A DNA stretch of 64,000 nucleotides, from contig NZ_CP121666.1 in the NCBI RefSeq assembly GCF_029714325.1, positions 4,960,001-5,024,000 of the forward strand, in the 5' to 3' direction. Both the position numbers and the translations under genes were made by a program. This document shows positions 1 to 64,000 of this stretch, in pieces. Position 1 is the stretch's first letter. Each line of letters opens with the position of its first letter. Origin of the DNA: Bradyrhizobium sp. CB1717. GTDB lineage: Bacteria > Pseudomonadota > Alphaproteobacteria > Rhizobiales > Xanthobacteraceae. The notes under the pieces are model-generated. The model saw nothing but the letters and a program-made list of their open reading frames with translations, was not told the DNA's origin and searched no databases.

Positions 1-413
1 TCCGGGATCAGGTAGGTCAGGAAGACGCCGGTGGCCAAGGTCGCCGAGCCCCAGAACTTCATCCGAGCCAGCGCGAACGCCGCGGGGATGCTGATCAGCA
101 TGGTCACGATCACGACGATGATCGAGATCATCGACGAATTCCAGAAGAACCGCAGGAACTGGTTCGAGGTGAGGAGCTCGACATAGTTCGCCAGCGTCGG
201 GTGGAACACCCACCAGGGATTGGTCGCGGCCGATATCTCCGCGCTGCTCTTGAGCGAGGTGATCAGCATGTAGATCGGCGGCGTCAGGAAGAAGATCGCG
301 AACAGCACCAGGAAGAAATAGGACCAGCGCAGCGCCCAGGTGCGGTCCCGGCTCATGCTGCCGTACTTGACCTTGCGGGAGGGGCCGGCCTTGTCGATTG
401 TGAGCGTACTCAT
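1..413 (-). CDS. Carbohydrate ABC transporter permease, MalG-like (partial)
   Basis: The gene runs off the left edge, leaving the N-terminal ~137 residues. It starts MSTLTIDKAG and has a first membrane helix (WSYFFLVLFAIFFLTPPIYM) followed by a periplasmic stretch and a second helix. This matches the inner-membrane permease of CUT1-type sugar importers, which pairs with the MalF-like partner immediately upstream. Its ATG overlaps the stop codon of that partner (413-415), so the two are translationally coupled. The EAA loop that would contact the ATPase lies outside the window, and so, presumably, does the ATPase gene. The substrate cannot be read from the sequence. Confidence 0.85.
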   Translation of the reverse strand, partial: MSTLTIDKAGPSRKVKYGSMSRDRTWALRWSYFFLVLFAIFFLTPPIYMLITSLKSSAEISAATNPWWVFHPTLANYVELLTSNQFLRFFWNSSMISIIVVIVTMLISIPAAFALARMKFWGSATLATGVFLTYLIP

Positions 414-1351
414 CAGGCTTCGTTCCCGCGTTTGTTGACGTCGCGCAGGATGAAGATCGCTGCGACGGCGAGGATGGGCACCATGAACAGCGACACGCAG
501 GCGCCGAGCGGAATGTCGCTGCTCTGGATGCCGACCTGGAACGCCCAGGTGGCGAACAGATGCGTGGTATCCAGCGGACCGCCCGAGGTCAGGATGCGCA
601 CGATGTCGAAATTGGCGAAGGTGACGATCAGCGAGAACAAGGTGGTGATCGCGATGATATTGCGCATCATCGGCAAGGTGATATGCCAGATCTTCTGCCA
701 CCAATTGGCGCCGTCGATCGCGGCGGCCTCATAGAGCTGATCGGGGACCGACTTCAGCGCGGCGAGATACATGATCAGGAAGAACGGCGCGCCGTACCAG
801 ACGTTGACGAGGATGACGGAGAAGCGCGCCCAGAAGGTGTCGCCCAGCCATGGAATCGGACCGACACCGAAGAAGGAGAGCGTGTAGTTGAAGGCGCTGT
901 AGGACGGATCGAACAGCCACAGCCAGGCCAGCGTGCTCATCGCCGGCGGAATCACCCAGGGCACCAGCAGCATGCCGCGCCATTTGCGCTGCTTCTTGCC
1001 GGGAATGTTGTGGACGAAATGCGCGACGATGAAGCCGATCAGCGCCTTGAAGATCACGGCGGTGATCGCAAAGATGCAGGACTGCTGCACCACCATCCAG
1101 AACGTTTCGCGCTTGAACAGGAAGGTGAAGTTGCTGAGGCCGACGAATTTCGTCATCGCCTTGTTCAGCGTCGCCAGATAGAGCGAATAGAAGGCGGGAT
1201 AGAGCACCAGCAGCGCGATCAGGAGGATCAGCGGCAGCGTCAGGAAGAACGCAACCGTCGATTTTCGCCCGAGCGCGTTGCGCAGGCTCTTTCCCTTGCG
1301 CGCGCCCGTCGCACGGGCGACGCGACCTCGCTCAACGACGACATCAGCCAT
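413..1351 (-). CDS. Carbohydrate ABC transporter permease, MalF-like
   Basis: This 312-residue integral membrane protein has about six hydrophobic segments (first at ~35-55). The EAA loop typical of binding-protein-dependent permeases reads EAAAIDGANWWQKIWHITLP near residue 220. Together with the MalG-like protein downstream it would form the transmembrane channel of a CUT1 sugar importer. The gene lies 142 bp downstream of the binding-protein gene on the same strand, an order (binding protein, MalF-type, MalG-type) usual for sugar operons. The ATG at 1351 is chosen because it leaves a basic, soluble N-terminus before the first helix. The transported sugar is unknown; a glycerol-phosphate or polyol would be equally possible. 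Confidence 0.92.
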   Translation of the reverse strand: MADVVVERGRVARATGARKGKSLRNALGRKSTVAFFLTLPLILLIALLVLYPAFYSLYLATLNKAMTKFVGLSNFTFLFKRETFWMVVQQSCIFAITAVIFKALIGFIVAHFVHNIPGKKQRKWRGMLLVPWVIPPAMSTLAWLWLFDPSYSAFNYTLSFFGVGPIPWLGDTFWARFSVILVNVWYGAPFFLIMYLAALKSVPDQLYEAAAIDGANWWQKIWHITLPMMRNIIAITTLFSLIVTFANFDIVRILTSGGPLDTTHLFATWAFQVGIQSSDIPLGACVSLFMVPILAVAAIFILRDVNKRGNEA

Positions 1352-1448
1352 GTCAGCTTCCTCAAGTCAGCATTCTTGCAGACATTCTGACCGCGAGGCC
1401 GGCCGGTGGGTCGGCTTCGCGATCATGCGGATCGAATGACGGGGATGC

Positions 1449-1479
1449 GGGCGGCCCACGCACACAGCGTGAACCGCCC
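1449..1479 (-). terminator. Hairpin between binding-protein and permease genes
   Basis: An imperfect inverted repeat (gggcgg..cac / gtg..ccgccc: 6 bp, two mismatches, 3 bp; 9-base loop) lies just after the stop of the binding-protein gene. There is no T-run, so it is more likely an mRNA-stabilising or attenuating hairpin than a full terminator. Such hairpins often give higher binding-protein than permease expression. That role is inferred. Confidence 0.3.
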
Positions 1480-1493
1480 TGGCACATCCTGGT

Positions 1494-2834
1494 CTAGCTC
1501 CGCATGAAGCCTTCGCACTCGCCTTCCGCCCAGGCGAGCGCCTGCTCCATCGTCTCGCCGCGCGCGAAACGCAGCGCCATCTTGGTCAGCGTCGCCTGGA
1601 AGTAGATCTGCTGCGCGATCTTGGGCGGCGCGGGCGACGCCGCGATCGACAGCGTCTGGTGCTTGTAGGGGTCCGGATAGTGGAAGAGCGTTCCCTTCGG
1701 CGGCCCTTCTTCCGCCCAGGTCGGGAACTTGGACATGTTCGCGTAGGCCGGCAGGTCATAGCCGCCGCTCACCGCAACGAACTTCTCGATCGACGATGGC
1801 GAGGACAGGTGAACCAGCAGGCTCTTGGCCGCCTCCTTGTTCTTGCCGAAGCTCCAGACGCCCCAGAAGTAGGGCAGGTACGGTGCGAACCGTCCCTTCG
1901 GACCGGACGGGAAGCCGTGCGTCCAGCACTGCTCGGCGACCTGCGGCGCGTCGCGCTTGGCAACGGCCCAGGCGCTCGGCGGATTGAGGATCATCGCGCC
2001 GCGGCCGGAGATCAGCCATTTGTTGTTGGAGGCGTCGTCCCAGGACGGTGCATCCGGCGGCAGGAAGGCGATCAGCTTCTTGTAGAACTCCATGGCCTGG
2101 CGAACCTGGTCGGTCTTCACCGTGATGTCGCCCTTGGCGTTGACGAGCTCGGCGCCGAACGACTGGAAGATCGCGCCGGCGGTGTCCACGCTGTCGGTGG
2201 TCTCGCCGAGACCGATGCCGAACGCGAAGCCCGCCTTGTGGCAAGCCTCGGCCGCCTTCAGGAAGGTCTCCATGGTCCAGTTCTCGACCTTGGGCGGGCC
2301 GCCGGCCGGATACATCTCCTGCACGTCGATGCCGGCATGCTTCTTCATCAGATCGATACGGGAGCAGGGGCCCTTGATCTGGCTGCCGGGTGTCGCGGGC
2401 GTCGCGAGCCATTTGCCGCCCGACTGTCCGAGATATTTGACGGTGCCGTTCACCTCGCCGTTCTGCTTGAGCAGCGGCTCCATGATGTCGTTGAGCGGCT
2501 CGAGATTCTCGGCATAGGCCTGCGGCCACCAGCTCGGCATCTGCAGAATGTCATGGCCGGACTTGGCCTGGGCCTCGGCGGCGGCGGTCAGCTCGATCTT
2601 CTTGTTGTTGCTGGTGATGTAGTCGATGGAGACTTCGACCTTCTCTTTCGCAGCCCATTCATTGACGAGATCGGTCGAGGCCTTGTTGGCGCCGGGCACC
2701 CAGTGGTCCCAGAAGCCGATCGAGAGTTTGCCGGCAGCGTAGGCGCCCCGGACATAGGGCGCCGTGATCAGCGCCGCGGAGGACATTGCAGTGGCAGCCA
2801 CAAATTGACGTCGCGTCAGTGTCTTTCGTGACAT
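1494..2834 (-). CDS. Extracellular sugar-binding protein (SBP family 1), Tat-exported
   Basis: This is a 446-residue substrate-binding protein of a carbohydrate ABC importer. The start at 2834 is preceded by GAGGAAACGAG, a good ribosome binding site; an in-frame extension upstream has no such signal. The N-terminus MSRKTLTRRQFVAATAMSSA carries a twin-arginine motif, a hydrophobic segment and a likely cleavage after AYA, so the folded protein should be exported by Tat. The body has the periplasmic family-1 pattern (IGFWDHWVPGANK, DILQMPSWWPQAY, LISGRGAMILNPPSAW). The two permeases follow on the same strand. The substrate is not predictable beyond a sugar or sugar-like compound. Confidence 0.9.
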   Translation of the reverse strand: MSRKTLTRRQFVAATAMSSAALITAPYVRGAYAAGKLSIGFWDHWVPGANKASTDLVNEWAAKEKVEVSIDYITSNNKKIELTAAAEAQAKSGHDILQMPSWWPQAYAENLEPLNDIMEPLLKQNGEVNGTVKYLGQSGGKWLATPATPGSQIKGPCSRIDLMKKHAGIDVQEMYPAGGPPKVENWTMETFLKAAEACHKAGFAFGIGLGETTDSVDTAGAIFQSFGAELVNAKGDITVKTDQVRQAMEFYKKLIAFLPPDAPSWDDASNNKWLISGRGAMILNPPSAWAVAKRDAPQVAEQCWTHGFPSGPKGRFAPYLPYFWGVWSFGKNKEAAKSLLVHLSSPSSIEKFVAVSGGYDLPAYANMSKFPTWAEEGPPKGTLFHYPDPYKHQTLSIAASPAPPKIAQQIYFQATLTKMALRFARGETMEQALAWAEGECEGFMRS

Positions 2835-3327
2835 CTCGTTTCCTCGCTTGGGTGTTTTATTGTTCTGGTGTTTCCTCTGAACTCTTCCGAGTTTTGCTTT
2901 TGATTTTCTTGTTGGCGTTTCTTGTTGGTCGTTGCTTGCGAGTACCGTCGGCGTCGATCTGGATCGCGCGCCGCGCAGCAAATTGGTAGCGCGATCAGAT
3001 CATGATTGACCGCGTCTGTCGAGAAAGCCGAAGGCGCTTGGTCTAGAACTAACGTTGTGCCCGAATGCGCGGCAGTGCCGCTTGCATCGCGCGCCGGAGG
3101 TGAATCGCGCTCCCTCGTTTTTTGCGACGCACACATCGCGTGAGCCGCTCGGGAACGATCCGTGCGCAATTACGCCGCAGTTCCGCATAAGCCTCCATAA
3201 CCGCTTCGCGCGAAACACTTTTCGGGCGTGGACAGCAATCGGGTGCGTCTGGACCTTTAAGCGGCGAAAACGATAGAGTTGCAACCAGCGGGGTAGCTCC
3301 CACCCCGACAAGCCAGTCAGTTCGACG
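2835..3327. other. Non-coding interval, divergent promoters expected
   Basis: This 493-bp gap separates the minus-strand sugar importer from the plus-strand Spy-like gene, so it should hold both promoters. Several open frames cross it, but none has a ribosome binding site or a recognisable product. I see no repeat or RNA gene. Confidence 0.5.
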
Positions 3328-3339
3328 ATGGAGACGAGA

Positions 3340-4155
3340 ATGATCCACCCGGCGCCGCCAGCGCGACATTACTTGCGACGATCGCTCGCGCTGGGGTCAG
3401 TGCTCGCGCTGCTGCTCGGTGCCGCCGCAGTCGCGAACGCTCAAGGATTGGTCAAAGGCGTGCAGGAGGGGGCCGCGGCCGGGAACAAGGCGGCGGGCCC
3501 GGTCGGTGGCGTGCTCGGCGGTGCGATCGGCGGCGTGGTCGGCGTGTTCACCGGCGTGCTCGGCGTCGGCAACAACAATGCCAGTCCGGCGCCGGCCGCC
3601 AAAGATGCCAGCAAGGATGCGGGCAAGGACGCCAAGCAGCAGGGCGCCGGCAAGGACAAGGATGCCAAGAGCGCCAAGGAGAACGCCAAGGCGGGCAAGG
3701 GCGCCAAGGCCAGCAAGGAAGCCAAGAACGCGCCGAGCGCGCCGCAGGACAAGGACAATAAGGACGTCACCGTCCTCACCCAGCCCGGCGCGCCGCAACA
3801 GACCGCCGAGCAGATCGTGGCCAACAGCGATTCCTATATCGAGCGGATCAAGACCGAGCTGAACCTCACGCCTGACCAGGAGAAGCACTGGTACGGCTTC
3901 TCGAGCGCAATGCACTACTTGGGGCATAATGGTGCAGAGCGGCTCAACCTGCGGGTTGCGCGCGCCAAGCGCGATCCGCCCGACGACATCATCGAGCAGA
4001 TGCGCAACGAGGCGCAATTCCTGATCGACCGGGCCGCCGATCAACGCAACGTCGCCGACGCCGCCGAGCCGCTCTATTCGAGCCTCGATGACAAGCAGAA
4101 GCAGGTTTTCATCCAGGAGATGGTGCGCCTCAGCCACGAGCGCGGACTGGATTGA
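3340..4155 (+). CDS. Spy/CpxP-like (LTxxQ) periplasmic protein
   Basis: A 271-residue exported protein. The ATG at 3340 is preferred over 3328 because GGAGACGAG lies just before it. The protein has a signal peptide (hydrophobic core LALGSVLALLLGAAAVA, cleavage near ANA-QG), a Gly-rich segment (~35-65), then an Ala/Lys-rich low-complexity linker (~70-135). The C-terminal ~100 residues are helical with LTPDQEKHW and LDDKQKQVF, the two LTxxQ-type motifs of the Spy/CpxP family of periplasmic chaperones and stress sensors. The linker is unusually long and basic (KDAGKDAK and similar units), which could bind cell wall or nucleic acid. The exact role is unknown. It lies 112 bp upstream of the response regulator gene on the same strand. 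Confidence 0.75.
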   Translation: MIHPAPPARHYLRRSLALGSVLALLLGAAAVANAQGLVKGVQEGAAAGNKAAGPVGGVLGGAIGGVVGVFTGVLGVGNNNASPAPAAKDASKDAGKDAKQQGAGKDKDAKSAKENAKAGKGAKASKEAKNAPSAPQDKDNKDVTVLTQPGAPQQTAEQIVANSDSYIERIKTELNLTPDQEKHWYGFSSAMHYLGHNGAERLNLRVARAKRDPPDDIIEQMRNEAQFLIDRAADQRNVADAAEPLYSSLDDKQKQVFIQEMVRLSHERGLD

Positions 4156-4267
4156 TCAAGTTGGATCGGATTGCGGGCGCCTGAATTAACGGCGCCCGCC
4201 ACGAATTCGTGAATCCTCTCCGCAATTCGGGTATGATTAGCTTCGCGAGGCGGACTGCGGGGTTGAT

Positions 4268-4639
4268 ATGGCGGACGGACTCTCCGTTTTCCTGGTCGAA
4301 GACGAGGCGTTGATCCGGATGATGATGGCGGACATGGTGGTTGAGCTCGGCCACCACGTCGTCGCGGAAGCGGACAATGTCCGCGACGCGAGCGCCTTTG
4401 CGATGACCGCGCAATACGATTTCGCCATCCTCGACATCAATCTCAAAGGTCTTTACGTCGATCCCGTCGCCGACCTGATCGAGCGCCGCGGCAAGCCGTT
4501 CCTGTTCGCCACCGGCTACGGGCCCGAATTGCTGCCGTCCTTGCTCCGGCGCAGGCCGATCCTGCGCAAGCCGATTTCCATCGATCAGCTCAAGGCGATG
4601 ATCGATTCGTTGTTTCCGGAAGCCACAACACCGGCCTGA
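4268..4639 (+). CDS. Single-domain response regulator
   Basis: The 123 residues form one receiver domain and nothing else. Acidic pocket residues D12/E13 lie in VEDEAL, the phosphoacceptor is D56 in AILDINL, and K101 lies in LRKPIS. There is no output domain, so it probably acts by protein-protein interaction or as a phosphate shuttle, as CheY-like and Sdr-type regulators do in rhizobia. No histidine kinase gene is next to it. Directly after the stop, the -1 frame continues as an acidic repeat (see the repeat at 4642), so the present C-terminus may be a frameshifted one. Confidence 0.9.
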   Translation: MADGLSVFLVEDEALIRMMMADMVVELGHHVVAEADNVRDASAFAMTAQYDFAILDINLKGLYVDPVADLIERRGKPFLFATGYGPELLPSLLRRRPILRKPISIDQLKAMIDSLFPEATTPA

Positions 4640-4641
4640 AC

Positions 4642-4708
4642 AACGACGGAGGCGCCGCGCCGAACGACGGCGAAGGCGCCGCCCCGGGCGACGGCGAAGA
4701 CGCCGCGC
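4642..4708 (+). repeat. Three-copy ~24-bp tandem repeat after the response regulator
   Basis: Three imperfect units (aacgacgg..ggcgccgc.ccg) follow the response regulator stop codon immediately. Read in the -1 frame relative to that gene they encode NDGGAAP, NDGEGAAP, GDGEDAAP and continue to a stop in the terminator hairpin. This could be a low-complexity tail lost by a frameshift, or simply GC-rich spacer. Confidence 0.5.
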
Positions 4709-4723
4709 CGGGATCGCCAACGA

Positions 4724-4750
4724 AAATGACCGCCCGTGGGGCGGCCATTT
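4724..4750. terminator. Bidirectional terminator-like hairpin
   Basis: The stem AAATGACCGCCC / GGGCGGCCATTT has one mismatch and a 3-base loop. It sits between the plus-strand response regulator and the minus-strand small membrane protein, which converge here. The A/T at the stem foot supports termination in both directions. Confidence 0.6.
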
Positions 4751-4772
4751 CACGATAGAAATCCGTCGCGGC

Positions 4773-4934
4773 TCAGATCAGGCCGGCACTGAGATCGATG
4801 CCGCGCGCCATCAGGCCGAACGAGGCGAGAAGGCCCACGCAGCAGAACAGCAAGATGGTCTTGAACGACGAACTGGCGAAACGCGTTTCGGCGACGGCCG
4901 GCATCGCGGCGAGCGAAATCATGCTCATGTTCAT
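4773..4934 (-). CDS. Small single-span membrane protein (53 aa)
   Basis: This short gene begins MNMSMISLAAMPAVAETRFA and ends DLSAGLI. One hydrophobic helix (TILLFCCVGLLASFGLMA, ~25-42) suggests an inner-membrane location. A G-rich ribosome binding site (AAAGGGGGGA) sits just before the first ATG. Codon use is the GC3-rich type of the neighbours. I do not know its function. Size, clean start and the facing terminator make it more than a chance frame. Confidence 0.6.
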   Translation of the reverse strand: MNMSMISLAAMPAVAETRFASSSFKTILLFCCVGLLASFGLMARGIDLSAGLI

Positions 4935-5072
4935 TCCCCCCTTTGTTGATCCTGAATTGCATCAGGTGAGGGGACTCTTAGAGCAAAAAGTTTGACGTGA
5001 GCTTGCGAGGGATCCTTAACGGAATCGCAACCGGCACGCATCAGCGCGCGTGCCGTCCCCGGATCGCAAGTC

Positions 5073-5276
5073 TCAGCTGCGGCCGTTCCTCAGGACGGTA
5101 GCGATGGTCTGGGCGGTCATGGCGGCGCGATCCGAGGCGCGCTGGGCGGCGAGCCGGTCTCGCGCCTTCTCCTCGATCAGGAGCTCGATCAGGGCGAGCC
5201 GCTTGTCCTCGTCGTCCGCCTCGGTCAGCAGGCGGTGATAGCGGTGATAGTCGAATCCAACGTCCTGCTTACGCAT
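5073..5276 (-). CDS. Small helical protein of unknown function (67 aa)
   Basis: The sequence starts MRKQDVGFDYHRYHRLL and is almost wholly charged and helical (EADDEDKRLALIELLIEEKA, then an Arg/Ala-rich tail). It resembles small conserved rhizobial proteins without known function. The start at 5276 has a GGGGGCG stretch upstream. A longer frame continues through the glucokinase gene in another frame, but only this part looks like protein. The gene lies downstream of glk on the same strand, with a perfect 24-bp palindrome 37 bp before its start. Confidence 0.65.
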   Translation of the reverse strand: MRKQDVGFDYHRYHRLLTEADDEDKRLALIELLIEEKARDRLAAQRASDRAAMTAQTIATVLRNGRS

Positions 5277-5312
5277 GTCACGCCCCCCGCAACCAACGCC
5301 ACACACTCGGCG

Positions 5313-5336
5313 GATTGTTTCCCATGGGAAACAATC
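5313..5336. promoter_or_regulatory. Perfect 24-bp palindrome GATTGTTTCCCATGGGAAACAATC
   Basis: Both strands read the same over all 24 bases. It lies in the 149-bp gap between glk and the 67-residue gene. No T-run follows, so it does not look like a terminator. A dimeric-repressor operator for the small gene is the simplest reading, and the binder is unknown. Confidence 0.55.
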
Positions 5337-5425
5337 GGGCAAGCACGATCCTGCGTGGAACCTGGCTTTGGATGCAATCAGCTGTGAATTAGTTAACGCA
5401 CCGGACGGTCTCTGCCGGCTGCGCT

Positions 5426-6403
5426 TCAATCCGGATTGTGGTCGGCGAACATCTTCAGGCCGAGGAAGCTCGCATCGGGTCTGGTGACCAGCCGGGTCGG
5501 AATGTTGCGCAAGTAATCCTGGAAGCGTCCCTTGGCCTCGAAACGCGCACGGAACGCCGAGGCGGCTAGGAACTCGGGAAAGCGCGGGGCGATCCCGCCG
5601 GCGATATAGACGCCGCCGCGGGCGCCGAAGGTCACCGCGAGATTGCCGGCGACCGAGCCGAGGGTGGCGCAAAACATCTCCAGCGTCGCGCGGCTGTGTG
5701 CACAACTGCCGTCCAGGGCCGCCTTGGTGATGGCAGCGGCATCGCGCTGCGGCACCTGGGCGCCGTCGACCTCCGCGAGAGCTTCGTAAAGGCTTTGCAA
5801 GCCCGAGCCGGACAGCGCGCCGCGCTCGATCGAGACATGGCCGAGGCGCCGACGCAAGCACGCGATCACGCGTTCCTCGCGCTCGTTCTCTGCCGGCAGC
5901 GTCGCATGTCCGGCTTCGGTGACGACGGCCAGGCGCGCTCCATGGCGTTCGACCAGGCAGGAGACGCCAAATCCGGTTCCTGGCCCGACCACCAGCAGCG
6001 GCTCTCCAGGCAAGCCGTCCTGTCCGCCGAGCGGGATCAGATCGGCCGGCTGCAGGGCGGGCAGGGACCAGGCCACAACCTCGAAATCGTTGAGCACGTG
6101 GACGCTGTCGAAGCCGAGCGCCGGCTGGAGCTCGTTGCCGTCGATGACCCAGGGGCTGTTGGTCATGACGCAGCGGTTGTTGGTGACCGGGCCCGCCACG
6201 GCCAGCACGGCCCGTCGCGGCGGCTCGCCGCCAGACTTGCGTGCCAGCACATCGACGATGGCTTCCCGGACGGTCGGGAAGTCGGCGACCTTCACATAGT
6301 CGATCGGCCCGCTCTCGTCGCCATCGCGCTGGCTCAGCGCAAAGCGCGCATTGGTGCCGCCGATATCGGCGAGAAGAATTTGTCCTGTCTTGCCGATGCC
6401 CAT
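5426..6403 (-). CDS. glk: Glucokinase
   Basis: This 325-residue enzyme phosphorylates glucose to glucose 6-phosphate with ATP in the cytoplasm, feeding the Entner-Doudoroff and pentose phosphate routes. The start MGIGKTGQILLADIGGTNAR carries the phosphate-1 motif. VLNDFEVVAWSLP contains the catalytic Asp region, and LLVVGPGTGFGVS and GGVYIAGGIAPRF complete the fold of the Glk (non-ROK) family. Length fits E. coli-type Glk (321 aa). The frame is open for 49 more codons upstream, but these are Arg/Gly-rich and overlap the gap before pncA, so 6403 is used. It is divergent from pncA. Confidence 0.92.
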   Translation of the reverse strand: MGIGKTGQILLADIGGTNARFALSQRDGDESGPIDYVKVADFPTVREAIVDVLARKSGGEPPRRAVLAVAGPVTNNRCVMTNSPWVIDGNELQPALGFDSVHVLNDFEVVAWSLPALQPADLIPLGGQDGLPGEPLLVVGPGTGFGVSCLVERHGARLAVVTEAGHATLPAENEREERVIACLRRRLGHVSIERGALSGSGLQSLYEALAEVDGAQVPQRDAAAITKAALDGSCAHSRATLEMFCATLGSVAGNLAVTFGARGGVYIAGGIAPRFPEFLAASAFRARFEAKGRFQDYLRNIPTRLVTRPDASFLGLKMFADHNPD

Positions 6404-6671
6404 GGCTCTGTGGCTGCCGCGGCCTTGCCGGCCCTCGGGAACCCCTGCCTCCGTTCCTGATCCGATCCGCAACTGCGCGGACGGCCCGAGAATCCTCGCT
6501 TGGTTGTGCCTAGTCAACACGGACAAGGCTAAAGCGTTGCATCCTGGCATGCCCCCTGGTCGTCAGCGCGCTATCGCCCACGCGGTCGGTGGTTGCGAAG
6601 TTGCGCCGGAAGGTCGACATTGGACGCAGCATTCGGCGCTCGGCGACGGGTGGGTGGAATGGGACCTCGCG

Positions 6672-7298
6672 ATGAAGATTTCTGACCGCGACGTGCTGCT
6701 GGTGATCGACGTGCAGAACGACTTCTGCACCGGCGGGGCGCTGGCCGTGCCCGGCGGCGAGAAAGTCGTGCCCGCCGTCAATCGCATCGCCCAAAAATTC
6801 ACCAATGTGGTGCTGACCCAGGACTGGCATCCGGCTGATCACGTCTCCTTCGCGCCAAACCACGCGGGCAGGCAGCCGTTCCAGACCATCGAGCTGGACT
6901 ATGGCACCCAGGTGCTCTGGCCGTCGCATTGCGTGCAGGGCACCGCCGGCGCCGAATTCCACCGCGAGCTGGATGTCACCAGAGCGAGCCTGGTGGTGCG
7001 CAAGGGCTTTCGCCGCAGTATCGATTCCTATTCGGCGCTGTTCGAGAACGACCACAGGACGCCGACGGGCCTGCTCGGCTATTTGCGCGAGCGCGAGCTG
7101 AAGACCGTTTTCGTTGCGGGTTTAGCCCTGGATTTCTGTGTCCGTTTTTCGGCGGAGGATGCCCGCAAGGCCGGGTTCGAGGTCGCGGTGATCGAGGATG
7201 CCTGCCGCGGCATCGACCTCGACGGCTCCGTGGCGGCGGCCCATCGGAGTTTTGGCGAGCTCGGCATTTCCGTCATCAGCTTCGAGGCGTTCCTGTGA
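6672..7298 (+). CDS. pncA: Nicotinamidase (pyrazinamidase)
   Basis: A 208-residue isochorismatase-fold enzyme that hydrolyses nicotinamide to nicotinate and ammonia, a step of NAD salvage. The catalytic triad is D13 (VIDVQNDF), K111 (VVRKGF) and C156 (LDFCVRF). The metal ligands lie in DWHPADH. K111 and C156 have the same numbers as in the E. coli enzyme. The ATG at 6672 opens the conserved N-terminus; the longer frame upstream overlaps the glk promoter region. It is followed after 16 bp by the PhaC-like gene and then by nadE, which makes a coherent NAD neighbourhood. Confidence 0.95.
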   Translation: MKISDRDVLLVIDVQNDFCTGGALAVPGGEKVVPAVNRIAQKFTNVVLTQDWHPADHVSFAPNHAGRQPFQTIELDYGTQVLWPSHCVQGTAGAEFHRELDVTRASLVVRKGFRRSIDSYSALFENDHRTPTGLLGYLRERELKTVFVAGLALDFCVRFSAEDARKAGFEVAVIEDACRGIDLDGSVAAAHRSFGELGISVISFEAFL

Positions 7299-7314
7299 GG
7301 AGTGCGAGATAGAC

Positions 7315-8430
7315 GTGGCGCAGAAGACAGGCAAACAGCCGGGAGGACCGGATCACATCCCCGACGACCCGCTGCTGTGGCCGTTTGCAGCGGCGCGGCT
7401 CGCTATGGATGCCTGCTTCTGGTGGATGGAGCGCGGGCCGGCCGAGCCGGCCGACACCAGCCTGCCGTGGACGACGCCGAGCAGGGTCGCGCTGGAGCTT
7501 GCGACCATGCGCCTGCGCGATTGCACGACGGACCGGTCCGGCCAGTCGGCGCTGGTCTGCGCGCCCTATGCCTTGCATCGCGCCCTGATTGCGGACTTCG
7601 CGCCCGGGCACAGCGTGGTGCAGTCGCTGCAAAATGGCGGCATCGATCGGGTCTATCTCACCGACTGGCGGTCGGCGACGTCAGATATGCGCTATCTCTC
7701 GATCGACAGCTATCTTTCGGATCTCAACGTCGCCATCGACGAGATCGGTGCGCCGGTCGATCTCGTCGGGCTGTGCCAGGGTGGCTGGCTGTCGCTGCTC
7801 TATGCGGCGCGCTTTCCCGCCAAGGTGCGGCGGCTGGTCCTGGCGGGCGCCCCGGTCGACCTGTCGATCGACTCGGCAATGTCGCGGCTCGCCCGCAACG
7901 CGCCCGGTATGGTCTACGACCAGCTCGTCGCGCGTGGCGGTGGCAATGTCAGCGGCGAGGAGATGCTGCGCTTCTGGTCGAAAACGCCAAGTCGCGAGGA
8001 TATCGCAACCGCTTTGCAGAGGGAGCTCTCGGACGAGGAAGGCGCGGCACTGCTCGCGCGCTTCGACCAATGGAATGTGGAGCCTCTCGATCTGCCCGGT
8101 ACTTATTATCTGGAGATCGTCAACTGGATCTTCCGGGAGAACCGCATCGCCGGCGGCGACTTCGTCGCGCTTGGCCGAAAGGTTCGTCTCAAGGACGTCA
8201 AGGCGCCGATCTTCCTGCTGGCCGGGCTCGACGACGAGGTGGTGCCGGCGACGCAGGCGCTCGCCACGGCCCAGCTTGTCGGTACGCCGCCCGCCTTCAT
8301 CGCGGCGGCGTCCGAGCCGAGCAACCATCTCGGCCTGTTCATGGGTGCGCGGACCCACGCGCATGCCTGGCCCCGGATCGCGGAGTGGCTGCGGAACGAT
8401 CTGTCCGGCGTGCTCGCCCGCAGCGCCTGA
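7315..8430 (+). CDS. PhaC-like alpha/beta hydrolase (371 aa)
   Basis: The fold resembles the catalytic half of polyhydroxyalkanoate synthases. The nucleophile elbow is GLCQGGW with Cys at 154, where ordinary esterases have Ser. The acid is at D306/D307 (LAGLDDEVVP) and His at 338 (SNHLGLF). DWRSATSDMRYLSIDSY also matches the PhaC pattern. At 371 residues it lacks the N-terminal domain of true PhaC (~560-600 aa). The GTG start at 7315, with GAGGAGTGCGAG before it, lies 16 bp after pncA, so the two are probably co-transcribed. Annotate as a PhaC-like hydrolase; polymerase activity is unproven, and a hydrolase or acyltransferase role is equally possible. Confidence 0.75.
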   Translation: MAQKTGKQPGGPDHIPDDPLLWPFAAARLAMDACFWWMERGPAEPADTSLPWTTPSRVALELATMRLRDCTTDRSGQSALVCAPYALHRALIADFAPGHSVVQSLQNGGIDRVYLTDWRSATSDMRYLSIDSYLSDLNVAIDEIGAPVDLVGLCQGGWLSLLYAARFPAKVRRLVLAGAPVDLSIDSAMSRLARNAPGMVYDQLVARGGGNVSGEEMLRFWSKTPSREDIATALQRELSDEEGAALLARFDQWNVEPLDLPGTYYLEIVNWIFRENRIAGGDFVALGRKVRLKDVKAPIFLLAGLDDEVVPATQALATAQLVGTPPAFIAAASEPSNHLGLFMGARTHAHAWPRIAEWLRNDLSGVLARSA

Positions 8431-8570
8431 CCTCGCCAGGCGCCGGGCAGACCGACGCGCAATTCCGTTATGCATGATGGCCGATGGCCTGCACGGGGCG
8501 GGGTCCATGGGTTACATATGGATCCGGAGCTGACGGCTGCGGCCGGCCGGGAAGAGATTAAGGGTACTCG

Positions 8571-10604
8571 ATGACTTTCCACTCGATCTACGCTCATGGA
8601 TTTGCGCGCGTGGCAGCCTGCGTGACCACCTCCCATGTCGCCGATCCCGCGGCCAACGCGAAGGCCGTCCTGACCGCCGCTCATGCCTGCCACGAGCAGT
8701 CGGTGGCAGTGGCCGTGTTTCCCGAGCTTTGCTTGTCCGGCTATGCGATCGAGGACCTCGTGAAGCAGGACCCGCTGCTCGATGCGGTCGAGCGCGGGCT
8801 TGCCACCATCGTCGAGGCCTCCGCCGCTCTGATGACCGTGCTGATTGTCGGTGCGCCGCTGCGCTTTGGTCACCGCATCTACAATTGCGCCGTCGTCATC
8901 CATCGCGGCAACGTCCTTGGCGTCGTGCCGAAATCTTACCTGCCGACCTACCGCGAGTTCTACGAGGGGCGCCATTTCGCCTCCGGCGCCGGCATCGCCG
9001 GCGAGGCCATTGCCTTTGGCGGTCTGCACGCGCCATTCGGCGTCGACCTGCTGTTCGCGGCCGAGGACGTCCCCGGCCTGACCATCGGCGTCGAGATCTG
9101 CGAGGACATGTGGATCCCGGTGACGCCGGCCTCGGAGCTCGCGCTGGCGGGCGCCAGCGTGCTGATCAATCTCTCGGGTAGCCCGATCACGATCGGCCGG
9201 GCCCGTTCGCGCGCGCTGCTGTGCCAATCGACTTCGGCGCGCTGTCTCGCGGCCTATGTCTATTCCGCCGCGGGGGCGGGGGAATCGACCACGGATCTCG
9301 CCTGGGACGGCCAGACCTCGATCTACGAGAACGGCGTGCTGCTGGCCGAAGGCGAGCGATTCCGCCAGGGCGGCCAGATCACCTATGCCGATGTCGACCT
9401 CGATCTGCTCCGGCAGGAGCGCGCGCTGATGGGCACGTTCGACGACAACCGCCGACAGCGCGAGGCGTTCTTCCGCAAGGTCACCTTCGCCCTGAAGCCG
9501 CCGGCCGCCGATATCGGATTCCTGCGCAAGGTCGAGCGTTTTCCGTTCGTGCCGAGCGACGAGAGCCTGCTCGAGCAGGATTGCTACGAGGCCTACAACA
9601 TCCAGGTCGCCGGCCTCGTGCAGCGCATGCGCGCGACCGGCACCAAGCGCGTCGTGATCGGCGTCTCCGGCGGCCTCGACTCCACGCATGCGCTGATCGT
9701 CGCTGCCAAGGCGGTCGACCTGCTCGGCCTGCCGCGTGAAAACATTCTCGCCTACACCATGCCCGGCTTTGCCACCGGCAGCGAGAGCAAGACCAATGCG
9801 CTGGCGCTGATGAAGGCGTTGCAGACGACGGGTCAGGAGCTCGACATCCGCACCACGGCGACGCAGATGCTGAAGGACATCGGCCATCCCTTCGGCAAGG
9901 GCGAGAAGGTCTATGACGTCACCTTCGAGAACGTGCAGGCGGGCCTACGTACGGATTATCTGTTCCGCCTCGCCAACCATCACGGCGGCATCGTCATCGG
10001 AACCGGCGATCTCTCCGAGCTCGCGCTCGGCTGGTGCACCTATGGGGTCGGCGACCAGATGGCGCATTACAACGTCAATGCCGGCGTGCCGAAGACGCTG
10101 ATCCAGCATCTGATCCGCTGGGTGATCGCCTCGAAGCAGTTCAGCGGCGACGTGAACCGGACATTGGGCTCGATCCTTGCCGCGGAAATCTCGCCAGAGC
10201 TGGTGCCCGTGCAGCCCGGCGAGAAGCCGCAAAGCACGGAAGCCTCCGTCGGCCCCTACGAGCTGCAGGATTTCAACCTGTTCTACACGCTCCGCTTCGG
10301 CATGCGGCCGTCCAAGATCGCCTTCATGGCGCTCCAGGCGTGGAGGGATGTCGGCAAGGGCGAATGGCCACCGGCGTTCCCGAACGACAAGCGCAGGGCC
10401 TACGATCTTCCCGAGATCCGGCGCTGGCTCGAGGTATTCCTGCGCCGCTTCTTCGCCTTCAGCCAGTTCAAGCGCTCGGCCATGCCGAACGGCCCGAAAG
10501 TGTCGGCCGGCGGCTCATTGTCGCCGCGCGGCGACTGGCGCGCGCCGTCCGATTCGAGCGCCGCGGCCTGGCTCGAGGATCTCGAGCGCAACGTGCCGAA
10601 CTGA
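8571..10604 (+). CDS. nadE: Glutamine-dependent NAD+ synthetase
   Basis: A two-domain enzyme of 677 residues that amidates nicotinate adenine dinucleotide to NAD+, the last step of both the de novo and the Preiss-Handler pathway. The N-terminal nitrilase-fold glutaminase has the triad E52 (FPELCLSGY), K121 (VPKSYLP) and C177 (EICEDMW). The C-terminal synthetase has the PP-loop SGGLDS at 366-371. Length is that of the long bacterial/mycobacterial form. Presence next to pncA suggests that salvage and amidation are encoded together. The gap to the PhaC-like gene is 140 bp, so nadE may have its own promoter. Confidence 0.95.
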   Translation: MTFHSIYAHGFARVAACVTTSHVADPAANAKAVLTAAHACHEQSVAVAVFPELCLSGYAIEDLVKQDPLLDAVERGLATIVEASAALMTVLIVGAPLRFGHRIYNCAVVIHRGNVLGVVPKSYLPTYREFYEGRHFASGAGIAGEAIAFGGLHAPFGVDLLFAAEDVPGLTIGVEICEDMWIPVTPASELALAGASVLINLSGSPITIGRARSRALLCQSTSARCLAAYVYSAAGAGESTTDLAWDGQTSIYENGVLLAEGERFRQGGQITYADVDLDLLRQERALMGTFDDNRRQREAFFRKVTFALKPPAADIGFLRKVERFPFVPSDESLLEQDCYEAYNIQVAGLVQRMRATGTKRVVIGVSGGLDSTHALIVAAKAVDLLGLPRENILAYTMPGFATGSESKTNALALMKALQTTGQELDIRTTATQMLKDIGHPFGKGEKVYDVTFENVQAGLRTDYLFRLANHHGGIVIGTGDLSELALGWCTYGVGDQMAHYNVNAGVPKTLIQHLIRWVIASKQFSGDVNRTLGSILAAEISPELVPVQPGEKPQSTEASVGPYELQDFNLFYTLRFGMRPSKIAFMALQAWRDVGKGEWPPAFPNDKRRAYDLPEIRRWLEVFLRRFFAFSQFKRSAMPNGPKVSAGGSLSPRGDWRAPSDSSAAAWLEDLERNVPN

Positions 10605-10640
10605 TTGGCGCGGCGGATCGATATTGCTGGGAGCGATCTG

Positions 10641-11024
10641 ATGTCGGCCGGTGAAGGCTCGGAAGCGGGTGAAGGGGCCAGCGTCGTCAACGGCCTCTAC
10701 GTCTTCGACATCGAAATGCGCGACGGCAAGCGCGGGCAGGCGAGAGGCGTGGTCGTGCTCTGCGACGGCCGCATCATGGGCGGCGACAGCTATTTCTATT
10801 ACACCGGCAGCTACACCTTCCGGAACGGCAAGTGGCGCGGTGACATGATCGTCAATCAGCACACCGAGGCGGTCGGCCGGACGCTCGCCTTCGGAGGCCG
10901 GGAGGTCACCTGCGGCTTTTCCGGCGACTATTTCCCCGGCGGCGCCGAAGTCGAGGGAATGGCGCTGGTCGGCAAGACCAGCGTGACGTTCACGGCGCGG
11001 CTGACGCTGAAGGATGCGATGTGA
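10641..11024 (+). CDS. GrlR-like regulatory-fold protein (127 aa)
   Basis: The core GLYVFDIEMRDGKRG ... GGDSYFYYTGSYTF matches the lipocalin-like fold of GrlR, known from enteropathogens as a negative partner of the GrlA activator of type III secretion. Such proteins are widespread in rhizobia without a type III link. GGAGCGATCTG precedes the ATG at 10641, which I prefer to the upstream frame start. No GrlA-like or secretion gene is nearby. The function here is unknown. It follows nadE by 36 bp and may be co-transcribed. Confidence 0.65.
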   Translation: MSAGEGSEAGEGASVVNGLYVFDIEMRDGKRGQARGVVVLCDGRIMGGDSYFYYTGSYTFRNGKWRGDMIVNQHTEAVGRTLAFGGREVTCGFSGDYFPGGAEVEGMALVGKTSVTFTARLTLKDAM

Positions 11025-11105
11025 GCTGACGCTCACCGCGAGCTTCGTCGCGGCAAGCATATGTGGATTCAGGGATATGCTGGCGCGCTCGCGCTGATGG
11101 AAAGC

Positions 11106-11140
11106 GCGAGGTCCGGAGTGCCTAGGAGTCCGGACCTCGC
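11106..11140. terminator. 12-bp inverted repeat downstream of the grlR-like gene
   Basis: GCGAGGTCCGGA and its exact complement are separated by 11 bases. The stem lies 80 bp after the GrlR-like stop codon, has no T-run and could be a factor-dependent terminator or an operator. The rest of the 459-bp gap (11025-11483) shows no convincing gene. Confidence 0.5.
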
Positions 11141-11483
11141 AACCTTGCCCCAGCCTTCGATCCCCCGCCCCATGTGGTCCCCCAACCCCTTGGTGCGCGA
11201 TCAGAGGGTGATGCCCTTGGAACTGGCCGCCGATCGATGTCGCGCGATGTACGCGAGATCGAAATAGGATTCCATTCCGGATCACTACGGACACGATTGA
11301 GCTTGCTTCTGCGGCAAACTGCACGTGCCTGCATCGACGGCAGCACGGCTGCACGAGATCGATGCTGGCGATGCGCAGGATGTCCACATCTGCTCGACGC
11401 GGCCGAATCTCGGTTTCACGGGCCTGTCATTGAACTGGTCTAGCGCTGCTCCCCGTCATCGCTGACGACCGAAGGAGCAAGCC

Positions 11484-12299
11484 ATGTCGAAGCCGGTGTT
11501 GGGCGCCGCATTGTCCATCAGATCGATCCCCGCGCATCGCGACTGGCTCCTCGAGCGGCAGCGCGATCTCGAGATCCAGGATTTTTTCCGCGCCGATCTG
11601 CTCGACGGCGACTGGCGTAGCTCGGCCGGCGAGATCAAGCAGATGCTTGCCGGTCACACCGGCCGGCTCGGCATTCACGGGCCGTTCTGGGGCTTCAAGA
11701 TCGACAGCCACGACCCGATGATCCGCCAGGCCGTGACCAAGCGCCTGCTGCAGGGGCTGGAAGCCGCCGAGTTCCTCGGCGCGACGCAGATGGTGATCCA
11801 TTCGCCGTTCACGACCTGGGACCACAACAATCTCGATCTCTATCCGGATAACCGCGCCAATATCGTCGAACGCGTCAAGGCGACGCTCGCCGAAGTGATC
11901 GCGCGCGCCGAGACGATCGGCTGTGAGATCGTGATCGAGAACATCGAGGACAAGGACCCGCGCGACCGCGTGCGCCTCGCCAAGGCGCTCGAAAGCAACA
12001 AGGTCCGCGTCTCGCTCGATACCGGTCACGCCAACTATGCCCACATCTCCACCGGCGCGCCGCCGGTCGACTATTACGTCGAGACCGCCGGCGACATGCT
12101 GGCGCATGTGCATCTCCAGGATACCGACGGCTTTGCCGACCGGCACTGGGCGCCGGGCGAAGGCAATATTCCGTGGGTCGCCGTGTTCCGCGCGCTGGGC
12201 CGGCTGACCTCCAACCCGCGGCTGATTCTCGAGCTCCGCAACCACGACGACGTCCGCAAGGGCGCTGCGCATCTCGCCGCGCTCGGTCTCGCCGAATAA
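11484..12299 (+). CDS. Sugar phosphate isomerase/epimerase-like TIM-barrel protein
   Basis: A 271-residue protein of the xylose-isomerase-like barrel family. Metal/substrate-site segments are LGIHGPFWGF, MVIHSPFTTWDHN, IVIENIEDKDP, RVSLDTGHANYAH and MLAHVHLQDTDG, where the E, D, H residues of the barrel ends recur. GAAGGAGCAAGCC is a good ribosome binding site. It is the first gene of the importer operon (30 bp before the binding protein), suggesting that it processes the imported compound. The substrate is unknown. Other members are hydroxypyruvate isomerases, inosose dehydratases or endonuclease IV-like proteins; the last is unlikely given the context. Confidence 0.8.
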   Translation: MSKPVLGAALSIRSIPAHRDWLLERQRDLEIQDFFRADLLDGDWRSSAGEIKQMLAGHTGRLGIHGPFWGFKIDSHDPMIRQAVTKRLLQGLEAAEFLGATQMVIHSPFTTWDHNNLDLYPDNRANIVERVKATLAEVIARAETIGCEIVIENIEDKDPRDRVRLAKALESNKVRVSLDTGHANYAHISTGAPPVDYYVETAGDMLAHVHLQDTDGFADRHWAPGEGNIPWVAVFRALGRLTSNPRLILELRNHDDVRKGAAHLAALGLAE

Positions 12300-12329
12300 C
12301 CGACATCACAGAGGGCAGGGGTTATCCTC

Positions 12330-13967
12330 ATGAGCAAGTTCACCCGTCGCACCATCCTGAAGTCCGGCGGCGCTGCCGCGAGCACGCTTCTCCTGCCGCG
12401 CTTTGCGATCGGTCAGGCCGACAACCGTCCGTCGGTGACGATCGCCGTGCAGAAGGTGACCAATTCGAACGTGCTCGACGTGCTGCGCGAGCAGTCCAAT
12501 GTCGGCGAGCGCGTGTTCTTCTCCTCGATCTGGGAGGGCCTGATCTCCAAGAACTGGCGCGGCAGCCTAGAGGCCGTGCCGGGCCTCGCCACCGAGTGGC
12601 GCCGCATCGACGACCAGACCGTCGAGGTGAAGCTGCGCCAGGGCGTCAAGTTCCACAACGGCGACGAGCTGACGGCGGAAGACGTCGTCTTCACCTTCAG
12701 CCGCCAGCGCATGTTCGGCGAGACCGAGGCCAAGAGCCGCTCCACCATCCAGGCCTTCGAGAAGATCCCGACGCCACGGCCGGGCAAGGAGTTGCCGCCG
12801 GACGTGCCGGCCGTCGCGCGCCGCATCTGGCCGGACCTCGTGCGCGTCGATGCGGTCGACAAGTACACGGTGCGCTTCTACAACGCGACGCCTGATGTCA
12901 CCATCGAAGGCCGGCTGTCGCGCTACGGCTCCGACATTGCAAACCGCCGGGCCTGGGAAGAGTCTGCGAGCTATCTCGACTGGGCGCGCAAGCCGATCAC
13001 GACCGGACCCTACAAGGTGGTCGAGCTCAAGCCCGACGTGTCGCTGACGCTGGAAGCACACGACGAATATTGGGGCGGCCGCCCGCCGCTCAAGCGCATC
13101 CGCTTCCTCGAAGTCCCTGAAGTCGCGAGCCGCATCAACGGGCTGCTCTCGGGCGAATACCAGTTCGCCTGCGACATCCCGCCGGACCAGATCGCCGGCA
13201 TCGAGAAGAATGCCGCGTTCGAAGTGCAGGGCGGCACCATCCTCAATCACCGCCTGACCGTGTTCGACAAGAACCACGCCGTGCTCGCCAATCCGCTGGT
13301 GCGCCGCGCCTTCACCCATGCGATCGACCGCCAGGCGATCGTCGACAGCCTGTGGGCCGGCCGCACCCGCGTGCCGAAGGGCCTGCAGTGGGAGTTCTAC
13401 GGCGACATGTTCAACGCCGACTGGAGCGTGCCGGCTTACGATCCGAAGCTCGCGCAGGATCTGCTCAAGCAGGCCAATTACAAGGGCGATCCGATCCCGT
13501 ACCGGCTGCTCAACAACTACTACACCAACCAGGTCGCAACCGCGCAAATCCTGGTCGAGATGTGGAAGTCGGTCGGCCTCAACGTGCAGATCGAGACCAA
13601 GGAGAACTGGTCGCAGATCATGGAGCGGGCGCCGACCCGTGCGGTCCGCGACTGGTCGAACTCGGCCGCCTTCAACGATCCGGTCTCCTCGCTGGTCGCC
13701 CAGCACGGGCCGAACGGCCAGCAGCAGCAGATCGGCGAGTGGACCAATGCCGAGCTGAACACGCTCTCGGAATTCCTGGAGACGTCGACCGATCGCGCCG
13801 CGCGCAAGAAGGCGTTCCGCCGCATGCTGGAGATCGCCGAGCGCGAGGATCCCGCCTATACGGTGCTGCACCAGAACGCGACCTTCACGGCCAAGCCGAA
13901 ATCGATCAAGTGGAAAGCCTCGCCCGCCTTCGCGATGGATTTCCGCGCCGGCAATTTCGAGGCCTGA
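12330..13967 (+). CDS. ABC importer substrate-binding protein, family 5 (peptide/nickel type)
   Basis: A 545-residue periplasmic receptor of the DppA/OppA class. The N-terminus MSKFTRRTILKSGGAAASTL has a twin-arginine motif, so export is probably by Tat. The family signature is seen in VEVKLRQGVKFHNGDELTAEDVVFTFSR (residue ~100 on) and in VRRAFTHAIDRQAIVDSLW. The length is typical. It is followed by two ATPases and two permeases, a complete importer. The ligand could be an oligopeptide, an opine or a glycoside. The isomerase-like neighbour makes a sugar-containing ligand worth considering. Confidence 0.9.
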   Translation: MSKFTRRTILKSGGAAASTLLLPRFAIGQADNRPSVTIAVQKVTNSNVLDVLREQSNVGERVFFSSIWEGLISKNWRGSLEAVPGLATEWRRIDDQTVEVKLRQGVKFHNGDELTAEDVVFTFSRQRMFGETEAKSRSTIQAFEKIPTPRPGKELPPDVPAVARRIWPDLVRVDAVDKYTVRFYNATPDVTIEGRLSRYGSDIANRRAWEESASYLDWARKPITTGPYKVVELKPDVSLTLEAHDEYWGGRPPLKRIRFLEVPEVASRINGLLSGEYQFACDIPPDQIAGIEKNAAFEVQGGTILNHRLTVFDKNHAVLANPLVRRAFTHAIDRQAIVDSLWAGRTRVPKGLQWEFYGDMFNADWSVPAYDPKLAQDLLKQANYKGDPIPYRLLNNYYTNQVATAQILVEMWKSVGLNVQIETKENWSQIMERAPTRAVRDWSNSAAFNDPVSSLVAQHGPNGQQQQIGEWTNAELNTLSEFLETSTDRAARKKAFRRMLEIAEREDPAYTVLHQNATFTAKPKSIKWKASPAFAMDFRAGNFEA

Positions 13968-13969
13968 AG

Positions 13970-14953
13970 GTGTCGCCGCTGGTCAGCATCGCAGGCTTGA
14001 ACGTCGCTTTCAACGGCGTGCCGGTGCTGCGCGGCGTCGATCTCGCTCTCGGCAAGGGCGAGGCCCTCGGCCTCGTCGGCGAGTCCGGCTCCGGCAAGTC
14101 GGTGACCTGGCTCGCCGCACTCGGCCTGCTGCCGCGGCACGCGAAGATTTCGGGCTCAGTGCAGCTCGACGGACGTGAACTGCTGGGCGCGCCGGCCGCC
14201 GAGCTCGACCGCGTCAGGGGCGGGCGGGTTGCCATGATCTTCCAGGATCCGGCGAGCGCGCTCAACCCGGTGCTGACCATCCGCAAGCAGCTCTGCGAGG
14301 CGCTGGCACTGCATCGCGATCTCCAGGGCGGGACCGTGAAGGCCGAAGCGAAGCGGCTGCTCGATCTCGTCGGCATCCCCGATGCGGCGCGGCGGCTGTC
14401 GGCCTATCCGCACGAATTCTCCGGCGGCCAGGTCCAGCGCATCATGATCGCGATGGCGCTTGCGGGAAATCCGGACCTCCTGATCGCGGACGAGCCGACC
14501 ACCGCGCTCGATGCCACCATCCAGGCGCAGATCTTGGAGCTGCTCTCCAGCATCCGCCGCGAGATGAGCATGGCGATGGTGCTGATCAGCCACGATCTCG
14601 GCGTCGTCGCCGAGAATTGCGACCGCGTCGCGGTGATGTATGCCGGCCGCATCGTCGAGCAGGCGCCCAGCAACCAGCTCTTCGCCGATCCCGTCCACCC
14701 TTACGCGCAGGGCCTGATCGGCGCGCTGCCGCCGCTCGACGGACCGCGCCGCCGTCTCACCGCCATTCCCGGCACCGTGCCCGATCCCGCGCACATGCCG
14801 ACCGGTTGTGCCTTTGCGCCGCGCTGTACGCTGGCGACCCATCCGTGCGGTCTTGCGGCACCAACCCTCGCACCCATTGCCAATGACCGCACCGTCGCCT
14901 GCATCCGCGCCGAGGCCTCGCGCCGCGCACTGCTCGGGATCGCCGCCGAATGA
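13970..14953 (+). CDS. ABC importer ATP-binding protein, DppD/OppD-like
   Basis: The 327-residue ATPase starts at a GTG 2 bp after the binding-protein stop codon ([12 protein letters not shown]...). Walker A is GESGSGKS, the signature is FSGGQVQR, Walker B is LLIADEPT, and the switch His is in LISHDLG. The C-terminal CAFAPRC motif is the oligopeptide-transporter-specific tail (oligo_HPY), which carries cysteines for a possible Fe-S site. It pairs with the next ATPase to drive import at the inner membrane. Its stop overlaps the next start by 4 bases. Confidence 0.93.
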
Positions 14954-15936
14954 GCGCGCCGCTCGTCGAGGTCCGCGCGATCTCCCGCAGCTACAGCATG
15001 CGCTCCGGAATGTTCGGCCGAGCCACGGCCGTGCATGCCGTCGACGGCGTGTCGCTCACGATTCCCAAAGGTGAGACGCTGGGCCTCGTCGGCGAGTCCG
15101 GTTCGGGCAAATCCACCACCGGCCGCATCGTGCTCGGCCTCGAGCCCCCGGATCGCGGCGAGGTGCGGTTCGGCGGCAAGCCGATGGCCGCGCCGGGAAC
15201 GGCTGTGTGGCGCGCGCAGCGGGCACGGATGCAGATGATCTTCCAGGATCCGCTGGGGGCGCTGGACCGGCGCCTTCCGGTCGCCACACAGATCCGCGAG
15301 CCGCTCGACATCCACGGCCTCGGCACGCCCGCCGAGCGCGAGGAGCGTGTGCGCGAATTGCTGCGCGCAGTCGAGCTGATGCCGGCGCACGGCACCCGCT
15401 ATCCGGGCGCGCTCTCGGGCGGACAGCGCCAGCGCATCGTGCTGGCACGGGCGCTGGCGACGAAGCCGGATTTCCTGGTCTGCGACGAGCCGGTCAGCGC
15501 GCTCGACGTCTCGATCCAGGCGCAGGTGGTGAACCTGCTTTGCGATCTCCAGGCGCAGTTGTCGCTGACTTTGCTGTTCATCAGCCACGATCTGCGCGTT
15601 GTCCGGCAGATCAGTAACGTTGTCGCGGTGATGTATCTCGGCCGCATCGTCGAGGTCGGTAGCGCCGACGACCTGTTCGCGCGACCGGAGCATCCCTACA
15701 CACAGGCGCTGGTCTCGGCGTCGCCTGCGCCCGGCCGCCGCAGCGCCGGCCGCATCGTGCTGTCGGGCGATCCGCCGAACCCGGCGGCGCGTCCGCAAGG
15801 CTGCGCCTTCCATCCGCGCTGCCCACACGCCGTCGCGCGCTGTGCGAGCGAGGTGCCGGCGCTCTCGGCCGTCGGCAGTGACAGACAGGTCGCCTGCCAT
15901 CTCGTCACCGGCGCTCAAACGCGGGACGCGGCGTGA
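14950..15936 (+). CDS. ABC importer ATP-binding protein, DppF/OppF-like
   Basis: A 328-residue partner ATPase. Walker A is GESGSGKS, the signature is LSGGQRQR, Walker B is FLVCDEPV, and the H-loop is in FISHDLRV. The C-terminal CAFHPRC motif marks the oligo_HPY tail as in its partner. ATGA overlap with the preceding gene and overlap with the permease behind it show translational coupling through the operon. Confidence 0.93.
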   Translation: MSAPLVEVRAISRSYSMRSGMFGRATAVHAVDGVSLTIPKGETLGLVGESGSGKSTTGRIVLGLEPPDRGEVRFGGKPMAAPGTAVWRAQRARMQMIFQDPLGALDRRLPVATQIREPLDIHGLGTPAEREERVRELLRAVELMPAHGTRYPGALSGGQRQRIVLARALATKPDFLVCDEPVSALDVSIQAQVVNLLCDLQAQLSLTLLFISHDLRVVRQISNVVAVMYLGRIVEVGSADDLFARPEHPYTQALVSASPAPGRRSAGRIVLSGDPPNPAARPQGCAFHPRCPHAVARCASEVPALSAVGSDRQVACHLVTGAQTRDAA

Positions 15937-16865
15937 TGGGACGCTATTTCGCCATTCGCATCGGGCGCGCAGCTCTGACGATCGTGCTCGTCGTCACCTT
16001 TGCCTTCGTCGTGCTGCGGCTGTCGGGCGATCCTGCCCTGATGATTTTGGGACCGGAAGCACCGCCCGAGGTGATCGCCGCCTTCCGAAAAGCCTGGGGC
16101 CTCGATGATCCCATCTGGTTCCAGTACCTCGATTACTTCAGCGCCATCGCCAAAGGCGAGCTCGGCCGCTCCATGCGCGACGGGCGGCCCGCGATCGAGC
16201 TGGTGCTGGAGCGGATCCCGGCGACGCTGGCGCTGACGCTACCGGCCTTCTTCTTCAAGGTCGCGCTCGGCGTTCCCGCCGGCATCTACGCGGCGCTGCA
16301 TCGGGGCTCGGGAATCGATCGCGCGGTGATGATGACGGCGGTCGCCGGCTTCACCGTGCCGAGCTTCGTGCTGGCGCTGCTGCTCGTACTCGTCTTCGCC
16401 GTGCAGCTCGGCTGGCTGCCGTCGGGCGGACAGGACAGCTGGCGCCACGCCATTCTGCCGATCACAACGCTCAGCCTCGGCGGCGCCGCGGTGCTGGCGC
16501 GCTTCACCCGCAGCGCGATGCTGGAGGTGCTCGGCCAGCCCTATATCCGCACGGCCTCCGCCAAGGGCGTGCCGTGGCGCAAGGTGGTGACATCGCATGC
16601 GCTGCCGAACGCGGCGATCCCGACCGTGACCATTCTCGGCTTCATGGTGGGCACGCTGATCGCCGGCGCGGTCGTGGTCGAGAGCGTGTTTGCCTGGCCG
16701 GGAGTAGGGCGGCTTCTTGTCGTTGCGGTTGCCAATCGCGATCTCGCGGTCGTGCAATGCATCCTGCTGCTGGTCGCGATGACCATGGTCACGTCCAATT
16801 TGGTCGTCGACTTCCTGTACGGCTTCCTCGATCCGCGGCTGCGCGCGAAAGGAGCCCATGCATGA
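15936..16865 (+). CDS. ABC importer permease, DppB-like
   Basis: A 309-residue inner-membrane protein with six helices. The ATG at 15936 shares its A with the upstream stop codon; a GTG at 15933 is an alternative. The start GRYFAIRIGRAALTIVLVV has the usual first helix of DppB. Conserved late segments are TRSAMLEVLGQPYIRTASAKG (EAA-like loop) and VVVESVFAWPGVGRLL. It forms the channel with the DppC-like protein that follows. Confidence 0.93.
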   Translation: MGRYFAIRIGRAALTIVLVVTFAFVVLRLSGDPALMILGPEAPPEVIAAFRKAWGLDDPIWFQYLDYFSAIAKGELGRSMRDGRPAIELVLERIPATLALTLPAFFFKVALGVPAGIYAALHRGSGIDRAVMMTAVAGFTVPSFVLALLLVLVFAVQLGWLPSGGQDSWRHAILPITTLSLGGAAVLARFTRSAMLEVLGQPYIRTASAKGVPWRKVVTSHALPNAAIPTVTILGFMVGTLIAGAVVVESVFAWPGVGRLLVVAVANRDLAVVQCILLLVAMTMVTSNLVVDFLYGFLDPRLRAKGAHA

Positions 16866-17722
16866 CCGACGCCACGTTGAAGGATACGGGCGTCCGCCGT
16901 CGCATCAGCCTGCCGGCGATCCCGGTCTCGGTGGCGCTGGCGATCGGCTGGATCGTCGCGATGCTGGTGATCGCAGCCTTCGCCGAGAAGATCGCCCCTT
17001 ACGGTTTCACCCAGCTCGATTTGCGCAACCGCCTCGCGGCACCCGGCAATGTCGCGCACTGGCTCGGCACGGACGAGCTCGGCCGCGATGTGCTGTCGCG
17101 GCTGCTCGTGTCGATCCGCATCTCGCTGCTGATCGCCTTCGGCGCCACCGCAATCTCGGCCATCGTCGGCACCACGCTCGGCTTCCTGGCCGCGCATTTC
17201 CGGGGGGCTGTCGAGCAGCTCGTGCTGATGCTGACCGACTTCCAGGCCAGCATGCCCTTCCTGATCATGGCACTCGCCGTGCTCGCCTTCTTCGGCAATT
17301 CGCTGCCGCTGCTGGTCGGGTTGATGGGCCTGTTCGGCTGGGAGCGCTATGCCCGCATCGCGCGCGGCCTTGCCATCTCCGCCAATGCGCAGGGCTACGC
17401 CGCCGCGGTCCGCCAGTTAGGCGCAACGCCGTCGCGGATTTACCTGCGGCATATCCTGCCCAACATCGCCTCGACGCTGATCGTCTCGACCACGCTGGTC
17501 TTCCCCGAGGTGATCCTGATGGAGTCGGGCCTGTCCTTCCTCGGCCTCGGCGTACAGCCGCCGATGACCAGCCTCGGCAACATGGTCGGCTATGGCCGCG
17601 AGTACCTGACCCGGGCACCCTGGATCATGCTGGCACCGGCGACCACCATCGTCGTGACCACGCTCGCGGTCTCGGTCATCGGCGACTGGCTGCGCGACCG
17701 GCTGGATCCGACGCTGCAATAG
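16862..17722 (+). CDS. ABC importer permease, DppC-like
   Basis: The 286-residue second permease begins MTDATLKDTGVRRR, with ATGA overlap onto the DppB-like gene. Characteristic segments are HWLGTDELGRDVLSRLL before the second helix and the EAA-type loop YAAAVRQLGATPSRIYLRHI. It ends LRDRLDPTLQ, the usual DppC C-terminus. It is the last gene of the operon and converges on the TOMM dehydrogenase gene after 25 bp. Confidence 0.93.
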   Translation: MTDATLKDTGVRRRISLPAIPVSVALAIGWIVAMLVIAAFAEKIAPYGFTQLDLRNRLAAPGNVAHWLGTDELGRDVLSRLLVSIRISLLIAFGATAISAIVGTTLGFLAAHFRGAVEQLVLMLTDFQASMPFLIMALAVLAFFGNSLPLLVGLMGLFGWERYARIARGLAISANAQGYAAAVRQLGATPSRIYLRHILPNIASTLIVSTTLVFPEVILMESGLSFLGLGVQPPMTSLGNMVGYGREYLTRAPWIMLAPATTIVVTTLAVSVIGDWLRDRLDPTLQ

Positions 17723-17747
17723 CGCGACTGCCGCTTCCGGCCTTGGT

Positions 17748-19199
17748 CTAGCCTTGGACCTCCGGCTTCCTGCCGCGTCCGAGCGCGAATTGACCGACCG
17801 GGCCCTCGATATGGAATTCCAACTCCGTCATTTTCGCGAACAGATCGATGTTGGTGCTGCCAATGGCGCAGCCGCCGAGGCCCATATCGGTCGCCGCCAG
17901 GTAAAGCGTCTGAATCAGGCTGCCGACATCCTTCAGGATCAACGAATATGCGATTGAGCTGTATTTCCAGGAGACCCGCCCAAAACGCGCCGCGATCGTG
18001 ATGAGGATTTGTGGTTGACCCGGCGCGTCCATGGCGAACTGGGCAGCCGCCAAATGCGCCTGGAGTTGTTGGGGGGAGGCGCCGATCGCGACTAGCGCGT
18101 GGCTCCCTGCATCATAGTGGTAGAGTCCGCGCGCAAGCCCGTCGCAGTTCGCGACGGTAAGGTACAATTCCAGCTCGTACGCGCTGCCCGCCGACGGATA
18201 AGGCCTTGTGCTGTAGCTGACGTCGGGACCGCCCTCGAAATACGGCTCGCTCTTCCATTCGGACACGACGCGCGCGGTGGTGTCGAGAAACTGTGCGAGT
18301 TCGCCGAGCGTGACCGGATGCTTGTCGTCGAAATCCCGTGTTGAATGGCGTTCGCGCAACAGCTTCGGGAAGTGGGAGTTTGGCTCCGCGGAGGAGAATT
18401 TGCGCAGGTCAATCTTGCTGCCGGCCCAGGGCGGACGTACCGCCGGCGACGGCGGAACGACGCCGGCATAGGTGAAGGCGGCGCCGACCGGGTTGGCTTG
18501 CCGACCCTCCGTGCTTCGCGTGTGAAACACCAGATCATGGAAATCCCAGAGAACGAGATTGCCGTCGCCTTCATTCACTCGCAGGCCGTCGCCGCCTTTC
18601 GCATCGAGCTTGAGCAGGATCTGGCTGTCCAGCAGCAGCTCGAGCAAAAGGAGGTTGAGTGACTTCGGGTCGAGCTTGCCGATCTTCTGAGGCTGCGACA
18701 GCGCAGCAAGGGTGGCGGCGATGGCGGGATCGCCAATCCGGAACAGCGCGGCGGCGCGTGGCGATTCCAGCACCAACTCGTTGCCGCGCCGGCGCAGAAA
18801 GGCAAAGCGCGATAGCACAACGGTGTCACGACTGCCCAGCTTCGCGCGCCGCGGCCAGTAGTCGGGGACCTGGGGCTCGACGACCACGAAGTCCTGCGTG
18901 CTACGCGAAGAGGAGAGGCGGTATTCCAGAAGCCCTTGCCGGGCCAGGCGATGCACCAGTGCGTCGATTTCCCTGGCGAGGATGCTCTTGCCTGCAAACG
19001 AAGCGAGCGGAAGACCGGTGCTCAGATGTCGTGCGCAGTCCATCGCGGCCGCGCTGAATTGTCCGAGGTTGACGGAATAGTCGCCGAGAGAGGCGGCGAT
19101 GTTTCCGTCCGGCTGCATCTGGAGGGAAAAGCGATGGCTCAATCGGGCGGCAATCTCCGGCGCGATCTTCCTGGTCGGCTTTTTCCGGGGAGCACGCAC
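17748..19199 (-). CDS. SagB-type dehydrogenase of a TOMM cluster
   Basis: This 483-residue protein ends in a nitroreductase-fold, FMN-dependent domain (~275-475) with RERHSTRDF, PSAGSAYELELYL and ATDMGLGGCAIGSTN. This is the SagB/ThcOx pattern that oxidises azolines to aromatic azoles on ribosomal peptides. The N-terminal ~260 residues form a SagB-associated helical region. It is the last gene of a three-gene minus-strand set (precursor, cyclodehydratase, dehydrogenase) and follows the cyclodehydratase by 13 bp. Product oxidation, hence thiazole rather than thiazoline rings, is inferred from family knowledge. Confidence 0.88.
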   Translation of the reverse strand: MRAPRKKPTRKIAPEIAARLSHRFSLQMQPDGNIAASLGDYSVNLGQFSAAAMDCARHLSTGLPLASFAGKSILAREIDALVHRLARQGLLEYRLSSSRSTQDFVVVEPQVPDYWPRRAKLGSRDTVVLSRFAFLRRRGNELVLESPRAAALFRIGDPAIAATLAALSQPQKIGKLDPKSLNLLLLELLLDSQILLKLDAKGGDGLRVNEGDGNLVLWDFHDLVFHTRSTEGRQANPVGAAFTYAGVVPPSPAVRPPWAGSKIDLRKFSSAEPNSHFPKLLRERHSTRDFDDKHPVTLGELAQFLDTTARVVSEWKSEPYFEGGPDVSYSTRPYPSAGSAYELELYLTVANCDGLARGLYHYDAGSHALVAIGASPQQLQAHLAAAQFAMDAPGQPQILITIAARFGRVSWKYSSIAYSLILKDVGSLIQTLYLAATDMGLGGCAIGSTNIDLFAKMTELEFHIEGPVGQFALGRGRKPEVQG

Positions 19200-19212
19200 G
19201 ACGAGCAGGCCT

Positions 19213-21459
19213 TCAGGTGTGTGGAAGGAATGAAGTCAGATCGCTTTCCAGCCGCGGCCGGTCCAACAATCCGAGCCTCACCGGCACGTCGTATAGGCGG
19301 CCCGGTGCGAAGCGGCGATAAAAATGACGCAAGCCCGGAACGAGCACTCGGACGACCGGAACCTCGACGTCGGGACGTGTCTGGTCGAGGACGAGGAAAT
19401 CGTAGCCCGCACGGGCGGCGATCTCGACGCAGGCGATGGCCTGGTCACGCGTATTGTCGTGAAGCTCGAGGCTTGGCGCCGGGGGGACGATCGGGCGATC
19501 GCTCGGTGTCAGGAACGGGTAGTCTTCCAGGCGCAGCGGGGTAACACCGTCGAGGGTCGGCTTCTCGCCGCTCGCACCGCCCATCATGCTGACGGACATG
19601 AATTGGGTCAGCTCGGTGAGGGAGCGCAGCAGGGCTATACGGCGGTCGAAATGCGCGCCGGACCCGAACTCGATATGCTCGTGTCCATCCTGCATCCAGT
19701 GCATGATTGCCACGTAAGTCGGAATGCCGAGGTCGGTGGTGACATCGAGCACCCACAGCTTGCGCCCGGCTTCCGCAAATTGAGTCCGGAGATCCCGGAC
19801 ATAGAAATCGTCGAACTGCTCGAGGTCGACCTCGGCGCGCTGCACCCGGTTGTACCACCAGATCGCGTAGGCATCGCGCTCGATCAGTTCGAGGAAGCCC
19901 TGGACAATCGCTTCGTCGCGGGTGTTGCCGGCCGCGCAGCCGTTGGAATCCGTATGGAAGCCGCCATAAAAGAAGTACAGGAGCCCCGTCGGCAGATATT
20001 TGAAGCGTTTGTCGCGCAACGATGAGACGGGCGACCACTCGGTCCTCGTCGAAGGATCGAACGGCTCGGGCACCGGATGGGGATCGTCCGGTTGCTGGAG
20101 AAACCTGTTCTTGAACTGCGTTTCGCTGAAGAGCTGGACATCGTTGGGAAGAAGCGCGTCGCCAGGCGCGAAATCGGCAAATCGACGGGTCGTCCTGATC
20201 TCATCGCCCTGGAAAATGCCCGAATAGCGTTCGATCGATTCCATCAGCGCGCTGGCTTCGCCCTGCTCGGCGGTCGAGCCCTTGCCAAAACTGCCGCCGC
20301 TCAATCCGGACCTGAGCTGGTCGATGCTGTGGGCGGGCGCGGAGAAATTATGCTGCGCGAAGTAGTTGGTATTCATCGGCAGGTCGACGTCGATTCGTTC
20401 GAGCCTGGTCACCACCCCTGTCAGGGGGCTCACATGTTTGCGGAAGCGCGACACCGTCGACCGCGACGTCACGGTGCGATATCCCCCGCTGGTCATGACG
20501 AGCCTCTTGCCCTCGGCAATTTCGACCAGGGCCGGAGATCGGCGCGGGTTGTTCAGCTTCCTGCTGCCGCAGGTCGGACATTGTGGACGTCGCGTCACGT
20601 AGTGCTTGGCGATGGCGGCGCCGGTGAGGTCGAAACTTGCGATGTGATTGCATAAATCGGTACGAAAATCCGATGCAATTGCCTTGGCGATTTCGACGGC
20701 CGCAAAATGGATTCCAGTCTGACCGACGCTTTCTCTGACGAGCGGCGATATGGCAACCGCATGCGCCGTTCCCCGGTCAAGAAACCCCTTGATCTCCCGG
20801 TTGCGGATCATGCGATCGAACAGGCAGGTCCAGCAGGCGCTCTCGCCCGGTTTGAACACGGGACCGACCAGCGGAAACGCGCCGGATGGCTGTACCAGCA
20901 GCCAGGGCGTCTTGCCGGCCGCGCGTTCCTGGTTCAGTTCAGCAAGTCGCCGGTCGAGATAGTCGTTCGCCAGCGTGATCGTGAACTTCGGCGCTCGCTT
21001 GGCGATTTGAACACCGAGCTTGCTCAACGCCGCGGTCAGCTCCCTGGCGCCTTTGACGTCAATCGACTCAATCCGGACGGGGCAATTAAGAAGATTTTGT
21101 TCGGCGATCTCCAGGGGGATGCCGAGGCTCGCCAGGAAACCGCCGACGGCGTCGTCGAATGCTTTCGGGTTCCGCGCAACGACATATCGGCGATCGAGGA
21201 GCCGCTTGATTGCTTCCTCGATCTTGTTGGCCGGAAAGTGCTTCGAAAGCTGGCCAATGATCTCCGGCCAAGCCTTGCCATGTTTTCCGATCGCGGTGGC
21301 CAAGGCGCAGTAGAGCTCGCCGTGCAGGAAGAACTTGCGGTCCTCGGAATAGAGGCAAACCGCATCGGGGGGCAGTACGTAAGCGGTGAAGTTCGGTGCA
21401 AATCGGAGAATGTCTTTGCGGGTCTGCCGCGCAACGCGGGTCTTGCCAGTTGCAGTCAT
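19213..21459 (-). CDS. Fused E1-like/YcaO cyclodehydratase (TOMM heterocyclase)
   Basis: A 748-residue fusion. The first ~340 residues resemble the leader-binding, E1-like partner (SagC/TOMM leader-binding protein) with a zinc tetrad C209xxC212 (ACWTC) and C294xxC297 (QCPTC). The rest is a YcaO domain with ATP/Mg motifs EASALMESIER (E401, E407, E410) and EAIVQGFLELIER (E516, Q520, E524, E527). Such proteins phosphorylate backbone amides to close Cys, Ser or Thr side chains into azolines. The C-terminus reads LTSFLPHT and lacks the PxPxP tail common in azoline-forming YcaO proteins. Gene order places it between precursor and dehydrogenase, with a hairpin ahead of it. Confidence 0.9.
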   Translation of the reverse strand: MTATGKTRVARQTRKDILRFAPNFTAYVLPPDAVCLYSEDRKFFLHGELYCALATAIGKHGKAWPEIIGQLSKHFPANKIEEAIKRLLDRRYVVARNPKAFDDAVGGFLASLGIPLEIAEQNLLNCPVRIESIDVKGARELTAALSKLGVQIAKRAPKFTITLANDYLDRRLAELNQERAAGKTPWLLVQPSGAFPLVGPVFKPGESACWTCLFDRMIRNREIKGFLDRGTAHAVAISPLVRESVGQTGIHFAAVEIAKAIASDFRTDLCNHIASFDLTGAAIAKHYVTRRPQCPTCGSRKLNNPRRSPALVEIAEGKRLVMTSGGYRTVTSRSTVSRFRKHVSPLTGVVTRLERIDVDLPMNTNYFAQHNFSAPAHSIDQLRSGLSGGSFGKGSTAEQGEASALMESIERYSGIFQGDEIRTTRRFADFAPGDALLPNDVQLFSETQFKNRFLQQPDDPHPVPEPFDPSTRTEWSPVSSLRDKRFKYLPTGLLYFFYGGFHTDSNGCAAGNTRDEAIVQGFLELIERDAYAIWWYNRVQRAEVDLEQFDDFYVRDLRTQFAEAGRKLWVLDVTTDLGIPTYVAIMHWMQDGHEHIEFGSGAHFDRRIALLRSLTELTQFMSVSMMGGASGEKPTLDGVTPLRLEDYPFLTPSDRPIVPPAPSLELHDNTRDQAIACVEIAARAGYDFLVLDQTRPDVEVPVVRVLVPGLRHFYRRFAPGRLYDVPVRLGLLDRPRLESDLTSFLPHT

Positions 21460-21611
21460 TGAGTCAGCACGCTGATCCTGTTTCCGTCACGCTAGATCCC
21501 CGGCGCAAGATGGATCGTCACGACCGCGCGCCGGCATGTTCTCAGAGAATTGAAACGAATTCAGCTGTCACCCGCAAGCCGCCGATGCGAGCGTCGTAGC
21601 GAAATCAAGCA

Positions 21612-21643
21612 ATTGGCCGGACCCTTTCTTGAGGCCGGCCAAT
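21612..21643 (-). terminator. Hairpin between precursor and cyclodehydratase genes
   Basis: Perfect 9-bp stem ATTGGCCGG/CCGGCCAAT with a 14-base loop, 43 bp downstream of the precursor stop codon. A leaky terminator here would make much more precursor than enzyme message, which is usual in ribosomal-peptide operons. No long T-run follows, so read-through is expected. Confidence 0.6.
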
Positions 21644-21686
21644 GACCTATCAACCCGTGAATTCGACATTCGGAACGCGCCGGGCT

Positions 21687-22124
21687 CTAGCACCAGCGGC
21701 AGCGGCCCCACGATGCGCAGCAACCCGCGCATGATACGGCGCATCCCACCACACCAACGCCACAGCCAACGGCACAACCCGCACATCGGCAACCGACGCC
21801 ACATCGGCAACCACGGCAACCCCGACAGCCTCTGCAGCCGCGGCAACCGCCGCATCCGCGCCACGCCAACTGCACGCGGCTACCGGCGTTTTCCTTGTCG
21901 AAGAGATGGAAGGTGGCGAGGCTGACGTCAGCCATTTCCTCTTCATCGAGCGTGATTGCTTGACCGACTCCAAGGTGGGGCAATTGTTGTACGTCGGGTG
22001 TCGGCACGGCGGACGCCGATGCGCCTCCCGCCAGCGAGAACGTCAACCCTGCGGCTCCGAACGCCGGCACGGCGACTTTGGTTACTCGCTTCTTCCCTTT
22101 AGAGGTCTTCTTCGCCTGCCGCAT
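21687..22124 (-). CDS. Cys-rich TOMM precursor peptide (145 aa)
   Basis: The start at 22124 has GGAGGG seven bases upstream, the clearest ribosome binding site in the area. Residues 1-89 form the leader: a Lys/Arg-rich start, a hydrophobic stretch (~17-34) ending in a signal-like ASASA, then an acidic segment (TLDEEEMADVSLATF, FDKEN) suited to enzyme recognition. Residues 90-145 are the core: 17 Cys, 8 Arg, Gly/Ala/Val spacers, two Ser and no acidic residue, beginning with the unit RGC four times (after GCGGC). The core can be read as a substrate for Cys-to-thiazole conversion by the two downstream enzymes. The pattern resembles heterocycloanthracin-type cores but is longer and Arg-rich. A metal-binding protein is the alternative; the enzyme neighbours make it less likely. 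Confidence 0.85.
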   Translation of the reverse strand: MRQAKKTSKGKKRVTKVAVPAFGAAGLTFSLAGGASASAVPTPDVQQLPHLGVGQAITLDEEEMADVSLATFHLFDKENAGSRVQLAWRGCGGCRGCRGCRGCRGCRCGVGCRCAGCAVGCGVGVVGCAVSCAGCCASWGRCRWC

Positions 22125-22363
22125 GGTCGACCCTCCGAGCATTGCAAGAAGCATCCCAGCCGCGGTAAGTCTACGCTCAGGAAATAACGCGAGCAACAAT
22201 TACGCGCACAAAAGCGCGGCGCTGCACGTTCGGATGTATTCATCTTCATGAACGGCAATCAGCACAGCCAGTTGACACAGCGCGTCAACGATCCACGCTC
22301 TCGGCGCGCGTGCAGCTTGCTGCAGTGCCGCAAGCGCATCGAATCTTGAACGGAGAGTTCGGG

Positions 22364-23233
22364 GTGGCAGATCGATCAGGGCGTTTCGCTTGGTATGAAC
22401 TCCTGACCACGGATGTCGCAGCGGCGGGCGCATTTTATCGCAAGGCCGTCGGCTGGGGCGTGAAGGATGAATCGACCCCGGATCTACCTTACATGGTGCT
22501 TCGTAGCGGCGGCGCTCCGCTGGGCGGACTTATGGATATCCCGGAAGAGGGGCGGAGATTGGGGGCGACGCCGCGGTGGATGGGATACGTCGCCGTCGAC
22601 GACCTGGACGCGACCGCCGCGCAGATCAGGCGTCTTGGAGGCACGATCCTTGTGCCGCCGACCGACACCAATATTGGCCGCATAGCAGTCGTTGCCGATC
22701 CGCAGGAGGCGACGTTCGGGCTGATCAAAGAACCGACATATGGCCGACGGAAACCGGGCCGGCCGGACGAGCCGGGGCGTGTCGGCTGGCATGAGTTACT
22801 GGCTACCGACCGGACCGTGATCTTCGATTTCTACAGAGAACTATTCGGTTGGCAGAAGACCGACGCTCAAAGCGAACCAGCGGCCTGGTATCAATTGTTT
22901 TCGGCGGGTGGGCAGACGATCGGCGGCATGCTCACGAAACTTCCGAGCGTAACGCAGCCGAGCTGGCTGCATTACTTCAATGTCGACGACATCGGTGCTG
23001 CCATGAAACATGTGAACGCTGGCGGCGGCCGGATTCTCCAGGGGCCGATCGAATTGCCTGATGGCTGCTGGATCGCACGATGTGTCGATCCCCAGGGCGC
23101 CTTGTTTGCATTGCAGGGGGCCCGGGGTCCGACCAGCATTGAGCCATCCTCGGCTTCGGAAATCGGCTGGTCCGCCAAGTGGGGTGGCATTGCCTCCCAG
23201 GGGAGAATTGTGCTGCCCAAGCCGAAGCGCTAG
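22364..23233 (+). CDS. Two-domain VOC (glyoxalase-fold) protein
   Basis: A 289-residue protein made of two vicinal-oxygen-chelate modules: FAWYELLTTDVAAAGAFYRKAVGW (~8-31) and GWHELLATDRTVIFDFYRELFGW (~145-167). Each is followed by the usual GG and VDD segments. The GTG at 22364 with GGAGAG upstream is preferred to an earlier in-frame GTG. Such tandem proteins include glyoxalases, dioxygenases and antibiotic-binding resistance proteins. Being divergent from the TOMM precursor it could be a self-protection gene, but this is speculation; it may equally be unrelated. Confidence 0.8.
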   Translation: MADRSGRFAWYELLTTDVAAAGAFYRKAVGWGVKDESTPDLPYMVLRSGGAPLGGLMDIPEEGRRLGATPRWMGYVAVDDLDATAAQIRRLGGTILVPPTDTNIGRIAVVADPQEATFGLIKEPTYGRRKPGRPDEPGRVGWHELLATDRTVIFDFYRELFGWQKTDAQSEPAAWYQLFSAGGQTIGGMLTKLPSVTQPSWLHYFNVDDIGAAMKHVNAGGGRILQGPIELPDGCWIARCVDPQGALFALQGARGPTSIEPSSASEIGWSAKWGGIASQGRIVLPKPKR

Positions 23234-23411
23234 CTGCAGCGTCTCTGTCCGGCGCTGACGCGCCTCTGCAATAGCCCGCGTCGGGAGCAGGGGAGCCCTG
23301 TCCGGCCCAAGTTCCCGTTGCGCCGGCCGGGCCTGTGCGGTATCCGGCCGGAAAGGCCTGAGGCGGCTCCCATTTTCCCGCCCGGCCCCAAACCCGAGGA
23401 CGGAAACCGCC

Positions 23412-25262
23412 ATGCCAGCCTATCGCTCCCGCACCACCACCCACGGCCGCAACATGGCGGGCGCGCGCGGCCTCTGGCGCGCGACGGGCATGAAGGACGC
23501 AGATTTCGGCAAGCCGATCATCGCGGTCGTCAACTCGTTCACCCAGTTCGTGCCCGGCCACGTCCACCTCAAGGACCTCGGCCAGCTCGTCGCCCGCGAG
23601 ATCGAGCAGGCCGGCGGCGTCGCCAAGGAGTTCAACACCATCGCGGTCGACGACGGCATCGCCATGGGCCACGACGGCATGCTCTACAGCCTGCCGTCGC
23701 GCGAACTGATCGCCGACAGCGTCGAGTACATGGCCAACGCGCATTGCGCCGACGGCCTCGTCTGCATCTCCAATTGCGACAAGATCACGCCCGGCATGCT
23801 GATGGCCGCGCTGCGGCTCAACATCCCCGCCGTGTTCGTCTCGGGCGGGCCGATGGAGGCCGGCAAGGTCAAGCTGCAGGGCAAGACCAAGGCCGTCGAC
23901 CTCATCGACGCCATGGTCGCCGCCGCTGACTCCAAGGTCAGCGACGAGGACGTCAAGGTGATCGAGCGCTCCGCGTGCCCGACCTGCGGCTCCTGCTCGG
24001 GCATGTTCACCGCGAACTCCATGAACTGCCTGACCGAGGCGCTAGGCCTTGCGCTGCCCGGCAACGGATCGGTGGTCGCGACCCACGCCGACCGCAAGCG
24101 CCTGTTCGTCGAGGCCGGCCATACCATCGTCGATCTCGTCCGCCGCTATTACGAGCAGGACGATGCTTCGGTCCTGCCGCGCAACGTCGCCAACTTCAAG
24201 GCGTTCGAGAACGCGATGACGCTCGACATCGCCATGGGCGGCTCGACCAACACCGTGCTGCATCTCTTGGCCGCCGCTCACGAGGGGCAGGTCGCGTTCA
24301 CCATGAAGGACATCGATCGGCTGTCGCGTCGTGTGCCCGTGCTGTGCAAGGTCGCGCCGTCGGTGGCCGACGTGCATGTCGAGGACGTGCATCGCGCCGG
24401 CGGCATCATGGGCATTCTCGGCGAGCTCGACCGTGCCGGCCTGATCGACACCTCGGTCTCGACCGTGCATGCACCGACCATGAACGAGGCGCTGGAGCGC
24501 TGGGACATCAAGCGCTCCAAGAGCGAGGCGGTGCGCACCTTCTATCGTGCTTCGCCCGGCGGCATCCCGACCCAGGTCGCGTTCAGCCAGGAGCGCCGTT
24601 ACGACGAGCTCGATGCCGACCGCGAGAAGGGCGTCGTGCGCGATCTCGAGCACGCCTTCAGCAAGGACGGCGGCCTCGCCGTGCTCTACGGCAACCTCGC
24701 GCAGGACGGCTGCATCGTGAAGACCGCCGGCGTTGACGCCTCGATCCTGAAGTTCTCCGGCCCCGCGCGCGTGTTCGAAAGCCAGGACGCCGCCGTCGAA
24801 GGCATTCTGGGCGGCAAGGTCGTCGCCGGCGAGGTCGTGGTCATCATCTACGAAGGCCCGCGCGGCGGCCCCGGCATGCAGGAGATGCTGTATCCGACCA
24901 GCTACCTGAAATCGATGGGCCTCGGCAAAGCCTGCGCGCTCGTCACCGACGGCCGCTTCTCCGGCGGCTCCTCGGGCCTGTCGATCGGCCATCTGTCGCC
25001 GGAAGCCGCCGAAGGCGGCAACATCGGCCTCGTGCGCACCGGCGATATCATCGCCATCGACATCCCGAACCGCAGCATCACGCTGGAGGTCTCCGACGAG
25101 GAGCTCGCCAGCCGCCGCGCCGCGGAGGAGGCGAAGGGCGATACCGCCTGGCAGGCGATCGGCCGCAAGCGCAACGTCTCGACCGCGCTGCAGGCTTACG
25201 CTGCGCTCACCACCAGCGCCGCGCGCGGCGCGGTGCGCGAGGTGAAGCGCCGCTCGAACTGA
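23412..25262 (+). CDS. ilvD: Dihydroxy-acid dehydratase
   Basis: This 616-residue enzyme dehydrates dihydroxy-isovalerate and dihydroxy-methylvalerate, the third common step of valine and isoleucine synthesis. Fe-S cysteines are C122 (NCDKITPGM), C195 (in CGSCSGMF, C192/C195); C122 and C195 have the E. coli numbers. Other family motifs are PTCGSC and [22 protein letters not shown] precedes the ATG. Length and sequence are standard, and it appears a single-gene unit ended by the hairpin at 25305. Confidence 0.96.
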
Positions 25263-25304
25263 GCGCTGCATCGCTCGCGCTCACGTGCATGGTCAACAAG
25301 TTCT

Positions 25305-25330
25305 GAACGGCCGGCGCAAGCCGGCCGTTC
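25305..25330 (+). terminator. Terminator hairpin of ilvD
   Basis: Perfect 11-bp stem GAACGGCCGGC/GCCGGCCGTTC closed by a GCAA tetraloop, 42 bp after the ilvD stop codon. The T-run is absent, but stem strength and place support a terminator. Confidence 0.7.
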
Positions 25331-25430
25331 GCATTAAGGATGCCCCGACGAACTTCAGCACACCAAGGGTTTACGGCGTATAATGCGGCCACCTTCGCAA
25401 ATCCATTTCGGGCAATTGGGGCACCACATA

Positions 25431-25805
25431 ATGTCGCGTACTCTTGCTGTTGTTTTCTCCACCGCCGTCGCCGCGATTTCGATGACGGGCGCAGCATCTG
25501 CCGGCTGCTACAATTGCTACACGCCGCCGCCGTGCACGACCTGCTATCAGCAGCAATACGTCGCGCCGCAATACCGCACCGTCGATGAGACCGTGATGGT
25601 GTCGCCCGGCTCCGTCGTCGCGCATCGCACGCCCGCGCAGTACCGCACCGTGATGGTGCCGCAGACCGTGATGGTGGCGCCGCCTGGCGTCCAGTACGAG
25701 CGCATCCCGCCGCAATACGCCACGCGCCAGCGCGTCGAAATGGTCTCGCCGGGCTATTCCTATTACGCCCCGGTGCAGATGGGCTGCGCCTCCTGCGGCT
25801 ACTGA
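25431..25805 (+). CDS. Small exported Tyr/Pro/Val-rich protein (124 aa)
   Basis: Signal peptide MSRTLAVVFSTAVAAISM, cleavage near ASA-GC. The mature part has CYNCYTPPPCTTCY at its start, CASCGY at its end, and between them degenerate units of the type PQYRTVDETVMVSPG and AQYRTVMVPQTVMVAPPG. Paired Cys at both ends suggest disulfides or metal binding outside the cytoplasm. Similar repeat proteins are common in rhizobia, without known role. A strong terminator follows. Confidence 0.75.
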   Translation: MSRTLAVVFSTAVAAISMTGAASAGCYNCYTPPPCTTCYQQQYVAPQYRTVDETVMVSPGSVVAHRTPAQYRTVMVPQTVMVAPPGVQYERIPPQYATRQRVEMVSPGYSYYAPVQMGCASCGY

Positions 25806-25831
25806 CGCCCACACAGCAACGAACGAATTTC

Positions 25832-25865
25832 GCGCGGCGCTCCCTCGGGCGCCGCGCTTTCTTTT
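25832..25865 (+). terminator. Rho-independent terminator
   Basis: 9-bp GC stem GCGCGGCGC/GCGCCGCGC, 8-base loop and a following TTTCTTTT, 26 bp after the small exported protein gene. Confidence 0.85.
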
Positions 25866-26332
25866 GGCTGCAAGCAACGGGGCCCGGACCTGAAGCAGAA
25901 ACTCCAGCCGGACCCCGCAACCGGCAACGCCCTGGGCGGTGTCGACGGTCCCGCCAAGGCTAGGCCACCTGGCTGACACTCGCCTGACAGAGCGATTTCT
26001 ATGGGACGAGGGGAGGCCGCCGCGAGCCCGCCAATTTCGCGTTCGCTTGGGCGGTCGATCATGGGGTTATCGATAGCCACAAGGCGGCCCCGGCTGTGGT
26101 GGGGGGCTTTTGAGGTAAGGCCGGGGCCGCTGGAGGTGCTTGGACTCTTGGGGAAGGCCAAGCGATCGATAGCTTACTCTGCGCTTCCGGCGCGGTTCTG
26201 TTCGCTTCAGCACATTGCGATGCCATTTCAGAGCGGAACTATGCCATTTTTTTTCCCGATCCGATTCACACAGATTAATGCAAGCAGAAGGATGGCCGCC
26301 TTTCCTTGCTCGTTGAGCAACCGGGGTCACCA
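25866..26332. other. Interval without a recognisable gene
   Basis: This 467-bp stretch has several open frames with poor codon use and no ribosome binding site. The last 100 bp are AT-richer (a run of nine T at ~26244-26252) and may hold the promoter of the 61-residue gene. Confidence 0.45.
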
Positions 26333-26518
26333 ATGACTGACAAAGAGCCGATGCAGAGCAGGTTTTTCATTCGAATGGGAGGCAAAGGTTGGATGGTCTA
26401 CGATCGAGAGCGCATGGGCCCAGCACTGATCGGGACCGACATGGCGGCCAATTTGACGAAGGAGCGCGCCGAACAGTTGCTACGTGTCCTTATGTCCTCG
26501 CGTGCGGGGTGCCGCTAA
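26333..26518 (+). CDS. Small conserved-type protein (61 aa)
   Basis: The start MTDKEPMQSRFFIRMGGKGW is followed by MVYDRERMGPALIG and a helical end. This resembles small soluble proteins frequent in Bradyrhizobium with no known function. A strong terminator hairpin directly follows, which supports a real gene. Confidence 0.6.
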   Translation: MTDKEPMQSRFFIRMGGKGWMVYDRERMGPALIGTDMAANLTKERAEQLLRVLMSSRAGCR

Positions 26519-26526
26519 GCAGCGGG

Positions 26527-26553
26527 CGCGACAACGGGCGCTTGTCGCGTTTT
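26527..26553 (+). terminator. Terminator after the 61-residue gene
   Basis: 8-bp stem CGCGACAA/TTGTCGCG, 7-base loop, then TTTT. A second hairpin (26562-26594, GGCCCCAACTC/GAGCTGGGGCC) lies just behind. The rest of the gap to 26831 shows nothing. Confidence 0.75.
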
Positions 26554-26831
26554 GAAGAAACGGCCCCAACTCAGTGACAGGAGGAGCTGGGGCCAGAGTT
26601 GCCGGGCGAGCAAGGCTTACGCTTAGCCCGGACTCAACGTTTGCCATCGAACCCAGGTCGCTCGCGATGGGGCAACCGGCGTACCTCGGATTTGCAGTGC
26701 TCTAGATTCCCCTCTGTGTCGGTGCAACCGAAGGGTCCCGTGGTGTCCGCTTGCCAGGTTCGGCGGAGCTGTTCTAACCCATTGGCGGAACGAAACCGCA
26801 CGCCCTTTGATCTTCTCGGTTGCCGGTGAGA

Positions 26832-27614
26832 ATGACCCCTGTGCTTCAGACTGAACGGCATCTCAATCTCGACCCGGACATATTCTGCAGTGACGACGCA
26901 CTCGCCTACGAGCGCAGCCGGACGCGTTTCGCCGCCGGTCAAGGCATGTTGCTCGACGATGCCTACCGTTTGGCGCATCTGCCTCTGGTCGCTCCTCACG
27001 ATCCTCGCGTGATCGCAGCGAAGGAGGGCACCTCTTACGACAGGGGACGCCACCCCACGGCCTACTCGGTGGTGTTGCCCATCTCGGCCGACGCACTCGA
27101 AGCCTCGCCGCTCTATCAGGCGCTCGATGCGGAACTGCGGACGGCTCCCTTTGCGAACAAGGTGGCGTGGCACGTGATGGACAGGCGGCGGGAGCGTCTG
27201 CACGCCACCATCTGCGGCGGCCTCGGCTCTGAGCCCCCGGCCATCGAGCCCGCCCGTCGCTCGGCCATGGCCGGGCTCGGACCCATCAGGGCCGAGGTCC
27301 GGGGGCTGTTCTCCGGGAATGTGAATCGGGGACGGCTCTATCTTCGGGTCTACCCCGAGCAGCGCGATGGCGCGAACCTCTTCCATGCGGTCCAGCGCGT
27401 GCTCGGTCGCCCGACGACGGATCTCTACGTGGTCGGACTCTGGAACCTGATGGACGATCTCGACGCCGACGAGGCCGCGATTCTCGCGGCGATGATCGAG
27501 CGCTGGTGGTCGCGGAGCTTGCTGCGGGTGGAGACGGACGAGCTTTGGTTGCTCGGCGCACGCGATGACCTCGTGCTGGATGGTGAGATCAGCGCGCGCT
27601 TAGCCCTGCGTTGA
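26832..27614 (+). CDS. Hypothetical protein (260 aa)
   Basis: I do not recognise the family. Codon use is of the GC3-rich core type and the frame is clean to its TGA. It is mostly mixed alpha/beta with no membrane helix or signal peptide. One HxT-type element (LHATICGG, ~120) followed by a GRLYLRVYP strand could suggest a phosphoesterase-like (2H) fold, but a second HxT is not visible. The start is uncertain: ATG 26832 is used, GTG 26826 is possible. Confidence 0.6.
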   Translation: MTPVLQTERHLNLDPDIFCSDDALAYERSRTRFAAGQGMLLDDAYRLAHLPLVAPHDPRVIAAKEGTSYDRGRHPTAYSVVLPISADALEASPLYQALDAELRTAPFANKVAWHVMDRRRERLHATICGGLGSEPPAIEPARRSAMAGLGPIRAEVRGLFSGNVNRGRLYLRVYPEQRDGANLFHAVQRVLGRPTTDLYVVGLWNLMDDLDADEAAILAAMIERWWSRSLLRVETDELWLLGARDDLVLDGEISARLALR

Positions 27615-27870
27615 GGTGCCGTTCGATAGCGCTGTGGGGCCGGGCCGGGCGCAATGGCTCGATTCTGGCGGAAGGGGTGTCCTGTCAACCTTATTGCAAT
27701 TACTTGCATTTCCTGTCTGCGTCGCGAGCAATCTACGGTCCTAGCCACGCCTAGTTTGGCGGCCTCTCGACCGTAGTTTTCGGCCAGCTCCCCGTAGCTC
27801 GCCGCGTTCGAGGGGCAGGGTGCTTTCGCCCATCAGGGCGCGGCGGACGCTGCACTCGAAGAATCGCACT

Positions 27871-29175
27871 TCAAGCAACACCGGCATTAAGCTCACCGCG
27901 GTAAAGTCTTACCACTGAAGCCAACCGTTGCTTGTTGGTCGGATAGCTGCCCTGTGGCAAGGGCGGCTCGCCGCGCGACTTCCAGATATTATTGAGTTTG
28001 GCGACCAGATCTGTGGTGGACGTAACGCCTAATTCCTCGGCGAGCGCTGGCTCAATTGGAAATATCCTGGGTTCTTTCGGCGGATGCGCCAGCCGCGGCT
28101 GGAAGGGACGCGATCTGGACCGTGGCCGCGGCCGAAGCTCGGGCCTTTTCTTTAGCAGAGGGAAATCGCTGAGGTTCGTAGCCGGCTTGTAGATGCCAAA
28201 GCGAACCGCGGTACGAAGAAGGTCGAATGCAGTTTCGATCTCCGGCGGCCTCAAAAGGCCGCCGTCGCTCCTGTTGAGGAACTCCGCGGCCTCCTCCCGA
28301 TAAAGATGGCCGCCGGTGGACCGATGACTTCCACAAACTTCCCAAACGCGGTCTGGAGAATACCCGGTCGTTTTCTCGAAGGCCTTAAAGCGGATCTCGG
28401 TTTGTTGGCGATGCGCGTCCACAGCGTCAATCACGTTCAGCGCAGATCCGCGCGATGGTCCGTTCGTGGCTGCCACCGGATAACTCTCGACCGTGACGTC
28501 GAAGTGGAACGCAAGTCGCAATACGGCTTTCCAGAACCGTAACACGATCACCCGCGCGTGCAGGCGCCGGATCTCGTCAAGATCGTCGTTCCGGACGCGA
28601 ACTCGAAGTGCTTCGCTGAGATCTTTTGTGAGATCCCGAGCTCCAGGGAAGGACAGCAGTTCATTGGAAGGGCGTTTATTCTCGTGTGCAAAAGTGGGTT
28701 CGCTGCGCTTTTTGTCCAGCGAGTCCCCGTAGCCGGCGTAGCGGCGGGTGCTAATGCGGACGGAGAGGTTTCCTGCCGAGGTCATGCCCGCCTTCACAGT
28801 GAGGCGCCTCCCGTAATCTCGCGTCTTGACGTCCGTTCGATCAAACAGGGATGCATAGGCGGCGGTGTAGAATTCGCTATCGTCGAGCAGCAACCGCAAT
28901 AAGGTCTGCCCCGGGAGGGCGTACTCATCGTCTGACGCGGCGATGACGCCGAGTCGCTCAGCGACGCTGTATTGCTCTAAGTGGTTAAAGGTGCCGTGCA
29001 ATTGTGGCGGGTCAGGAAGCAGCATGATGGGATTTGAGCGCAGAGAGCGAAGGCAAGTTGGGAGAAGGTTTCTACTTTCGTAGCTTTTGACCGTAGATTT
29101 CAGCGTTAGGATCAAAAAGGCAAGCGCTATCAAAGCAGCAAGGAGGAGGGAGTATCTGTCAATCGGATAGTTCAC
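27871..29175 (-). CDS. Membrane-anchored hypothetical protein (434 aa)
   Basis: The N-terminus MNYPIDRYSLLLAALIALAF continues hydrophobic to ~28, then turns basic: a single N-terminal anchor, the rest cytoplasmic or periplasmic. The middle is charged and helical; a Pro/Arg-rich linker (KKRPELRPRPRSRSRP, ~345-360) separates a short C-terminal domain that ends LYRGELNAGVA. No family recognised. Lower GC and more mixed codon use than the genes to the left mark the beginning of the accessory region. Confidence 0.6.
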   Translation of the reverse strand: MNYPIDRYSLLLAALIALAFLILTLKSTVKSYESRNLLPTCLRSLRSNPIMLLPDPPQLHGTFNHLEQYSVAERLGVIAASDDEYALPGQTLLRLLLDDSEFYTAAYASLFDRTDVKTRDYGRRLTVKAGMTSAGNLSVRISTRRYAGYGDSLDKKRSEPTFAHENKRPSNELLSFPGARDLTKDLSEALRVRVRNDDLDEIRRLHARVIVLRFWKAVLRLAFHFDVTVESYPVAATNGPSRGSALNVIDAVDAHRQQTEIRFKAFEKTTGYSPDRVWEVCGSHRSTGGHLYREEAAEFLNRSDGGLLRPPEIETAFDLLRTAVRFGIYKPATNLSDFPLLKKRPELRPRPRSRSRPFQPRLAHPPKEPRIFPIEPALAEELGVTSTTDLVAKLNNIWKSRGEPPLPQGSYPTNKQRLASVVRLYRGELNAGVA

Positions 29176-29418
29176 CCCACCTTTGCACGGCAGCGTACGG
29201 ACGCGAGTTCGCTGTGGATTGTGCTAGGCCATCCGCTCGACGTGCGGGTGAAATCTTCGAATACTTATTGTTGGCGGCCCCTGAAGCGCTTGAGTCTGTT
29301 GGATTATTCAAAGAGCAACTTCCAGGGTAACTCCGCCTATCCTAGCAGGATGCATTTGGTGTGTTGCGGTGAAAGGCGCCGTTTCAACAACATTGGTCTG
29401 TCCTGAATCGAGTGCCCT

Positions 29419-29446
29419 GCTGTTTAGTCGAACAGCGTTGAACAGC
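29419..29446. promoter_or_regulatory. Operator-like repeats before the HTH operon
   Basis: GCTGTT-tagtcg-AACAGC forms an inverted repeat, and a second AACAGC follows 10 bp later, one helical turn away. They end 12 bp before the HTH gene start, where autoregulation by that protein would act. Confidence 0.4.
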
Positions 29447-29457
29447 TAGGTACATCA

Positions 29458-29697
29458 ATGATTGATAGGAAAGGTGTAGGCGGCCCCGTTATCGTCGCGA
29501 CCGTCAATGAAACGATGGCAGCGCTGCGTATTGGCCGCGCTAAACTCTACGAGCTCCTGAACTCCGGAGTGCTTGAAAGTTACCTCGAAGGGGCTTCTCG
29601 GAAGATCACTTGGCGCAGCATCGACGCATACGTTGAGCGGCGTCTCATGGAAGAGACCGCTCGTCGCGGCGGGAGGCGTTGTGCATCCTGCGATTAA
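29458..29697 (+). CDS. Helix-turn-helix (excisionase-like) protein, 79 aa
   Basis: NETMAALRIGRAKLYELLNSG (~17-37) followed by a strand-rich wing (RKITWRSIDAYVERRL) is the MerR/Xis-type winged HTH of excisionases and small repressors. It overlaps the next gene by 17 bp. The role could be excision, control of the operon, or copy control of a former plasmid. Confidence 0.7.
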   Translation: MIDRKGVGGPVIVATVNETMAALRIGRAKLYELLNSGVLESYLEGASRKITWRSIDAYVERRLMEETARRGGRRCASCD

Positions 29698-30517
29698 TCT
29701 GCTGACGAAATGGCGTTTGCTGCAGGCCATTGTGGCGGATCCTGAGCTCGATGCAGCAAGCAAGCTTGTTGCCACGAGACTGCTCGGCCATTGCAACACC
29801 AAGACGGGTCGCTGCGACCCCTCTTACCAAGCCATTGCGGACGCGCTCGGCTATTCGCGCCGTCACGTCATCCGTTCAATCCAGCGTCTCGCCTCCGCAG
29901 GTTGGATCCAGGTGCACCGTCGCGGGCGGGGGCGCCAAGCCAGCTCCAACAGGTTCGAGTTTCCTTGGAACCGAGCCGAGGCCGATGAGACTGGATTTTC
30001 GTCGAATTTCAGACGGGCAAAGAACGCTGAAGGCGCCCAATCGGCCTTCAAGATGAAGAGTGATCCCGAGGAGGTAGTGGCGCCCATTTCATCTCCTAGT
30101 GCCAGCGGTGTCACCGCAGTCAGTGACAAGGACGTCACCAACCGCGCCACCGCTGTCACCTCAGGTGTGACACCAGCGTCACCTAAAAAAGGGAATTCAA
30201 AACAGGAAAGGAAGAGTCAGGAATTAGAACAGGCGCCGGCGAAGCCGTCGCTCAGCCCTGCTGCTATCTTGTTTGGAGATTGCCGCGGCTATCTAGAGGA
30301 AACCGCTGGTCTGTCTGCAGACCAAGCGCGTCGGCTGCTGGGTAAATGGCGACAGACGCATCGAGACGCCGCAATCATTGAAGCGGTCAGCATAGCAATA
30401 CGGAACGAAGCTCGGGATCCAGTCGGCTTCATCTCGGCGTGCTTGAGCCGCTCGTCCCCCTCCCAGTCCGTGGGGGCGATGTCGGCTATTGCTGCGATCG
30501 AAAGGTTTGAAACATGA
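29681..30517 (+). CDS. Winged-HTH replication-type protein (278 aa)
   Basis: The GTG start at 29681 has GGGAGG five bases upstream. Residues ~10-85 carry a winged HTH (LDAASKLVATRLLGHCNT, YQAIADALGYSRRHVIRSI, RLASAGWIQVHRRGRG), as in phage/plasmid replication initiators and DnaD/O-type proteins. A Ser/Thr/Val-rich linker (~115-180) leads to a C-terminal helical domain (LSADQARRLLGKWRQTH) that resembles primosome-loading tails. Its place between a small HTH gene and another operon gene fits a replication module of an integrated element. Confidence is in the fold, less in the role. Confidence 0.65.
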   Translation: MHPAINLLTKWRLLQAIVADPELDAASKLVATRLLGHCNTKTGRCDPSYQAIADALGYSRRHVIRSIQRLASAGWIQVHRRGRGRQASSNRFEFPWNRAEADETGFSSNFRRAKNAEGAQSAFKMKSDPEEVVAPISSPSASGVTAVSDKDVTNRATAVTSGVTPASPKKGNSKQERKSQELEQAPAKPSLSPAAILFGDCRGYLEETAGLSADQARRLLGKWRQTHRDAAIIEAVSIAIRNEARDPVGFISACLSRSSPSQSVGAMSAIAAIERFET

Positions 30518-31185
30518 GTCCGCACGGCAAGATCGTCTCGGAGCAGGCAAGCTGGGGCCTTGATAGGCTACTCGGTCTCTCGCGATCACTTCATGATGTG
30601 ACCGGAAGGCTAGAATGGGGACGAATCGGAGTCGCGACCGGCAGGCGCCTCCTACTTGAGGCTGACAGCCTGATCGTTGAAGCTGAATCCTGTGCTTCCA
30701 CCGTAGACGTCCGTGCCGCTGCTGAAGAGTTGAAGCTGCAAATTCGGCCGGCATCGCCGGGGGACGTCAAGCGCCAGCTCCAGATTTTGATCGGCTCTTT
30801 TCCAAATGCTCCAAAGCAAAACCTTCAGCTCTATGGGACGGCACTAATCCAAGATGTCCTAAACGAACGGCCATCGATTTTGGCTTTGTCAAACGCGTGC
30901 CGCACTCTTCGTCGGACTTCTCGGTTTTTACCAACCATCTCGGAGGTGCTTGGGCATTTAGAGAATGAAATGTCGCGACAACGCGATGGGATCCTGGCCG
31001 CTCAAGAGTTCCTAACGCGGATTGGCCGGGCCAAACACGTCCGTTCGGAAGCTCGCAAACAGATGGATGCAGTTTTTGAGCAACAAGTCCAAATAGCACT
31101 CCGACTGCTCCGCGCGGGAGGTAGCACCAACTTCCTGCCCGATGAGGTTTTGCTGGAGGCTAGGAAAAGGGGTGGAGCGGGCTGA
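30514..31185 (+). CDS. Hypothetical protein in the HTH operon (223 aa)
   Basis: ATGA overlap with the preceding gene shows co-translation. The protein is soluble and helical, with a long coiled-coil-like C-terminal part (ISEVLGHLENEMSRQRDGILAAQEF). There is no family I recognise. It may be a replication or partition accessory protein given the context. Confidence 0.55.
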   Translation: MSPHGKIVSEQASWGLDRLLGLSRSLHDVTGRLEWGRIGVATGRRLLLEADSLIVEAESCASTVDVRAAAEELKLQIRPASPGDVKRQLQILIGSFPNAPKQNLQLYGTALIQDVLNERPSILALSNACRTLRRTSRFLPTISEVLGHLENEMSRQRDGILAAQEFLTRIGRAKHVRSEARKQMDAVFEQQVQIALRLLRAGGSTNFLPDEVLLEARKRGGAG

Positions 31186-31264
31186 CGTTATCGGCCGGAT
31201 TGCTTGCCGTCGGCCCACCGGGTGAGCCAAGGGCTTTCATTATGCTCCCTGAGCTCGGCAATAG

Positions 31265-31824
31265 TGAGACATCTGTGAGACACCCCATATGCGGCACCCT
31301 CATAACGGGGGGCGACGTCGGTCAGATCCTGGTTGGGAGACTTGACACGGCAGTGGCACGCGTTGCCGGCAGCGCTGGTGCTTAGCTCAATGGATATCGG
31401 TGAGACGCTAGGACTCGGTCAGTGGTACGATTGTTGAGACGTTGATACGATGACGAAAAGTGACGTATTTGCATGGCATTGGATGAGCTGAGCCCGATTG
31501 AGACGCCGTCAAGTGTCTCAGTCGGTTGGAGGGGGCGTCCCATCAACGCCTTTTGTCGAGCGCAACAGAGCACATTAGTCCGAATGGCGCCGACGAGGAT
31601 TATGATCCACGGGGAAGCCGTCCAAGATAGACGCCACGCCCTTCCTCATCGGGACACCTCGGCGGAGAACGTAAGCGGTGGTTCCTGGTGTCTTCACTAG
31701 GGAGTCCGCAACGACTAACATTTGTACCGACAGGAGACGGGCTAACACTGCCGGCGGGTAGCCGACTTTGCGAGACGCGAGACGTCTAAGTCATTGGCTG
31801 AGACGAGAAGACGAGACTGAGACG
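31265..31824. repeat. Cluster of TGAGAC(G) motifs in a gene-free interval
   Basis: TGAGAC occurs on the plus strand at 31265, 31276, 31401, 31435, 31499, 31799 and 31818 (five of them as TGAGACG), and once inverted at 31515. The whole interval 31186-32142 has no convincing gene. Short direct repeats behind a replication-type operon recall iterons, though spacing is irregular. Confidence 0.45.
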
Positions 31825-32142
31825 ATGGCGGATCGAAGAGGTACGGACTGCGGAGCCCGAGTGCCCCGCGACTTGACGTTGTCCGTTACGCTCTCCGTTA
31901 CGTTCACCGCTCAAACTTGCGGGGCTAAGCCGTTCGACATCAGTCGATTGCGCCAGTCCGCCCTGGTTCGTGTGAGGAGCTACTAAGGCGACCGCCGGCT
32001 CGGCGTCCAAGTCGCTTATATTGGCTTCAGCGCCCCCTCACTACTGCCTTGCCGCACTGACGCGGCTGGCACAAGCCGGGGATTGGTACCGGCGAAAAGC
32101 TTTTTTCGATTGCCCGGGCCACACCGGGCATGAGCCACTGGT

Positions 32143-32409
32143 TCATCGATATCCCATACCCAATGGCCGCCTGCCGCTCTTGAAATCCGGCCTGACGTCG
32201 GCGCCGCGCCGCCCGCAAGATCGGCAGATGAAGCGCGACTCAATATCCGATAGGCGTAGATCATCAGCCCATCGATCGGCGCTCAAGGCAATGCTGTGGC
32301 CACAGCGATAATCGGCGCAAAAGACGATGATGCCGCGGACACCCATCTCGCGCATCTCTGCAAATGTGATCTTGCGCGGGCGGCCGTCGGTGTAGGCAGG
32401 TCGGGGCAT
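32143..32409 (-). CDS. Small Cys-containing conserved-type protein (88 aa)
   Basis: MPRPAYTDGRPRKITFAEM opens the protein; VRGIIVFCADYRCGHSIAL and FICRSCGRRGADVRPDF give two pairs of Cys (CxxxxC and CxxC) that may bind zinc. I recognise this as a family very common in Bradyrhizobium, without assigned function. A TTG start four codons upstream is possible. Confidence 0.7.
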   Translation of the reverse strand: MPRPAYTDGRPRKITFAEMREMGVRGIIVFCADYRCGHSIALSADRWADDLRLSDIESRFICRSCGRRGADVRPDFKSGRRPLGMGYR

Positions 32410-32639
32410 TCCCGCAATCAAAGCGGCAACCTAAGTACATCGCAAATTGTCGATTCCTTATAGCTCTGCGTCAGAGCTGGCTACTAAGTCTCGTGGTGAG
32501 GGCTGTCGGACTGTCCCGGACCGCGGGTGTGGGATAACTCTCAGATCTGCCCGTGGAGGGAACTTAATCGTTCGTCAGTTATTACTTGCTAAGGAAAGAT
32601 CCAAGGCCTATTCTTTCCAAAGACAGGGGAGATGGTGAT

Positions 32640-33020
32640 ATGCTACCGGTCATGGAAGCCGCCCGAAAGCCCTCTAAGGAGGGAATGGTCTTAACGAAGG
32701 CAACAATTAGGGCTGCCGATCGCCTTGGGATGCAGCAGCGCGTCTTGGGCAACGTGTTGGGCCTTTCCGAATCAGTAATCTCTCGCATGAAGAGCGGGGA
32801 GTATGTGCTTGAGCGGGGCAAGCCATTTGAACTCGCCGTCCTCTTTGTTCGGCTTTATCGATCGCTTGATGCAATTGTAAGTGGCGATGATAAAACGGCC
32901 GGCGAGTGGCTGAGAAACGAAAATATTGCGCTAAGGGCTCGGCCACTTGAAATGATTCAGAAGGTGCAGGGCCTCGTCGATGTCATCCGATATTTGGACT
33001 CCAGAAGAGCTATCATCTAA
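32640..33020 (+). CDS. Xre/MbcA/ParS-type antitoxin
   Basis: The 126-residue protein has an HTH-like N-terminal half (RAADRLGMQQRVLGNVLGLSE) and a C-terminal domain with LFVRLYRSLDAIVSGDD and EWLRNENIALRARPLEMIQ, the toxin-binding pattern of antitoxins paired with RES toxins. AGGGGAGATGG precedes the ATG. Its end overlaps the toxin start by 41 bp, so the two are co-translated. It probably represses its own promoter as family members do. Confidence 0.85.
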   Translation: MLPVMEAARKPSKEGMVLTKATIRAADRLGMQQRVLGNVLGLSESVISRMKSGEYVLERGKPFELAVLFVRLYRSLDAIVSGDDKTAGEWLRNENIALRARPLEMIQKVQGLVDVIRYLDSRRAII

Positions 33021-33762
33021 AGCCGCTGCCCTGGCGGCCAGATCATGGCGAATTGTCGAGGCGCAGCATCAAGCCTCGACAATGAAAGTAACGGATACAT
33101 TGCCCGAGCAGGACATTCTTGAGCGACTGATAGACGAGACGAAACCACCCATCCCGCCCGGTTGCGAGGCTCTCCATTTCCTTCTGATGACGCCATTCCG
33201 CTATAGCGCTCAGAATCCCAATGGGAGCAGGTTTCGTCGCCCGAACGCCGCGGATGGCGTGTTTTACGCCGCAGAACATCCGGTCACCGCAATCGCTGAG
33301 ATGGCCTTTTATCGTTTGCTCTTTTTCGCGGAATCTCCCGGGATTTCTTGGCCGCGAAATCCGGGAGAATATACAGCCTTTGCGGTTGAAATTGCCACGG
33401 ACAGAGCTGTGGACCTTATCACCAGTCCGTTTATTGACCATGTACCGCTGTACGATCTCGTCGACTATTCCGCCTCTCAGGCAGTCGCTGACCGCGCCCG
33501 CCAAGCCGCCATTGAAGTTATCAAGTACATGTCAGTTCGAGATCCCGAAAAGCGGCCAAACCTGGCAATCCTAAGCCCAAAGGCGTTCGCGCGGCATGAG
33601 CCGGTTGACCGCCAGAGTTGGAAGCTTCATCTGGATTCGAATGGCGTCCGCGCAATCTGCGAAGCGCCTCACATATCAATTGCCTTCGATCGAGATGCTT
33701 TCCGCGCGGACCCACGAGTAAAAGATTTCGACTGGAGTCGCGAAGCAGTCTCGCCACGTTAG
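32980..33762 (+). CDS. RES-domain toxin (NAD+-degrading)
   Basis: A 260-residue protein. The RES-type core is seen in SRFRRPNAADGVFYAAE (~82-98), AIAEMAFYR and the later strand region. RES proteins such as MbcT and those of Sinorhizobium and Pseudomonas are NAD+ phosphorylases or hydrolases that stop growth; this activity is taken from the family. The R, Y and E expected in the active cleft are present. Pairing and overlap with the Xre-type antitoxin support the call. At ~260 residues it is longer than the short forms, owing to N- and C-terminal extensions. Confidence 0.85.
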   Translation: MSSDIWTPEELSSKAAALAARSWRIVEAQHQASTMKVTDTLPEQDILERLIDETKPPIPPGCEALHFLLMTPFRYSAQNPNGSRFRRPNAADGVFYAAEHPVTAIAEMAFYRLLFFAESPGISWPRNPGEYTAFAVEIATDRAVDLITSPFIDHVPLYDLVDYSASQAVADRARQAAIEVIKYMSVRDPEKRPNLAILSPKAFARHEPVDRQSWKLHLDSNGVRAICEAPHISIAFDRDAFRADPRVKDFDWSREAVSPR

Positions 33763-33908
33763 CGCCCGACTTAGGCGCGCCGTTCCGCAGCGCCCATTCT
33801 GCGCTTAATGAAGGCGGATAATGATTAGGGGGACGAGCGCCTGATGTCGGAACCTGTCTGCCTCGTTCGTCTTGAATCCGAGTAACACCGCTCTGGAGTT
33901 CCGCGTTC

Positions 33909-34835
33909 ATGGCCCCCCGCGCCAACTGGAAAGGCTTCCTTCGGCTGTCACTGGTCACCTGCCCGGTAGCACTTTACCCGGCCACGTCAGACGCCGAGAA
34001 GATCTCGTTCAACCAGCTCAACCGGCAGACCGGTCACCGCATCAAGTACCTCAAGGTGGACGCCGAGACCGGCGACGAGGTGCCTAACGAGGACATCGTC
34101 AAGGGGTACGAACTCGAGAAGGGCCAATTCATCGAGGTCACCAAGGAAGAGCTAGAAGAGATCGCATTGGAGTCCACCCGGACCATCGAAATCGACGAGT
34201 TCGTCGATCATAGCGACATCGACCCGCGCTACTTTATCCGCCCCTACTACCTGCGTCCTGACGGCAAGGTCGGCCACGACGCATTCGCTGTCATCCGTGA
34301 GACCATCCGCGAGATGGATAAGGTCGCGATCGGGCGAGTGGTGCTTACCAATCGCGAGCACATCATTGCGCTAGAGCCCATGGAAAAGGGTCTGGTCGGT
34401 ACGCTGCTGCGCTACCCGTACGAGGTCCGTAGCGAGCAGGAATATTTCGACGAGATCCAAGACGTGAAGGTCACGAAGGACATGCTGGACCTCGCCAGGC
34501 ACATCGTCGATCAGAAGTCCGGCAATTTCGAGCCCGACAAGTTCGAGGATCAGTACGAAACCGCGCTCGTCGATCTGATCAATCAGAAGCGCGCTGGCAA
34601 GCCGATCACCCCGAAGTCCAAGCCCGCGGCGACGAACGTCGTCGACCTGATGGAGGCGCTGCGGCGATCTGTCGGCAAGGAGGCCGCGCCGGCGAAGGCG
34701 GGCAAGCCAGCCAAGAAGCCCAACAAGGGAGCGAGCGGTCAGCGCGAGATGCTGATGCCGATTGAGGGCAAGAAGCCGGCAAAGGAGGCGGCAGCCAAGA
34801 AGCCGGCAGCCAAGCCGCAGCGGAAGTCGGCCTGA
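33909..34835 (+). CDS. ku: Ku protein (non-homologous end joining)
   Basis: A 308-residue bacterial Ku that binds DNA ends as a dimer and recruits LigD. The core begins RANWKGFLRLSLVTCPVALY and includes INRQ-type segment FNQLNRQTGHRIKY and LLRYPYEVRSEQEYFDE. The C-terminus (~255-308) is Lys/Ala/Pro-rich, a DNA-binding tail usual in rhizobial Ku. No ligD lies in the window. Several Ku paralogues are common in rhizobia, so this may be an accessory copy carried with the island. Confidence 0.93.
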   Translation: MAPRANWKGFLRLSLVTCPVALYPATSDAEKISFNQLNRQTGHRIKYLKVDAETGDEVPNEDIVKGYELEKGQFIEVTKEELEEIALESTRTIEIDEFVDHSDIDPRYFIRPYYLRPDGKVGHDAFAVIRETIREMDKVAIGRVVLTNREHIIALEPMEKGLVGTLLRYPYEVRSEQEYFDEIQDVKVTKDMLDLARHIVDQKSGNFEPDKFEDQYETALVDLINQKRAGKPITPKSKPAATNVVDLMEALRRSVGKEAAPAKAGKPAKKPNKGASGQREMLMPIEGKKPAKEAAAKKPAAKPQRKSA

Positions 34836-35006
34836 GACGCGTGCGAGCAAGAGCTCACAGGGGACAACGGCAGAGAAGTCGTATGAGGCAGCGGGGTTCA
34901 AGCCGAGTAGGCACAACGCCGCGACCTTAGCACTAAAGAAACACATTTTAGACCGGTCTCCGAACTCCTAGCGGAGCGCGAAAAGATCGTTGCGTCCTCA
35001 GGGACG

Positions 35007-36182
35007 CTAGTAACTTTGTCTCCGCTGCAGCGAATGTTCGAGAAAGAAACGCAGCATCTCCCTCGTCGCATCCGGTCCGTCCGGATCGGTGTAGGAGCCG
35101 GCGGGGCTGCCTCCCGACCATGCGTGTCCAGCTCCGTGGATTTCCCAGTGTTCGAGGATTCCGCGCCCGCCCGCGTCGGTGTGGACCGTGCGAGTATAGG
35201 AATGCCCTCCAGGTACCCGCCCGCGATGCACCTTCGCCTTCGTGCGGGATCCGCCGATTGACTGTCGGACGATCCGAGCGCCGTTTTTGGAATGCACCGT
35301 GGTGTCGCGATCGCCGTGGAAGACGATTGTCGGCACGGGCGGGCCTTCGCTCGGCATTGCCTCAGGTCCGCCGCCTTGCTTCATGGCCATCAGCGCGGAG
35401 GGAAGGTCTCTGGCTGCTCCGCAAGCCAGTCCGGAATGAATGCCGATCGCTGCGTACAGATCGCCGTACGTCGATCCCATGACAGCCGCAGCCGCGGCTC
35501 CGGCGGACAGTCCGGCGACGTAGACGCGTTCCGGATCGATCGAATGGTCGCGCATGATCTGGCGGGTGATGCCGGCGATGAGCGAGGGCTCGCCTCCGCC
35601 GCGCTGCTGATCGGCCGGCCGAAACCAATTCCAGCATTTCGCCTGGTTCGCTTCTGCCCGCTGCGCGGGATAGGCGACGAAGCAGGTCTGTTCTTCGGCG
35701 ATGAAGTTCATCCGCGTGCCGGCGGCGAAATCCTCCGGCGACTGCGTGCAGCCGTGGAGCATGACCACCAGCGGAATGGCCTGGCCATGATAGCCGCTCG
35801 GGATGAAGAGCTGGTAGGCGCGGCTTCCCGCGGCATTTGCGTAGACGCCTTCGACGAACCTGGCGCCGTCCGGCACGATGTCCGCCATGGACGGCGGGGC
35901 GCGCCCCAGCGATCCTCCCAGTCCGAGCCTGTGGAGGTTTTTGGCGATATCCACTGCCGGCTGGGTCGCCCGACGCGGACGCCTCGTCTCGGCGGCGTTC
36001 GCCTTGGCGTCGATGGTCGGCGGCTCTCCTCCTGCCGCAAGGTCGGGGTGGCCGGCCATCGGTGCGGTAGCGCCCCGTTCTTTCTCGCCCCGAAGCATGC
36101 GCTGGAGCAGCGCGGTGGCCTCGACGAGTTGGCCCGAGCGTGTGAGGCGTGTGGCTTCGCGAATGATGTCCTGGTTCAACAT
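35007..36182 (-). CDS. PHB-depolymerase-type esterase (391 aa)
   Basis: Start MLNQDIIREATRLTRSGQLV. The Ser-hydrolase domain begins ~130 with LFIPSGYHGQAIPLVVMLHG; the nucleophile elbow is GLSAG (YVAGLSAGAAAA), the acid is in FHGDRDTTV and the His in HAWSGG. This is the short-chain PHA depolymerase/feruloyl esterase class (Esterase_phb). No signal peptide is seen, so the protein is probably intracellular. It follows an RHH regulator gene by 4 bp. Substrate could be polyhydroxybutyrate or another polyester; rhizobia store PHB. Confidence 0.82.
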   Translation of the reverse strand: MLNQDIIREATRLTRSGQLVEATALLQRMLRGEKERGATAPMAGHPDLAAGGEPPTIDAKANAAETRRPRRATQPAVDIAKNLHRLGLGGSLGRAPPSMADIVPDGARFVEGVYANAAGSRAYQLFIPSGYHGQAIPLVVMLHGCTQSPEDFAAGTRMNFIAEEQTCFVAYPAQRAEANQAKCWNWFRPADQQRGGGEPSLIAGITRQIMRDHSIDPERVYVAGLSAGAAAAAVMGSTYGDLYAAIGIHSGLACGAARDLPSALMAMKQGGGPEAMPSEGPPVPTIVFHGDRDTTVHSKNGARIVRQSIGGSRTKAKVHRGRVPGGHSYTRTVHTDAGGRGILEHWEIHGAGHAWSGGSPAGSYTDPDGPDATREMLRFFLEHSLQRRQSY

Positions 36183-36186
36183 GAAC

Positions 36187-36606
36187 TTACCTCGTCCTGT
36201 CAGCGAGAGCGGACTTGACCGCCGGACTGGCATGCAGGGCCCCCAGCACAGAGACCGATGCAATCGTCGCGCGGGCAAGCTCGGGCGTGACGTCCTGCGC
36301 GATGGTGGCGAGACCCAGAACATTGATGTGCAGCATCTCGCCCGCCCTCCGCGCCGCCTCGAGATCCTCGCGGCTGTAGTGTCGCAAGCCCAGGTCCAGG
36401 CTCTTTCGCGCCGTGGACTGCTTGACCACGTCGGCATGGCGTTCGAGCTGGTTGCGGATGGCGGTCCGGATGAAATCCGTGCGGTTCGAGTAGAAGCCTT
36501 CCTGCACCATCAAGTCGACCTGACCGAGATCGACAAAACCAAGATTGATCGTGATTTTTTCCGTGTCGGAAGGCTTTGGTCGAATTTCGTGAACGTTGCT
36601 CGGCAT
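36187..36606 (-). CDS. Ribbon-helix-helix regulator
   Basis: 139 residues; KITINLGFVDLGQVDLMVQEG (strand then helix) and NRTDFIRTAIRNQLERH form the CopG/MetJ-type RHH fold. The C-terminal half is helical and may sense a ligand or oligomerise. The start is the ATG at 36606 (a GTG precedes it). It lies directly upstream of the esterase gene, which it probably controls together with itself. Confidence 0.8.
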   Translation of the reverse strand: MPSNVHEIRPKPSDTEKITINLGFVDLGQVDLMVQEGFYSNRTDFIRTAIRNQLERHADVVKQSTARKSLDLGLRHYSREDLEAARRAGEMLHINVLGLATIAQDVTPELARATIASVSVLGALHASPAVKSALADRTR

Positions 36607-36613
36607 CACATCA

Positions 36614-36651
36614 CCATCCTGATGGCATCCAGTTGGATGGTATATGGATGG
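36614..36651. promoter_or_regulatory. Candidate RHH operator (TGGATGG repeats)
   Basis: TGGATGG at 36634 and 36645 stand 11 bp apart (one turn), and an inverted CCATCC lies at 36614. All are within 50 bp upstream of the RHH gene start, the place and repeat form expected for an autoregulating RHH dimer pair. Confidence 0.5.
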
Positions 36652-36780
36652 GCTAGCCTATGCGTCAAGGGGGGCGTGCACAGACGGGGGGCGAGATATC
36701 TGGGATCCAGAGCGATCTGGCGAGGCTCACGCGTCTGCGGGCGGCTGCCGCCGTGAGGACGGTCGGACCGGCGAAGCCGT

Positions 36781-37050
36781 CTAGTCGGACTCCGTCGGGC
36801 ACTCCGGGCAGGTGTCGCCAATCGAGCTAAGCACCTCGTGGATCTCTGCGACGGCTTCGTCTAAAGAAATCCCGGCTGGCGGATCGTGGCGCGCGATTTC
36901 TAAGGCACGCTCGCTGGCGTGTGGATCGGCGCGGTCTTTCATCCAGCCGTGTTCTTCGCACTCGCGGATGGCGCCGGCTTCGTGCAGCACGGAAATAGCC
37001 CATCCGCGAAGGGTTCGTATCGCCGGCCGTCGTTCCTTAGTCATCAGCAT
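36781..37050 (-). CDS. Small hypothetical protein (89 aa)
   Basis: MLMTKERRPAIRTLRGWAIS is followed by CEEHGWMKDRADPHASERALEIA and a C-terminal CPEC. GGGAGCG precedes the start. This helical soluble type is familiar from Bradyrhizobium genomes; function unknown. Confidence 0.6.
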   Translation of the reverse strand: MLMTKERRPAIRTLRGWAISVLHEAGAIRECEEHGWMKDRADPHASERALEIARHDPPAGISLDEAVAEIHEVLSSIGDTCPECPTESD

Positions 37051-37178
37051 CAAGATCGCTCCCGCCAGGACGAATCCTTCCGCCCGCCTGCTCGTTCCGG
37101 GCGGTTAGCACGGGTCAGGGATTCGCAATCGGCAGAGCTCGGGCTTGTCCACGTGTTCCGCGGCGTCTGTGCAGAACT

Positions 37179-37901
37179 CTATGTCGCCGGCGGGGGATCT
37201 TCCTTCACGCCGCGTGCGACGATCCGCAGCGCTCCGTCCGGAAGCGGGCGCTGCAGCTTCAGAGCTTCGTCCGCAGGAGCGGTCATCCAGGTCTCGACCT
37301 CCTCTGGCGTCGTCAGAATCACGGGCATCGCTTTCGGATGGATGGCACCGACCTCGGCATTCGCTTCTGTCGTCAGAAACGCATAGAGGTTGTTCGTGGT
37401 CTCACCTTCCTTGACCTTCCGGACCGACGTCCAGTTGGTCCAAATGCCAGCGAAGCACGCGATCGGGCGGCTCTCGTCGAGTGCGAACCAGATGTCGCCG
37501 CCCTCGGCCTTGTTGAACTCGCTGAAGGAGTTGAACGGCACCACGCATCGGTGCTCCGGCCCAAGCCAGCGGGTCCAATGTTTACTTCTCACGTTGCGGA
37601 TGTTGGTCGTGCCGCCGTCGGGCTCCATCCGAAGCAATTCCTTGAAATCGATGGTCTGGCCCTTCGCTTGCAGTTTCTCCGCGCGCTTCTTCGTCGCGTC
37701 CATCAGCGCCGTCGATGACGACGGCATGCCCCATCGCGCGATCGCGAGCTCGCGGCCGTCGGCACCGGTCCTGACGATCGGCGCCTTGTAGTCCGGAAAT
37801 ACGCCCGGCATCGGCGCGAGGTTTCCGACGTATCGGTTGACGACACGGAACAACTGCTGGATGGCCGCCTGATTGGTCGTAATGCTGTAGAGATTGCAGA
37901 T
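37179..37901 (-). CDS. SRAP (YedK/HMCES-type) protein with ATC at the expected start
   Basis: The body, from CNLYSITTNQAAIQQLFRVV, through GMPSSSTALMDATKK, NIRNVRS and RCVVPFNSFSEF to HPKAMPVILTTPEEV, is a typical SOS-response-associated peptidase that traps abasic sites in DNA. Its catalytic Cys must be residue 2 after Met removal. Here the codon before that Cys (37899-37901) is ATC, not ATG, although a G-rich ribosome-binding-like stretch stands 7-9 bases upstream. No ATG, GTG or TTG lies close upstream in frame; the nearest near-cognate is a CTG eight codons earlier. Either initiation is at a rare AUC, or the gene is impaired. The listed coordinates begin at ATC. Confidence 0.75.
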   Translation of the reverse strand: MCNLYSITTNQAAIQQLFRVVNRYVGNLAPMPGVFPDYKAPIVRTGADGRELAIARWGMPSSSTALMDATKKRAEKLQAKGQTIDFKELLRMEPDGGTTNIRNVRSKHWTRWLGPEHRCVVPFNSFSEFNKAEGGDIWFALDESRPIACFAGIWTNWTSVRKVKEGETTNNLYAFLTTEANAEVGAIHPKAMPVILTTPEEVETWMTAPADEALKLQRPLPDGALRIVARGVKEDPPPAT

Positions 37902-38166
37902 GTGGACGGCCCCCCCGCTTGTCAGGATTTTAGCAGACTTCTGGCCAGATCGCTTGCTATCAGATGTCCGGCCTGTTTGCGCGGACAAAGCCCGCTGGCC
38001 AAGATGGTGTTCGCTACGCACGCTCCAAGCACATAGGCGACATTCGTGATGCCAGTGTAATCTACGGAAGCTCGCGCGTATTGACCGATCGGTCCTTCCA
38101 TCTACTGCGTCCTGCAAGTTCGTGGGTCATCCGGCGAGCAATCTCGGCCGGTACACTGAGTTCAGA

Positions 38167-39195
38167 TCAGATGGGCATGGCGGCTACCGGCCGGTTGTAC
38201 ACGCCACCCGATATCATCAAGCGCCAGGCGATACGGGCGAACTTGTTGGCTAAGGCCACCGCGACTAACTTCGGCGGCTTTCGCTCCAGCAGCGAAGTGA
38301 GCCAGGGTGTCGGCTTATGACGGCCCTTTCGAATGTGCCTCAGCAGCGCGGTCGCGCCGACAATCAACGTCGATCGGAGCATTGAATCTCCGGCCTTTGT
38401 GATACCGCCATATCGTTGCCGGCCGCCAGTTGAGTGATCCTTGGGGGTCAGTCCGAGCCAAGCCGCGAAGTCGCGGCCTGATCTGAACGTCTCCGGCGGG
38501 GGCGCCTTCATGCTTAGCATGGACGACCCAATCGGACCGACGCCAGGAATCGTCGCGATCCGCCTGCTGACATCATCCTCACGATGCCACTTCATCAGCT
38601 TGGCTTCGATCTTTGCCAGGCGGGCTTCGACCGCGGCATACTCCTCCGCCTGAAGGCGGAAGAGATCCCGCGCCATTTCCGGTAAGTTGTCATCCTCGAG
38701 CACCCGCTTGATAAGTGCCGTGACGTTCTGCCGACCGGCGGGGCCAACGATGCCAAACTCAGCCGCATAACTCCTGAAGGCATTAGAAAGCTGCGACTTC
38801 ACGCTGACCAGGCGTTCCCGCACGGTCATCAACATGCAGGCCGCTTGCCGTTCTTTTGACTTCACCGGTACAAACCGCATACTCGGCCGGGTGACCGCCT
38901 CGCACAGCGCCTCGGCATCGGCCGCGTCGTTCTTGCCGCGCTTTACGTAAGCCTTCACATATTGGGGCGGGATCAGCTTCACTTCATGACCAAACGACTG
39001 CAGCAGGCGCGCCCAGTGATGCGAACTGCCGCAGGACTCAATGGCGACGAGGACCGGCGGAAGGCGCTCGAAGTAGCGGATCATCTCGGCTCGCCGAAAC
39101 TGCCGCCGGACGACTACTGCCTCGTTCTCGTCAACACCGTGAAGCTGGAAGACCGACTTGGAAGTGTCCATACCGATACGAATGGGAAGATTCAT
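38167..39195 (-). mobile_element. IS110-family transposase (342 aa)
   Basis: The N-terminal DEDD domain shows GMDTSKSVF (first Asp), AIESCGSSHHWAR (Glu) and RGKNDAADAEALCEA (two Asp). The C-terminal Transposase_20 domain has ATIPGVGPIGSSML and AAWLGLTPKDHSTGG with the catalytic Ser region. The frame appears intact. IS110 elements usually lack terminal inverted repeats and insert site-specifically with a bridge RNA encoded in the flank; I cannot define the ends or that RNA by eye. The candidate flanks are 37902-38166 and 39196-39303. Confidence 0.9.
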
Positions 39196-39303
39196 CAGAC
39201 TTTCCTCTCATCTAGCTATGACGCCAGAGCGCCATAGAACCGTGGGGATGAGAGGCCGTCCACACCAGCACATGCTCCCCACTATCCTGATTCCAAGTCA
39301 AAG

Positions 39304-39729
39304 CTAACGCTCTTCGGTCGGATGCACCCACTTGTAAGGCGTGATCTGCCTTGTCTCAGTCAGTTTGATCATGCGGGCGGGCGGCGCGTAGCGAGTAGTG
39401 CGGCACGATCGACACTTGAGGGAAGCTTCTAACTTCCAGAGCGGCGTATCCTGAGGCCGGCGGATGGCGTCCAGCGGGACACTGGAGCGCGCCTTACAGC
39501 GGGAGCACTCGACCTCTAACCAGGCAAGCCCGCCATTGAGGCATTGACCTATTGTCGGGGAGGGTTGGGCAGGGCCGCCGTAGCCTTCCATGCGGACGGA
39601 CCAGGCTTCTGCCTCCGCTCGGTCGGCCTCTCGAACGGCCTTCTGGGCACGCTCACGGGCTCCCTGGGCGTGGATCTTCGCGCCCATAATCCGGCCGCCC
39701 CAGATGACCTCTCGCGACTTGGTGCTCAT
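39304..39729 (-). CDS. Zinc-ribbon-like conserved-type protein (141 aa)
   Basis: After MSTKSREVIWGGRIMGAKIH the first half is helical and charged; the second half carries CSRCKARSSVPLDAI and LKCRSCRTTRYAPP, two CxxC pairs likely to hold zinc. It ends ITPYKWVHPTEER. I recognise the type from Bradyrhizobium, often next to serine recombinases as here. A start at the second Met (39687) is possible. A decayed copy of its 5-prime end lies at 42788. Confidence 0.7.
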   Translation of the reverse strand: MSTKSREVIWGGRIMGAKIHAQGARERAQKAVREADRAEAEAWSVRMEGYGGPAQPSPTIGQCLNGGLAWLEVECSRCKARSSVPLDAIRRPQDTPLWKLEASLKCRSCRTTRYAPPARMIKLTETRQITPYKWVHPTEER

Positions 39730-39861
39730 GCGAGACAGAATCCGACGAACAGAGCGGAAGGCAAGCCGCTAGGCCTAGAGAGATCCCGCGCCATCGTGCC
39801 AAAAGGTTGGTCAAGGACGAGCACCCGCCCTCAGGAATAATTTTGAAATACCGAAATTCCA

Positions 39862-39903
39862 CTTGCTCCGTCGGGCAAAACAGTGGTTCATAAGATGCTG
39901 GCT
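39862..39903 (+). repeat. 42-bp direct repeat, copy 1 (before the intact recombinase)
   Basis: CTTGCTCCGTCGGGCAAAAC then AG-TGGTTCATAAGATGCTGGCT. It recurs at 43235 with one mismatch and one extra base, again upstream of a serine recombinase gene. Confidence 0.85.
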
Positions 39904-39929
39904 CTAACTGCGTTAAGGGAACCGGCGCT

Positions 39930-40151
39930 ATGGCGGACGAAGTAGAGGTCTCTTCCGAACTGTCGAAAATTGCAAAGCTGAATGGGGACTTCAGGAAGAA
40001 CTACGGCACATTGCTTGGCGCGATTCTGTATCTGCGCTCGATCAGCGCAGCGCGTAAGGCATCCCATTGGGGCGGACTAATCGTAGCCTTTGCGACAGCC
40101 ATTCTGACGTGGATAGCGAAGTACGGATTGCCGTGGGGGAGCCCATCGTGA
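39930..40151 (+). CDS. Small single-helix membrane protein (73 aa)
   Basis: MADEVEVSSELSKIAKLNGD gives an acidic N-terminus; LIVAFATAILTWIAKYGLPW (~50-69) is a C-terminal membrane helix. It lies between the 42-bp repeat and the recombinase on the same strand. Function unknown. Confidence 0.5.
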   Translation: MADEVEVSSELSKIAKLNGDFRKNYGTLLGAILYLRSISAARKASHWGGLIVAFATAILTWIAKYGLPWGSPS

Positions 40152-40222
40152 AGACGTGAATTTCGTGCTCTGGGCTCGCTGCCTTAAATTGTTGGGAGCG
40201 CGACGTGTTGGAGGTGGGTCCG

Positions 40223-41809
40223 ATGACCAACGCGCTCGTTCCGCAGAAAATCTGTCTGCCGAAATCACAGCGGGCGCGGCGCGCTGCGCAATACGTCCGG
40301 ATGTCGACCGACTATCAGCAGTATTCCATTGCAAATCAGTTTGCGGTCATCGCTGCTTACGCGCAGAAGTTCGATCTAGAGATTGTCAGCACCTACCGAG
40401 ACGATGGCAAGAGTGGGCTTCAGATCAAGGGTAGGACCGGCCTCCAAGATCTAATCGATGACGTACAGAGCGCACGTGCCGATTTCAGCTGCATCCTTGT
40501 CTTCGATGTCAGCAGGTGGGGACGATTTCAGGACGTCGATGAAAGCGCGTACTACGAGTTCATCTGCAAGAGAGCCGGTGTCAGAGTTATTTATTGTGCC
40601 GAGCTGTTCGGCAATGACGGGGGGTTGATGGCGAGCCTCGCAAAGAACGTCAAGCGAGCCATGGCAGCCGAATGGAGCCGAGAGCGATCTGAAAAAGTCC
40701 ACGCGGGCGCCTGCTTCCTATCTCGCTTGGGATTCAGGCAAGGCGGCCGGCCATGTCTGGGTTTGCGAAGAGAGCTGATCGATATCAGTGGCCGCTCGCG
40801 CGGCGTTTTGCAAAAGGGCGAGCGGAAGTATCTTCAGACCGACAGGGTCATTCTGCGACATGGCCCCGCTGAAGAGGTCGAGCTAGTGCGCTCGATCTTT
40901 CGGCAGTTCGCGCTTAAAAAAATGAAAGAGGTCCAGATCGCACGATGGCTCAATTCCATAAAGGTTGGGTGCCCGACTGGCCGTCCTTGGACCGCCTGGA
41001 TCGTCCACAACATGCTGACAAACGAAAACTATATCGGCAATATTGTTTATAATCGTCATCCATTTCGGCTTCGAGAGCGTCGTTGGTTTAATCCACCTGA
41101 TCGATGGGTGCGAAAAGCCGGCGCTTTCGAGCCTGTGGTCGAACCCCGGCTCTTCGCGAGGGCTCAGGACATTATCGCTACCCGCAAGAAATTCCGGGAG
41201 CGGTCCAACGAAGAGTTGTTAAAGCAACTCAGAATCGCTTTGCACAAAAACGGCCGACTTACGCGGGCCATCATAGAGAAAACGCCCGGGATGTCCCGTC
41301 CGTCGGTCTACCAACTGCGGTTTGGGACCCTCAGGAATGCCTTTAGCCTGATCGGTTACACCCCTGAGCGGGATTGTGAGTATATCGATACACGTCAGGA
41401 TCGATGTGCTCTGTTGCAGGAGATTTCCTTAAGGTTGGCAACCGCTCTCGCGGAGTTCGGGGAAGATGTACGGCTCGATCAGTTCACGTCAAAGATCGAA
41501 GTAAGGGGCATCGCAATCGTTTTTCGTACGGCTCGCACTTCCGACGACGGGAATGAACGTCATTCCAGCATCTGGACCGTCAAGCGAGAGCAGCAGACAA
41601 CGTCCGGGCTAGCGATCATTGCAAGGCTCGACGCCTCAAACAAGGCTCCTCGCGATTTTTTCGTAGTGCCCGTCTCGACAATTTCGCAGCGCTTGAGATT
41701 TTCGGAAAATAGCCTCAGCCGCTACGGCTTGCGTCCAATTGAGGCGGTCGACGGCGTCATTCGCGCGGTCAAACGCCGCCTCCAGAAATCGGATACTGTC
41801 CGTATTTGA
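40223..41809 (+). CDS. Large serine recombinase (528 aa)
   Basis: The ATG at 40223 has GGAGG upstream. The resolvase domain (~15-160) has AAQYVRMSTDYQQYSIANQF with the nucleophile Ser in RMSTD, then CILVFDVSRWGRFQD. The recombinase domain (~175-300) has GRPWTAWIVHNMLTNENYIG. The rest includes an HTH-like tail (LTRAIIEKTPGMSRPSVYQ). This class integrates and excises elements or inverts segments. A truncated relative lies at 43305, so the pair reflects duplication or nested insertion. Confidence 0.88.
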   Translation: MTNALVPQKICLPKSQRARRAAQYVRMSTDYQQYSIANQFAVIAAYAQKFDLEIVSTYRDDGKSGLQIKGRTGLQDLIDDVQSARADFSCILVFDVSRWGRFQDVDESAYYEFICKRAGVRVIYCAELFGNDGGLMASLAKNVKRAMAAEWSRERSEKVHAGACFLSRLGFRQGGRPCLGLRRELIDISGRSRGVLQKGERKYLQTDRVILRHGPAEEVELVRSIFRQFALKKMKEVQIARWLNSIKVGCPTGRPWTAWIVHNMLTNENYIGNIVYNRHPFRLRERRWFNPPDRWVRKAGAFEPVVEPRLFARAQDIIATRKKFRERSNEELLKQLRIALHKNGRLTRAIIEKTPGMSRPSVYQLRFGTLRNAFSLIGYTPERDCEYIDTRQDRCALLQEISLRLATALAEFGEDVRLDQFTSKIEVRGIAIVFRTARTSDDGNERHSSIWTVKREQQTTSGLAIIARLDASNKAPRDFFVVPVSTISQRLRFSENSLSRYGLRPIEAVDGVIRAVKRRLQKSDTVRI

Positions 41810-42147
41810 TGGGCGGGTCAATGCGCGACGGCCTCGCCAACGCTGACACTGTACGTGGCGAGGCCGCCTGCGCTCCGGGTCACCAGGGCTGGTATTTGCC
41901 CGGAGGAATACCGATCTTACCACCGCCATCAGGAATAACGATTGCCCGAAAGAGGCACTCACTCCGGGATCTCGGAATCGAAAGGGGCCATCTCGCGATA
42001 GCCCCCTTGCCGGTTGCAATGATGTCCTACTGAAATGCCAGCCCCGGCCTGCGTATTACTACTTATTCCCGGAGCAATTGTGGAGTCCGCAAAACTGCGG
42101 TGTTTCATTACTAAGAATCCCAGACTGTCCTAATCTGCCCTCGCGGG

Positions 42148-42163
42148 TGTCCTAATTAGGACA
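42148..42163. repeat. 16-bp palindrome TGTCCTAATTAGGACA
   Basis: A perfect palindrome in the gap behind the recombinase (41810-42316, no convincing gene). A half-site TGTCCTAAT also occurs at 42126, and two TTAGGACAC copies lie at 42738 and 42760. Confidence 0.6.
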
Positions 42164-42236
42164 GCACCGTTGGTCGCGGGACAGGACGTTCATGAGGGCG
42201 CAATCTCGCTGAGGCTGCAACCCAAAGCGGTCCCGG

Positions 42237-42307
42237 TGGCTCAGGACGCCGGATTCGGACCGGCATCTCCACACTCGTAGGGGCGGGTGTCCCGTTAGAC
42301 GAGAGGC
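42237..42307 (-). tRNA. tRNA-like remnant with T-arm and CCA end
   Basis: On the minus strand a D-arm-like CGTCTAACGGGACA is followed by a CTACGAG anticodon-loop-like stretch and a perfect T-arm GCCGG-TCCGAAT-CCGGC, and it ends GTCCTGAGCCA. The 5-prime acceptor strand does not pair with GTCCTGA and the anticodon stem is poor, so it cannot fold as a functional tRNA. It may be the 3-prime end of a tRNA gene used as an attachment site, or a decayed tRNA. Confidence 0.3.
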
Positions 42308-42316
42308 GGCCTTGCT

Positions 42317-42508
42317 TTAACTGATGCGATCTTCTGGATTGAGAATCGGGCCAGTGCGGCGTGTCTCCGCAGCCTTTGCCTTCTCGGCTTTGTCGTATTG
42401 CTCAAGGGCGAGGAGGTGGAGAGCCGCAGCTTTTGTTGGCTCTGGTTCTGCAAGTGATAGCCGAGCTGCGAGCACGGCTTGGCGAAGGTGATATTCCGCA
42501 GACGGCAC
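42317..42508 (-). CDS. Small helical protein (63 aa), possibly a gene remnant
   Basis: From a GTG (MPSAEYHLRQAVLAARLSLA) the protein continues with KAAALHLLALEQYDKAEKAK. It looks like a genuine Ala/Leu/Glu helical protein of a type seen in rhizobia. The upstream in-frame part looks like unrelated sequence, so this could be a short gene or a remnant. Confidence 0.4.
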   Translation of the reverse strand: MPSAEYHLRQAVLAARLSLAEPEPTKAAALHLLALEQYDKAEKAKAAETRRTGPILNPEDRIS

Positions 42509-42737
42509 GCTTTCGACTCTCCAATGGCCCCACAGCCAATGGACTCGAAAACCAAAGAACCCGAACTCCGTTCCGGGCTTTTGTACAAAAATGCACGCAA
42601 GCAATAGACAAGGCCTCGGCTCCGGGGCAGGCGGGCGGCTGAGGCCTTGTGGATCACGTTGTCGAGGCGCGATCCGGAACCATCAACTTAGTGCTTTTGG
42701 TTCCGTTCGGAGCATCGGGGTTAGTGAGCATTACCCG

Positions 42738-42768
42738 TTAGGACACTCGCAAATTCGAATTAGGACAC
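42738..42768. repeat. Two TTAGGACAC direct repeats, 22 bp apart
   Basis: Copies at 42738-42746 and 42760-42768, two helical turns apart, on the same face of the DNA. They match the half-sites of the palindrome at 42148. Confidence 0.6.
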
Positions 42769-42787
42769 TGGGGGTCAAATACGGACC

Positions 42788-42840
42788 CCGGCCGCCCCAG
42801 ACGACCTCTCCTGACTTTATGCCCATGCCGACAATGCCGA
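42788..42840 (-). pseudogene. Remnant of the zinc-ribbon gene 5-prime end
   Basis: The bases resemble 39694-39747 (ccggccgccccaga.gacctctc..gactt.atgc.catgc), the start region of the zinc-ribbon gene, with point changes. The rest of the gene is missing. It marks a second, decayed copy of the recombinase module. Confidence 0.6.
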
Positions 42841-42934
42841 GGGCCGGAGGCTGACAAATCATCAACTTATGGGGGCTCGGAACGCACAAAGACGACTACC
42901 TGTCGCCGGCTGTGGAGGACTCGAGCCATGTAAA

Positions 42935-43123
42935 CTACTCGCTCGTCGCGGCGAGCCGCCACGCGGCGACGTCCGCAGCGGCGTGACATTGTTCGCAGGT
43001 GAGATGTCCCGCGGGGAGCGAGCGGCCGCGCGAGAGGTTGGCCGGCGATGCCGCCTTCAGGCAATTCGGACAGACCAACGCGACTCTTCGCAGTCGCCAG
43101 CGCTGTAGAAGAAACGAAAGCAT
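42935..43123 (-). CDS. Small zinc-finger-like protein (62 aa)
   Basis: MLSFLLQRWRLRRVALVCPN opens it, with CPNCLKA and HLTCEQCHAAAD giving two CxxC pairs for a metal. I recognise this as a frequent short rhizobial protein of unknown role. It faces away from the recombinase remnant. Confidence 0.55.
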   Translation of the reverse strand: MLSFLLQRWRLRRVALVCPNCLKAASPANLSRGRSLPAGHLTCEQCHAAADVAAWRLAATSE

Positions 43124-43179
43124 TGCAGCAGTCCCCTGAGAATAGTTCTATCTGGAGGATAGGGGAATGTTAAGTGCAC

Positions 43180-43195
43180 TTTAGGCGAGCCTAAA
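43180..43195. repeat. Inverted repeat TTTAGGC-GA-GCCTAAA
   Basis: 7-bp perfect arms around GA, 40 bp upstream of the second copy of the 42-bp repeat. Could be an operator; too short for a firm call. Confidence 0.4.
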
Positions 43196-43234
43196 TTCCG
43201 ACTGCCAGAAAGTTCGGATATCGCGAAACTTTCG

Positions 43235-43277
43235 CTTGCTCCGTCGGGCAAAACAGGTGGTTCATAAGACGCTGGCT
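43235..43277 (+). repeat. 42-bp direct repeat, copy 2 (before the recombinase remnant)
   Basis: Same sequence as 39862-39903 except for one inserted G and one T-to-C change. It precedes the truncated serine recombinase at the position the first copy holds before the intact module. Confidence 0.85.
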
Positions 43278-43304
43278 TCAGCTTGATGCGATAGGGAACG
43301 TTCC

Positions 43305-43562
43305 ATCGCGACTGAACTCACTGTCCATAGTACCAAGCTGCCCCAACGTCGTGAGCACGAGCTCCGGGCTGCGCAGTACATCCGGATGTCGACGGATCGA
43401 CAGCAATACTCGATCGCAAATCAGATGGCGTTGATCGCGGGCTACGCAGCTGAGCATCGTCTTACTATTGTGCGCACCTTTATCGATGAAGGCATTAGTG
43501 GGTTGAGGATCAACAACCGGCAGGGGCTCATTGGTCTGCTCAACGAGATAGGCCAAAGCCTC
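43305..43562 (+). pseudogene. Truncated serine recombinase
   Basis: The frame reads TELTVHSTKLPQRREHELRA, AAQYIRMSTDRQQYSIANQM, IVRTFIDEGISGLRINNRQG and then breaks off after LLNEIGQS. It aligns over ~85 residues with the resolvase domain of the intact recombinase at 40223. The catalytic Ser is present but the rest of the enzyme is missing. The codon at the expected start is ATC, and no good start lies upstream. The next 700 bp (43563-44270) hold no gene I can support. Confidence 0.75.
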
Positions 43563-44109
43563 GGACTTTTTTCTTTTCAGTCCCATGCGTTACGCTCTAG
43601 TTTGTACAGTTATCTTGAGAAAGGCCGGCAAGGGTCCAGGATCCCTTCGCCTGTAGCAAGGGGCCTTGGGGACGGGCAGGGCAGCGCGGGGGCACAGTCG
43701 GCGGATCACCGCTCCGCCGAACCTCGTTACAATGGCTCGCGTTTTTGTGCGCGCCGACGAAAGCTACGGTTGGAAACTACGGTCGTCACGCTTCTTTCGC
43801 GCGCAACATTCACTACTTGTCTGAAAGGGCAGGGAGGCTTCATTTAGCGTCAAGTTCATCCTTGATCCCGACCCGTCGAGGAACGCCATACTCTCGACTC
43901 GACTTTGGTGGCCGGGTCAGCCGCTTGCGGCTTTGCGGCAGCCCTAATCAAAGGAGGTTGTTGTCGCGTGGATGACTCCCGCGTCGAAGGTGGCCGTGCG
44001 AATCTAACCATCGTCCGACGAGGTGCTTGAATAGCTTGGTCGCCATGTCGGCTTTCTGCCCATCCGCAAGTGTCGGCATGCCTCGTCGAGGTCTGTTCAA
44101 GGGGATATA

Positions 44110-44165
44110 GCGGACTAGATTTGCTCACCTTGAGTTCTTCGCATTTTGACCCATTTCGGACATCG
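44110..44165 (+). repeat. Dispersed repeat, copy A
   Basis: GCGGACTAG.TTTGCTCAC.T.GAGTT.TT.GCATTTTGACCCA..TCGGAC recurs at 45149-45204 in the same orientation, roughly 80% alike. It flanks the lipocalin-like gene together with copy B. Confidence 0.75.
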
Positions 44166-44270
44166 TTGCGGACCCACTCACTCGATCACTTCGGGGTACC
44201 GAGGCTTGGCTTGCCGGTCGGGGGGCCGAGTTCTGAAACCAGTGCCCGTGGCGACGGATTGACCAAAGGA

Positions 44271-44780
44271 TCACTCGGCTGCGCTTGTCGCGCGTTTCAG
44301 AGTTACCACAGCAATTCCCCCACCGGATGCCGGTGTAGGATTCTTATACGTGAGCTCATCGCCGTTGATTGCGATGAAACGCGTCTGATTCGTATTGTCC
44401 CACGCGGGAAAGCTGCCGCCGATAATATGTAAGGATATTGAATTCTCAGATTCATTGACTTTGTAGTCGCCAAACATCACGATTAGCCCCTCCAGAACAG
44501 CTTTGCTTTGCTCGGCAGTCGGAAAATCGCGGCGGGCAAATTTTGATCGTCTCGGACGCATGAGATTGATTGAGAAGTGATCTGCTGCATCGAACATGAA
44601 ATATCCTTTCGGATCGGAACCAAATACTTCGGTTGTTTTCCCGGTCCTTTCCTTCACGTTTACAAATGAAACGACGCTCCAAGTGCCTACAAGCTGCTGT
44701 TTGAGCGGCTCTGCGGCTCCCGCGGATAACGTGGCGCATGTAAGAGCTGCGGCTATCGAAGCTGACAATAGTGCTTTCAT
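44271..44780 (-). CDS. Exported lipocalin-like protein (169 aa)
   Basis: Signal peptide MKALLSASIAAALTCATLSA, cleavage near AGAAEP. The mature protein begins LVGTWSVVSFVN and runs through TEVFGSDPKGYFMFDAADH, VMFGDYKVNESEN and SISLHIIGGSFPAWDNTNQTR in steady beta strands. This is the lipocalin-like domain found in many proteobacterial exported proteins. Ligand and role are unknown. The gene is bounded by the two dispersed repeats and may be a cargo gene. Confidence 0.75.
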   Translation of the reverse strand: MKALLSASIAAALTCATLSAGAAEPLKQQLVGTWSVVSFVNVKERTGKTTEVFGSDPKGYFMFDAADHFSINLMRPRRSKFARRDFPTAEQSKAVLEGLIVMFGDYKVNESENSISLHIIGGSFPAWDNTNQTRFIAINGDELTYKNPTPASGGGIAVVTLKRATSAAE

Positions 44781-45148
44781 GCTACACCCTCCGGTTTTCA
44801 GGAACGTTCCATCTATGACGGATTAAGGGCTGGCCGCCCGGCTTAGTCCAGAGCTCGAAATCATTGTATGGGGCACTCGTCGGCTAGTGGGGCAATTCAT
44901 CCCATAATACCGCACCGACGGCCAGTACGGGATTGAGCAGTCGGCCAAAACGCTACGGCCCGCGGCGATCCCGCGGGAGCCGTCGGGCGAGAAGGCTCTT
45001 GGGCCTGTGGGTAAGAAACAGCGGTCGTTGGAGCGTTCGGCATGCCGAGCGTTACTTGTGATCGCGAGAAAGCCGGCAACGAAGGTCCGGTTCTGGCCCA
45101 TGAGCGAAGTCGCGGCACGTCTCGTTAAGGTCCACTCAGCGCGGTGAA

Positions 45149-45204
45149 GCGGACTAGTTTTGCTCACGTCGAGTTTTTTGCATTTTGACCCAATCGGACG
45201 TTTC
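45149..45204 (+). repeat. Dispersed repeat, copy B
   Basis: Second copy of the repeat at 44110. Just before it (45081-45120) a related GGTTCTGGCCCA element occurs. Together they belong to a rhizobial intergenic repeat family. Confidence 0.7.
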
Positions 45205-45287
45205 GCAATCCGACAAGAGGCGTCGTGCGGGGATCGTAGAACAGCTCGCTGCAAAGCAGAACGGATGGCCCGTAGTTCAATGCAGCC

Positions 45288-47060
45288 TCACCCCCTCCAT
45301 CCGGCCTTGCCCAGACCGGCGACGAGATGTGCGTGGTCTTCTGGCCGAAACCACGGAGCTCTGTTGCGGACATACATGTCGAATGCCCCCGGTGCACGCG
45401 AGATGGCCTTTTCCAGTTCTTCCTTCGCGTCCGCCGTGCGGCCAAGCTGGCCCAGCGCCGCCGCGGACCAGCGGTAGATCATCGGAAAATCGGGATACGA
45501 CCGGATCAGACGTTTTGCGGCCTCGATCGAAGCCTGGTATTCGCCGCAGAAATACAAACCGCATGCAATGTGTAACATGCGGACTGCCAGATAGGGATCG
45601 CGGGGATCGAGCCTGATACACGCGTTGAGAGCCGTGACCCCCTCCTTGGGTCGTCCGGCAAAGATCAGCGTCGCGCCTCGATGGCCATGCGCGATCGCCA
45701 GATTTGGACTCATAGAGAGAGCTCGCTCGATCTCCGCCAACGCATCGTCAGCCTCGCCGCGTGCTTGCAAGGCCCAGCCAAGGCACGAACGGGCTTCCGC
45801 ATCGGCACCATCGAGCGCGACCGCCCGGCGGGCCAAGGCCTCCGCCGAGTGTTGCGCGTCTCGCAGGCCTATCTTCTGGTAGAGCGCGGCCGCTTGCAGC
45901 TGGTACAGAGCGAGCGCGCTGTAGCTGCCGCCAAAGTTCGGGTCGAGATCGATTGCCTGTCTGAAGAATTTCTCTGCGGTCTCATCGTCCTCTGCGGTCG
46001 CTTTGCTCAGGTGCCACAGGCCGCGCTGATAGGCTGCCCAGGCATCAAGGCTTCCCGGCGGCCTGCGCATGGCGCGTCGGAGCTCGGCGTCTGCAATGGC
46101 GGGCGCAAGCGCAATTGTCAGCGCTTCGGTAAGCTCGTCCTGCACGGCGAAAACATCCGCGAGATCGCGGTCGTAGCGCTCGGCCCACACATGATTGCTG
46201 GTCGCCGCCTCTATGAGCTGCGCGGTCACGCGGATCCGGCTGCCGGCCTTGCGCACGCTACCTTCAAGCACGTAGCGGACGCCGAGCTCGCGCCCGACCT
46301 GTCTCACATCAACCGCTCGCCCCTTGTAAGTGAACGACGAGTTCCGCGCGATGACGAACAACGAGGGATAGCGCGATAGCGCCGTGATCACATCTTCGGC
46401 TATTCCGTCGGAGACGAATTCCTGCTCGGGGTCGCCGCTCATATTGGTCAGCGGCAGCACGGCGACGGACGGTTTGTCAGGTAACGCGAGCGCCGGAACC
46501 TCGCGCGTCGCAGTCCGCAGGCCAGGGCCGATGATGATGCGGTAGACGTGGACAGGCCGGGCGATGTTCTTCAGAGTTTGCTCACCCGCTTCCTCGACGT
46601 CGAAAGGCACCTTGTCGCGCGCATGATTGAAGACAGTCTGAGAGATACAGATGCCGCCGGGTTCGGCGATGCTCTCGAGCCGCGCAGCGATGTTGACGCC
46701 GTCCCCAAAAATGTCATGGGCTTCGACGATGATGTCGCCGATATTGAGCCCCACACGGAAGAGAATGCGTCTGTCTACCGCGTCGTCGCTGGTAAGTTCG
46801 TTGATCCGGGACTGGAACTGCATGGCAGCCCGCACCGCTTCGACCGCACTTGGAAACTCCGCCAAAAACCCGTCGCCGGTGTTCTTCACGATGCGGCCGC
46901 CGTGCTGCACAATTGCGGGCTCGACACCTCCGGCGAGGAGTGCCGTCAGCTTGGCGTGGGTCGCCTCTTCGTCATTGTGCATGAGCCGAGAATAGCCAGC
47001 CACGTCGGCGGCCAAGATCGCCGATAATCTACGCTCGACTCGGACCCGCTCTTGCACCAT
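45288..47060 (-). CDS. Class III adenylate/guanylate cyclase with TPR domain (590 aa)
   Basis: The N-terminal cyclase catalytic domain (~10-170) has RRLSAILAADVAGYSRLM (first metal Asp), NTGDGFLAEFPS and GLNIGDIIVEAHDIFGDGVN (second metal Asp region). A middle segment (~195-320) with SVAVLPLTNMSGDPEQEF and SSFTYKGRAVDVRQV is the TolB-like/FlgO-like domain usual in these proteins. The C-terminal ~270 residues are TPR helices (AEALARRAVALDGADAEARS and similar). No membrane helix. Rhizobia have many such proteins; stimulus and target are not visible. The start is the ATG at 47060. Confidence 0.9.
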   Translation of the reverse strand: MVQERVRVERRLSAILAADVAGYSRLMHNDEEATHAKLTALLAGGVEPAIVQHGGRIVKNTGDGFLAEFPSAVEAVRAAMQFQSRINELTSDDAVDRRILFRVGLNIGDIIVEAHDIFGDGVNIAARLESIAEPGGICISQTVFNHARDKVPFDVEEAGEQTLKNIARPVHVYRIIIGPGLRTATREVPALALPDKPSVAVLPLTNMSGDPEQEFVSDGIAEDVITALSRYPSLFVIARNSSFTYKGRAVDVRQVGRELGVRYVLEGSVRKAGSRIRVTAQLIEAATSNHVWAERYDRDLADVFAVQDELTEALTIALAPAIADAELRRAMRRPPGSLDAWAAYQRGLWHLSKATAEDDETAEKFFRQAIDLDPNFGGSYSALALYQLQAAALYQKIGLRDAQHSAEALARRAVALDGADAEARSCLGWALQARGEADDALAEIERALSMSPNLAIAHGHRGATLIFAGRPKEGVTALNACIRLDPRDPYLAVRMLHIACGLYFCGEYQASIEAAKRLIRSYPDFPMIYRWSAAALGQLGRTADAKEELEKAISRAPGAFDMYVRNRAPWFRPEDHAHLVAGLGKAGWRG

Positions 47061-47093
47061 GGCCCGCACCGTGCCCGCCAACCCACCAATATT

Positions 47094-47405
47094 CTACGAC
47101 GGATCAGACCGCAGCGCCAAACGCACTTTGACGGGATCTCGGTCAATGCCGCTAAGTTGAAACGTCAGCCGCGCTGACCGGGGTGCGCCTGAATAGAGAT
47201 CGATTGCGGGCCGCCAATGTCGCCCAATGGCCCTTGCCGAAGATGCCACTGACCGTCGGCACGTTGGCTCGTTGGCGTAGACCGGACGTTCGTCCAGTTC
47301 GGCCATCATTGGCAGCTTTTGACCCAAGGCGGACATCTTCTCTAGCCCAAAGGTTGCTCAGCATGCTTTGATGCACCTGCCAAAAGCGAACATCGGGGCA
47401 AGCAA
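47094..47405. repeat. Rhizobial dispersed intergenic repeat
   Basis: The minus strand reads MSALGQKLPMMAELDERPVY, the false reading frame of a family of intergenic repeats I recognise from Bradyrhizobium. The core TTTTGACCCAAGGCGGACATCTT at 47315-47337 matches the tail of repeats A and B. Further members: 48350-48372 and 49013-49042. The promoter of the ketopantoate reductase gene should lie here too. Confidence 0.6.
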
Positions 47406-48341
47406 ATGCGGTATCTAGTGTTGGGTGCGGGCGGCACCGGTGGCTATTTCGGCGGCCGCCTCGCCGAGAGCGGAGCTGATGTTACGTTTCTCGTCCGCGA
47501 CGGACGGCGCAAGAGCCTTTCCGAGCAAGGCTTGCGGATCGAGAGCCCGTTCGGGGATGCACAAATAGCGGCCAAAACGGTGGTCGCGGCGGAGGTGACG
47601 CCGGTCTATGACGCGGTGATCCTGACCTGCAAGGCATATGATCTCGATGCTGCAGTCGCTGCAATCGCGCCCGCCGTGGCGTCGAAAGGCTATGTTCTTC
47701 CATTCCTGAACGGCATTGCCCATATCGACGTCCTGAATGAGAAATTTGGCCGGCACCGTGTGCTTGGTGGCACGGCAAAGATACAGGCGACGATCATGCC
47801 GGATGGCGCGATCCGGCAGTTCAACGACTGGCGAACGCTTACCTTTGGCGAGCAATCGGGGGAGATGACCGAGCGCGTGAGAGCATTGGCCGCGCTGTTC
47901 GAGGCTGCGAAGGGCGTCGAGGTCTTCGCGGTCGCCGATATCGTTCAGCGAATGTGGGAAAAGCTGGTACACCTCTCGACCGCGGCCACCATGACCTGCC
48001 TGATGCGGGCAAATGTCGGCGAGATTGTCCGCACCCCTCATGGCCGTGAGCTGTTTCTCGATCAGCTTCGCTGTGGCGCTGCGATCGCCGCGGCCAATGG
48101 CCACGCGCCCAGCGCGGCCTTCATGAAATCGTGGGAAGAAACGTTCTCCCAGCAGGACTCGCAGTATTCGACGTCGATGCTGCGCGACATCGAACGGGGC
48201 GGGCGGACGGAGGTGGAGCACATCCTCGGCTTCATGTTGGGCATGGCTGAGCAGGCGAAGATACCGTGCAACACGCTGTTGCTTGCCTACACCAACGTCA
48301 AGGCTTTCGAGCAACGGCGCGCCGCAGGGCGTTTGTCCTGA
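47406..48341 (+). CDS. Ketopantoate reductase family protein
   Basis: A 311-residue Rossmann-fold protein starting MRYLVLGAGGTGGYFGGRLA (NADP site). CKAYDLDAAV holds the conserved Lys, and WEKLVHLSTAATMTCLMRA is the substrate-side helix of the PanE/ApbA family. The usual reaction reduces 2-dehydropantoate to pantoate for CoA. Rhizobia have several paralogues, and the accessory location argues that this may not be the main PanE, so no symbol is given. Confidence 0.85.
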   Translation: MRYLVLGAGGTGGYFGGRLAESGADVTFLVRDGRRKSLSEQGLRIESPFGDAQIAAKTVVAAEVTPVYDAVILTCKAYDLDAAVAAIAPAVASKGYVLPFLNGIAHIDVLNEKFGRHRVLGGTAKIQATIMPDGAIRQFNDWRTLTFGEQSGEMTERVRALAALFEAAKGVEVFAVADIVQRMWEKLVHLSTAATMTCLMRANVGEIVRTPHGRELFLDQLRCGAAIAAANGHAPSAAFMKSWEETFSQQDSQYSTSMLRDIERGGRTEVEHILGFMLGMAEQAKIPCNTLLLAYTNVKAFEQRRAAGRLS

Positions 48342-48446
48342 TGGCTTCACCGATGTCCGGTTCTGGCCCAATGCGAAGTGCACGATGTACGATATTTAGT
48401 CGCTATCGGGGGAAAAGCGGACGTCGCACACAATCCGCAGGCGGTC

Positions 48447-48881
48447 TTATTGCGCTAGAAATCTGAATGCGACAATCAGTGCCACCATGCTCGCGAAAAT
48501 CAGCAGTGCCGGGAGGGATTTTCGGGTCATTGGCCTAGTCGAATGGCGCGCAGCCGATTGATCGGGTTGAGGTCTAGGTGGTCTCTGGGACCGCACGAGT
48601 TTGCCCTCTGTCGTTGGCGTTCGAGCCTTTGGTTCCGGCGCTGCGCCTACGCCTCCCATCTCGCTGTAATAAGCGCTGTAGACCTCGCGAACGGCCAGGG
48701 CCGTGGACTCGGCCTCGCTCATTGTCTCGAGCCGCGTTCGATAGTTAGCCAGAAAGCTTTGGGCGTTGGACGGCAGGTCATCGAAACCGCCGAGCTTGGC
48801 CATCATGAGCCAAGTGGCAAAATCCGCCTCAGCCTTCGTGCGCGCTTTCTTGGCGATACTGGCGTTGGAGCTAGAGGACAT
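48447..48881 (-). CDS. Tail-anchored hypothetical protein (144 aa)
   Basis: MSSSSNASIAKKARTKAEAD begins a helical part (FATWLMMAKLGGF, SFLANYRTRLETMSEAEST), then a Pro/Arg-rich linker, and the C-terminus is a single membrane helix (LPALLIFASMVALIVAFRFL). It resembles small tail-anchored rhizobial proteins. Function unknown. Confidence 0.55.
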   Translation of the reverse strand: MSSSSNASIAKKARTKAEADFATWLMMAKLGGFDDLPSNAQSFLANYRTRLETMSEAESTALAVREVYSAYYSEMGGVGAAPEPKARTPTTEGKLVRSQRPPRPQPDQSAARHSTRPMTRKSLPALLIFASMVALIVAFRFLAQ

Positions 48882-49330
48882 GGTGGTCCGATTGGTTTGA
48901 ACCCGGCCGCGAAGCTGTTCTTCGACACCATACGCGCGGCGGTGGGGCAATTGGTAATCCAGTCACAGCAATGACGGCGCGGGAGAGTTCAAACGCGGAC
49001 CTTACCGACTAGTCGGCTCCTGGCCCAGATTGAAGCGGACAGAGCGGGCTAGCCAGGGGAGGGCTCGCCTCTGCTGATGCCCCAACGACAGACCAACATT
49101 GAATCCTGATCCAGTTCCAATTAGTACTCTGCTCTGCGACGCACCATACGAACAGTGAGCGCGGTAACAGCGTCTGCAGGCTGATCCCTTAATGTCTGCG
49201 GATATCCACTCCTCCACACCGTTGTCGCCATTGCTTTGAGTTTTCAGCTGTTTTCTCCAAGAGCGCGCGGAGCGCAGTATCTAAGCCACGGTGACAACCC
49301 ACGGCTTTGCGATCCATAGCACTCATTTGG

Positions 49331-49479
49331 GGTGCCTTCCATCGGTGAGGATCGAAAGCCTACTACGAGATGGATACGTGAACTCCGGGGGGCAGGCGGA
49401 CATTCTGAAGATCGGCCGATCACTCGGCGTCGGCACCTCCGTCGTGCAGCGTGTAGTCGCTGGCATAGAGACCGCTTAG
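49331..49479 (+). pseudogene. Remnant of a serine recombinase C-terminus
   Basis: One frame reads RWIRELRGAGG and, after a shift, another reads QADILKIGRSLGVGTSVVQRVV, the HTH tail of a resolvase-type recombinase. The rest of the 760-bp interval 48882-49641 shows only repeat pieces (GGCTCCTGGCCCAGATTG at 49015) and no gene. Confidence 0.6.
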
Positions 49480-49641
49480 GCGAGGTTGCGGGCACGGAGC
49501 TAGAAAGCCGAGCATCAGCGTCTTCCAGGTTCTAAAGCCACTGCTCGGCCCTTCTTACGGGCCTTCGCTGACGCGCCAGCTGACCTCTTGCATACCGCGG
49601 AGGTGATGGAGAGCGCTCGATGCTTGCGACTTCGGCGTGCT

Positions 49642-50763
49642 TCACAGCTTAGCAGGATCACCTGATGGCCGCGTCGATCTTTCTAGGGTTGCGGTGAGCG
49701 CGACCAGCTCATGCTGCCGTCGCGCTCCCGTTTTGGCAAAGATTGTTTTCAACTCGCGACGTCCTGTTTCCTTTGCAATCCCGAGGTTGTCGCAAATTGC
49801 GCTCAATGCCTCACCCGTTGCTAGCCTCGCCGCAAGCCGCGCCTCCGCGGGGGACAATCCAAATGCGGCACGCAAAGCGGCTTCTTGCGGCTTCGAGCGA
49901 GCACCCGGCTCCACGAGAACGATGACGGCATGGCAGTCCGCAAAGACGTGCGAGGTGATCTTTGCGAGTTTCATAGGGTACGCGAGTATCGGCGGCAGTT
50001 CCCGACGTGGCATAGGAATTGGCGGCATCAGGGCGGCATCGTCGGCATTCCAAAGCAAACGATGAAGGGCGCGTTCGATCGCCGCAGTGGCAGACGGATC
50101 AACGGAAGTCAGCCGCCGAGCGCAAATTCGGATGTCTCCGGTTAGTAATCGATGGGCCAACCGATTTGATCGGATGACTTCTGCGCGCCGATTGAGGAGC
50201 ACCGCGGCTGTTTGGCTGATGTCGAACGCTTCCAATGCAGCGTCAGCGGCGGCAAAGCCCAGCGCACGGGATACCGCTGCATTGGCAGACAACGATCTCG
50301 ATAGGTGAGCCAGTCTCGATTTTTGCTGCGCCGAAAACGGATCTTGGTGCTGGCCGCGCTGAATCGAGAGGCCCCAAACATCGTCCCCACAGGCGATTTT
50401 CACACAAGCGAACCATCTAAGACCAAGGGGTGCAAGAAACTCTTGATAATAAGGAAGGTGTTTCATTTGATCGGGTGTCACGCAGTCGAGATCGTCTATG
50501 ACACCGTCTCGCAGGAGCGTTGTCACACCGCGAAAGCGTTCGTCGCGCTTATGCCACCCATCTCTGAAATAGACCTCAATAGCCCGTGCCAGCCTCCCGC
50601 TTGAAGGTATATTGGGGAGAGGATCTCCTGAAATCGGCAGCAGGAGGGCTCCGCGACTCTCTGTTTGCTCCGTCACTACATCGAGAGCCTTTGACCAAAA
50701 TGAGGGATCTACCGCGGCGGCAGCGAAAGCCTGTTCTACGAGAGTGAGGTTCCAAGTATTCAT
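49642..50763 (-). CDS. LuxR-type HTH regulator (373 aa)
   Basis: The C-terminal ~65 residues are a LuxR/GerE HTH: LSPAEARLAARLATGEAL, ICDNLGIAKETGRRELKTIF. The N-terminal ~300 residues form a sensor part of the type seen in orphan rhizobial LuxR proteins (GALLLPISGDPLPN, YFRDGWHKRDERFRG), PAS-like rather than autoinducer-binding. The start at 50763 is MNTWNLTLVEQA. It is divergent from the giant-protein gene, which is its most likely target besides itself. Confidence 0.82.
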   Translation of the reverse strand: MNTWNLTLVEQAFAAAAVDPSFWSKALDVVTEQTESRGALLLPISGDPLPNIPSSGRLARAIEVYFRDGWHKRDERFRGVTTLLRDGVIDDLDCVTPDQMKHLPYYQEFLAPLGLRWFACVKIACGDDVWGLSIQRGQHQDPFSAQQKSRLAHLSRSLSANAAVSRALGFAAADAALEAFDISQTAAVLLNRRAEVIRSNRLAHRLLTGDIRICARRLTSVDPSATAAIERALHRLLWNADDAALMPPIPMPRRELPPILAYPMKLAKITSHVFADCHAVIVLVEPGARSKPQEAALRAAFGLSPAEARLAARLATGEALSAICDNLGIAKETGRRELKTIFAKTGARRQHELVALTATLERSTRPSGDPAKL

Positions 50764-51237
50764 ACTCGCCCCCCATCTCCGATCGCAAAATGTGTTTCTG
50801 AACACAAAGCGGGACAGGCAACTGGGATCAACTGATCCCTTCGAAGCAATAGCTCTTACGTATTACTCCCATTCCTCTTGTTGAGTATTCCCCACGGCTC
50901 GGGCGAGCGGCCAAGCCAAGGGGGAAGTGCGAAGTCATCATGCGACATTCTGCCCTCATGCCCCAAATGGGGCAAGACAGCTCTGGCTAGAAAGCCGCTA
51001 ATCAAAGAGATGATGATCGCAGACACGCCTCGGTCCTCGCAGGTGCATTCATTAGTTGGGTTGTTTTGCCTAATCATTGTGGCCTGCCCGCCGGGGCGAG
51101 ACACTTTTGGAGCTCGAGAGCGCGATCTCACTATATCGGTCGCAATTGCAAGAACACTGATCAGATTTCACTAACAGGCCGTTTGATGAACAAACGAATT
51201 TAGTCCTCTTGCACCGGGAGCTATTGGGGGGCAGGCT
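50764..51237. promoter_or_regulatory. Divergent promoter region with a palindrome
   Basis: This 474-bp gap lies between the LuxR-type gene and the giant-protein gene. TGCCCC-AAAT-GGGGCA at 50959-50974 is a 6-bp inverted repeat that could be an operator. Open frames here lack ribosome binding sites. GGGGGGCAGGCT precedes the giant gene start. Confidence 0.5.
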
Positions 51238-54200
51238 ATGTCGACTCTCGATGGGATGTCACAGGGCTTGAATGGCCTCGTCTCGTACAAAGAACGAGAT
51301 ACTGCACTGAAGCTTGCGCCAAACGCAGTGCTGAGCGCATCCGGAAACTTCGGAGGCCAGACACTGGCTACCAGCGACGTGACCTCGGGTGTCAATGATG
51401 GTGATGGCAGAAAGAAGAACGGTCACGATGCTGATATTGCGCTCGCGGCAATCAAAGCGCCTGGCGTCAATCACGCGCCGGTCATTGATCTTAATGGCAT
51501 CGCGGCGGGCACATCGGCAACGCTTCACTACAATGTTGGAGACGCGCTGACGGCGCTTGCTCCGGTCGCGACCGTTGTCGACGTCGATTCAGCGAATTTT
51601 GGTGGTGGTTCGCTGCACGTCGCCATTACGCAAAACGGAATCCGCTCTGATCAGTTGGCGATTGTAACAGATTCGATAGTGAGTTTAACGGGATCTGGAG
51701 GCAAGACCCACGTCAAGATCAACGGGGTACCAATTGGTGTGGTGTCGGGCGGGGAAAATGGCAACGAACTCGTCATAAGTTTTATCGGTTCGGCGACGTC
51801 AGATCGCGTTCAGATTCTTCTGGATCACATTGGATATTCGAATTCATCAAAGATTCCCTCTACGCCGACACGCGAAATATCCTTTAAACTTATCGACGGC
51901 GACGGGATCCAGCACGGAGGGAATGACACCGGTAACGCGGTCGCCTACGTCATTTTCGATTCTGCCCCGCCTGATACAGCGGCGGCATCTGGTGCGGGGG
52001 GCGAAGATGCGTCAGTGGCAATCGCGTTGTCCGGAAGCGATGCGGATGGGACAGTATCCTCCTTCAGGATTATCAACGTTCCGGCAAACGGAGTGCTCTA
52101 CCGCGATGCGTTGCTGACCGCCCTGCTGCAGCCCGGCGACAGTGTTCCTGCCATCAACAATTCCGCACTTGTGTATTTCAGGCCTGCGCCGAATTGGAAT
52201 GGGTCGACCGACTTCAATTACGCGTCGGTAGATAACTCAGGAGCGCAAGACGCGACGCCTGCAACAGCATCGATTACAATTCACCCGGTGAACGACGCAC
52301 CAACGATCACTTCAGTGACGCTGGTGACGATCGGCGAGGATGCGGGTGCGTCGCCGGTGGGATTTTCGGCGCCGACGGACGTCGATGGCGACGCGCTGAC
52401 CATCACGGTGACAAGTCTGCCTGCAAAGGGCACGGTGTATCTGGCTGACGGCATCACGGCGGTGGTGAATGGCCAGACGCTGACCAGCAGCCAACTGACC
52501 GGTCTGCTGTTCACGCCGGCGGACAATGCCAACGGCGATGCAGGCTTGTTCAGCTACACGGTATCAGACGGGATTGCAGCGCCGGTCGCCGGCTCGGTGG
52601 CGTTCACCATCACCCCGCAAAACGATGCGCCAGTGGTGGCATCGGCAACGCTGACCATCGCCGAAGACGCGCCCGCGGCTCCCTTGGGACTTTCCGCGCC
52701 CACGGACGCCGACGGAGACGCGCTGACCATTACGGTGACAAGTCTGCCTGCAAAGGGTACGGTGTATCTGGCTGACGGCATCACGGCGGTGGTGAATGGC
52801 CAGATGCTAACCAGCAGCCAACTGACCGGTCTGCTGTTCACGCCGGCGGCCAATGCCAATGGCGATGCAGGCTTGTTCAGCTACACTGTATCAGATGGGA
52901 TTGCAGCGCCGGTCGCCGGCTCGGTGGGGATCAGCATCACGCCGGAAGTCGGTGGAGAGGTGACAACACCGATCATCTACCGGATCGAGGACGACACTGG
53001 CCTGGCCGGCGATGGCCTCACATCAGATCGGACACTCACACTTTCCGGGACAGCAACTCCAGGCAATTTCATTATCGTTTTCTTGGACGGACAGGAAATT
53101 GGGACAACAACGGTAGGCGCGTCCGGAGAGTGGATATTCGACTACTCGGCGGCCAGTTTAAGTGACGGCTCGTATTCGTTTTCGGCGGAAGCGCGCCTCG
53201 GCACCAGTACAAGCGACCGTTCGGATGGATTTGCGGTCGAGATAGATACCATCGCGCCCGCTCTGACCTCGTCGGAGCTCGCACGCTCGTCGGATACAGG
53301 CGCTGCCGGCGACCTGATTACTGAAGCGGCAAAGGTCACGATTGTCGGTCAGGCCGAAGCTGGAGCGACGGTAGCACTTGTTGGGACTAGCCTCAAAACC
53401 GTCGCAAATATCAACGGCGGCTTCTCGTTGCCCGGAATCGATCTTCCGCTGGGGACGAGCGAGCTTACGTTGCGCGTGGTTGACGCGGCCGGGAATGAAA
53501 ATCATGCAAGTTTGACGCTCGAACGGATCGCGGCGAGCGGCGCGGAAAACGCTGCCCTTGCCTGGAATCAGACCACTCTTGATACGATCCGTGCCGACGG
53601 CGCCACGCCAATCGTTGCCTCGCGTACGCTGGCGATGGAGAGTATCGCCGTCCTGGACGTCCTTGCGGCTATTGACGGCACCCCCGCCATCATGGTGGGC
53701 CTCACGGCACCCGCGAACCTTTCGGTGGACGCCGCTGTCGCCGCTGCGGCGCATCGGGTGCTCGCGTATCTCTATCCTGGGCAAGCAGCAGCGCTGGACC
53801 AGAAGCTCGCAGCTGATCTCGCTGACATCCCGGAAGGAGACGACAAGGCGGCGGGACTTTCTTTCGGCAGAGCGGTAGCCGATGCCGTGATCGCCTTGCG
53901 TGATCATGACGGCTGGGACGCCTTCGTGACTTACAACGCCGAAGGCGCACCCGGACAGTGGGTCCCGACTCCGCCGATGTTCGATGTGCCCCTTGGGCCG
54001 CAATGGGGCTCGTTGACGCCTTTTGCGCTTCAGACAGGCGACCAGTTCCGGCCAGGCGCGCCTCCGAGCCTCGATAGCGCCGAGTATGCTGCAGCCTTTG
54101 ACGAAGTCATGCGACTAGGTTCGGCCACGAGCAGCGAACGTACGGCCGAGCAAACACAGATCGCGCGCTTCTGGGCCGACGGGCTTGGATCCTTCACGCC

Positions 54201-57200
54201 ATCCGGCCATTGGAACGCGATTGCGACGGAGGCCGCGCAGGCGGAGGGCCTCAGCCTCTCTGACTCAGCACGTATGCTTGCCATGCTCAACATTGGCCTG
54301 GCCGATGCCGGCATTGCCGCCTGGGACGCCAAATACTTTTACGGAAGCTGGCGGCCAATTACGGCCATTCGTCGCGCCGATGAGGATGGAAATCCGGAAA
54401 CCACAGCCGATCCGACCTGGCAGCCGTTGCTCCTCACGCCTGCGTTTCCCGAATACATCTCGGGCCACTCAACATACAGCGCAACGGCGGCAACCATTCT
54501 GAGCGGTGTGTTTGGAGATTACGCCTTCTCAACGACAAGCATCGGACTTCCTGGCGTAACGCGCTCATTCGACAGTTTCGACGATGCTGCGGCGGAGGCC
54601 GGCCAGAGTCGCATATATGGCGGCATTCACTTCCAGTTCGCCAATATTGCCGGCCAAGCCACAGGACGCCTGATCGGTGATTGGGTTCTTGACGCATTTT
54701 CGGTTGAGGCCGACACGCGAGCGCCTGTTGTCCTTGTTGACCAGAGTGGCGGGCTGGTCACGGCGGGTGCGCTGACGCTGACCGGCTTTGCACTCGATAA
54801 TCTCGCCGGTCTCGCTTCGCTGGAGGTGCAGCTCGATAATGGGCCAACGAAAAGCATATCCGTCGATGAGGTCGGACGCTTCTCGTTTGACGTGAGCACG
54901 TCATTCACTGGAATCACCGACGGACAACACGCGCTCATCTTCACCGCCAAGGACACGGCTGGCAACACCGGCGACCATGCCTTCATCTTCATACGCGATA
55001 CAGCCGCGCCGACGATCACGCTAACCAGCTTCGCCGATGGCGCGGATGTCGATGCGGCGACGCGCCTGGTCGGAGCTGTTGATGGCACCGGTTCGACGAT
55101 TGCGTCGCTGTCCTATCAGGTTGGCAATGGACCCATACGGCCGATTGTCTATGACCACGCGACTGGGGCCTTCGACGAGCTGCTCGAGCTCGGCACCGCG
55201 GCGCTAGGGGCGAACGAGCTGAGACTGTTTGCAAGAGACGCGGCCGGCCATACTCAAACGCTTGCGCTGTCGGTCAATTTGCCTTCACAGATTCCATTTG
55301 CAATCGACCAGTTGCTCCCGTCCGATGGGGCGGACGACATTGGCGTTACGTTCCGCCCGCAGGTGACCTTCACGCGCGCGGCCGATGCGGCCACCCTGAA
55401 CGCGAACACGTTCTTTGCTACCGACGCGAGTGGAGCCAAGATTCCGGCCAACATCGTGGTTTCGCCGGATGGTTTACGCGCCTGGCTGTTCTTCGACGAC
55501 CCATTGCCGGGCAGTTCGACGGTCAAGCTCAATCTCGATGGCGACGCGATCCGCGCCGTAGGTGACGGAGCGTTCCTGGATGGCGATACCGACGGAATTG
55601 ATGGCGGCGATCTCTTGACTTCGTTCACGACTGTCAGCCGCACACCGCTGCCGAACACTACGATCACCGGCGTCGTGGTCGGCCCCGGCGCCGACCTCAA
55701 GCCGATGACCTATGACGACTTCCGCGCCGGCCTGGATGGCGCGGCGCATACATCAGACGATTTGTTCCTCGAGCCGATCGCCAACGCAAAGGTCTACATC
55801 CTCGGCTTTGAGGATCAGGCGGTGTTCACCGACGCGCAGGGTCGCTTTGCGCTGACCAACGTGCCGGGCGGTGTGGTCAAGGTTGCGGTCGACGGCCGCA
55901 CTGCGACCAATGCGCCGGTGGGCGTCTTTTATCCCGAGATGGTGATGGACGTGAGTGTCCGCCCTGGGCAGGTCAACACGCTCATGGGCACGATGGGTTC
56001 GACCCAAGAGCAGATCGAAAACCTTAGCCGTCCGGAAGTCTATCTGCCGCGGCTTAGCACCGGTATTTTACAAACCCTATCCGATACGACGCCAACCGTG
56101 ATCACAGCCGGCGCGGACGCGGGCCTTAATCTGACGGAAGCGCAACGCGAGGAGCTGCAGATCACCGTGCAGCCGGGCATCGCGCTCGACGAGAATGGCC
56201 GTCCCGTGGCGAACGCACAGGTTGGCATCCAGATGGTCGATCCGGCGCTCGTGCGCGACATGCTGCCACCTGGCATCATGCAACTCGCAGCCACGTTCAC
56301 CATCCAGGCCCCCGGTGTTGCTGCGTTTGCAACCCCGGTGAAGATGTCGTTCCCCAATCTGTACAGTCTCGCGCCGGGAGAGAAGACATTCTTCTATTCT
56401 TTCAATCATACGACCGGCCTGCTCGAGATCAGCGGTACGGCGACCGTGTCCGCGGACGGCTTCTCGGTTGTAACGGATCCAGGTCAAGGCATCCTTGCAC
56501 CAGGCTGGTATGGAGTCACTCCGCCCGGTAACCAAGCCCGGCTCCCCTTGGATGAAAACGGGCCGGAACTTCCAAGCAATGACCCGAACCTGCCAGAAGG
56601 TGTCAAAATAAATCCGGCGATGAGACCGGTTCCAAATTTGGACGGTGTCAAGGACGATCTTCTGAATCCTGAAACCTTGCTCAAGATCAGAGACGCGTTT
56701 CGGCATGTGTTTGGAGATGATGCAGACCTATTAATTAACTCTGGAAAACGCGATGGCACCGGAGGAAGTCAGCACAACCATGGCGAAGCACTCGATTTTC
56801 AAATTCCGCCGGGCACAACGAACGAGCAGCGGTCAGAGCTCATAAGGGAGCTGCGGGAAGCGCTGCCGAACGGATGGCGAATCGGTTTTTCCCAGGAGTT
56901 GGTAAACCTAGTAACCGGCACACCGATTTTGGGTGCGGATGGAAGGCCGATCGGAGTGCCATTGCCAAGTGCAAATTTTTTTGATCCGCCTCCCGGGCAC
57001 ATACACATAGACAACGGAAACAATGGCGTTCCTGTTGGTACTCGGCCATCGAGTAACGCAAATCAGCTGGAAATTTCCAACCTCTCTCTGGACCAAGGCT
57101 TGGCTGAGGCGAGTTCGCGCTTTAGCTTCTCAGACAACTACTTCACGATCAAATCGCTGACGGACGGGAACCTCATAAGGGGTGCTATCTCGCCGGGATC

Positions 57201-60200
57201 GGGAAATATTTTCTTAGCGTCAAATCAGGCATACTTGCTAGAGACTTTCGACGCTGATTCTGGATACGTCCTCAAACTAGAAATTCCAGCGAGGCAAAGC
57301 GGCCAAAGCATAGACGTAGCCAATTTCTTATTGCCCCGATCGGTTCCAGCTATTAGCCAAGACGACGGGATAAGCGGAGAAGATGCTGATAGCGAGATTG
57401 CTCTCGACTTCTATCTATTCAAACCCACCATCGATACTGATCACGACGGTCTTCCCGATGCGGCTGAGGAGGTTATTGGAAGTCTGGTCACATCAGCTGA
57501 CAGCGATGGAGACGGGGTTTCCGATCTAGCAGAGATCAAGGCAAAGACGAATCCCCTCGACGGAGTTCCGGTTACGACCGGAGTGATTGCCGCGACTAGC
57601 GTTCAAGGCGAAGTTCGGCAAGTAACTATCGAAAGCAGCGTCGGTGTGGGTGGCTCTTCGGCCACGGCCTACGTAGCAACCGGTACTCATGGCCTCGCCG
57701 TCGTCGATGTCACCGATGCATTCAAGCCAGTGGTACGGGCCGAGCTCGATCTACCCGGCACCGCGGTTGACCTCGCCGTTGACACGTCGCTCAAGATCGC
57801 CGCCATAGCCGCGGGCGCCGGCGGACTTCATCTCGTCGACGTGTCCGATTCCGTCGCCCCGACACTGATCAAGACCGTCGCCGTCGGCGCCACCACCGTC
57901 GATATCATCGACGGTATCGCGTACGTCAACGACGGTGGCAAACTTAGGTCTTTTGACCTCGCCACCGGCGATGAAATCCAGACACTCGACCTGTTTGCCG
58001 CGGCTACGACTGTAACCGGCCTCGCACACGAGGGTTCGTTCCTCTACGTCCTCGACAACAGCAACATCGTGCACGCCGTCGAGGTGGTGAATGGCCTGCT
58101 TATGGTCGAGCGGGGTTCATTCCCCCTTGCGCTGGGACTGGGCAGCGTCGACCGCCAGCTGTTCGTCGCGGAGGGCGTGCTTCACGTGCCCGCCGGCGCG
58201 AGCTACGCCACGATCAACGTCGCCAATCCAGCGGCCATGTCGCTGATCAGCGGACCCGACGCCAACAACATCGTCGGCACGGCACTTGCGCTCAACGGCT
58301 CGGGTCTCGGTATTGCCGTCGGCAGCATTGCCGGCAACGCGATCGACATTGTTCGCACCGATGATCCTGCCAATACTGGCGATTTCGTCACCCGCATCAC
58401 GCTGCCCACTGCGCCCACCTCGGTCGCCATTGGTAACGGTCTTGCCTTCGTCGGCGCCGGCAATCAGTTGCAGGTGGTGAACTATCTCGCCTTCGACACG
58501 CAAGGCCAAGCCCCGACCGTTACGCTTGCCAACTTTCCTGCGGACATCGATCCGACGCGTCCTGGCATCCAGGTTCAGGAAGGGCAGGTGGTCCCGTTCG
58601 GTGTGCGCATCGCGGACGATGTGCAGGTGCGCGACGTCGAGTTGCTCGTTAACGGACAGGTGCAGCGTGTCGATGGCGCCTATCCGTTCGATCTGCGTGC
58701 AGTCTTGCCGACCATTGCCGCGAATGACGGGACGAGCGTGACCTTGCAGGCACATGCTCGCGACACCGGTGGGAATGCGGGCCTCTCTGACCTCCTCACA
58801 ATCGAGCTTGTTCCGGACACCATTCGACCGCAGCTAATGGACACCAACTTGGTCGATGGTGCGACCGTAGGTTCTTCGTTCAGAACGCTGCGGTTCAACT
58901 TCTCCGAGCCGCTCGATCCTGCGACGGTCTCGGCGGACAATTTTCACCTGTTTGGGCCTGATGGCGTCGAAATCGTGCCCACGGCCGTTCAGCTGAAGAA
59001 CGGCGGTTTCACCGTGCAGCTCAGCTACGCGCCGCTCGCGCTTGGCGAGCATCGTGTGGAAGTCGACCTTGCCGAAATATCCGACCGCGCCGGTAATACG
59101 GTTGCCGCGAGCGTCCTGACCAAGTCGTTCAACGTCGCTAAATTCAGCATCGAGTGGATCGCCGCGACCGGAGGTAACGCCAACAACCCTGCCAATTGGA
59201 GCGAAAATCGCATACCGAACGCCAGCGACGATGCCTTCATTGATTTGCCCGTAGGCCAAATTGTCACTTTCAACAGCATCGGTACCGAGTTCGGGTCTTT
59301 GACCGTAACCGCAGCGACGCTGCAGCAGACGAGCGGAACGCTCACGATCTCGAATGGGCTGAAGTCGAGCGGAGCTGTCGGTCTCACCAGCGGCACGCTT
59401 GTGCTGAATGGCAATAGCAATAGCGTGGGCAGCCTTAGTCAATTGGGCGGCACTTTCTCTGGCATCGGAAGCATCGCGTTGGCGGGCGCTACATCTCTGT
59501 CCGGAGGTGTTCAAGCGGGCACCGGCACGACGGTGGCGCAGGGCGGAGCGGCATTCGGCAGCTTCTTTGCGCTGGATGGCGGGCGGGTGCTGCAGCTCGG
59601 CGGCAGCAGCACGGCCACGGGAACGTTTGCCCAGGTCGACCTCAACGGTGCCAACCCGACCACGGGGCTGAGCGAGATTGGCTCTGGGACGCTGATGATC
59701 GCGACCGGCGCGACGTTCGATGATCAGACGACGAGCAGTGGGCTGAGCATCATTGCCAGCAACTTCGGCACCACCGACGACGGCAGTACGGCGGCGGTGA
59801 ACAACGAGGGTACCCTCATCAAGAGCGGGGCGGCAGCGACCTCGAGGATCAGCGCCGCATTCAGCAATCGGGGCGTGGTCGAGGTTCAGAACGGGACGCT
59901 GGTTCTGCTTGGCGGCGGTACCGACGCGGGAGCGATCTATCAGGGCGTCGGCATGGTGGAGTTCGCCGGTGGGACGCGGACGCTGGATGCTGCCTCTAGC
60001 ATCACCGGCAATGCAACCTTCAGCGGCGGCACGACGACAATCAATGGGATCTATACCGGATCGGGCGGGACGACGGTGAGCGGCGTTGGCACGGTGACGT
60101 TTGCCGGTGCCGCGACCACCGGGTCTCTGGTGCAGACCGGCGGCCTTCTGGCCGGCAGCGGCACGCTGACGGCGACCGGGCCTTCTGCGTTCTCGGGTGG

Positions 60201-63200
60201 GACGCAGGGCGGCGCCGGCACGACACTGGCGCAGGGCGGGGCGGCATTCAGCAACTTCTTTGCGCTGGACGGCGGCCGGGTGCTGCAGCTCGGCGGCAGC
60301 AGCACGGCGGCAGGAACGTTCGTCCTGGTCGATCTCAACGGTGCCAACCCGATCACGGGCCAGAACGACGCTGGATTCGGGACGATGACGATCGCGGCCG
60401 GGGCGACGTTCGATGATCAGACGACGAGCAGCGGGCTGAGCATCATTGCCAGCAACTTCGGCACCACCGACGACGGCAGCACGGCGGCGGTGAACAACGA
60501 GGGCACGTTCATCAAGAGCGGATCGGCGGCGACATCGAGGATCAGCGCCGGGTTCAACAACCGTGGCGTGGTCGAGGTCCAGAGCGGGACGCTGGTTCTG
60601 TCTGGCGGCGGCACGGATGTCGCGGCGATCTACCAAGGCGCCGGCACGACCGAGTTCACGGGTGGCATCCGCACCCTCGATGCGGCCTCAAGCATCACCG
60701 GGAATGCGACCTTCAGTGGCGGCACGACGACCGTCAATGGGAGCTACACGGGATCGGAGACGACGACGGTGAGCGGCGGGACGGTAATGTTTGCCGGCGC
60801 CATGACGACCGGCTCACTGGTACAGACCGGCGGCCTTCTGGCCGGCGGCGGTACGGTGACGGCGAGCGGGACTTCTGCGTTCTCGGGCGGGACGCAGGGC
60901 GGCACCGGCACGATATTGGCGCAGGGCGGGGCATTGTTGAGCAACTTCTTTGCACTGGATGCCGGACGGGTGCTGCAGCTTGGCGGCAGCAGCGCGGCGA
61001 CAGGAACGTTTGTCCTTGTCGAGCTTAATGGTGTCAACCCGAACACAGGCCAGAGCGAAGCCGGCTCCGGGACCTTGGCGATCGCGAGCGGAGCGACGTT
61101 TGAGGATCAGACGACGAACAGTGGGCTGAGCATAGTTGCCAACAACTTCGGCAGTGGCGACGACGGCCTGACGGCAGCGGTGAACAACTTCGGCACCCTC
61201 ATCAAAAGCGGGTCGGCGGGGTCTTCAAGGATCAGCGTCGCGTTCAACAACCATGGCCTGGTCGAGGTCCAGAACGGCACGCTGGTTCTGTCCGGCGGCG
61301 GCATTGACGTGGGAGCGATCTATCAGGGTGCTGGCACGATCGAGTTCGCGGGTGGCATCCGCACCCTTGATGCGGCCTCAAGCATCACCGGGAATGCGAC
61401 CTTCAGTGGCGGCACGACGACGATCGACGGGAGCTACACGGGATCTGGCACGACGACCGTGAGCGGCGTCGCGACGGTGGAGTTTGCCGGTGGCGCAACG
61501 ACCGGCGCGCTGGTGCAGACTGGCGGCATTTTGACCGGCGGCGGCACGCTGACGGCGAGCGGTACTTCCGCGTTCTCGAACGGGGCGCAAGCCGGAACCG
61601 GAACGACGCTGGCACAGGGCGGGGCGGCATTCAGCAGCTTCTTCGCGCTGGATGGCGGACGGGCGCTGCAGCTCGGTGGCAGTAGCGCGGCGATCGGAGC
61701 GTTCGTTCTGGTCGAACTCAACGGCGTCAACCCGATTACGGGTCAGAGCGACGCTGGCTCCGGGACGCTGACGATCGCGAACGGGGCGACATTCGACGAT
61801 CAGACGACAAGCAGCGGGCTGAGCATCGTTACCAACAATTTCAGCAGTGGTGATGACGGCAGCACGGCGGCGGTGAACAACCTCGGCACCTTCATCAAGA
61901 GCGGCTCGGGGGTAATTTCAACGATCAGCGCTGCGTTCAACAACAGCGGCGTAGTCGAGGTCCAGAATGGAACGTTGCGTCTGAGTGGCGGCGGCACCGA
62001 TGTGGGAGCGATCTATCAGGGTGCTGGCACGATCGAGTTCGCGGGTGGCATCCGCACCCTTGATGCGGCCTCAAGCATCACCGGGAATGCGACCTTCAGT
62101 GGCGGCACGACGATCGTCAATGGCAGCTATACGGGATCCGGGACAACGACGGCGAGCGGCGGGACGGTGACGTTTGCCGGTGCCGCGACGACCGGCACGC
62201 TGGTGCAGACCGGCGGCCTTCTGGCCGGCAGCGGCACAGTGACGGCGATCGGGCCTTCTGCGTTCTCGGGAGGGACGCAGGGCGGCACCGGCGCGACATT
62301 CGCGCAGGGCGGGGCGTCCTTGAGCAACTTCTTCGCGCTGGATGCCGGACGGGAGCTGCAGCTGGGCGGCAGCAGCGCGGCGACAGGAACGTTTGTCCTG
62401 GTCGAGCTCAACGGTGCCAACCCGAACACGGGCCAGAGCGATGCCGGGTCGGGGGTGCTGACAATCGCGAACGGGGCGACATTCGACGACCAGACGACCA
62501 GCAGCGGGCTGAGCATCGTTGCCAACAATTTCAGCAGTGGCGATGACGGCAGCACGGCGGCGGTGAACAACCTCGGCACCTTCATCAAGAGCGGGTCGGC
62601 GGCGACATCGACCATTTCGGTCGACTTCATAAATCAAGGACTGCTCGTGGGAGAATCGGGCCTTCTGCGCTTCTCAGGTGACGTGGACAATTCTGGAGGA
62701 GTCATCCAGACCCAAGGCGGAAACCTCGAGTTCACGACGTTGGCAGGTGGAACGGTCGACGTTAACGACAGCACGGTGCATGTTCTTGGACATGCTCATG
62801 ACGTTGTCATTGACTTCTCCTCAAACGAAGCGGGTACGATCAAGTTTGAGGCTGATGCACGTAGTACTGCCACGGGAGTAGAGTTTTGGGCAGCCACGGG
62901 ACTGACCCTTGAGGGATTGGGCGTTGGAGATCAGCTCATTGTTCCTGAGGTTAGTCCAAGCGGCCCTGATGTAGTTGGCAACGAATATGTCCCAAACGCG
63001 ACCGGCACGGGAGGAACACTGTATCTGACCTACGCTATTCCCGCGTCGGGGGCCGGCGGCGCGATTGCCTTCAACCTGGAAATTGGGGTCCTCGGAAACT
63101 ATACGGCGGACAGCTTCGTTTTTGCTGATCAAGGCAATCACACCGTCATCACAATTGATCCCGCTACTGTGTCAGCCGGCCAGCAATCGACTGAACTTCA

Positions 63201-63564
63201 AAGCGCCTTCGCTCCATCGAATGAGGCTAGTGTCGAAAATTCGTCGATTGGGACTGTTTCAGGATCCGACGTGTTTGAGACTGCTGGATTTTCTTTCAAG
63301 GCCGACACTGCGTTCTCCGGTTTGCCTGCTGAAACGATCTCGGAAAGTGGCGCATTCACGCTTGAGACGATCGCTCCATCTGACTCAATAGCGGTCCCTG
63401 CATCGGCATCCGAAATGCTCTTTGGTTCGACGAACGATCCGGTCCAATTTGACACGTCGATCAGCGCAATCGATTTCATTTCAGCTGGCAATATCTCGAC
63501 CGGCCTAGACCAAGAGCAACTTAAGAACTCGACCGTCCTGCAATCCGGTGATTGGACGATATGA
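51238..63564 (+). CDS. Giant multidomain surface/secreted protein with vanadium haloperoxidase and M15 peptidase domains (4108 aa)
   Basis: No N-terminal signal peptide is seen, so type I secretion is likely, though the C-terminus has no clear RTX nonapeptides. Order: cadherin/VCBS-like beta domains (~75-345); two near-identical 109-residue repeats (~350-575); Ig-like domains (~580-765); vanadium haloperoxidase/PAP2 domain (~770-1160) with K1032, R1039, S1075-G1076-H1077, R1125 and H1131; Ig-like and Big_5-like domains (~1160-1765); M15-type motif SQHNHGEALD (1844-1853) with HIH (1921-1923); Ca-binding loops DTDHDG and DSDGDG (~2065-2090); a beta-propeller of LVIVD type (~2125-2420); more Ig-like domains; five 230-residue repeats (~2755-3790); a unique C-terminal part. 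It is probably an adhesin-like protein that presents enzymes outside the cell. Confidence 0.9.
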   Translation: MSTLDGMSQGLNGLVSYKERDTALKLAPNAVLSASGNFGGQTLATSDVTSGVNDGDGRKKNGHDADIALAAIKAPGVNHAPVIDLNGIAAGTSATLHYNVGDALTALAPVATVVDVDSANFGGGSLHVAITQNGIRSDQLAIVTDSIVSLTGSGGKTHVKINGVPIGVVSGGENGNELVISFIGSATSDRVQILLDHIGYSNSSKIPSTPTREISFKLIDGDGIQHGGNDTGNAVAYVIFDSAPPDTAAASGAGGEDASVAIALSGSDADGTVSSFRIINVPANGVLYRDALLTALLQPGDSVPAINNSALVYFRPAPNWNGSTDFNYASVDNSGAQDATPATASITIHPVNDAPTITSVTLVTIGEDAGASPVGFSAPTDVDGDALTITVTSLPAKGTVYLADGITAVVNGQTLTSSQLTGLLFTPADNANGDAGLFSYTVSDGIAAPVAGSVAFTITPQNDAPVVASATLTIAEDAPAAPLGLSAPTDADGDALTITVTSLPAKGTVYLADGITAVVNGQMLTSSQLTGLLFTPAANANGDAGLFSYTVSDGIAAPVAGSVGISITPEVGGEVTTPIIYRIEDDTGLAGDGLTSDRTLTLSGTATPGNFIIVFLDGQEIGTTTVGASGEWIFDYSAASLSDGSYSFSAEARLGTSTSDRSDGFAVEIDTIAPALTSSELARSSDTGAAGDLITEAAKVTIVGQAEAGATVALVGTSLKTVANINGGFSLPGIDLPLGTSELTLRVVDAAGNENHASLTLERIAASGAENAALAWNQTTLDTIRADGATPIVASRTLAMESIAVLDVLAAIDGTPAIMVGLTAPANLSVDAAVAAAAHRVLAYLYPGQAAALDQKLAADLADIPEGDDKAAGLSFGRAVADAVIALRDHDGWDAFVTYNAEGAPGQWVPTPPMFDVPLGPQWGSLTPFALQTGDQFRPGAPPSLDSAEYAAAFDEVMRLGSATSSERTAEQTQIARFWADGLGSFTPSGHWNAIATEAAQAEGLSLSDSARMLAMLNIGLADAGIAAWDAKYFYGSWRPITAIRRADEDGNPETTADPTWQPLLLTPAFPEYISGHSTYSATAATILSGVFGDYAFSTTSIGLPGVTRSFDSFDDAAAEAGQSRIYGGIHFQFANIAGQATGRLIGDWVLDAFSVEADTRAPVVLVDQSGGLVTAGALTLTGFALDNLAGLASLEVQLDNGPTKSISVDEVGRFSFDVSTSFTGITDGQHALIFTAKDTAGNTGDHAFIFIRDTAAPTITLTSFADGADVDAATRLVGAVDGTGSTIASLSYQVGNGPIRPIVYDHATGAFDELLELGTAALGANELRLFARDAAGHTQTLALSVNLPSQIPFAIDQLLPSDGADDIGVTFRPQVTFTRAADAATLNANTFFATDASGAKIPANIVVSPDGLRAWLFFDDPLPGSSTVKLNLDGDAIRAVGDGAFLDGDTDGIDGGDLLTSFTTVSRTPLPNTTITGVVVGPGADLKPMTYDDFRAGLDGAAHTSDDLFLEPIANAKVYILGFEDQAVFTDAQGRFALTNVPGGVVKVAVDGRTATNAPVGVFYPEMVMDVSVRPGQVNTLMGTMGSTQEQIENLSRPEVYLPRLSTGILQTLSDTTPTVITAGADAGLNLTEAQREELQITVQPGIALDENGRPVANAQVGIQMVDPALVRDMLPPGIMQLAATFTIQAPGVAAFATPVKMSFPNLYSLAPGEKTFFYSFNHTTGLLEISGTATVSADGFSVVTDPGQGILAPGWYGVTPPGNQARLPLDENGPELPSNDPNLPEGVKINPAMRPVPNLDGVKDDLLNPETLLKIRDAFRHVFGDDADLLINSGKRDGTGGSQHNHGEALDFQIPPGTTNEQRSELIRELREALPNGWRIGFSQELVNLVTGTPILGADGRPIGVPLPSANFFDPPPGHIHIDNGNNGVPVGTRPSSNANQLEISNLSLDQGLAEASSRFSFSDNYFTIKSLTDGNLIRGAISPGSGNIFLASNQAYLLETFDADSGYVLKLEIPARQSGQSIDVANFLLPRSVPAISQDDGISGEDADSEIALDFYLFKPTIDTDHDGLPDAAEEVIGSLVTSADSDGDGVSDLAEIKAKTNPLDGVPVTTGVIAATSVQGEVRQVTIESSVGVGGSSATAYVATGTHGLAVVDVTDAFKPVVRAELDLPGTAVDLAVDTSLKIAAIAAGAGGLHLVDVSDSVAPTLIKTVAVGATTVDIIDGIAYVNDGGKLRSFDLATGDEIQTLDLFAAATTVTGLAHEGSFLYVLDNSNIVHAVEVVNGLLMVERGSFPLALGLGSVDRQLFVAEGVLHVPAGASYATINVANPAAMSLISGPDANNIVGTALALNGSGLGIAVGSIAGNAIDIVRTDDPANTGDFVTRITLPTAPTSVAIGNGLAFVGAGNQLQVVNYLAFDTQGQAPTVTLANFPADIDPTRPGIQVQEGQVVPFGVRIADDVQVRDVELLVNGQVQRVDGAYPFDLRAVLPTIAANDGTSVTLQAHARDTGGNAGLSDLLTIELVPDTIRPQLMDTNLVDGATVGSSFRTLRFNFSEPLDPATVSADNFHLFGPDGVEIVPTAVQLKNGGFTVQLSYAPLALGEHRVEVDLAEISDRAGNTVAASVLTKSFNVAKFSIEWIAATGGNANNPANWSENRIPNASDDAFIDLPVGQIVTFNSIGTEFGSLTVTAATLQQTSGTLTISNGLKSSGAVGLTSGTLVLNGNSNSVGSLSQLGGTFSGIGSIALAGATSLSGGVQAGTGTTVAQGGAAFGSFFALDGGRVLQLGGSSTATGTFAQVDLNGANPTTGLSEIGSGTLMIATGATFDDQTTSSGLSIIASNFGTTDDGSTAAVNNEGTLIKSGAAATSRISAAFSNRGVVEVQNGTLVLLGGGTDAGAIYQGVGMVEFAGGTRTLDAASSITGNATFSGGTTTINGIYTGSGGTTVSGVGTVTFAGAATTGSLVQTGGLLAGSGTLTATGPSAFSGGTQGGAGTTLAQGGAAFSNFFALDGGRVLQLGGSSTAAGTFVLVDLNGANPITGQNDAGFGTMTIAAGATFDDQTTSSGLSIIASNFGTTDDGSTAAVNNEGTFIKSGSAATSRISAGFNNRGVVEVQSGTLVLSGGGTDVAAIYQGAGTTEFTGGIRTLDAASSITGNATFSGGTTTVNGSYTGSETTTVSGGTVMFAGAMTTGSLVQTGGLLAGGGTVTASGTSAFSGGTQGGTGTILAQGGALLSNFFALDAGRVLQLGGSSAATGTFVLVELNGVNPNTGQSEAGSGTLAIASGATFEDQTTNSGLSIVANNFGSGDDGLTAAVNNFGTLIKSGSAGSSRISVAFNNHGLVEVQNGTLVLSGGGIDVGAIYQGAGTIEFAGGIRTLDAASSITGNATFSGGTTTIDGSYTGSGTTTVSGVATVEFAGGATTGALVQTGGILTGGGTLTASGTSAFSNGAQAGTGTTLAQGGAAFSSFFALDGGRALQLGGSSAAIGAFVLVELNGVNPITGQSDAGSGTLTIANGATFDDQTTSSGLSIVTNNFSSGDDGSTAAVNNLGTFIKSGSGVISTISAAFNNSGVVEVQNGTLRLSGGGTDVGAIYQGAGTIEFAGGIRTLDAASSITGNATFSGGTTIVNGSYTGSGTTTASGGTVTFAGAATTGTLVQTGGLLAGSGTVTAIGPSAFSGGTQGGTGATFAQGGASLSNFFALDAGRELQLGGSSAATGTFVLVELNGANPNTGQSDAGSGVLTIANGATFDDQTTSSGLSIVANNFSSGDDGSTAAVNNLGTFIKSGSAATSTISVDFINQGLLVGESGLLRFSGDVDNSGGVIQTQGGNLEFTTLAGGTVDVNDSTVHVLGHAHDVVIDFSSNEAGTIKFEADARSTATGVEFWAATGLTLEGLGVGDQLIVPEVSPSGPDVVGNEYVPNATGTGGTLYLTYAIPASGAGGAIAFNLEIGVLGNYTADSFVFADQGNHTVITIDPATVSAGQQSTELQSAFAPSNEASVENSSIGTVSGSDVFETAGFSFKADTAFSGLPAETISESGAFTLETIAPSDSIAVPASASEMLFGSTNDPVQFDTSISAIDFISAGNISTGLDQEQLKNSTVLQSGDWTI
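52311..52930 (+). repeat. Two near-identical 327-bp repeats (beta-domain modules)
   Basis: Segments from ctgaccatNacggtgacaag at 52396 and at 52723 agree almost base for base over ~170 bp (LPAKGTVYLADGITAVVNGQ and so on). They encode two successive 109-residue adhesin modules and indicate recent duplication. Confidence 0.85.
59500..62620 (+). repeat. Five 690/693-bp repeats encoding 230-231-residue units
   Basis: The marker ctgcagct within LQLGGSS falls at 59590, 60283, 60973, 61666 and 62356, so unit length alternates 693, 690, 693, 690. Each unit reads AQGGA..FFALD.GR.LQLGGSS, ..ATFDDQTTSSGLSI, NNxGT.IKSG, RTLDAASSITGNATFSGGTT. The high Gly/Ser/Thr beta pattern suggests a solenoid stalk. 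Confidence 0.9.
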
Positions 63565-64000
63565 CTAACCTCGGAGGATGAGCTTCACGAGCCAAAAAAC
63601 ACCGTGAATCGGCGATTCCTTACGTTGGCTTCGACGCACGCGGGCCTGGCGGGCGGTGTCTTTGGCGTATTTCGGACCTATTGCAGATGGAAACACGGCG
63701 CTGCCGACGGATTTGGCCGTGGAGTGGCACCTCCAGGTCACCTATTTCCGCGAGTACAGAGCCAGACGAATCGCTGCAATCAGCACCCATGGCCCGCATG
63801 TGCAACCGCGGTCAGCATTCGCGCTCCTCGCTGATAATATTTGTTCCCAGCCATGAGTGAGAGCTCGGCAACACCACCATCATGGGGCGGTCCCGTGCCG
63901 ACTGCTCTTCAGCTTTCCTCCGCTGGTTTTCTCATCCCACCCTCCGGTTTTGGAGCTGGAGCACATTGCTGCCGGTGAGGAATGCAGCCCAATCCTTCAT
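63565..64000. other. Right-end interval, no gene supported
   Basis: After the giant gene I see no convincing frame, terminator or repeat. Short open frames on both strands lack ribosome binding sites. Confidence 0.45.

Follow-up and report, generated by a model that had tools for sequence, protein, structure and literature searches.

The 64,000-nt stretch of Bradyrhizobium sp. CB1717 DNA analysed here, which I will call the window, carries a probable RiPP cassette in which a Cys-rich precursor, a fused YcaO cyclodehydratase and a SagB-type oxidase are joined by a fourth gene, encoding a tandem-VOC protein. The fourth gene is nearly invariant from locus to locus and occurs in two placements. 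No printed account of it was found. Together with precursor genes dispersed away from the cassette, it is the new part of the system.

Organization of the cassette

The genes and their parts are given below in window coordinates, with the basis for each in brackets.

22124..21687, minus strand: precursor gene (145-aa ORF)
22008..22124, minus strand: signal-peptide-like N-terminus of the precursor, residues 1-39 (alignment and hydropathy)
21888..21959, minus strand: acidic conserved leader segment, residues 56-79, likely recognition element (36-row alignment)
21690..21857, minus strand: Cys/Arg/Gly core, residues 90-145 (residue counts and alignment)
21690-21722, minus strand: conserved C-terminal CCASWGRCRWC of the core (alignment)
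21459..19213, minus strand: fused cyclodehydratase of 748 aa, with leader-binding N-terminus, E1-like part and YcaO (profile matches, LynD alignment)
19199..17748, minus strand: SagB/ThcOx-type azoline oxidase of 483 aa (TIGR03605, PF22767)
22364..23233, plus strand: tandem-VOC protein gene, two glyoxalase/bleomycin-resistance modules and a C-terminal tail (PF00903, two stretches)
22125..22363, no strand: divergent upstream region common to the precursor and VOC genes (53 divergent loci)

An earlier note on this DNA had described a unit of three genes. The open reading frames of precursor, YcaO fusion and SagB do follow one another on a single strand, as it had stated, but the extent was drawn too narrowly, since the divergent tandem-VOC gene ending at 23233 also belongs. 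A ribosome-binding-like GGAGGG (22131-22136) stands 6 nt ahead of the precursor ATG. The start codon of the VOC gene is uncertain, either GTG at 22310 or GTG at 22364, and the queries used in searches began at 22334. In the 53 divergent loci (window included), the tblastn match starts of precursor and VOC are separated by 197-418 bp, and 59 of 263 alignment columns of the shared upstream region are invariant among 17 close loci. This region presumably functions as a promoter. On the other side of the cassette, genes for an oligopeptide/dipeptide-type ABC transporter (13352-17722) occupy the opposite strand and end next to SagB. Frames from that region recur near the cassette in just 14-19 of 50 loci, and it is therefore not part of the unit.

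The modification enzymes

The YcaO fusion matches TIGR03882 with 147 bits (cut-off 36.9) and PF02624 with 301 bits, and with 210 bits falls just under the cut-off of 219 for TIGR03604. Its residues 17-741 align with LynD (E=1.1e-134), and TruD aligns likewise over nearly the full length, MusD in part. The oxidase scores 190 bits with TIGR03605, above the cut-off, and 107 bits with PF22767 (ThcOx domain), and it matches CyaGox and SagB-type chains with E about 2e-51. The YcaO Glu motifs and NGxAAG, as well as the Lys-Tyr of the oxidase, are intact in all 63 sequences (62 loci plus the window), and each of the four CxxC cysteines is kept in 62 of the 63; I take these motifs to have their usual functional roles.

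The profile matches (TIGR03882, PF02624, TIGR03605, ThcOx), the alignment with LynD and TruD, and the conserved motifs together uphold the earlier assignment to the TOMM/LAP class. The features expected of that class are seen: a precursor with leader and Cys-rich core beside the enzymes, a YcaO protein with an E1-like/leader-binding part, and a SagB-type FMN dehydrogenase. The case for a RiPP of a known kind is strong, and thiazol(in)e or azol(in)e chemistry on the core is, judging from sequence, highly probable.

The precursor

Counted from G90, the core has 56 residues, with 17 Cys, 8 Arg, 2 Ser and no acidic residue, exactly the earlier counts; it also has 16 Gly, and no D, E, K or H. The unit RGC does occur four times in a row, at residues 95, 98, 101 and 104, and once more at 89. 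As to the leader, the acidic segment that had been described is present, but a signal-peptide-like start had been missed: residues 1-39 are basic, then hydrophobic, then ASASA, and hydropathy, which peaks at 1.35 in a 15-residue stretch starting at residue 19, combines with the alignment to suggest this reading. All rows of the 36-row alignment have in common a start that is basic and then hydrophobic, the acidic segment, and a core ending in a CCxxWGxCR motif, and the leader columns L59, E61-E63, D66-F72 and E78 are invariant or nearly so. The acidic segment may resemble the leaders of cyanobactins; a search of PDB with the precursor profile gave nothing meaningful (best E 1.4).

The precursor finds no family match at E<=1 in Pfam or NCBIfam. 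Of 4632 candidates in one search with it, 4091 proteins were homologous at E<=0.01, a number that suggests a family of thiazole-type peptides that is very large and uncharacterised. Bradyrhizobium itself is a major genus of soil and root nodules. Among the best 120 of the 4091, residues were counted in those 114 that have an identifiable leader motif and a terminal Cys. Their cores span 37-81 residues. Each has 11-20 Cys and 5-10 Arg; Ser/Thr number 0-4, acidic residues and His 0-1 each, and Lys is absent.

In leader and in core alike, dN is smaller than dS in 16 of 16 orthologue pairs (in the core, dN is 0-0.054 and dS 0.047-0.570), and ten of these pairs differ additionally by 2-8 gapped core codons. 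Leader and core are under purifying selection, and the precursors are a real, selected gene family. The core is repetitive and of low complexity, and GC-rich DNA has many shadow frames, both of which one would expect if the Cys-rich frame were a chance or non-coding reading of repetitive DNA. The probability of that is nonetheless close to nil, in view of the homologues, which run to thousands and keep leader and end conserved, the uniform result from the orthologue pairs, and the perfect co-occurrence with the enzymes. These same observations rule out the precursor as an artefact.

Distribution

The precursor is found in 85 of 195 Bradyrhizobium genomes. YcaO matches occur in 88, comprising the 85 precursor carriers, all at 67% identity or more, and three others: G185 (81% complete), with a fragment, and G062 and G095, with relatives of 37% identity. 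Cys-rich homologues without YcaO, which the earlier note had named as evidence that would count against it, were thus seen in 0 of the 85. Its mining target, the three-gene order, was recovered as well, SagB following YcaO with order and strand alike in all 62 loci examined. These loci come from 49 of the 84 Bradyrhizobium genomes that bear a precursor besides the window's own, 11 genomes of the family outside the genus, and 2 distant genomes of the order. The 11 were taken from 18 extra-generic family genomes with YcaO identity of at least 61%, the 7 left out including several contig-end fragments.

At the level of the family, YcaO is present in 23 of 198 genomes and 9 of 47 genera. The precursor profile matches 7 of 249 genomes of the order, 3 of them Bradyrhizobium; two are distant members (G614 and G590) with precursor beside YcaO, and two are weak matches (G386 and G522, E about 4e-4) in genomes without YcaO at E<=1e-60. 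At the level of the class, the precursor appears in 1 of 210 genomes, the window's own, and in a sample of the phylum YcaO appears in 5 of 219, four from the order and one a relative of 35% identity. Named carriers among the best 80 of 100 relatives include B. stylosanthis, B. betae, B. elkanii and B. neotropicale. The precursor orthologue of G188 is 90% identical and lies in the same kind of cassette (L043).

YcaO fusions of only 31-36% identity were noted in G173, G062, G095, G206 and G363 (L080, L081, L082, L177 and L180), some with a relative of SagB. They are not part of the 62-locus count (L080-L082, from Bradyrhizobium, have 34-36% YcaO identity; L177 and L180 are family loci). There is no precursor or VOC match at any of the five, and they are likely to be different TOMM clusters.

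The tandem-VOC gene

Clustering of neighbouring frames brought out one further gene, the divergent tandem VOC, in all 50 loci, the window's among them. By genome search, it is present in exactly the 85 precursor-bearing Bradyrhizobium genomes, the other 110 having no match at E<=1e-20. Of the 62 cassettes, 61 are accompanied by it, and in every such case it occupies the opposite strand. In 52 of them it lies upstream of the precursor; these are Bradyrhizobium loci and those of three further genera (L174-L176). In the remaining nine it is downstream of SagB, namely L164-L171 (eight loci, four other genera) and L173. The exception is L172, from G614, where precursor, YcaO and SagB occur without a VOC gene; G614 is also absent from the order-wide VOC matches. 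That one VOC-less cassette of the 62 is also without the CCxSWGxCRxC end. The C-terminal motif is missing from the precursor at one other locus, L168, where the VOC gene is present, and so a link between VOC and motif rests on the single case of L172. Directly upstream of the L172 precursor is a frame of 566 aa (6808-8508), carbamoyltransferase-like by eye.

Order-wide, a VOC match at E<=1e-20 is present in 62 of 249 genomes, of which four are cassette carriers. Since tandem VOCs of 30-49% identity are widespread there without the cassette, the cassette VOC, which carries an extra C-terminal tail, looks like a specialised branch. Both of its modules have Trp and Gly/Ala at the alignment positions that would correspond to the His and Glu of metal-dependent VOC enzymes. 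Loss of the ligands would fit binding better than metal catalysis. The net charge of the cassette VOC has a median of -5 over 62 rows, as compared to -12 for an ordinary paralogue in G189, and no VOC that is more acidic was seen among the 62. Cassette VOCs are thus not unusually acidic, and no charge match to a cationic product is seen. The AlphaFold model is poor (mean pLDDT 49.7). The best sequence match in PDB is 3oxh (Rv0577; E=2e-30), and resemblance to drug-binding VOCs is at the level of the fold family.

Precursors away from the cassette

None of the 85 genomes with a precursor lacks YcaO, but unlinked extra copies of the precursor are common in them: at least 22 of the 85 have such copies outside the cassette. 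In many strains, a single pair of enzymes probably acts on several precursors encoded at scattered sites, and the unlinked precursors may amount to a natural library read by that pair.

Of 46 unlinked loci examined, one has a VOC neighbour (G053, L090/L179). Its VOC is an open frame of 294 aa, divergent as in the cassette, with a nearby stop that falls just before the ATG, and no YcaO or SagB match occurs within the 5-kb locus. The VOC can therefore follow the precursor without the enzymes. It does not follow each precursor, since the other 45 have no VOC within about 2 kb.

Two kinds of unlinked precursor depart from the usual core. At ten loci (L084-L088, L134, L137, L141, L153, L155) there is a short-core paralogue with few Cys and a Pro/Gln/Lys-rich end, situated within a scattered stretch of DNA, about 0.4-0.7 kb long, that is 89-99% identical between genomes and present in three copies in G053; by eye, no terminal repeats of the unit were seen. 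At L129, L130 and L136, the Cys-rich core ends in a Gly/Ser/Gln tail in place of the usual motif, and L129 and L130, both from G027, encode the same protein.

Proposed function

From the observed gene content, order, conservation and co-occurrence, I infer a path for the chemistry, recognition, export and VOC role. The fused cyclodehydratase would bind the acidic leader segment and close core cysteines to thiazolines, some or all of which the SagB-type oxidase would convert to thiazoles. The product would be an Arg/Gly-thiazol(in)e peptide, long and cationic, that bears the conserved CCxSWGxCRxC end. Among the frames common to the loci there is no conserved exporter or protease next to the cassette, and the signal-like N-terminus of the precursor suggests that the peptide may leave by general export machinery. 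The tandem-VOC protein would bind the product without metal catalysis, its likeliest role being to protect the producer, as bleomycin-binding VOC proteins do. The explanation in its entirety, a four-gene RiPP cassette with a product-binding VOC, has in my estimate an even chance of being right; self-protection as the role of the VOC has somewhat less. The near-invariant VOC partner offers an immediate way into the question of how a producer may withstand its own peptide.

The same thiazol(in)e chemistry could be accompanied by a VOC protein that acts as a tailoring enzyme or a chaperone of maturation. VOC proteins are often enzymes, this one is conserved as strictly as the modification enzymes, and in nine loci it lies downstream of SagB. 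Against such a role are the apparent absence of classical metal ligands from both modules, the placement on the opposite strand in every one of the 61 loci, and the precursor-VOC pair that occurs without enzymes; I regard it as rather unlikely, though worth keeping in mind. A more distant reading makes the mature peptide a metal chelator or carrier, its Cys only partly ring-closed, with the VOC as partner or carrier, and no antibiotic at all. It draws on the composition of the counted cores, rich in Cys, with few Ser/Thr and nearly devoid of His and acidic residues, and on the failure to find an immunity gene of classical type beside the cassette. However, the YcaO and SagB motifs are intact throughout, Arg without Lys and the variation of the core look like a natural product, and no metal-homeostasis gene is among the frames common to most loci, all of which make this reading improbable.

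One may go further and propose, with rather less confidence, that the VOC protein is a dedicated binder and self-protection factor for a family of giant Arg-rich polythiazole peptides, perhaps gripping CCxSWGxCRxC, and that a single enzyme pair modifies dispersed, fast-changing precursors of the same genome.

Relation to known systems

The earlier note recognized similar leaders in alphaproteobacteria only vaguely and knew of no characterised product. No such product was found in the literature on Bradyrhizobium YcaO, cyclodehydratase, TOMM or SagB, so far as its text was open to search (PMC10128002 included), but the family had in fact been mentioned in print. A single sentence of Haft 2009 (PMC2674419) cites Lee et al. 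2008 as having proposed a B. japonicum TOMM precursor that contains Cys-Arg-Gly repeats, and this precursor very likely belongs to the same family. Haft 2009 and Cox 2015 also describe heterocycloanthracins, whose core is a Cys-X-X repeat with indels of repeat units and whose precursors may lie far from their enzymes. The precursors here are alike in these respects; they differ in having an Arg-rich core, another leader, a main precursor linked to the cassette, a leader-binding part fused to YcaO, and a VOC gene. Membership in the heterocycloanthracins was rejected, no NCBIfam entry matching the precursor at E<=1, with TIGR03601 assumed to be in the release. The main text of Cox 2015 (PMC4603692), to the extent available, makes no mention of rhizobia, glyoxalase, bleomycin, signal peptide or immunity, and no link of VOC or glyoxalase with YcaO or RiPPs was found in a literature consisting mostly of papers outside subscription.

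The architecture of a fused leader-binding/E1-like/YcaO protein plus a ThcOx-SagB oxidase is that of LynD/TruD and CyaGox/ThcOx. The substrate differs from that of the cyanobactin enzymes, having a long core of Arg and Cys and a beginning that looks like a signal peptide. No PatA/PatG-type protease or macrocyclase was seen among the frames shared by most loci: only precursor, YcaO, SagB and VOC are common to all 50 loci, shadow frames aside. Cyanobactin membership was therefore rejected, despite the LynD/TruD-type heterocyclase. As to the VOC protein, Rv0577 (3oxh) is likewise a tandem VOC of two modules, apparently without classical metal ligands; the cassette VOC differs from it in its specific C-terminal tail, and the nearest relatives seen are the general tandem VOCs of the order.
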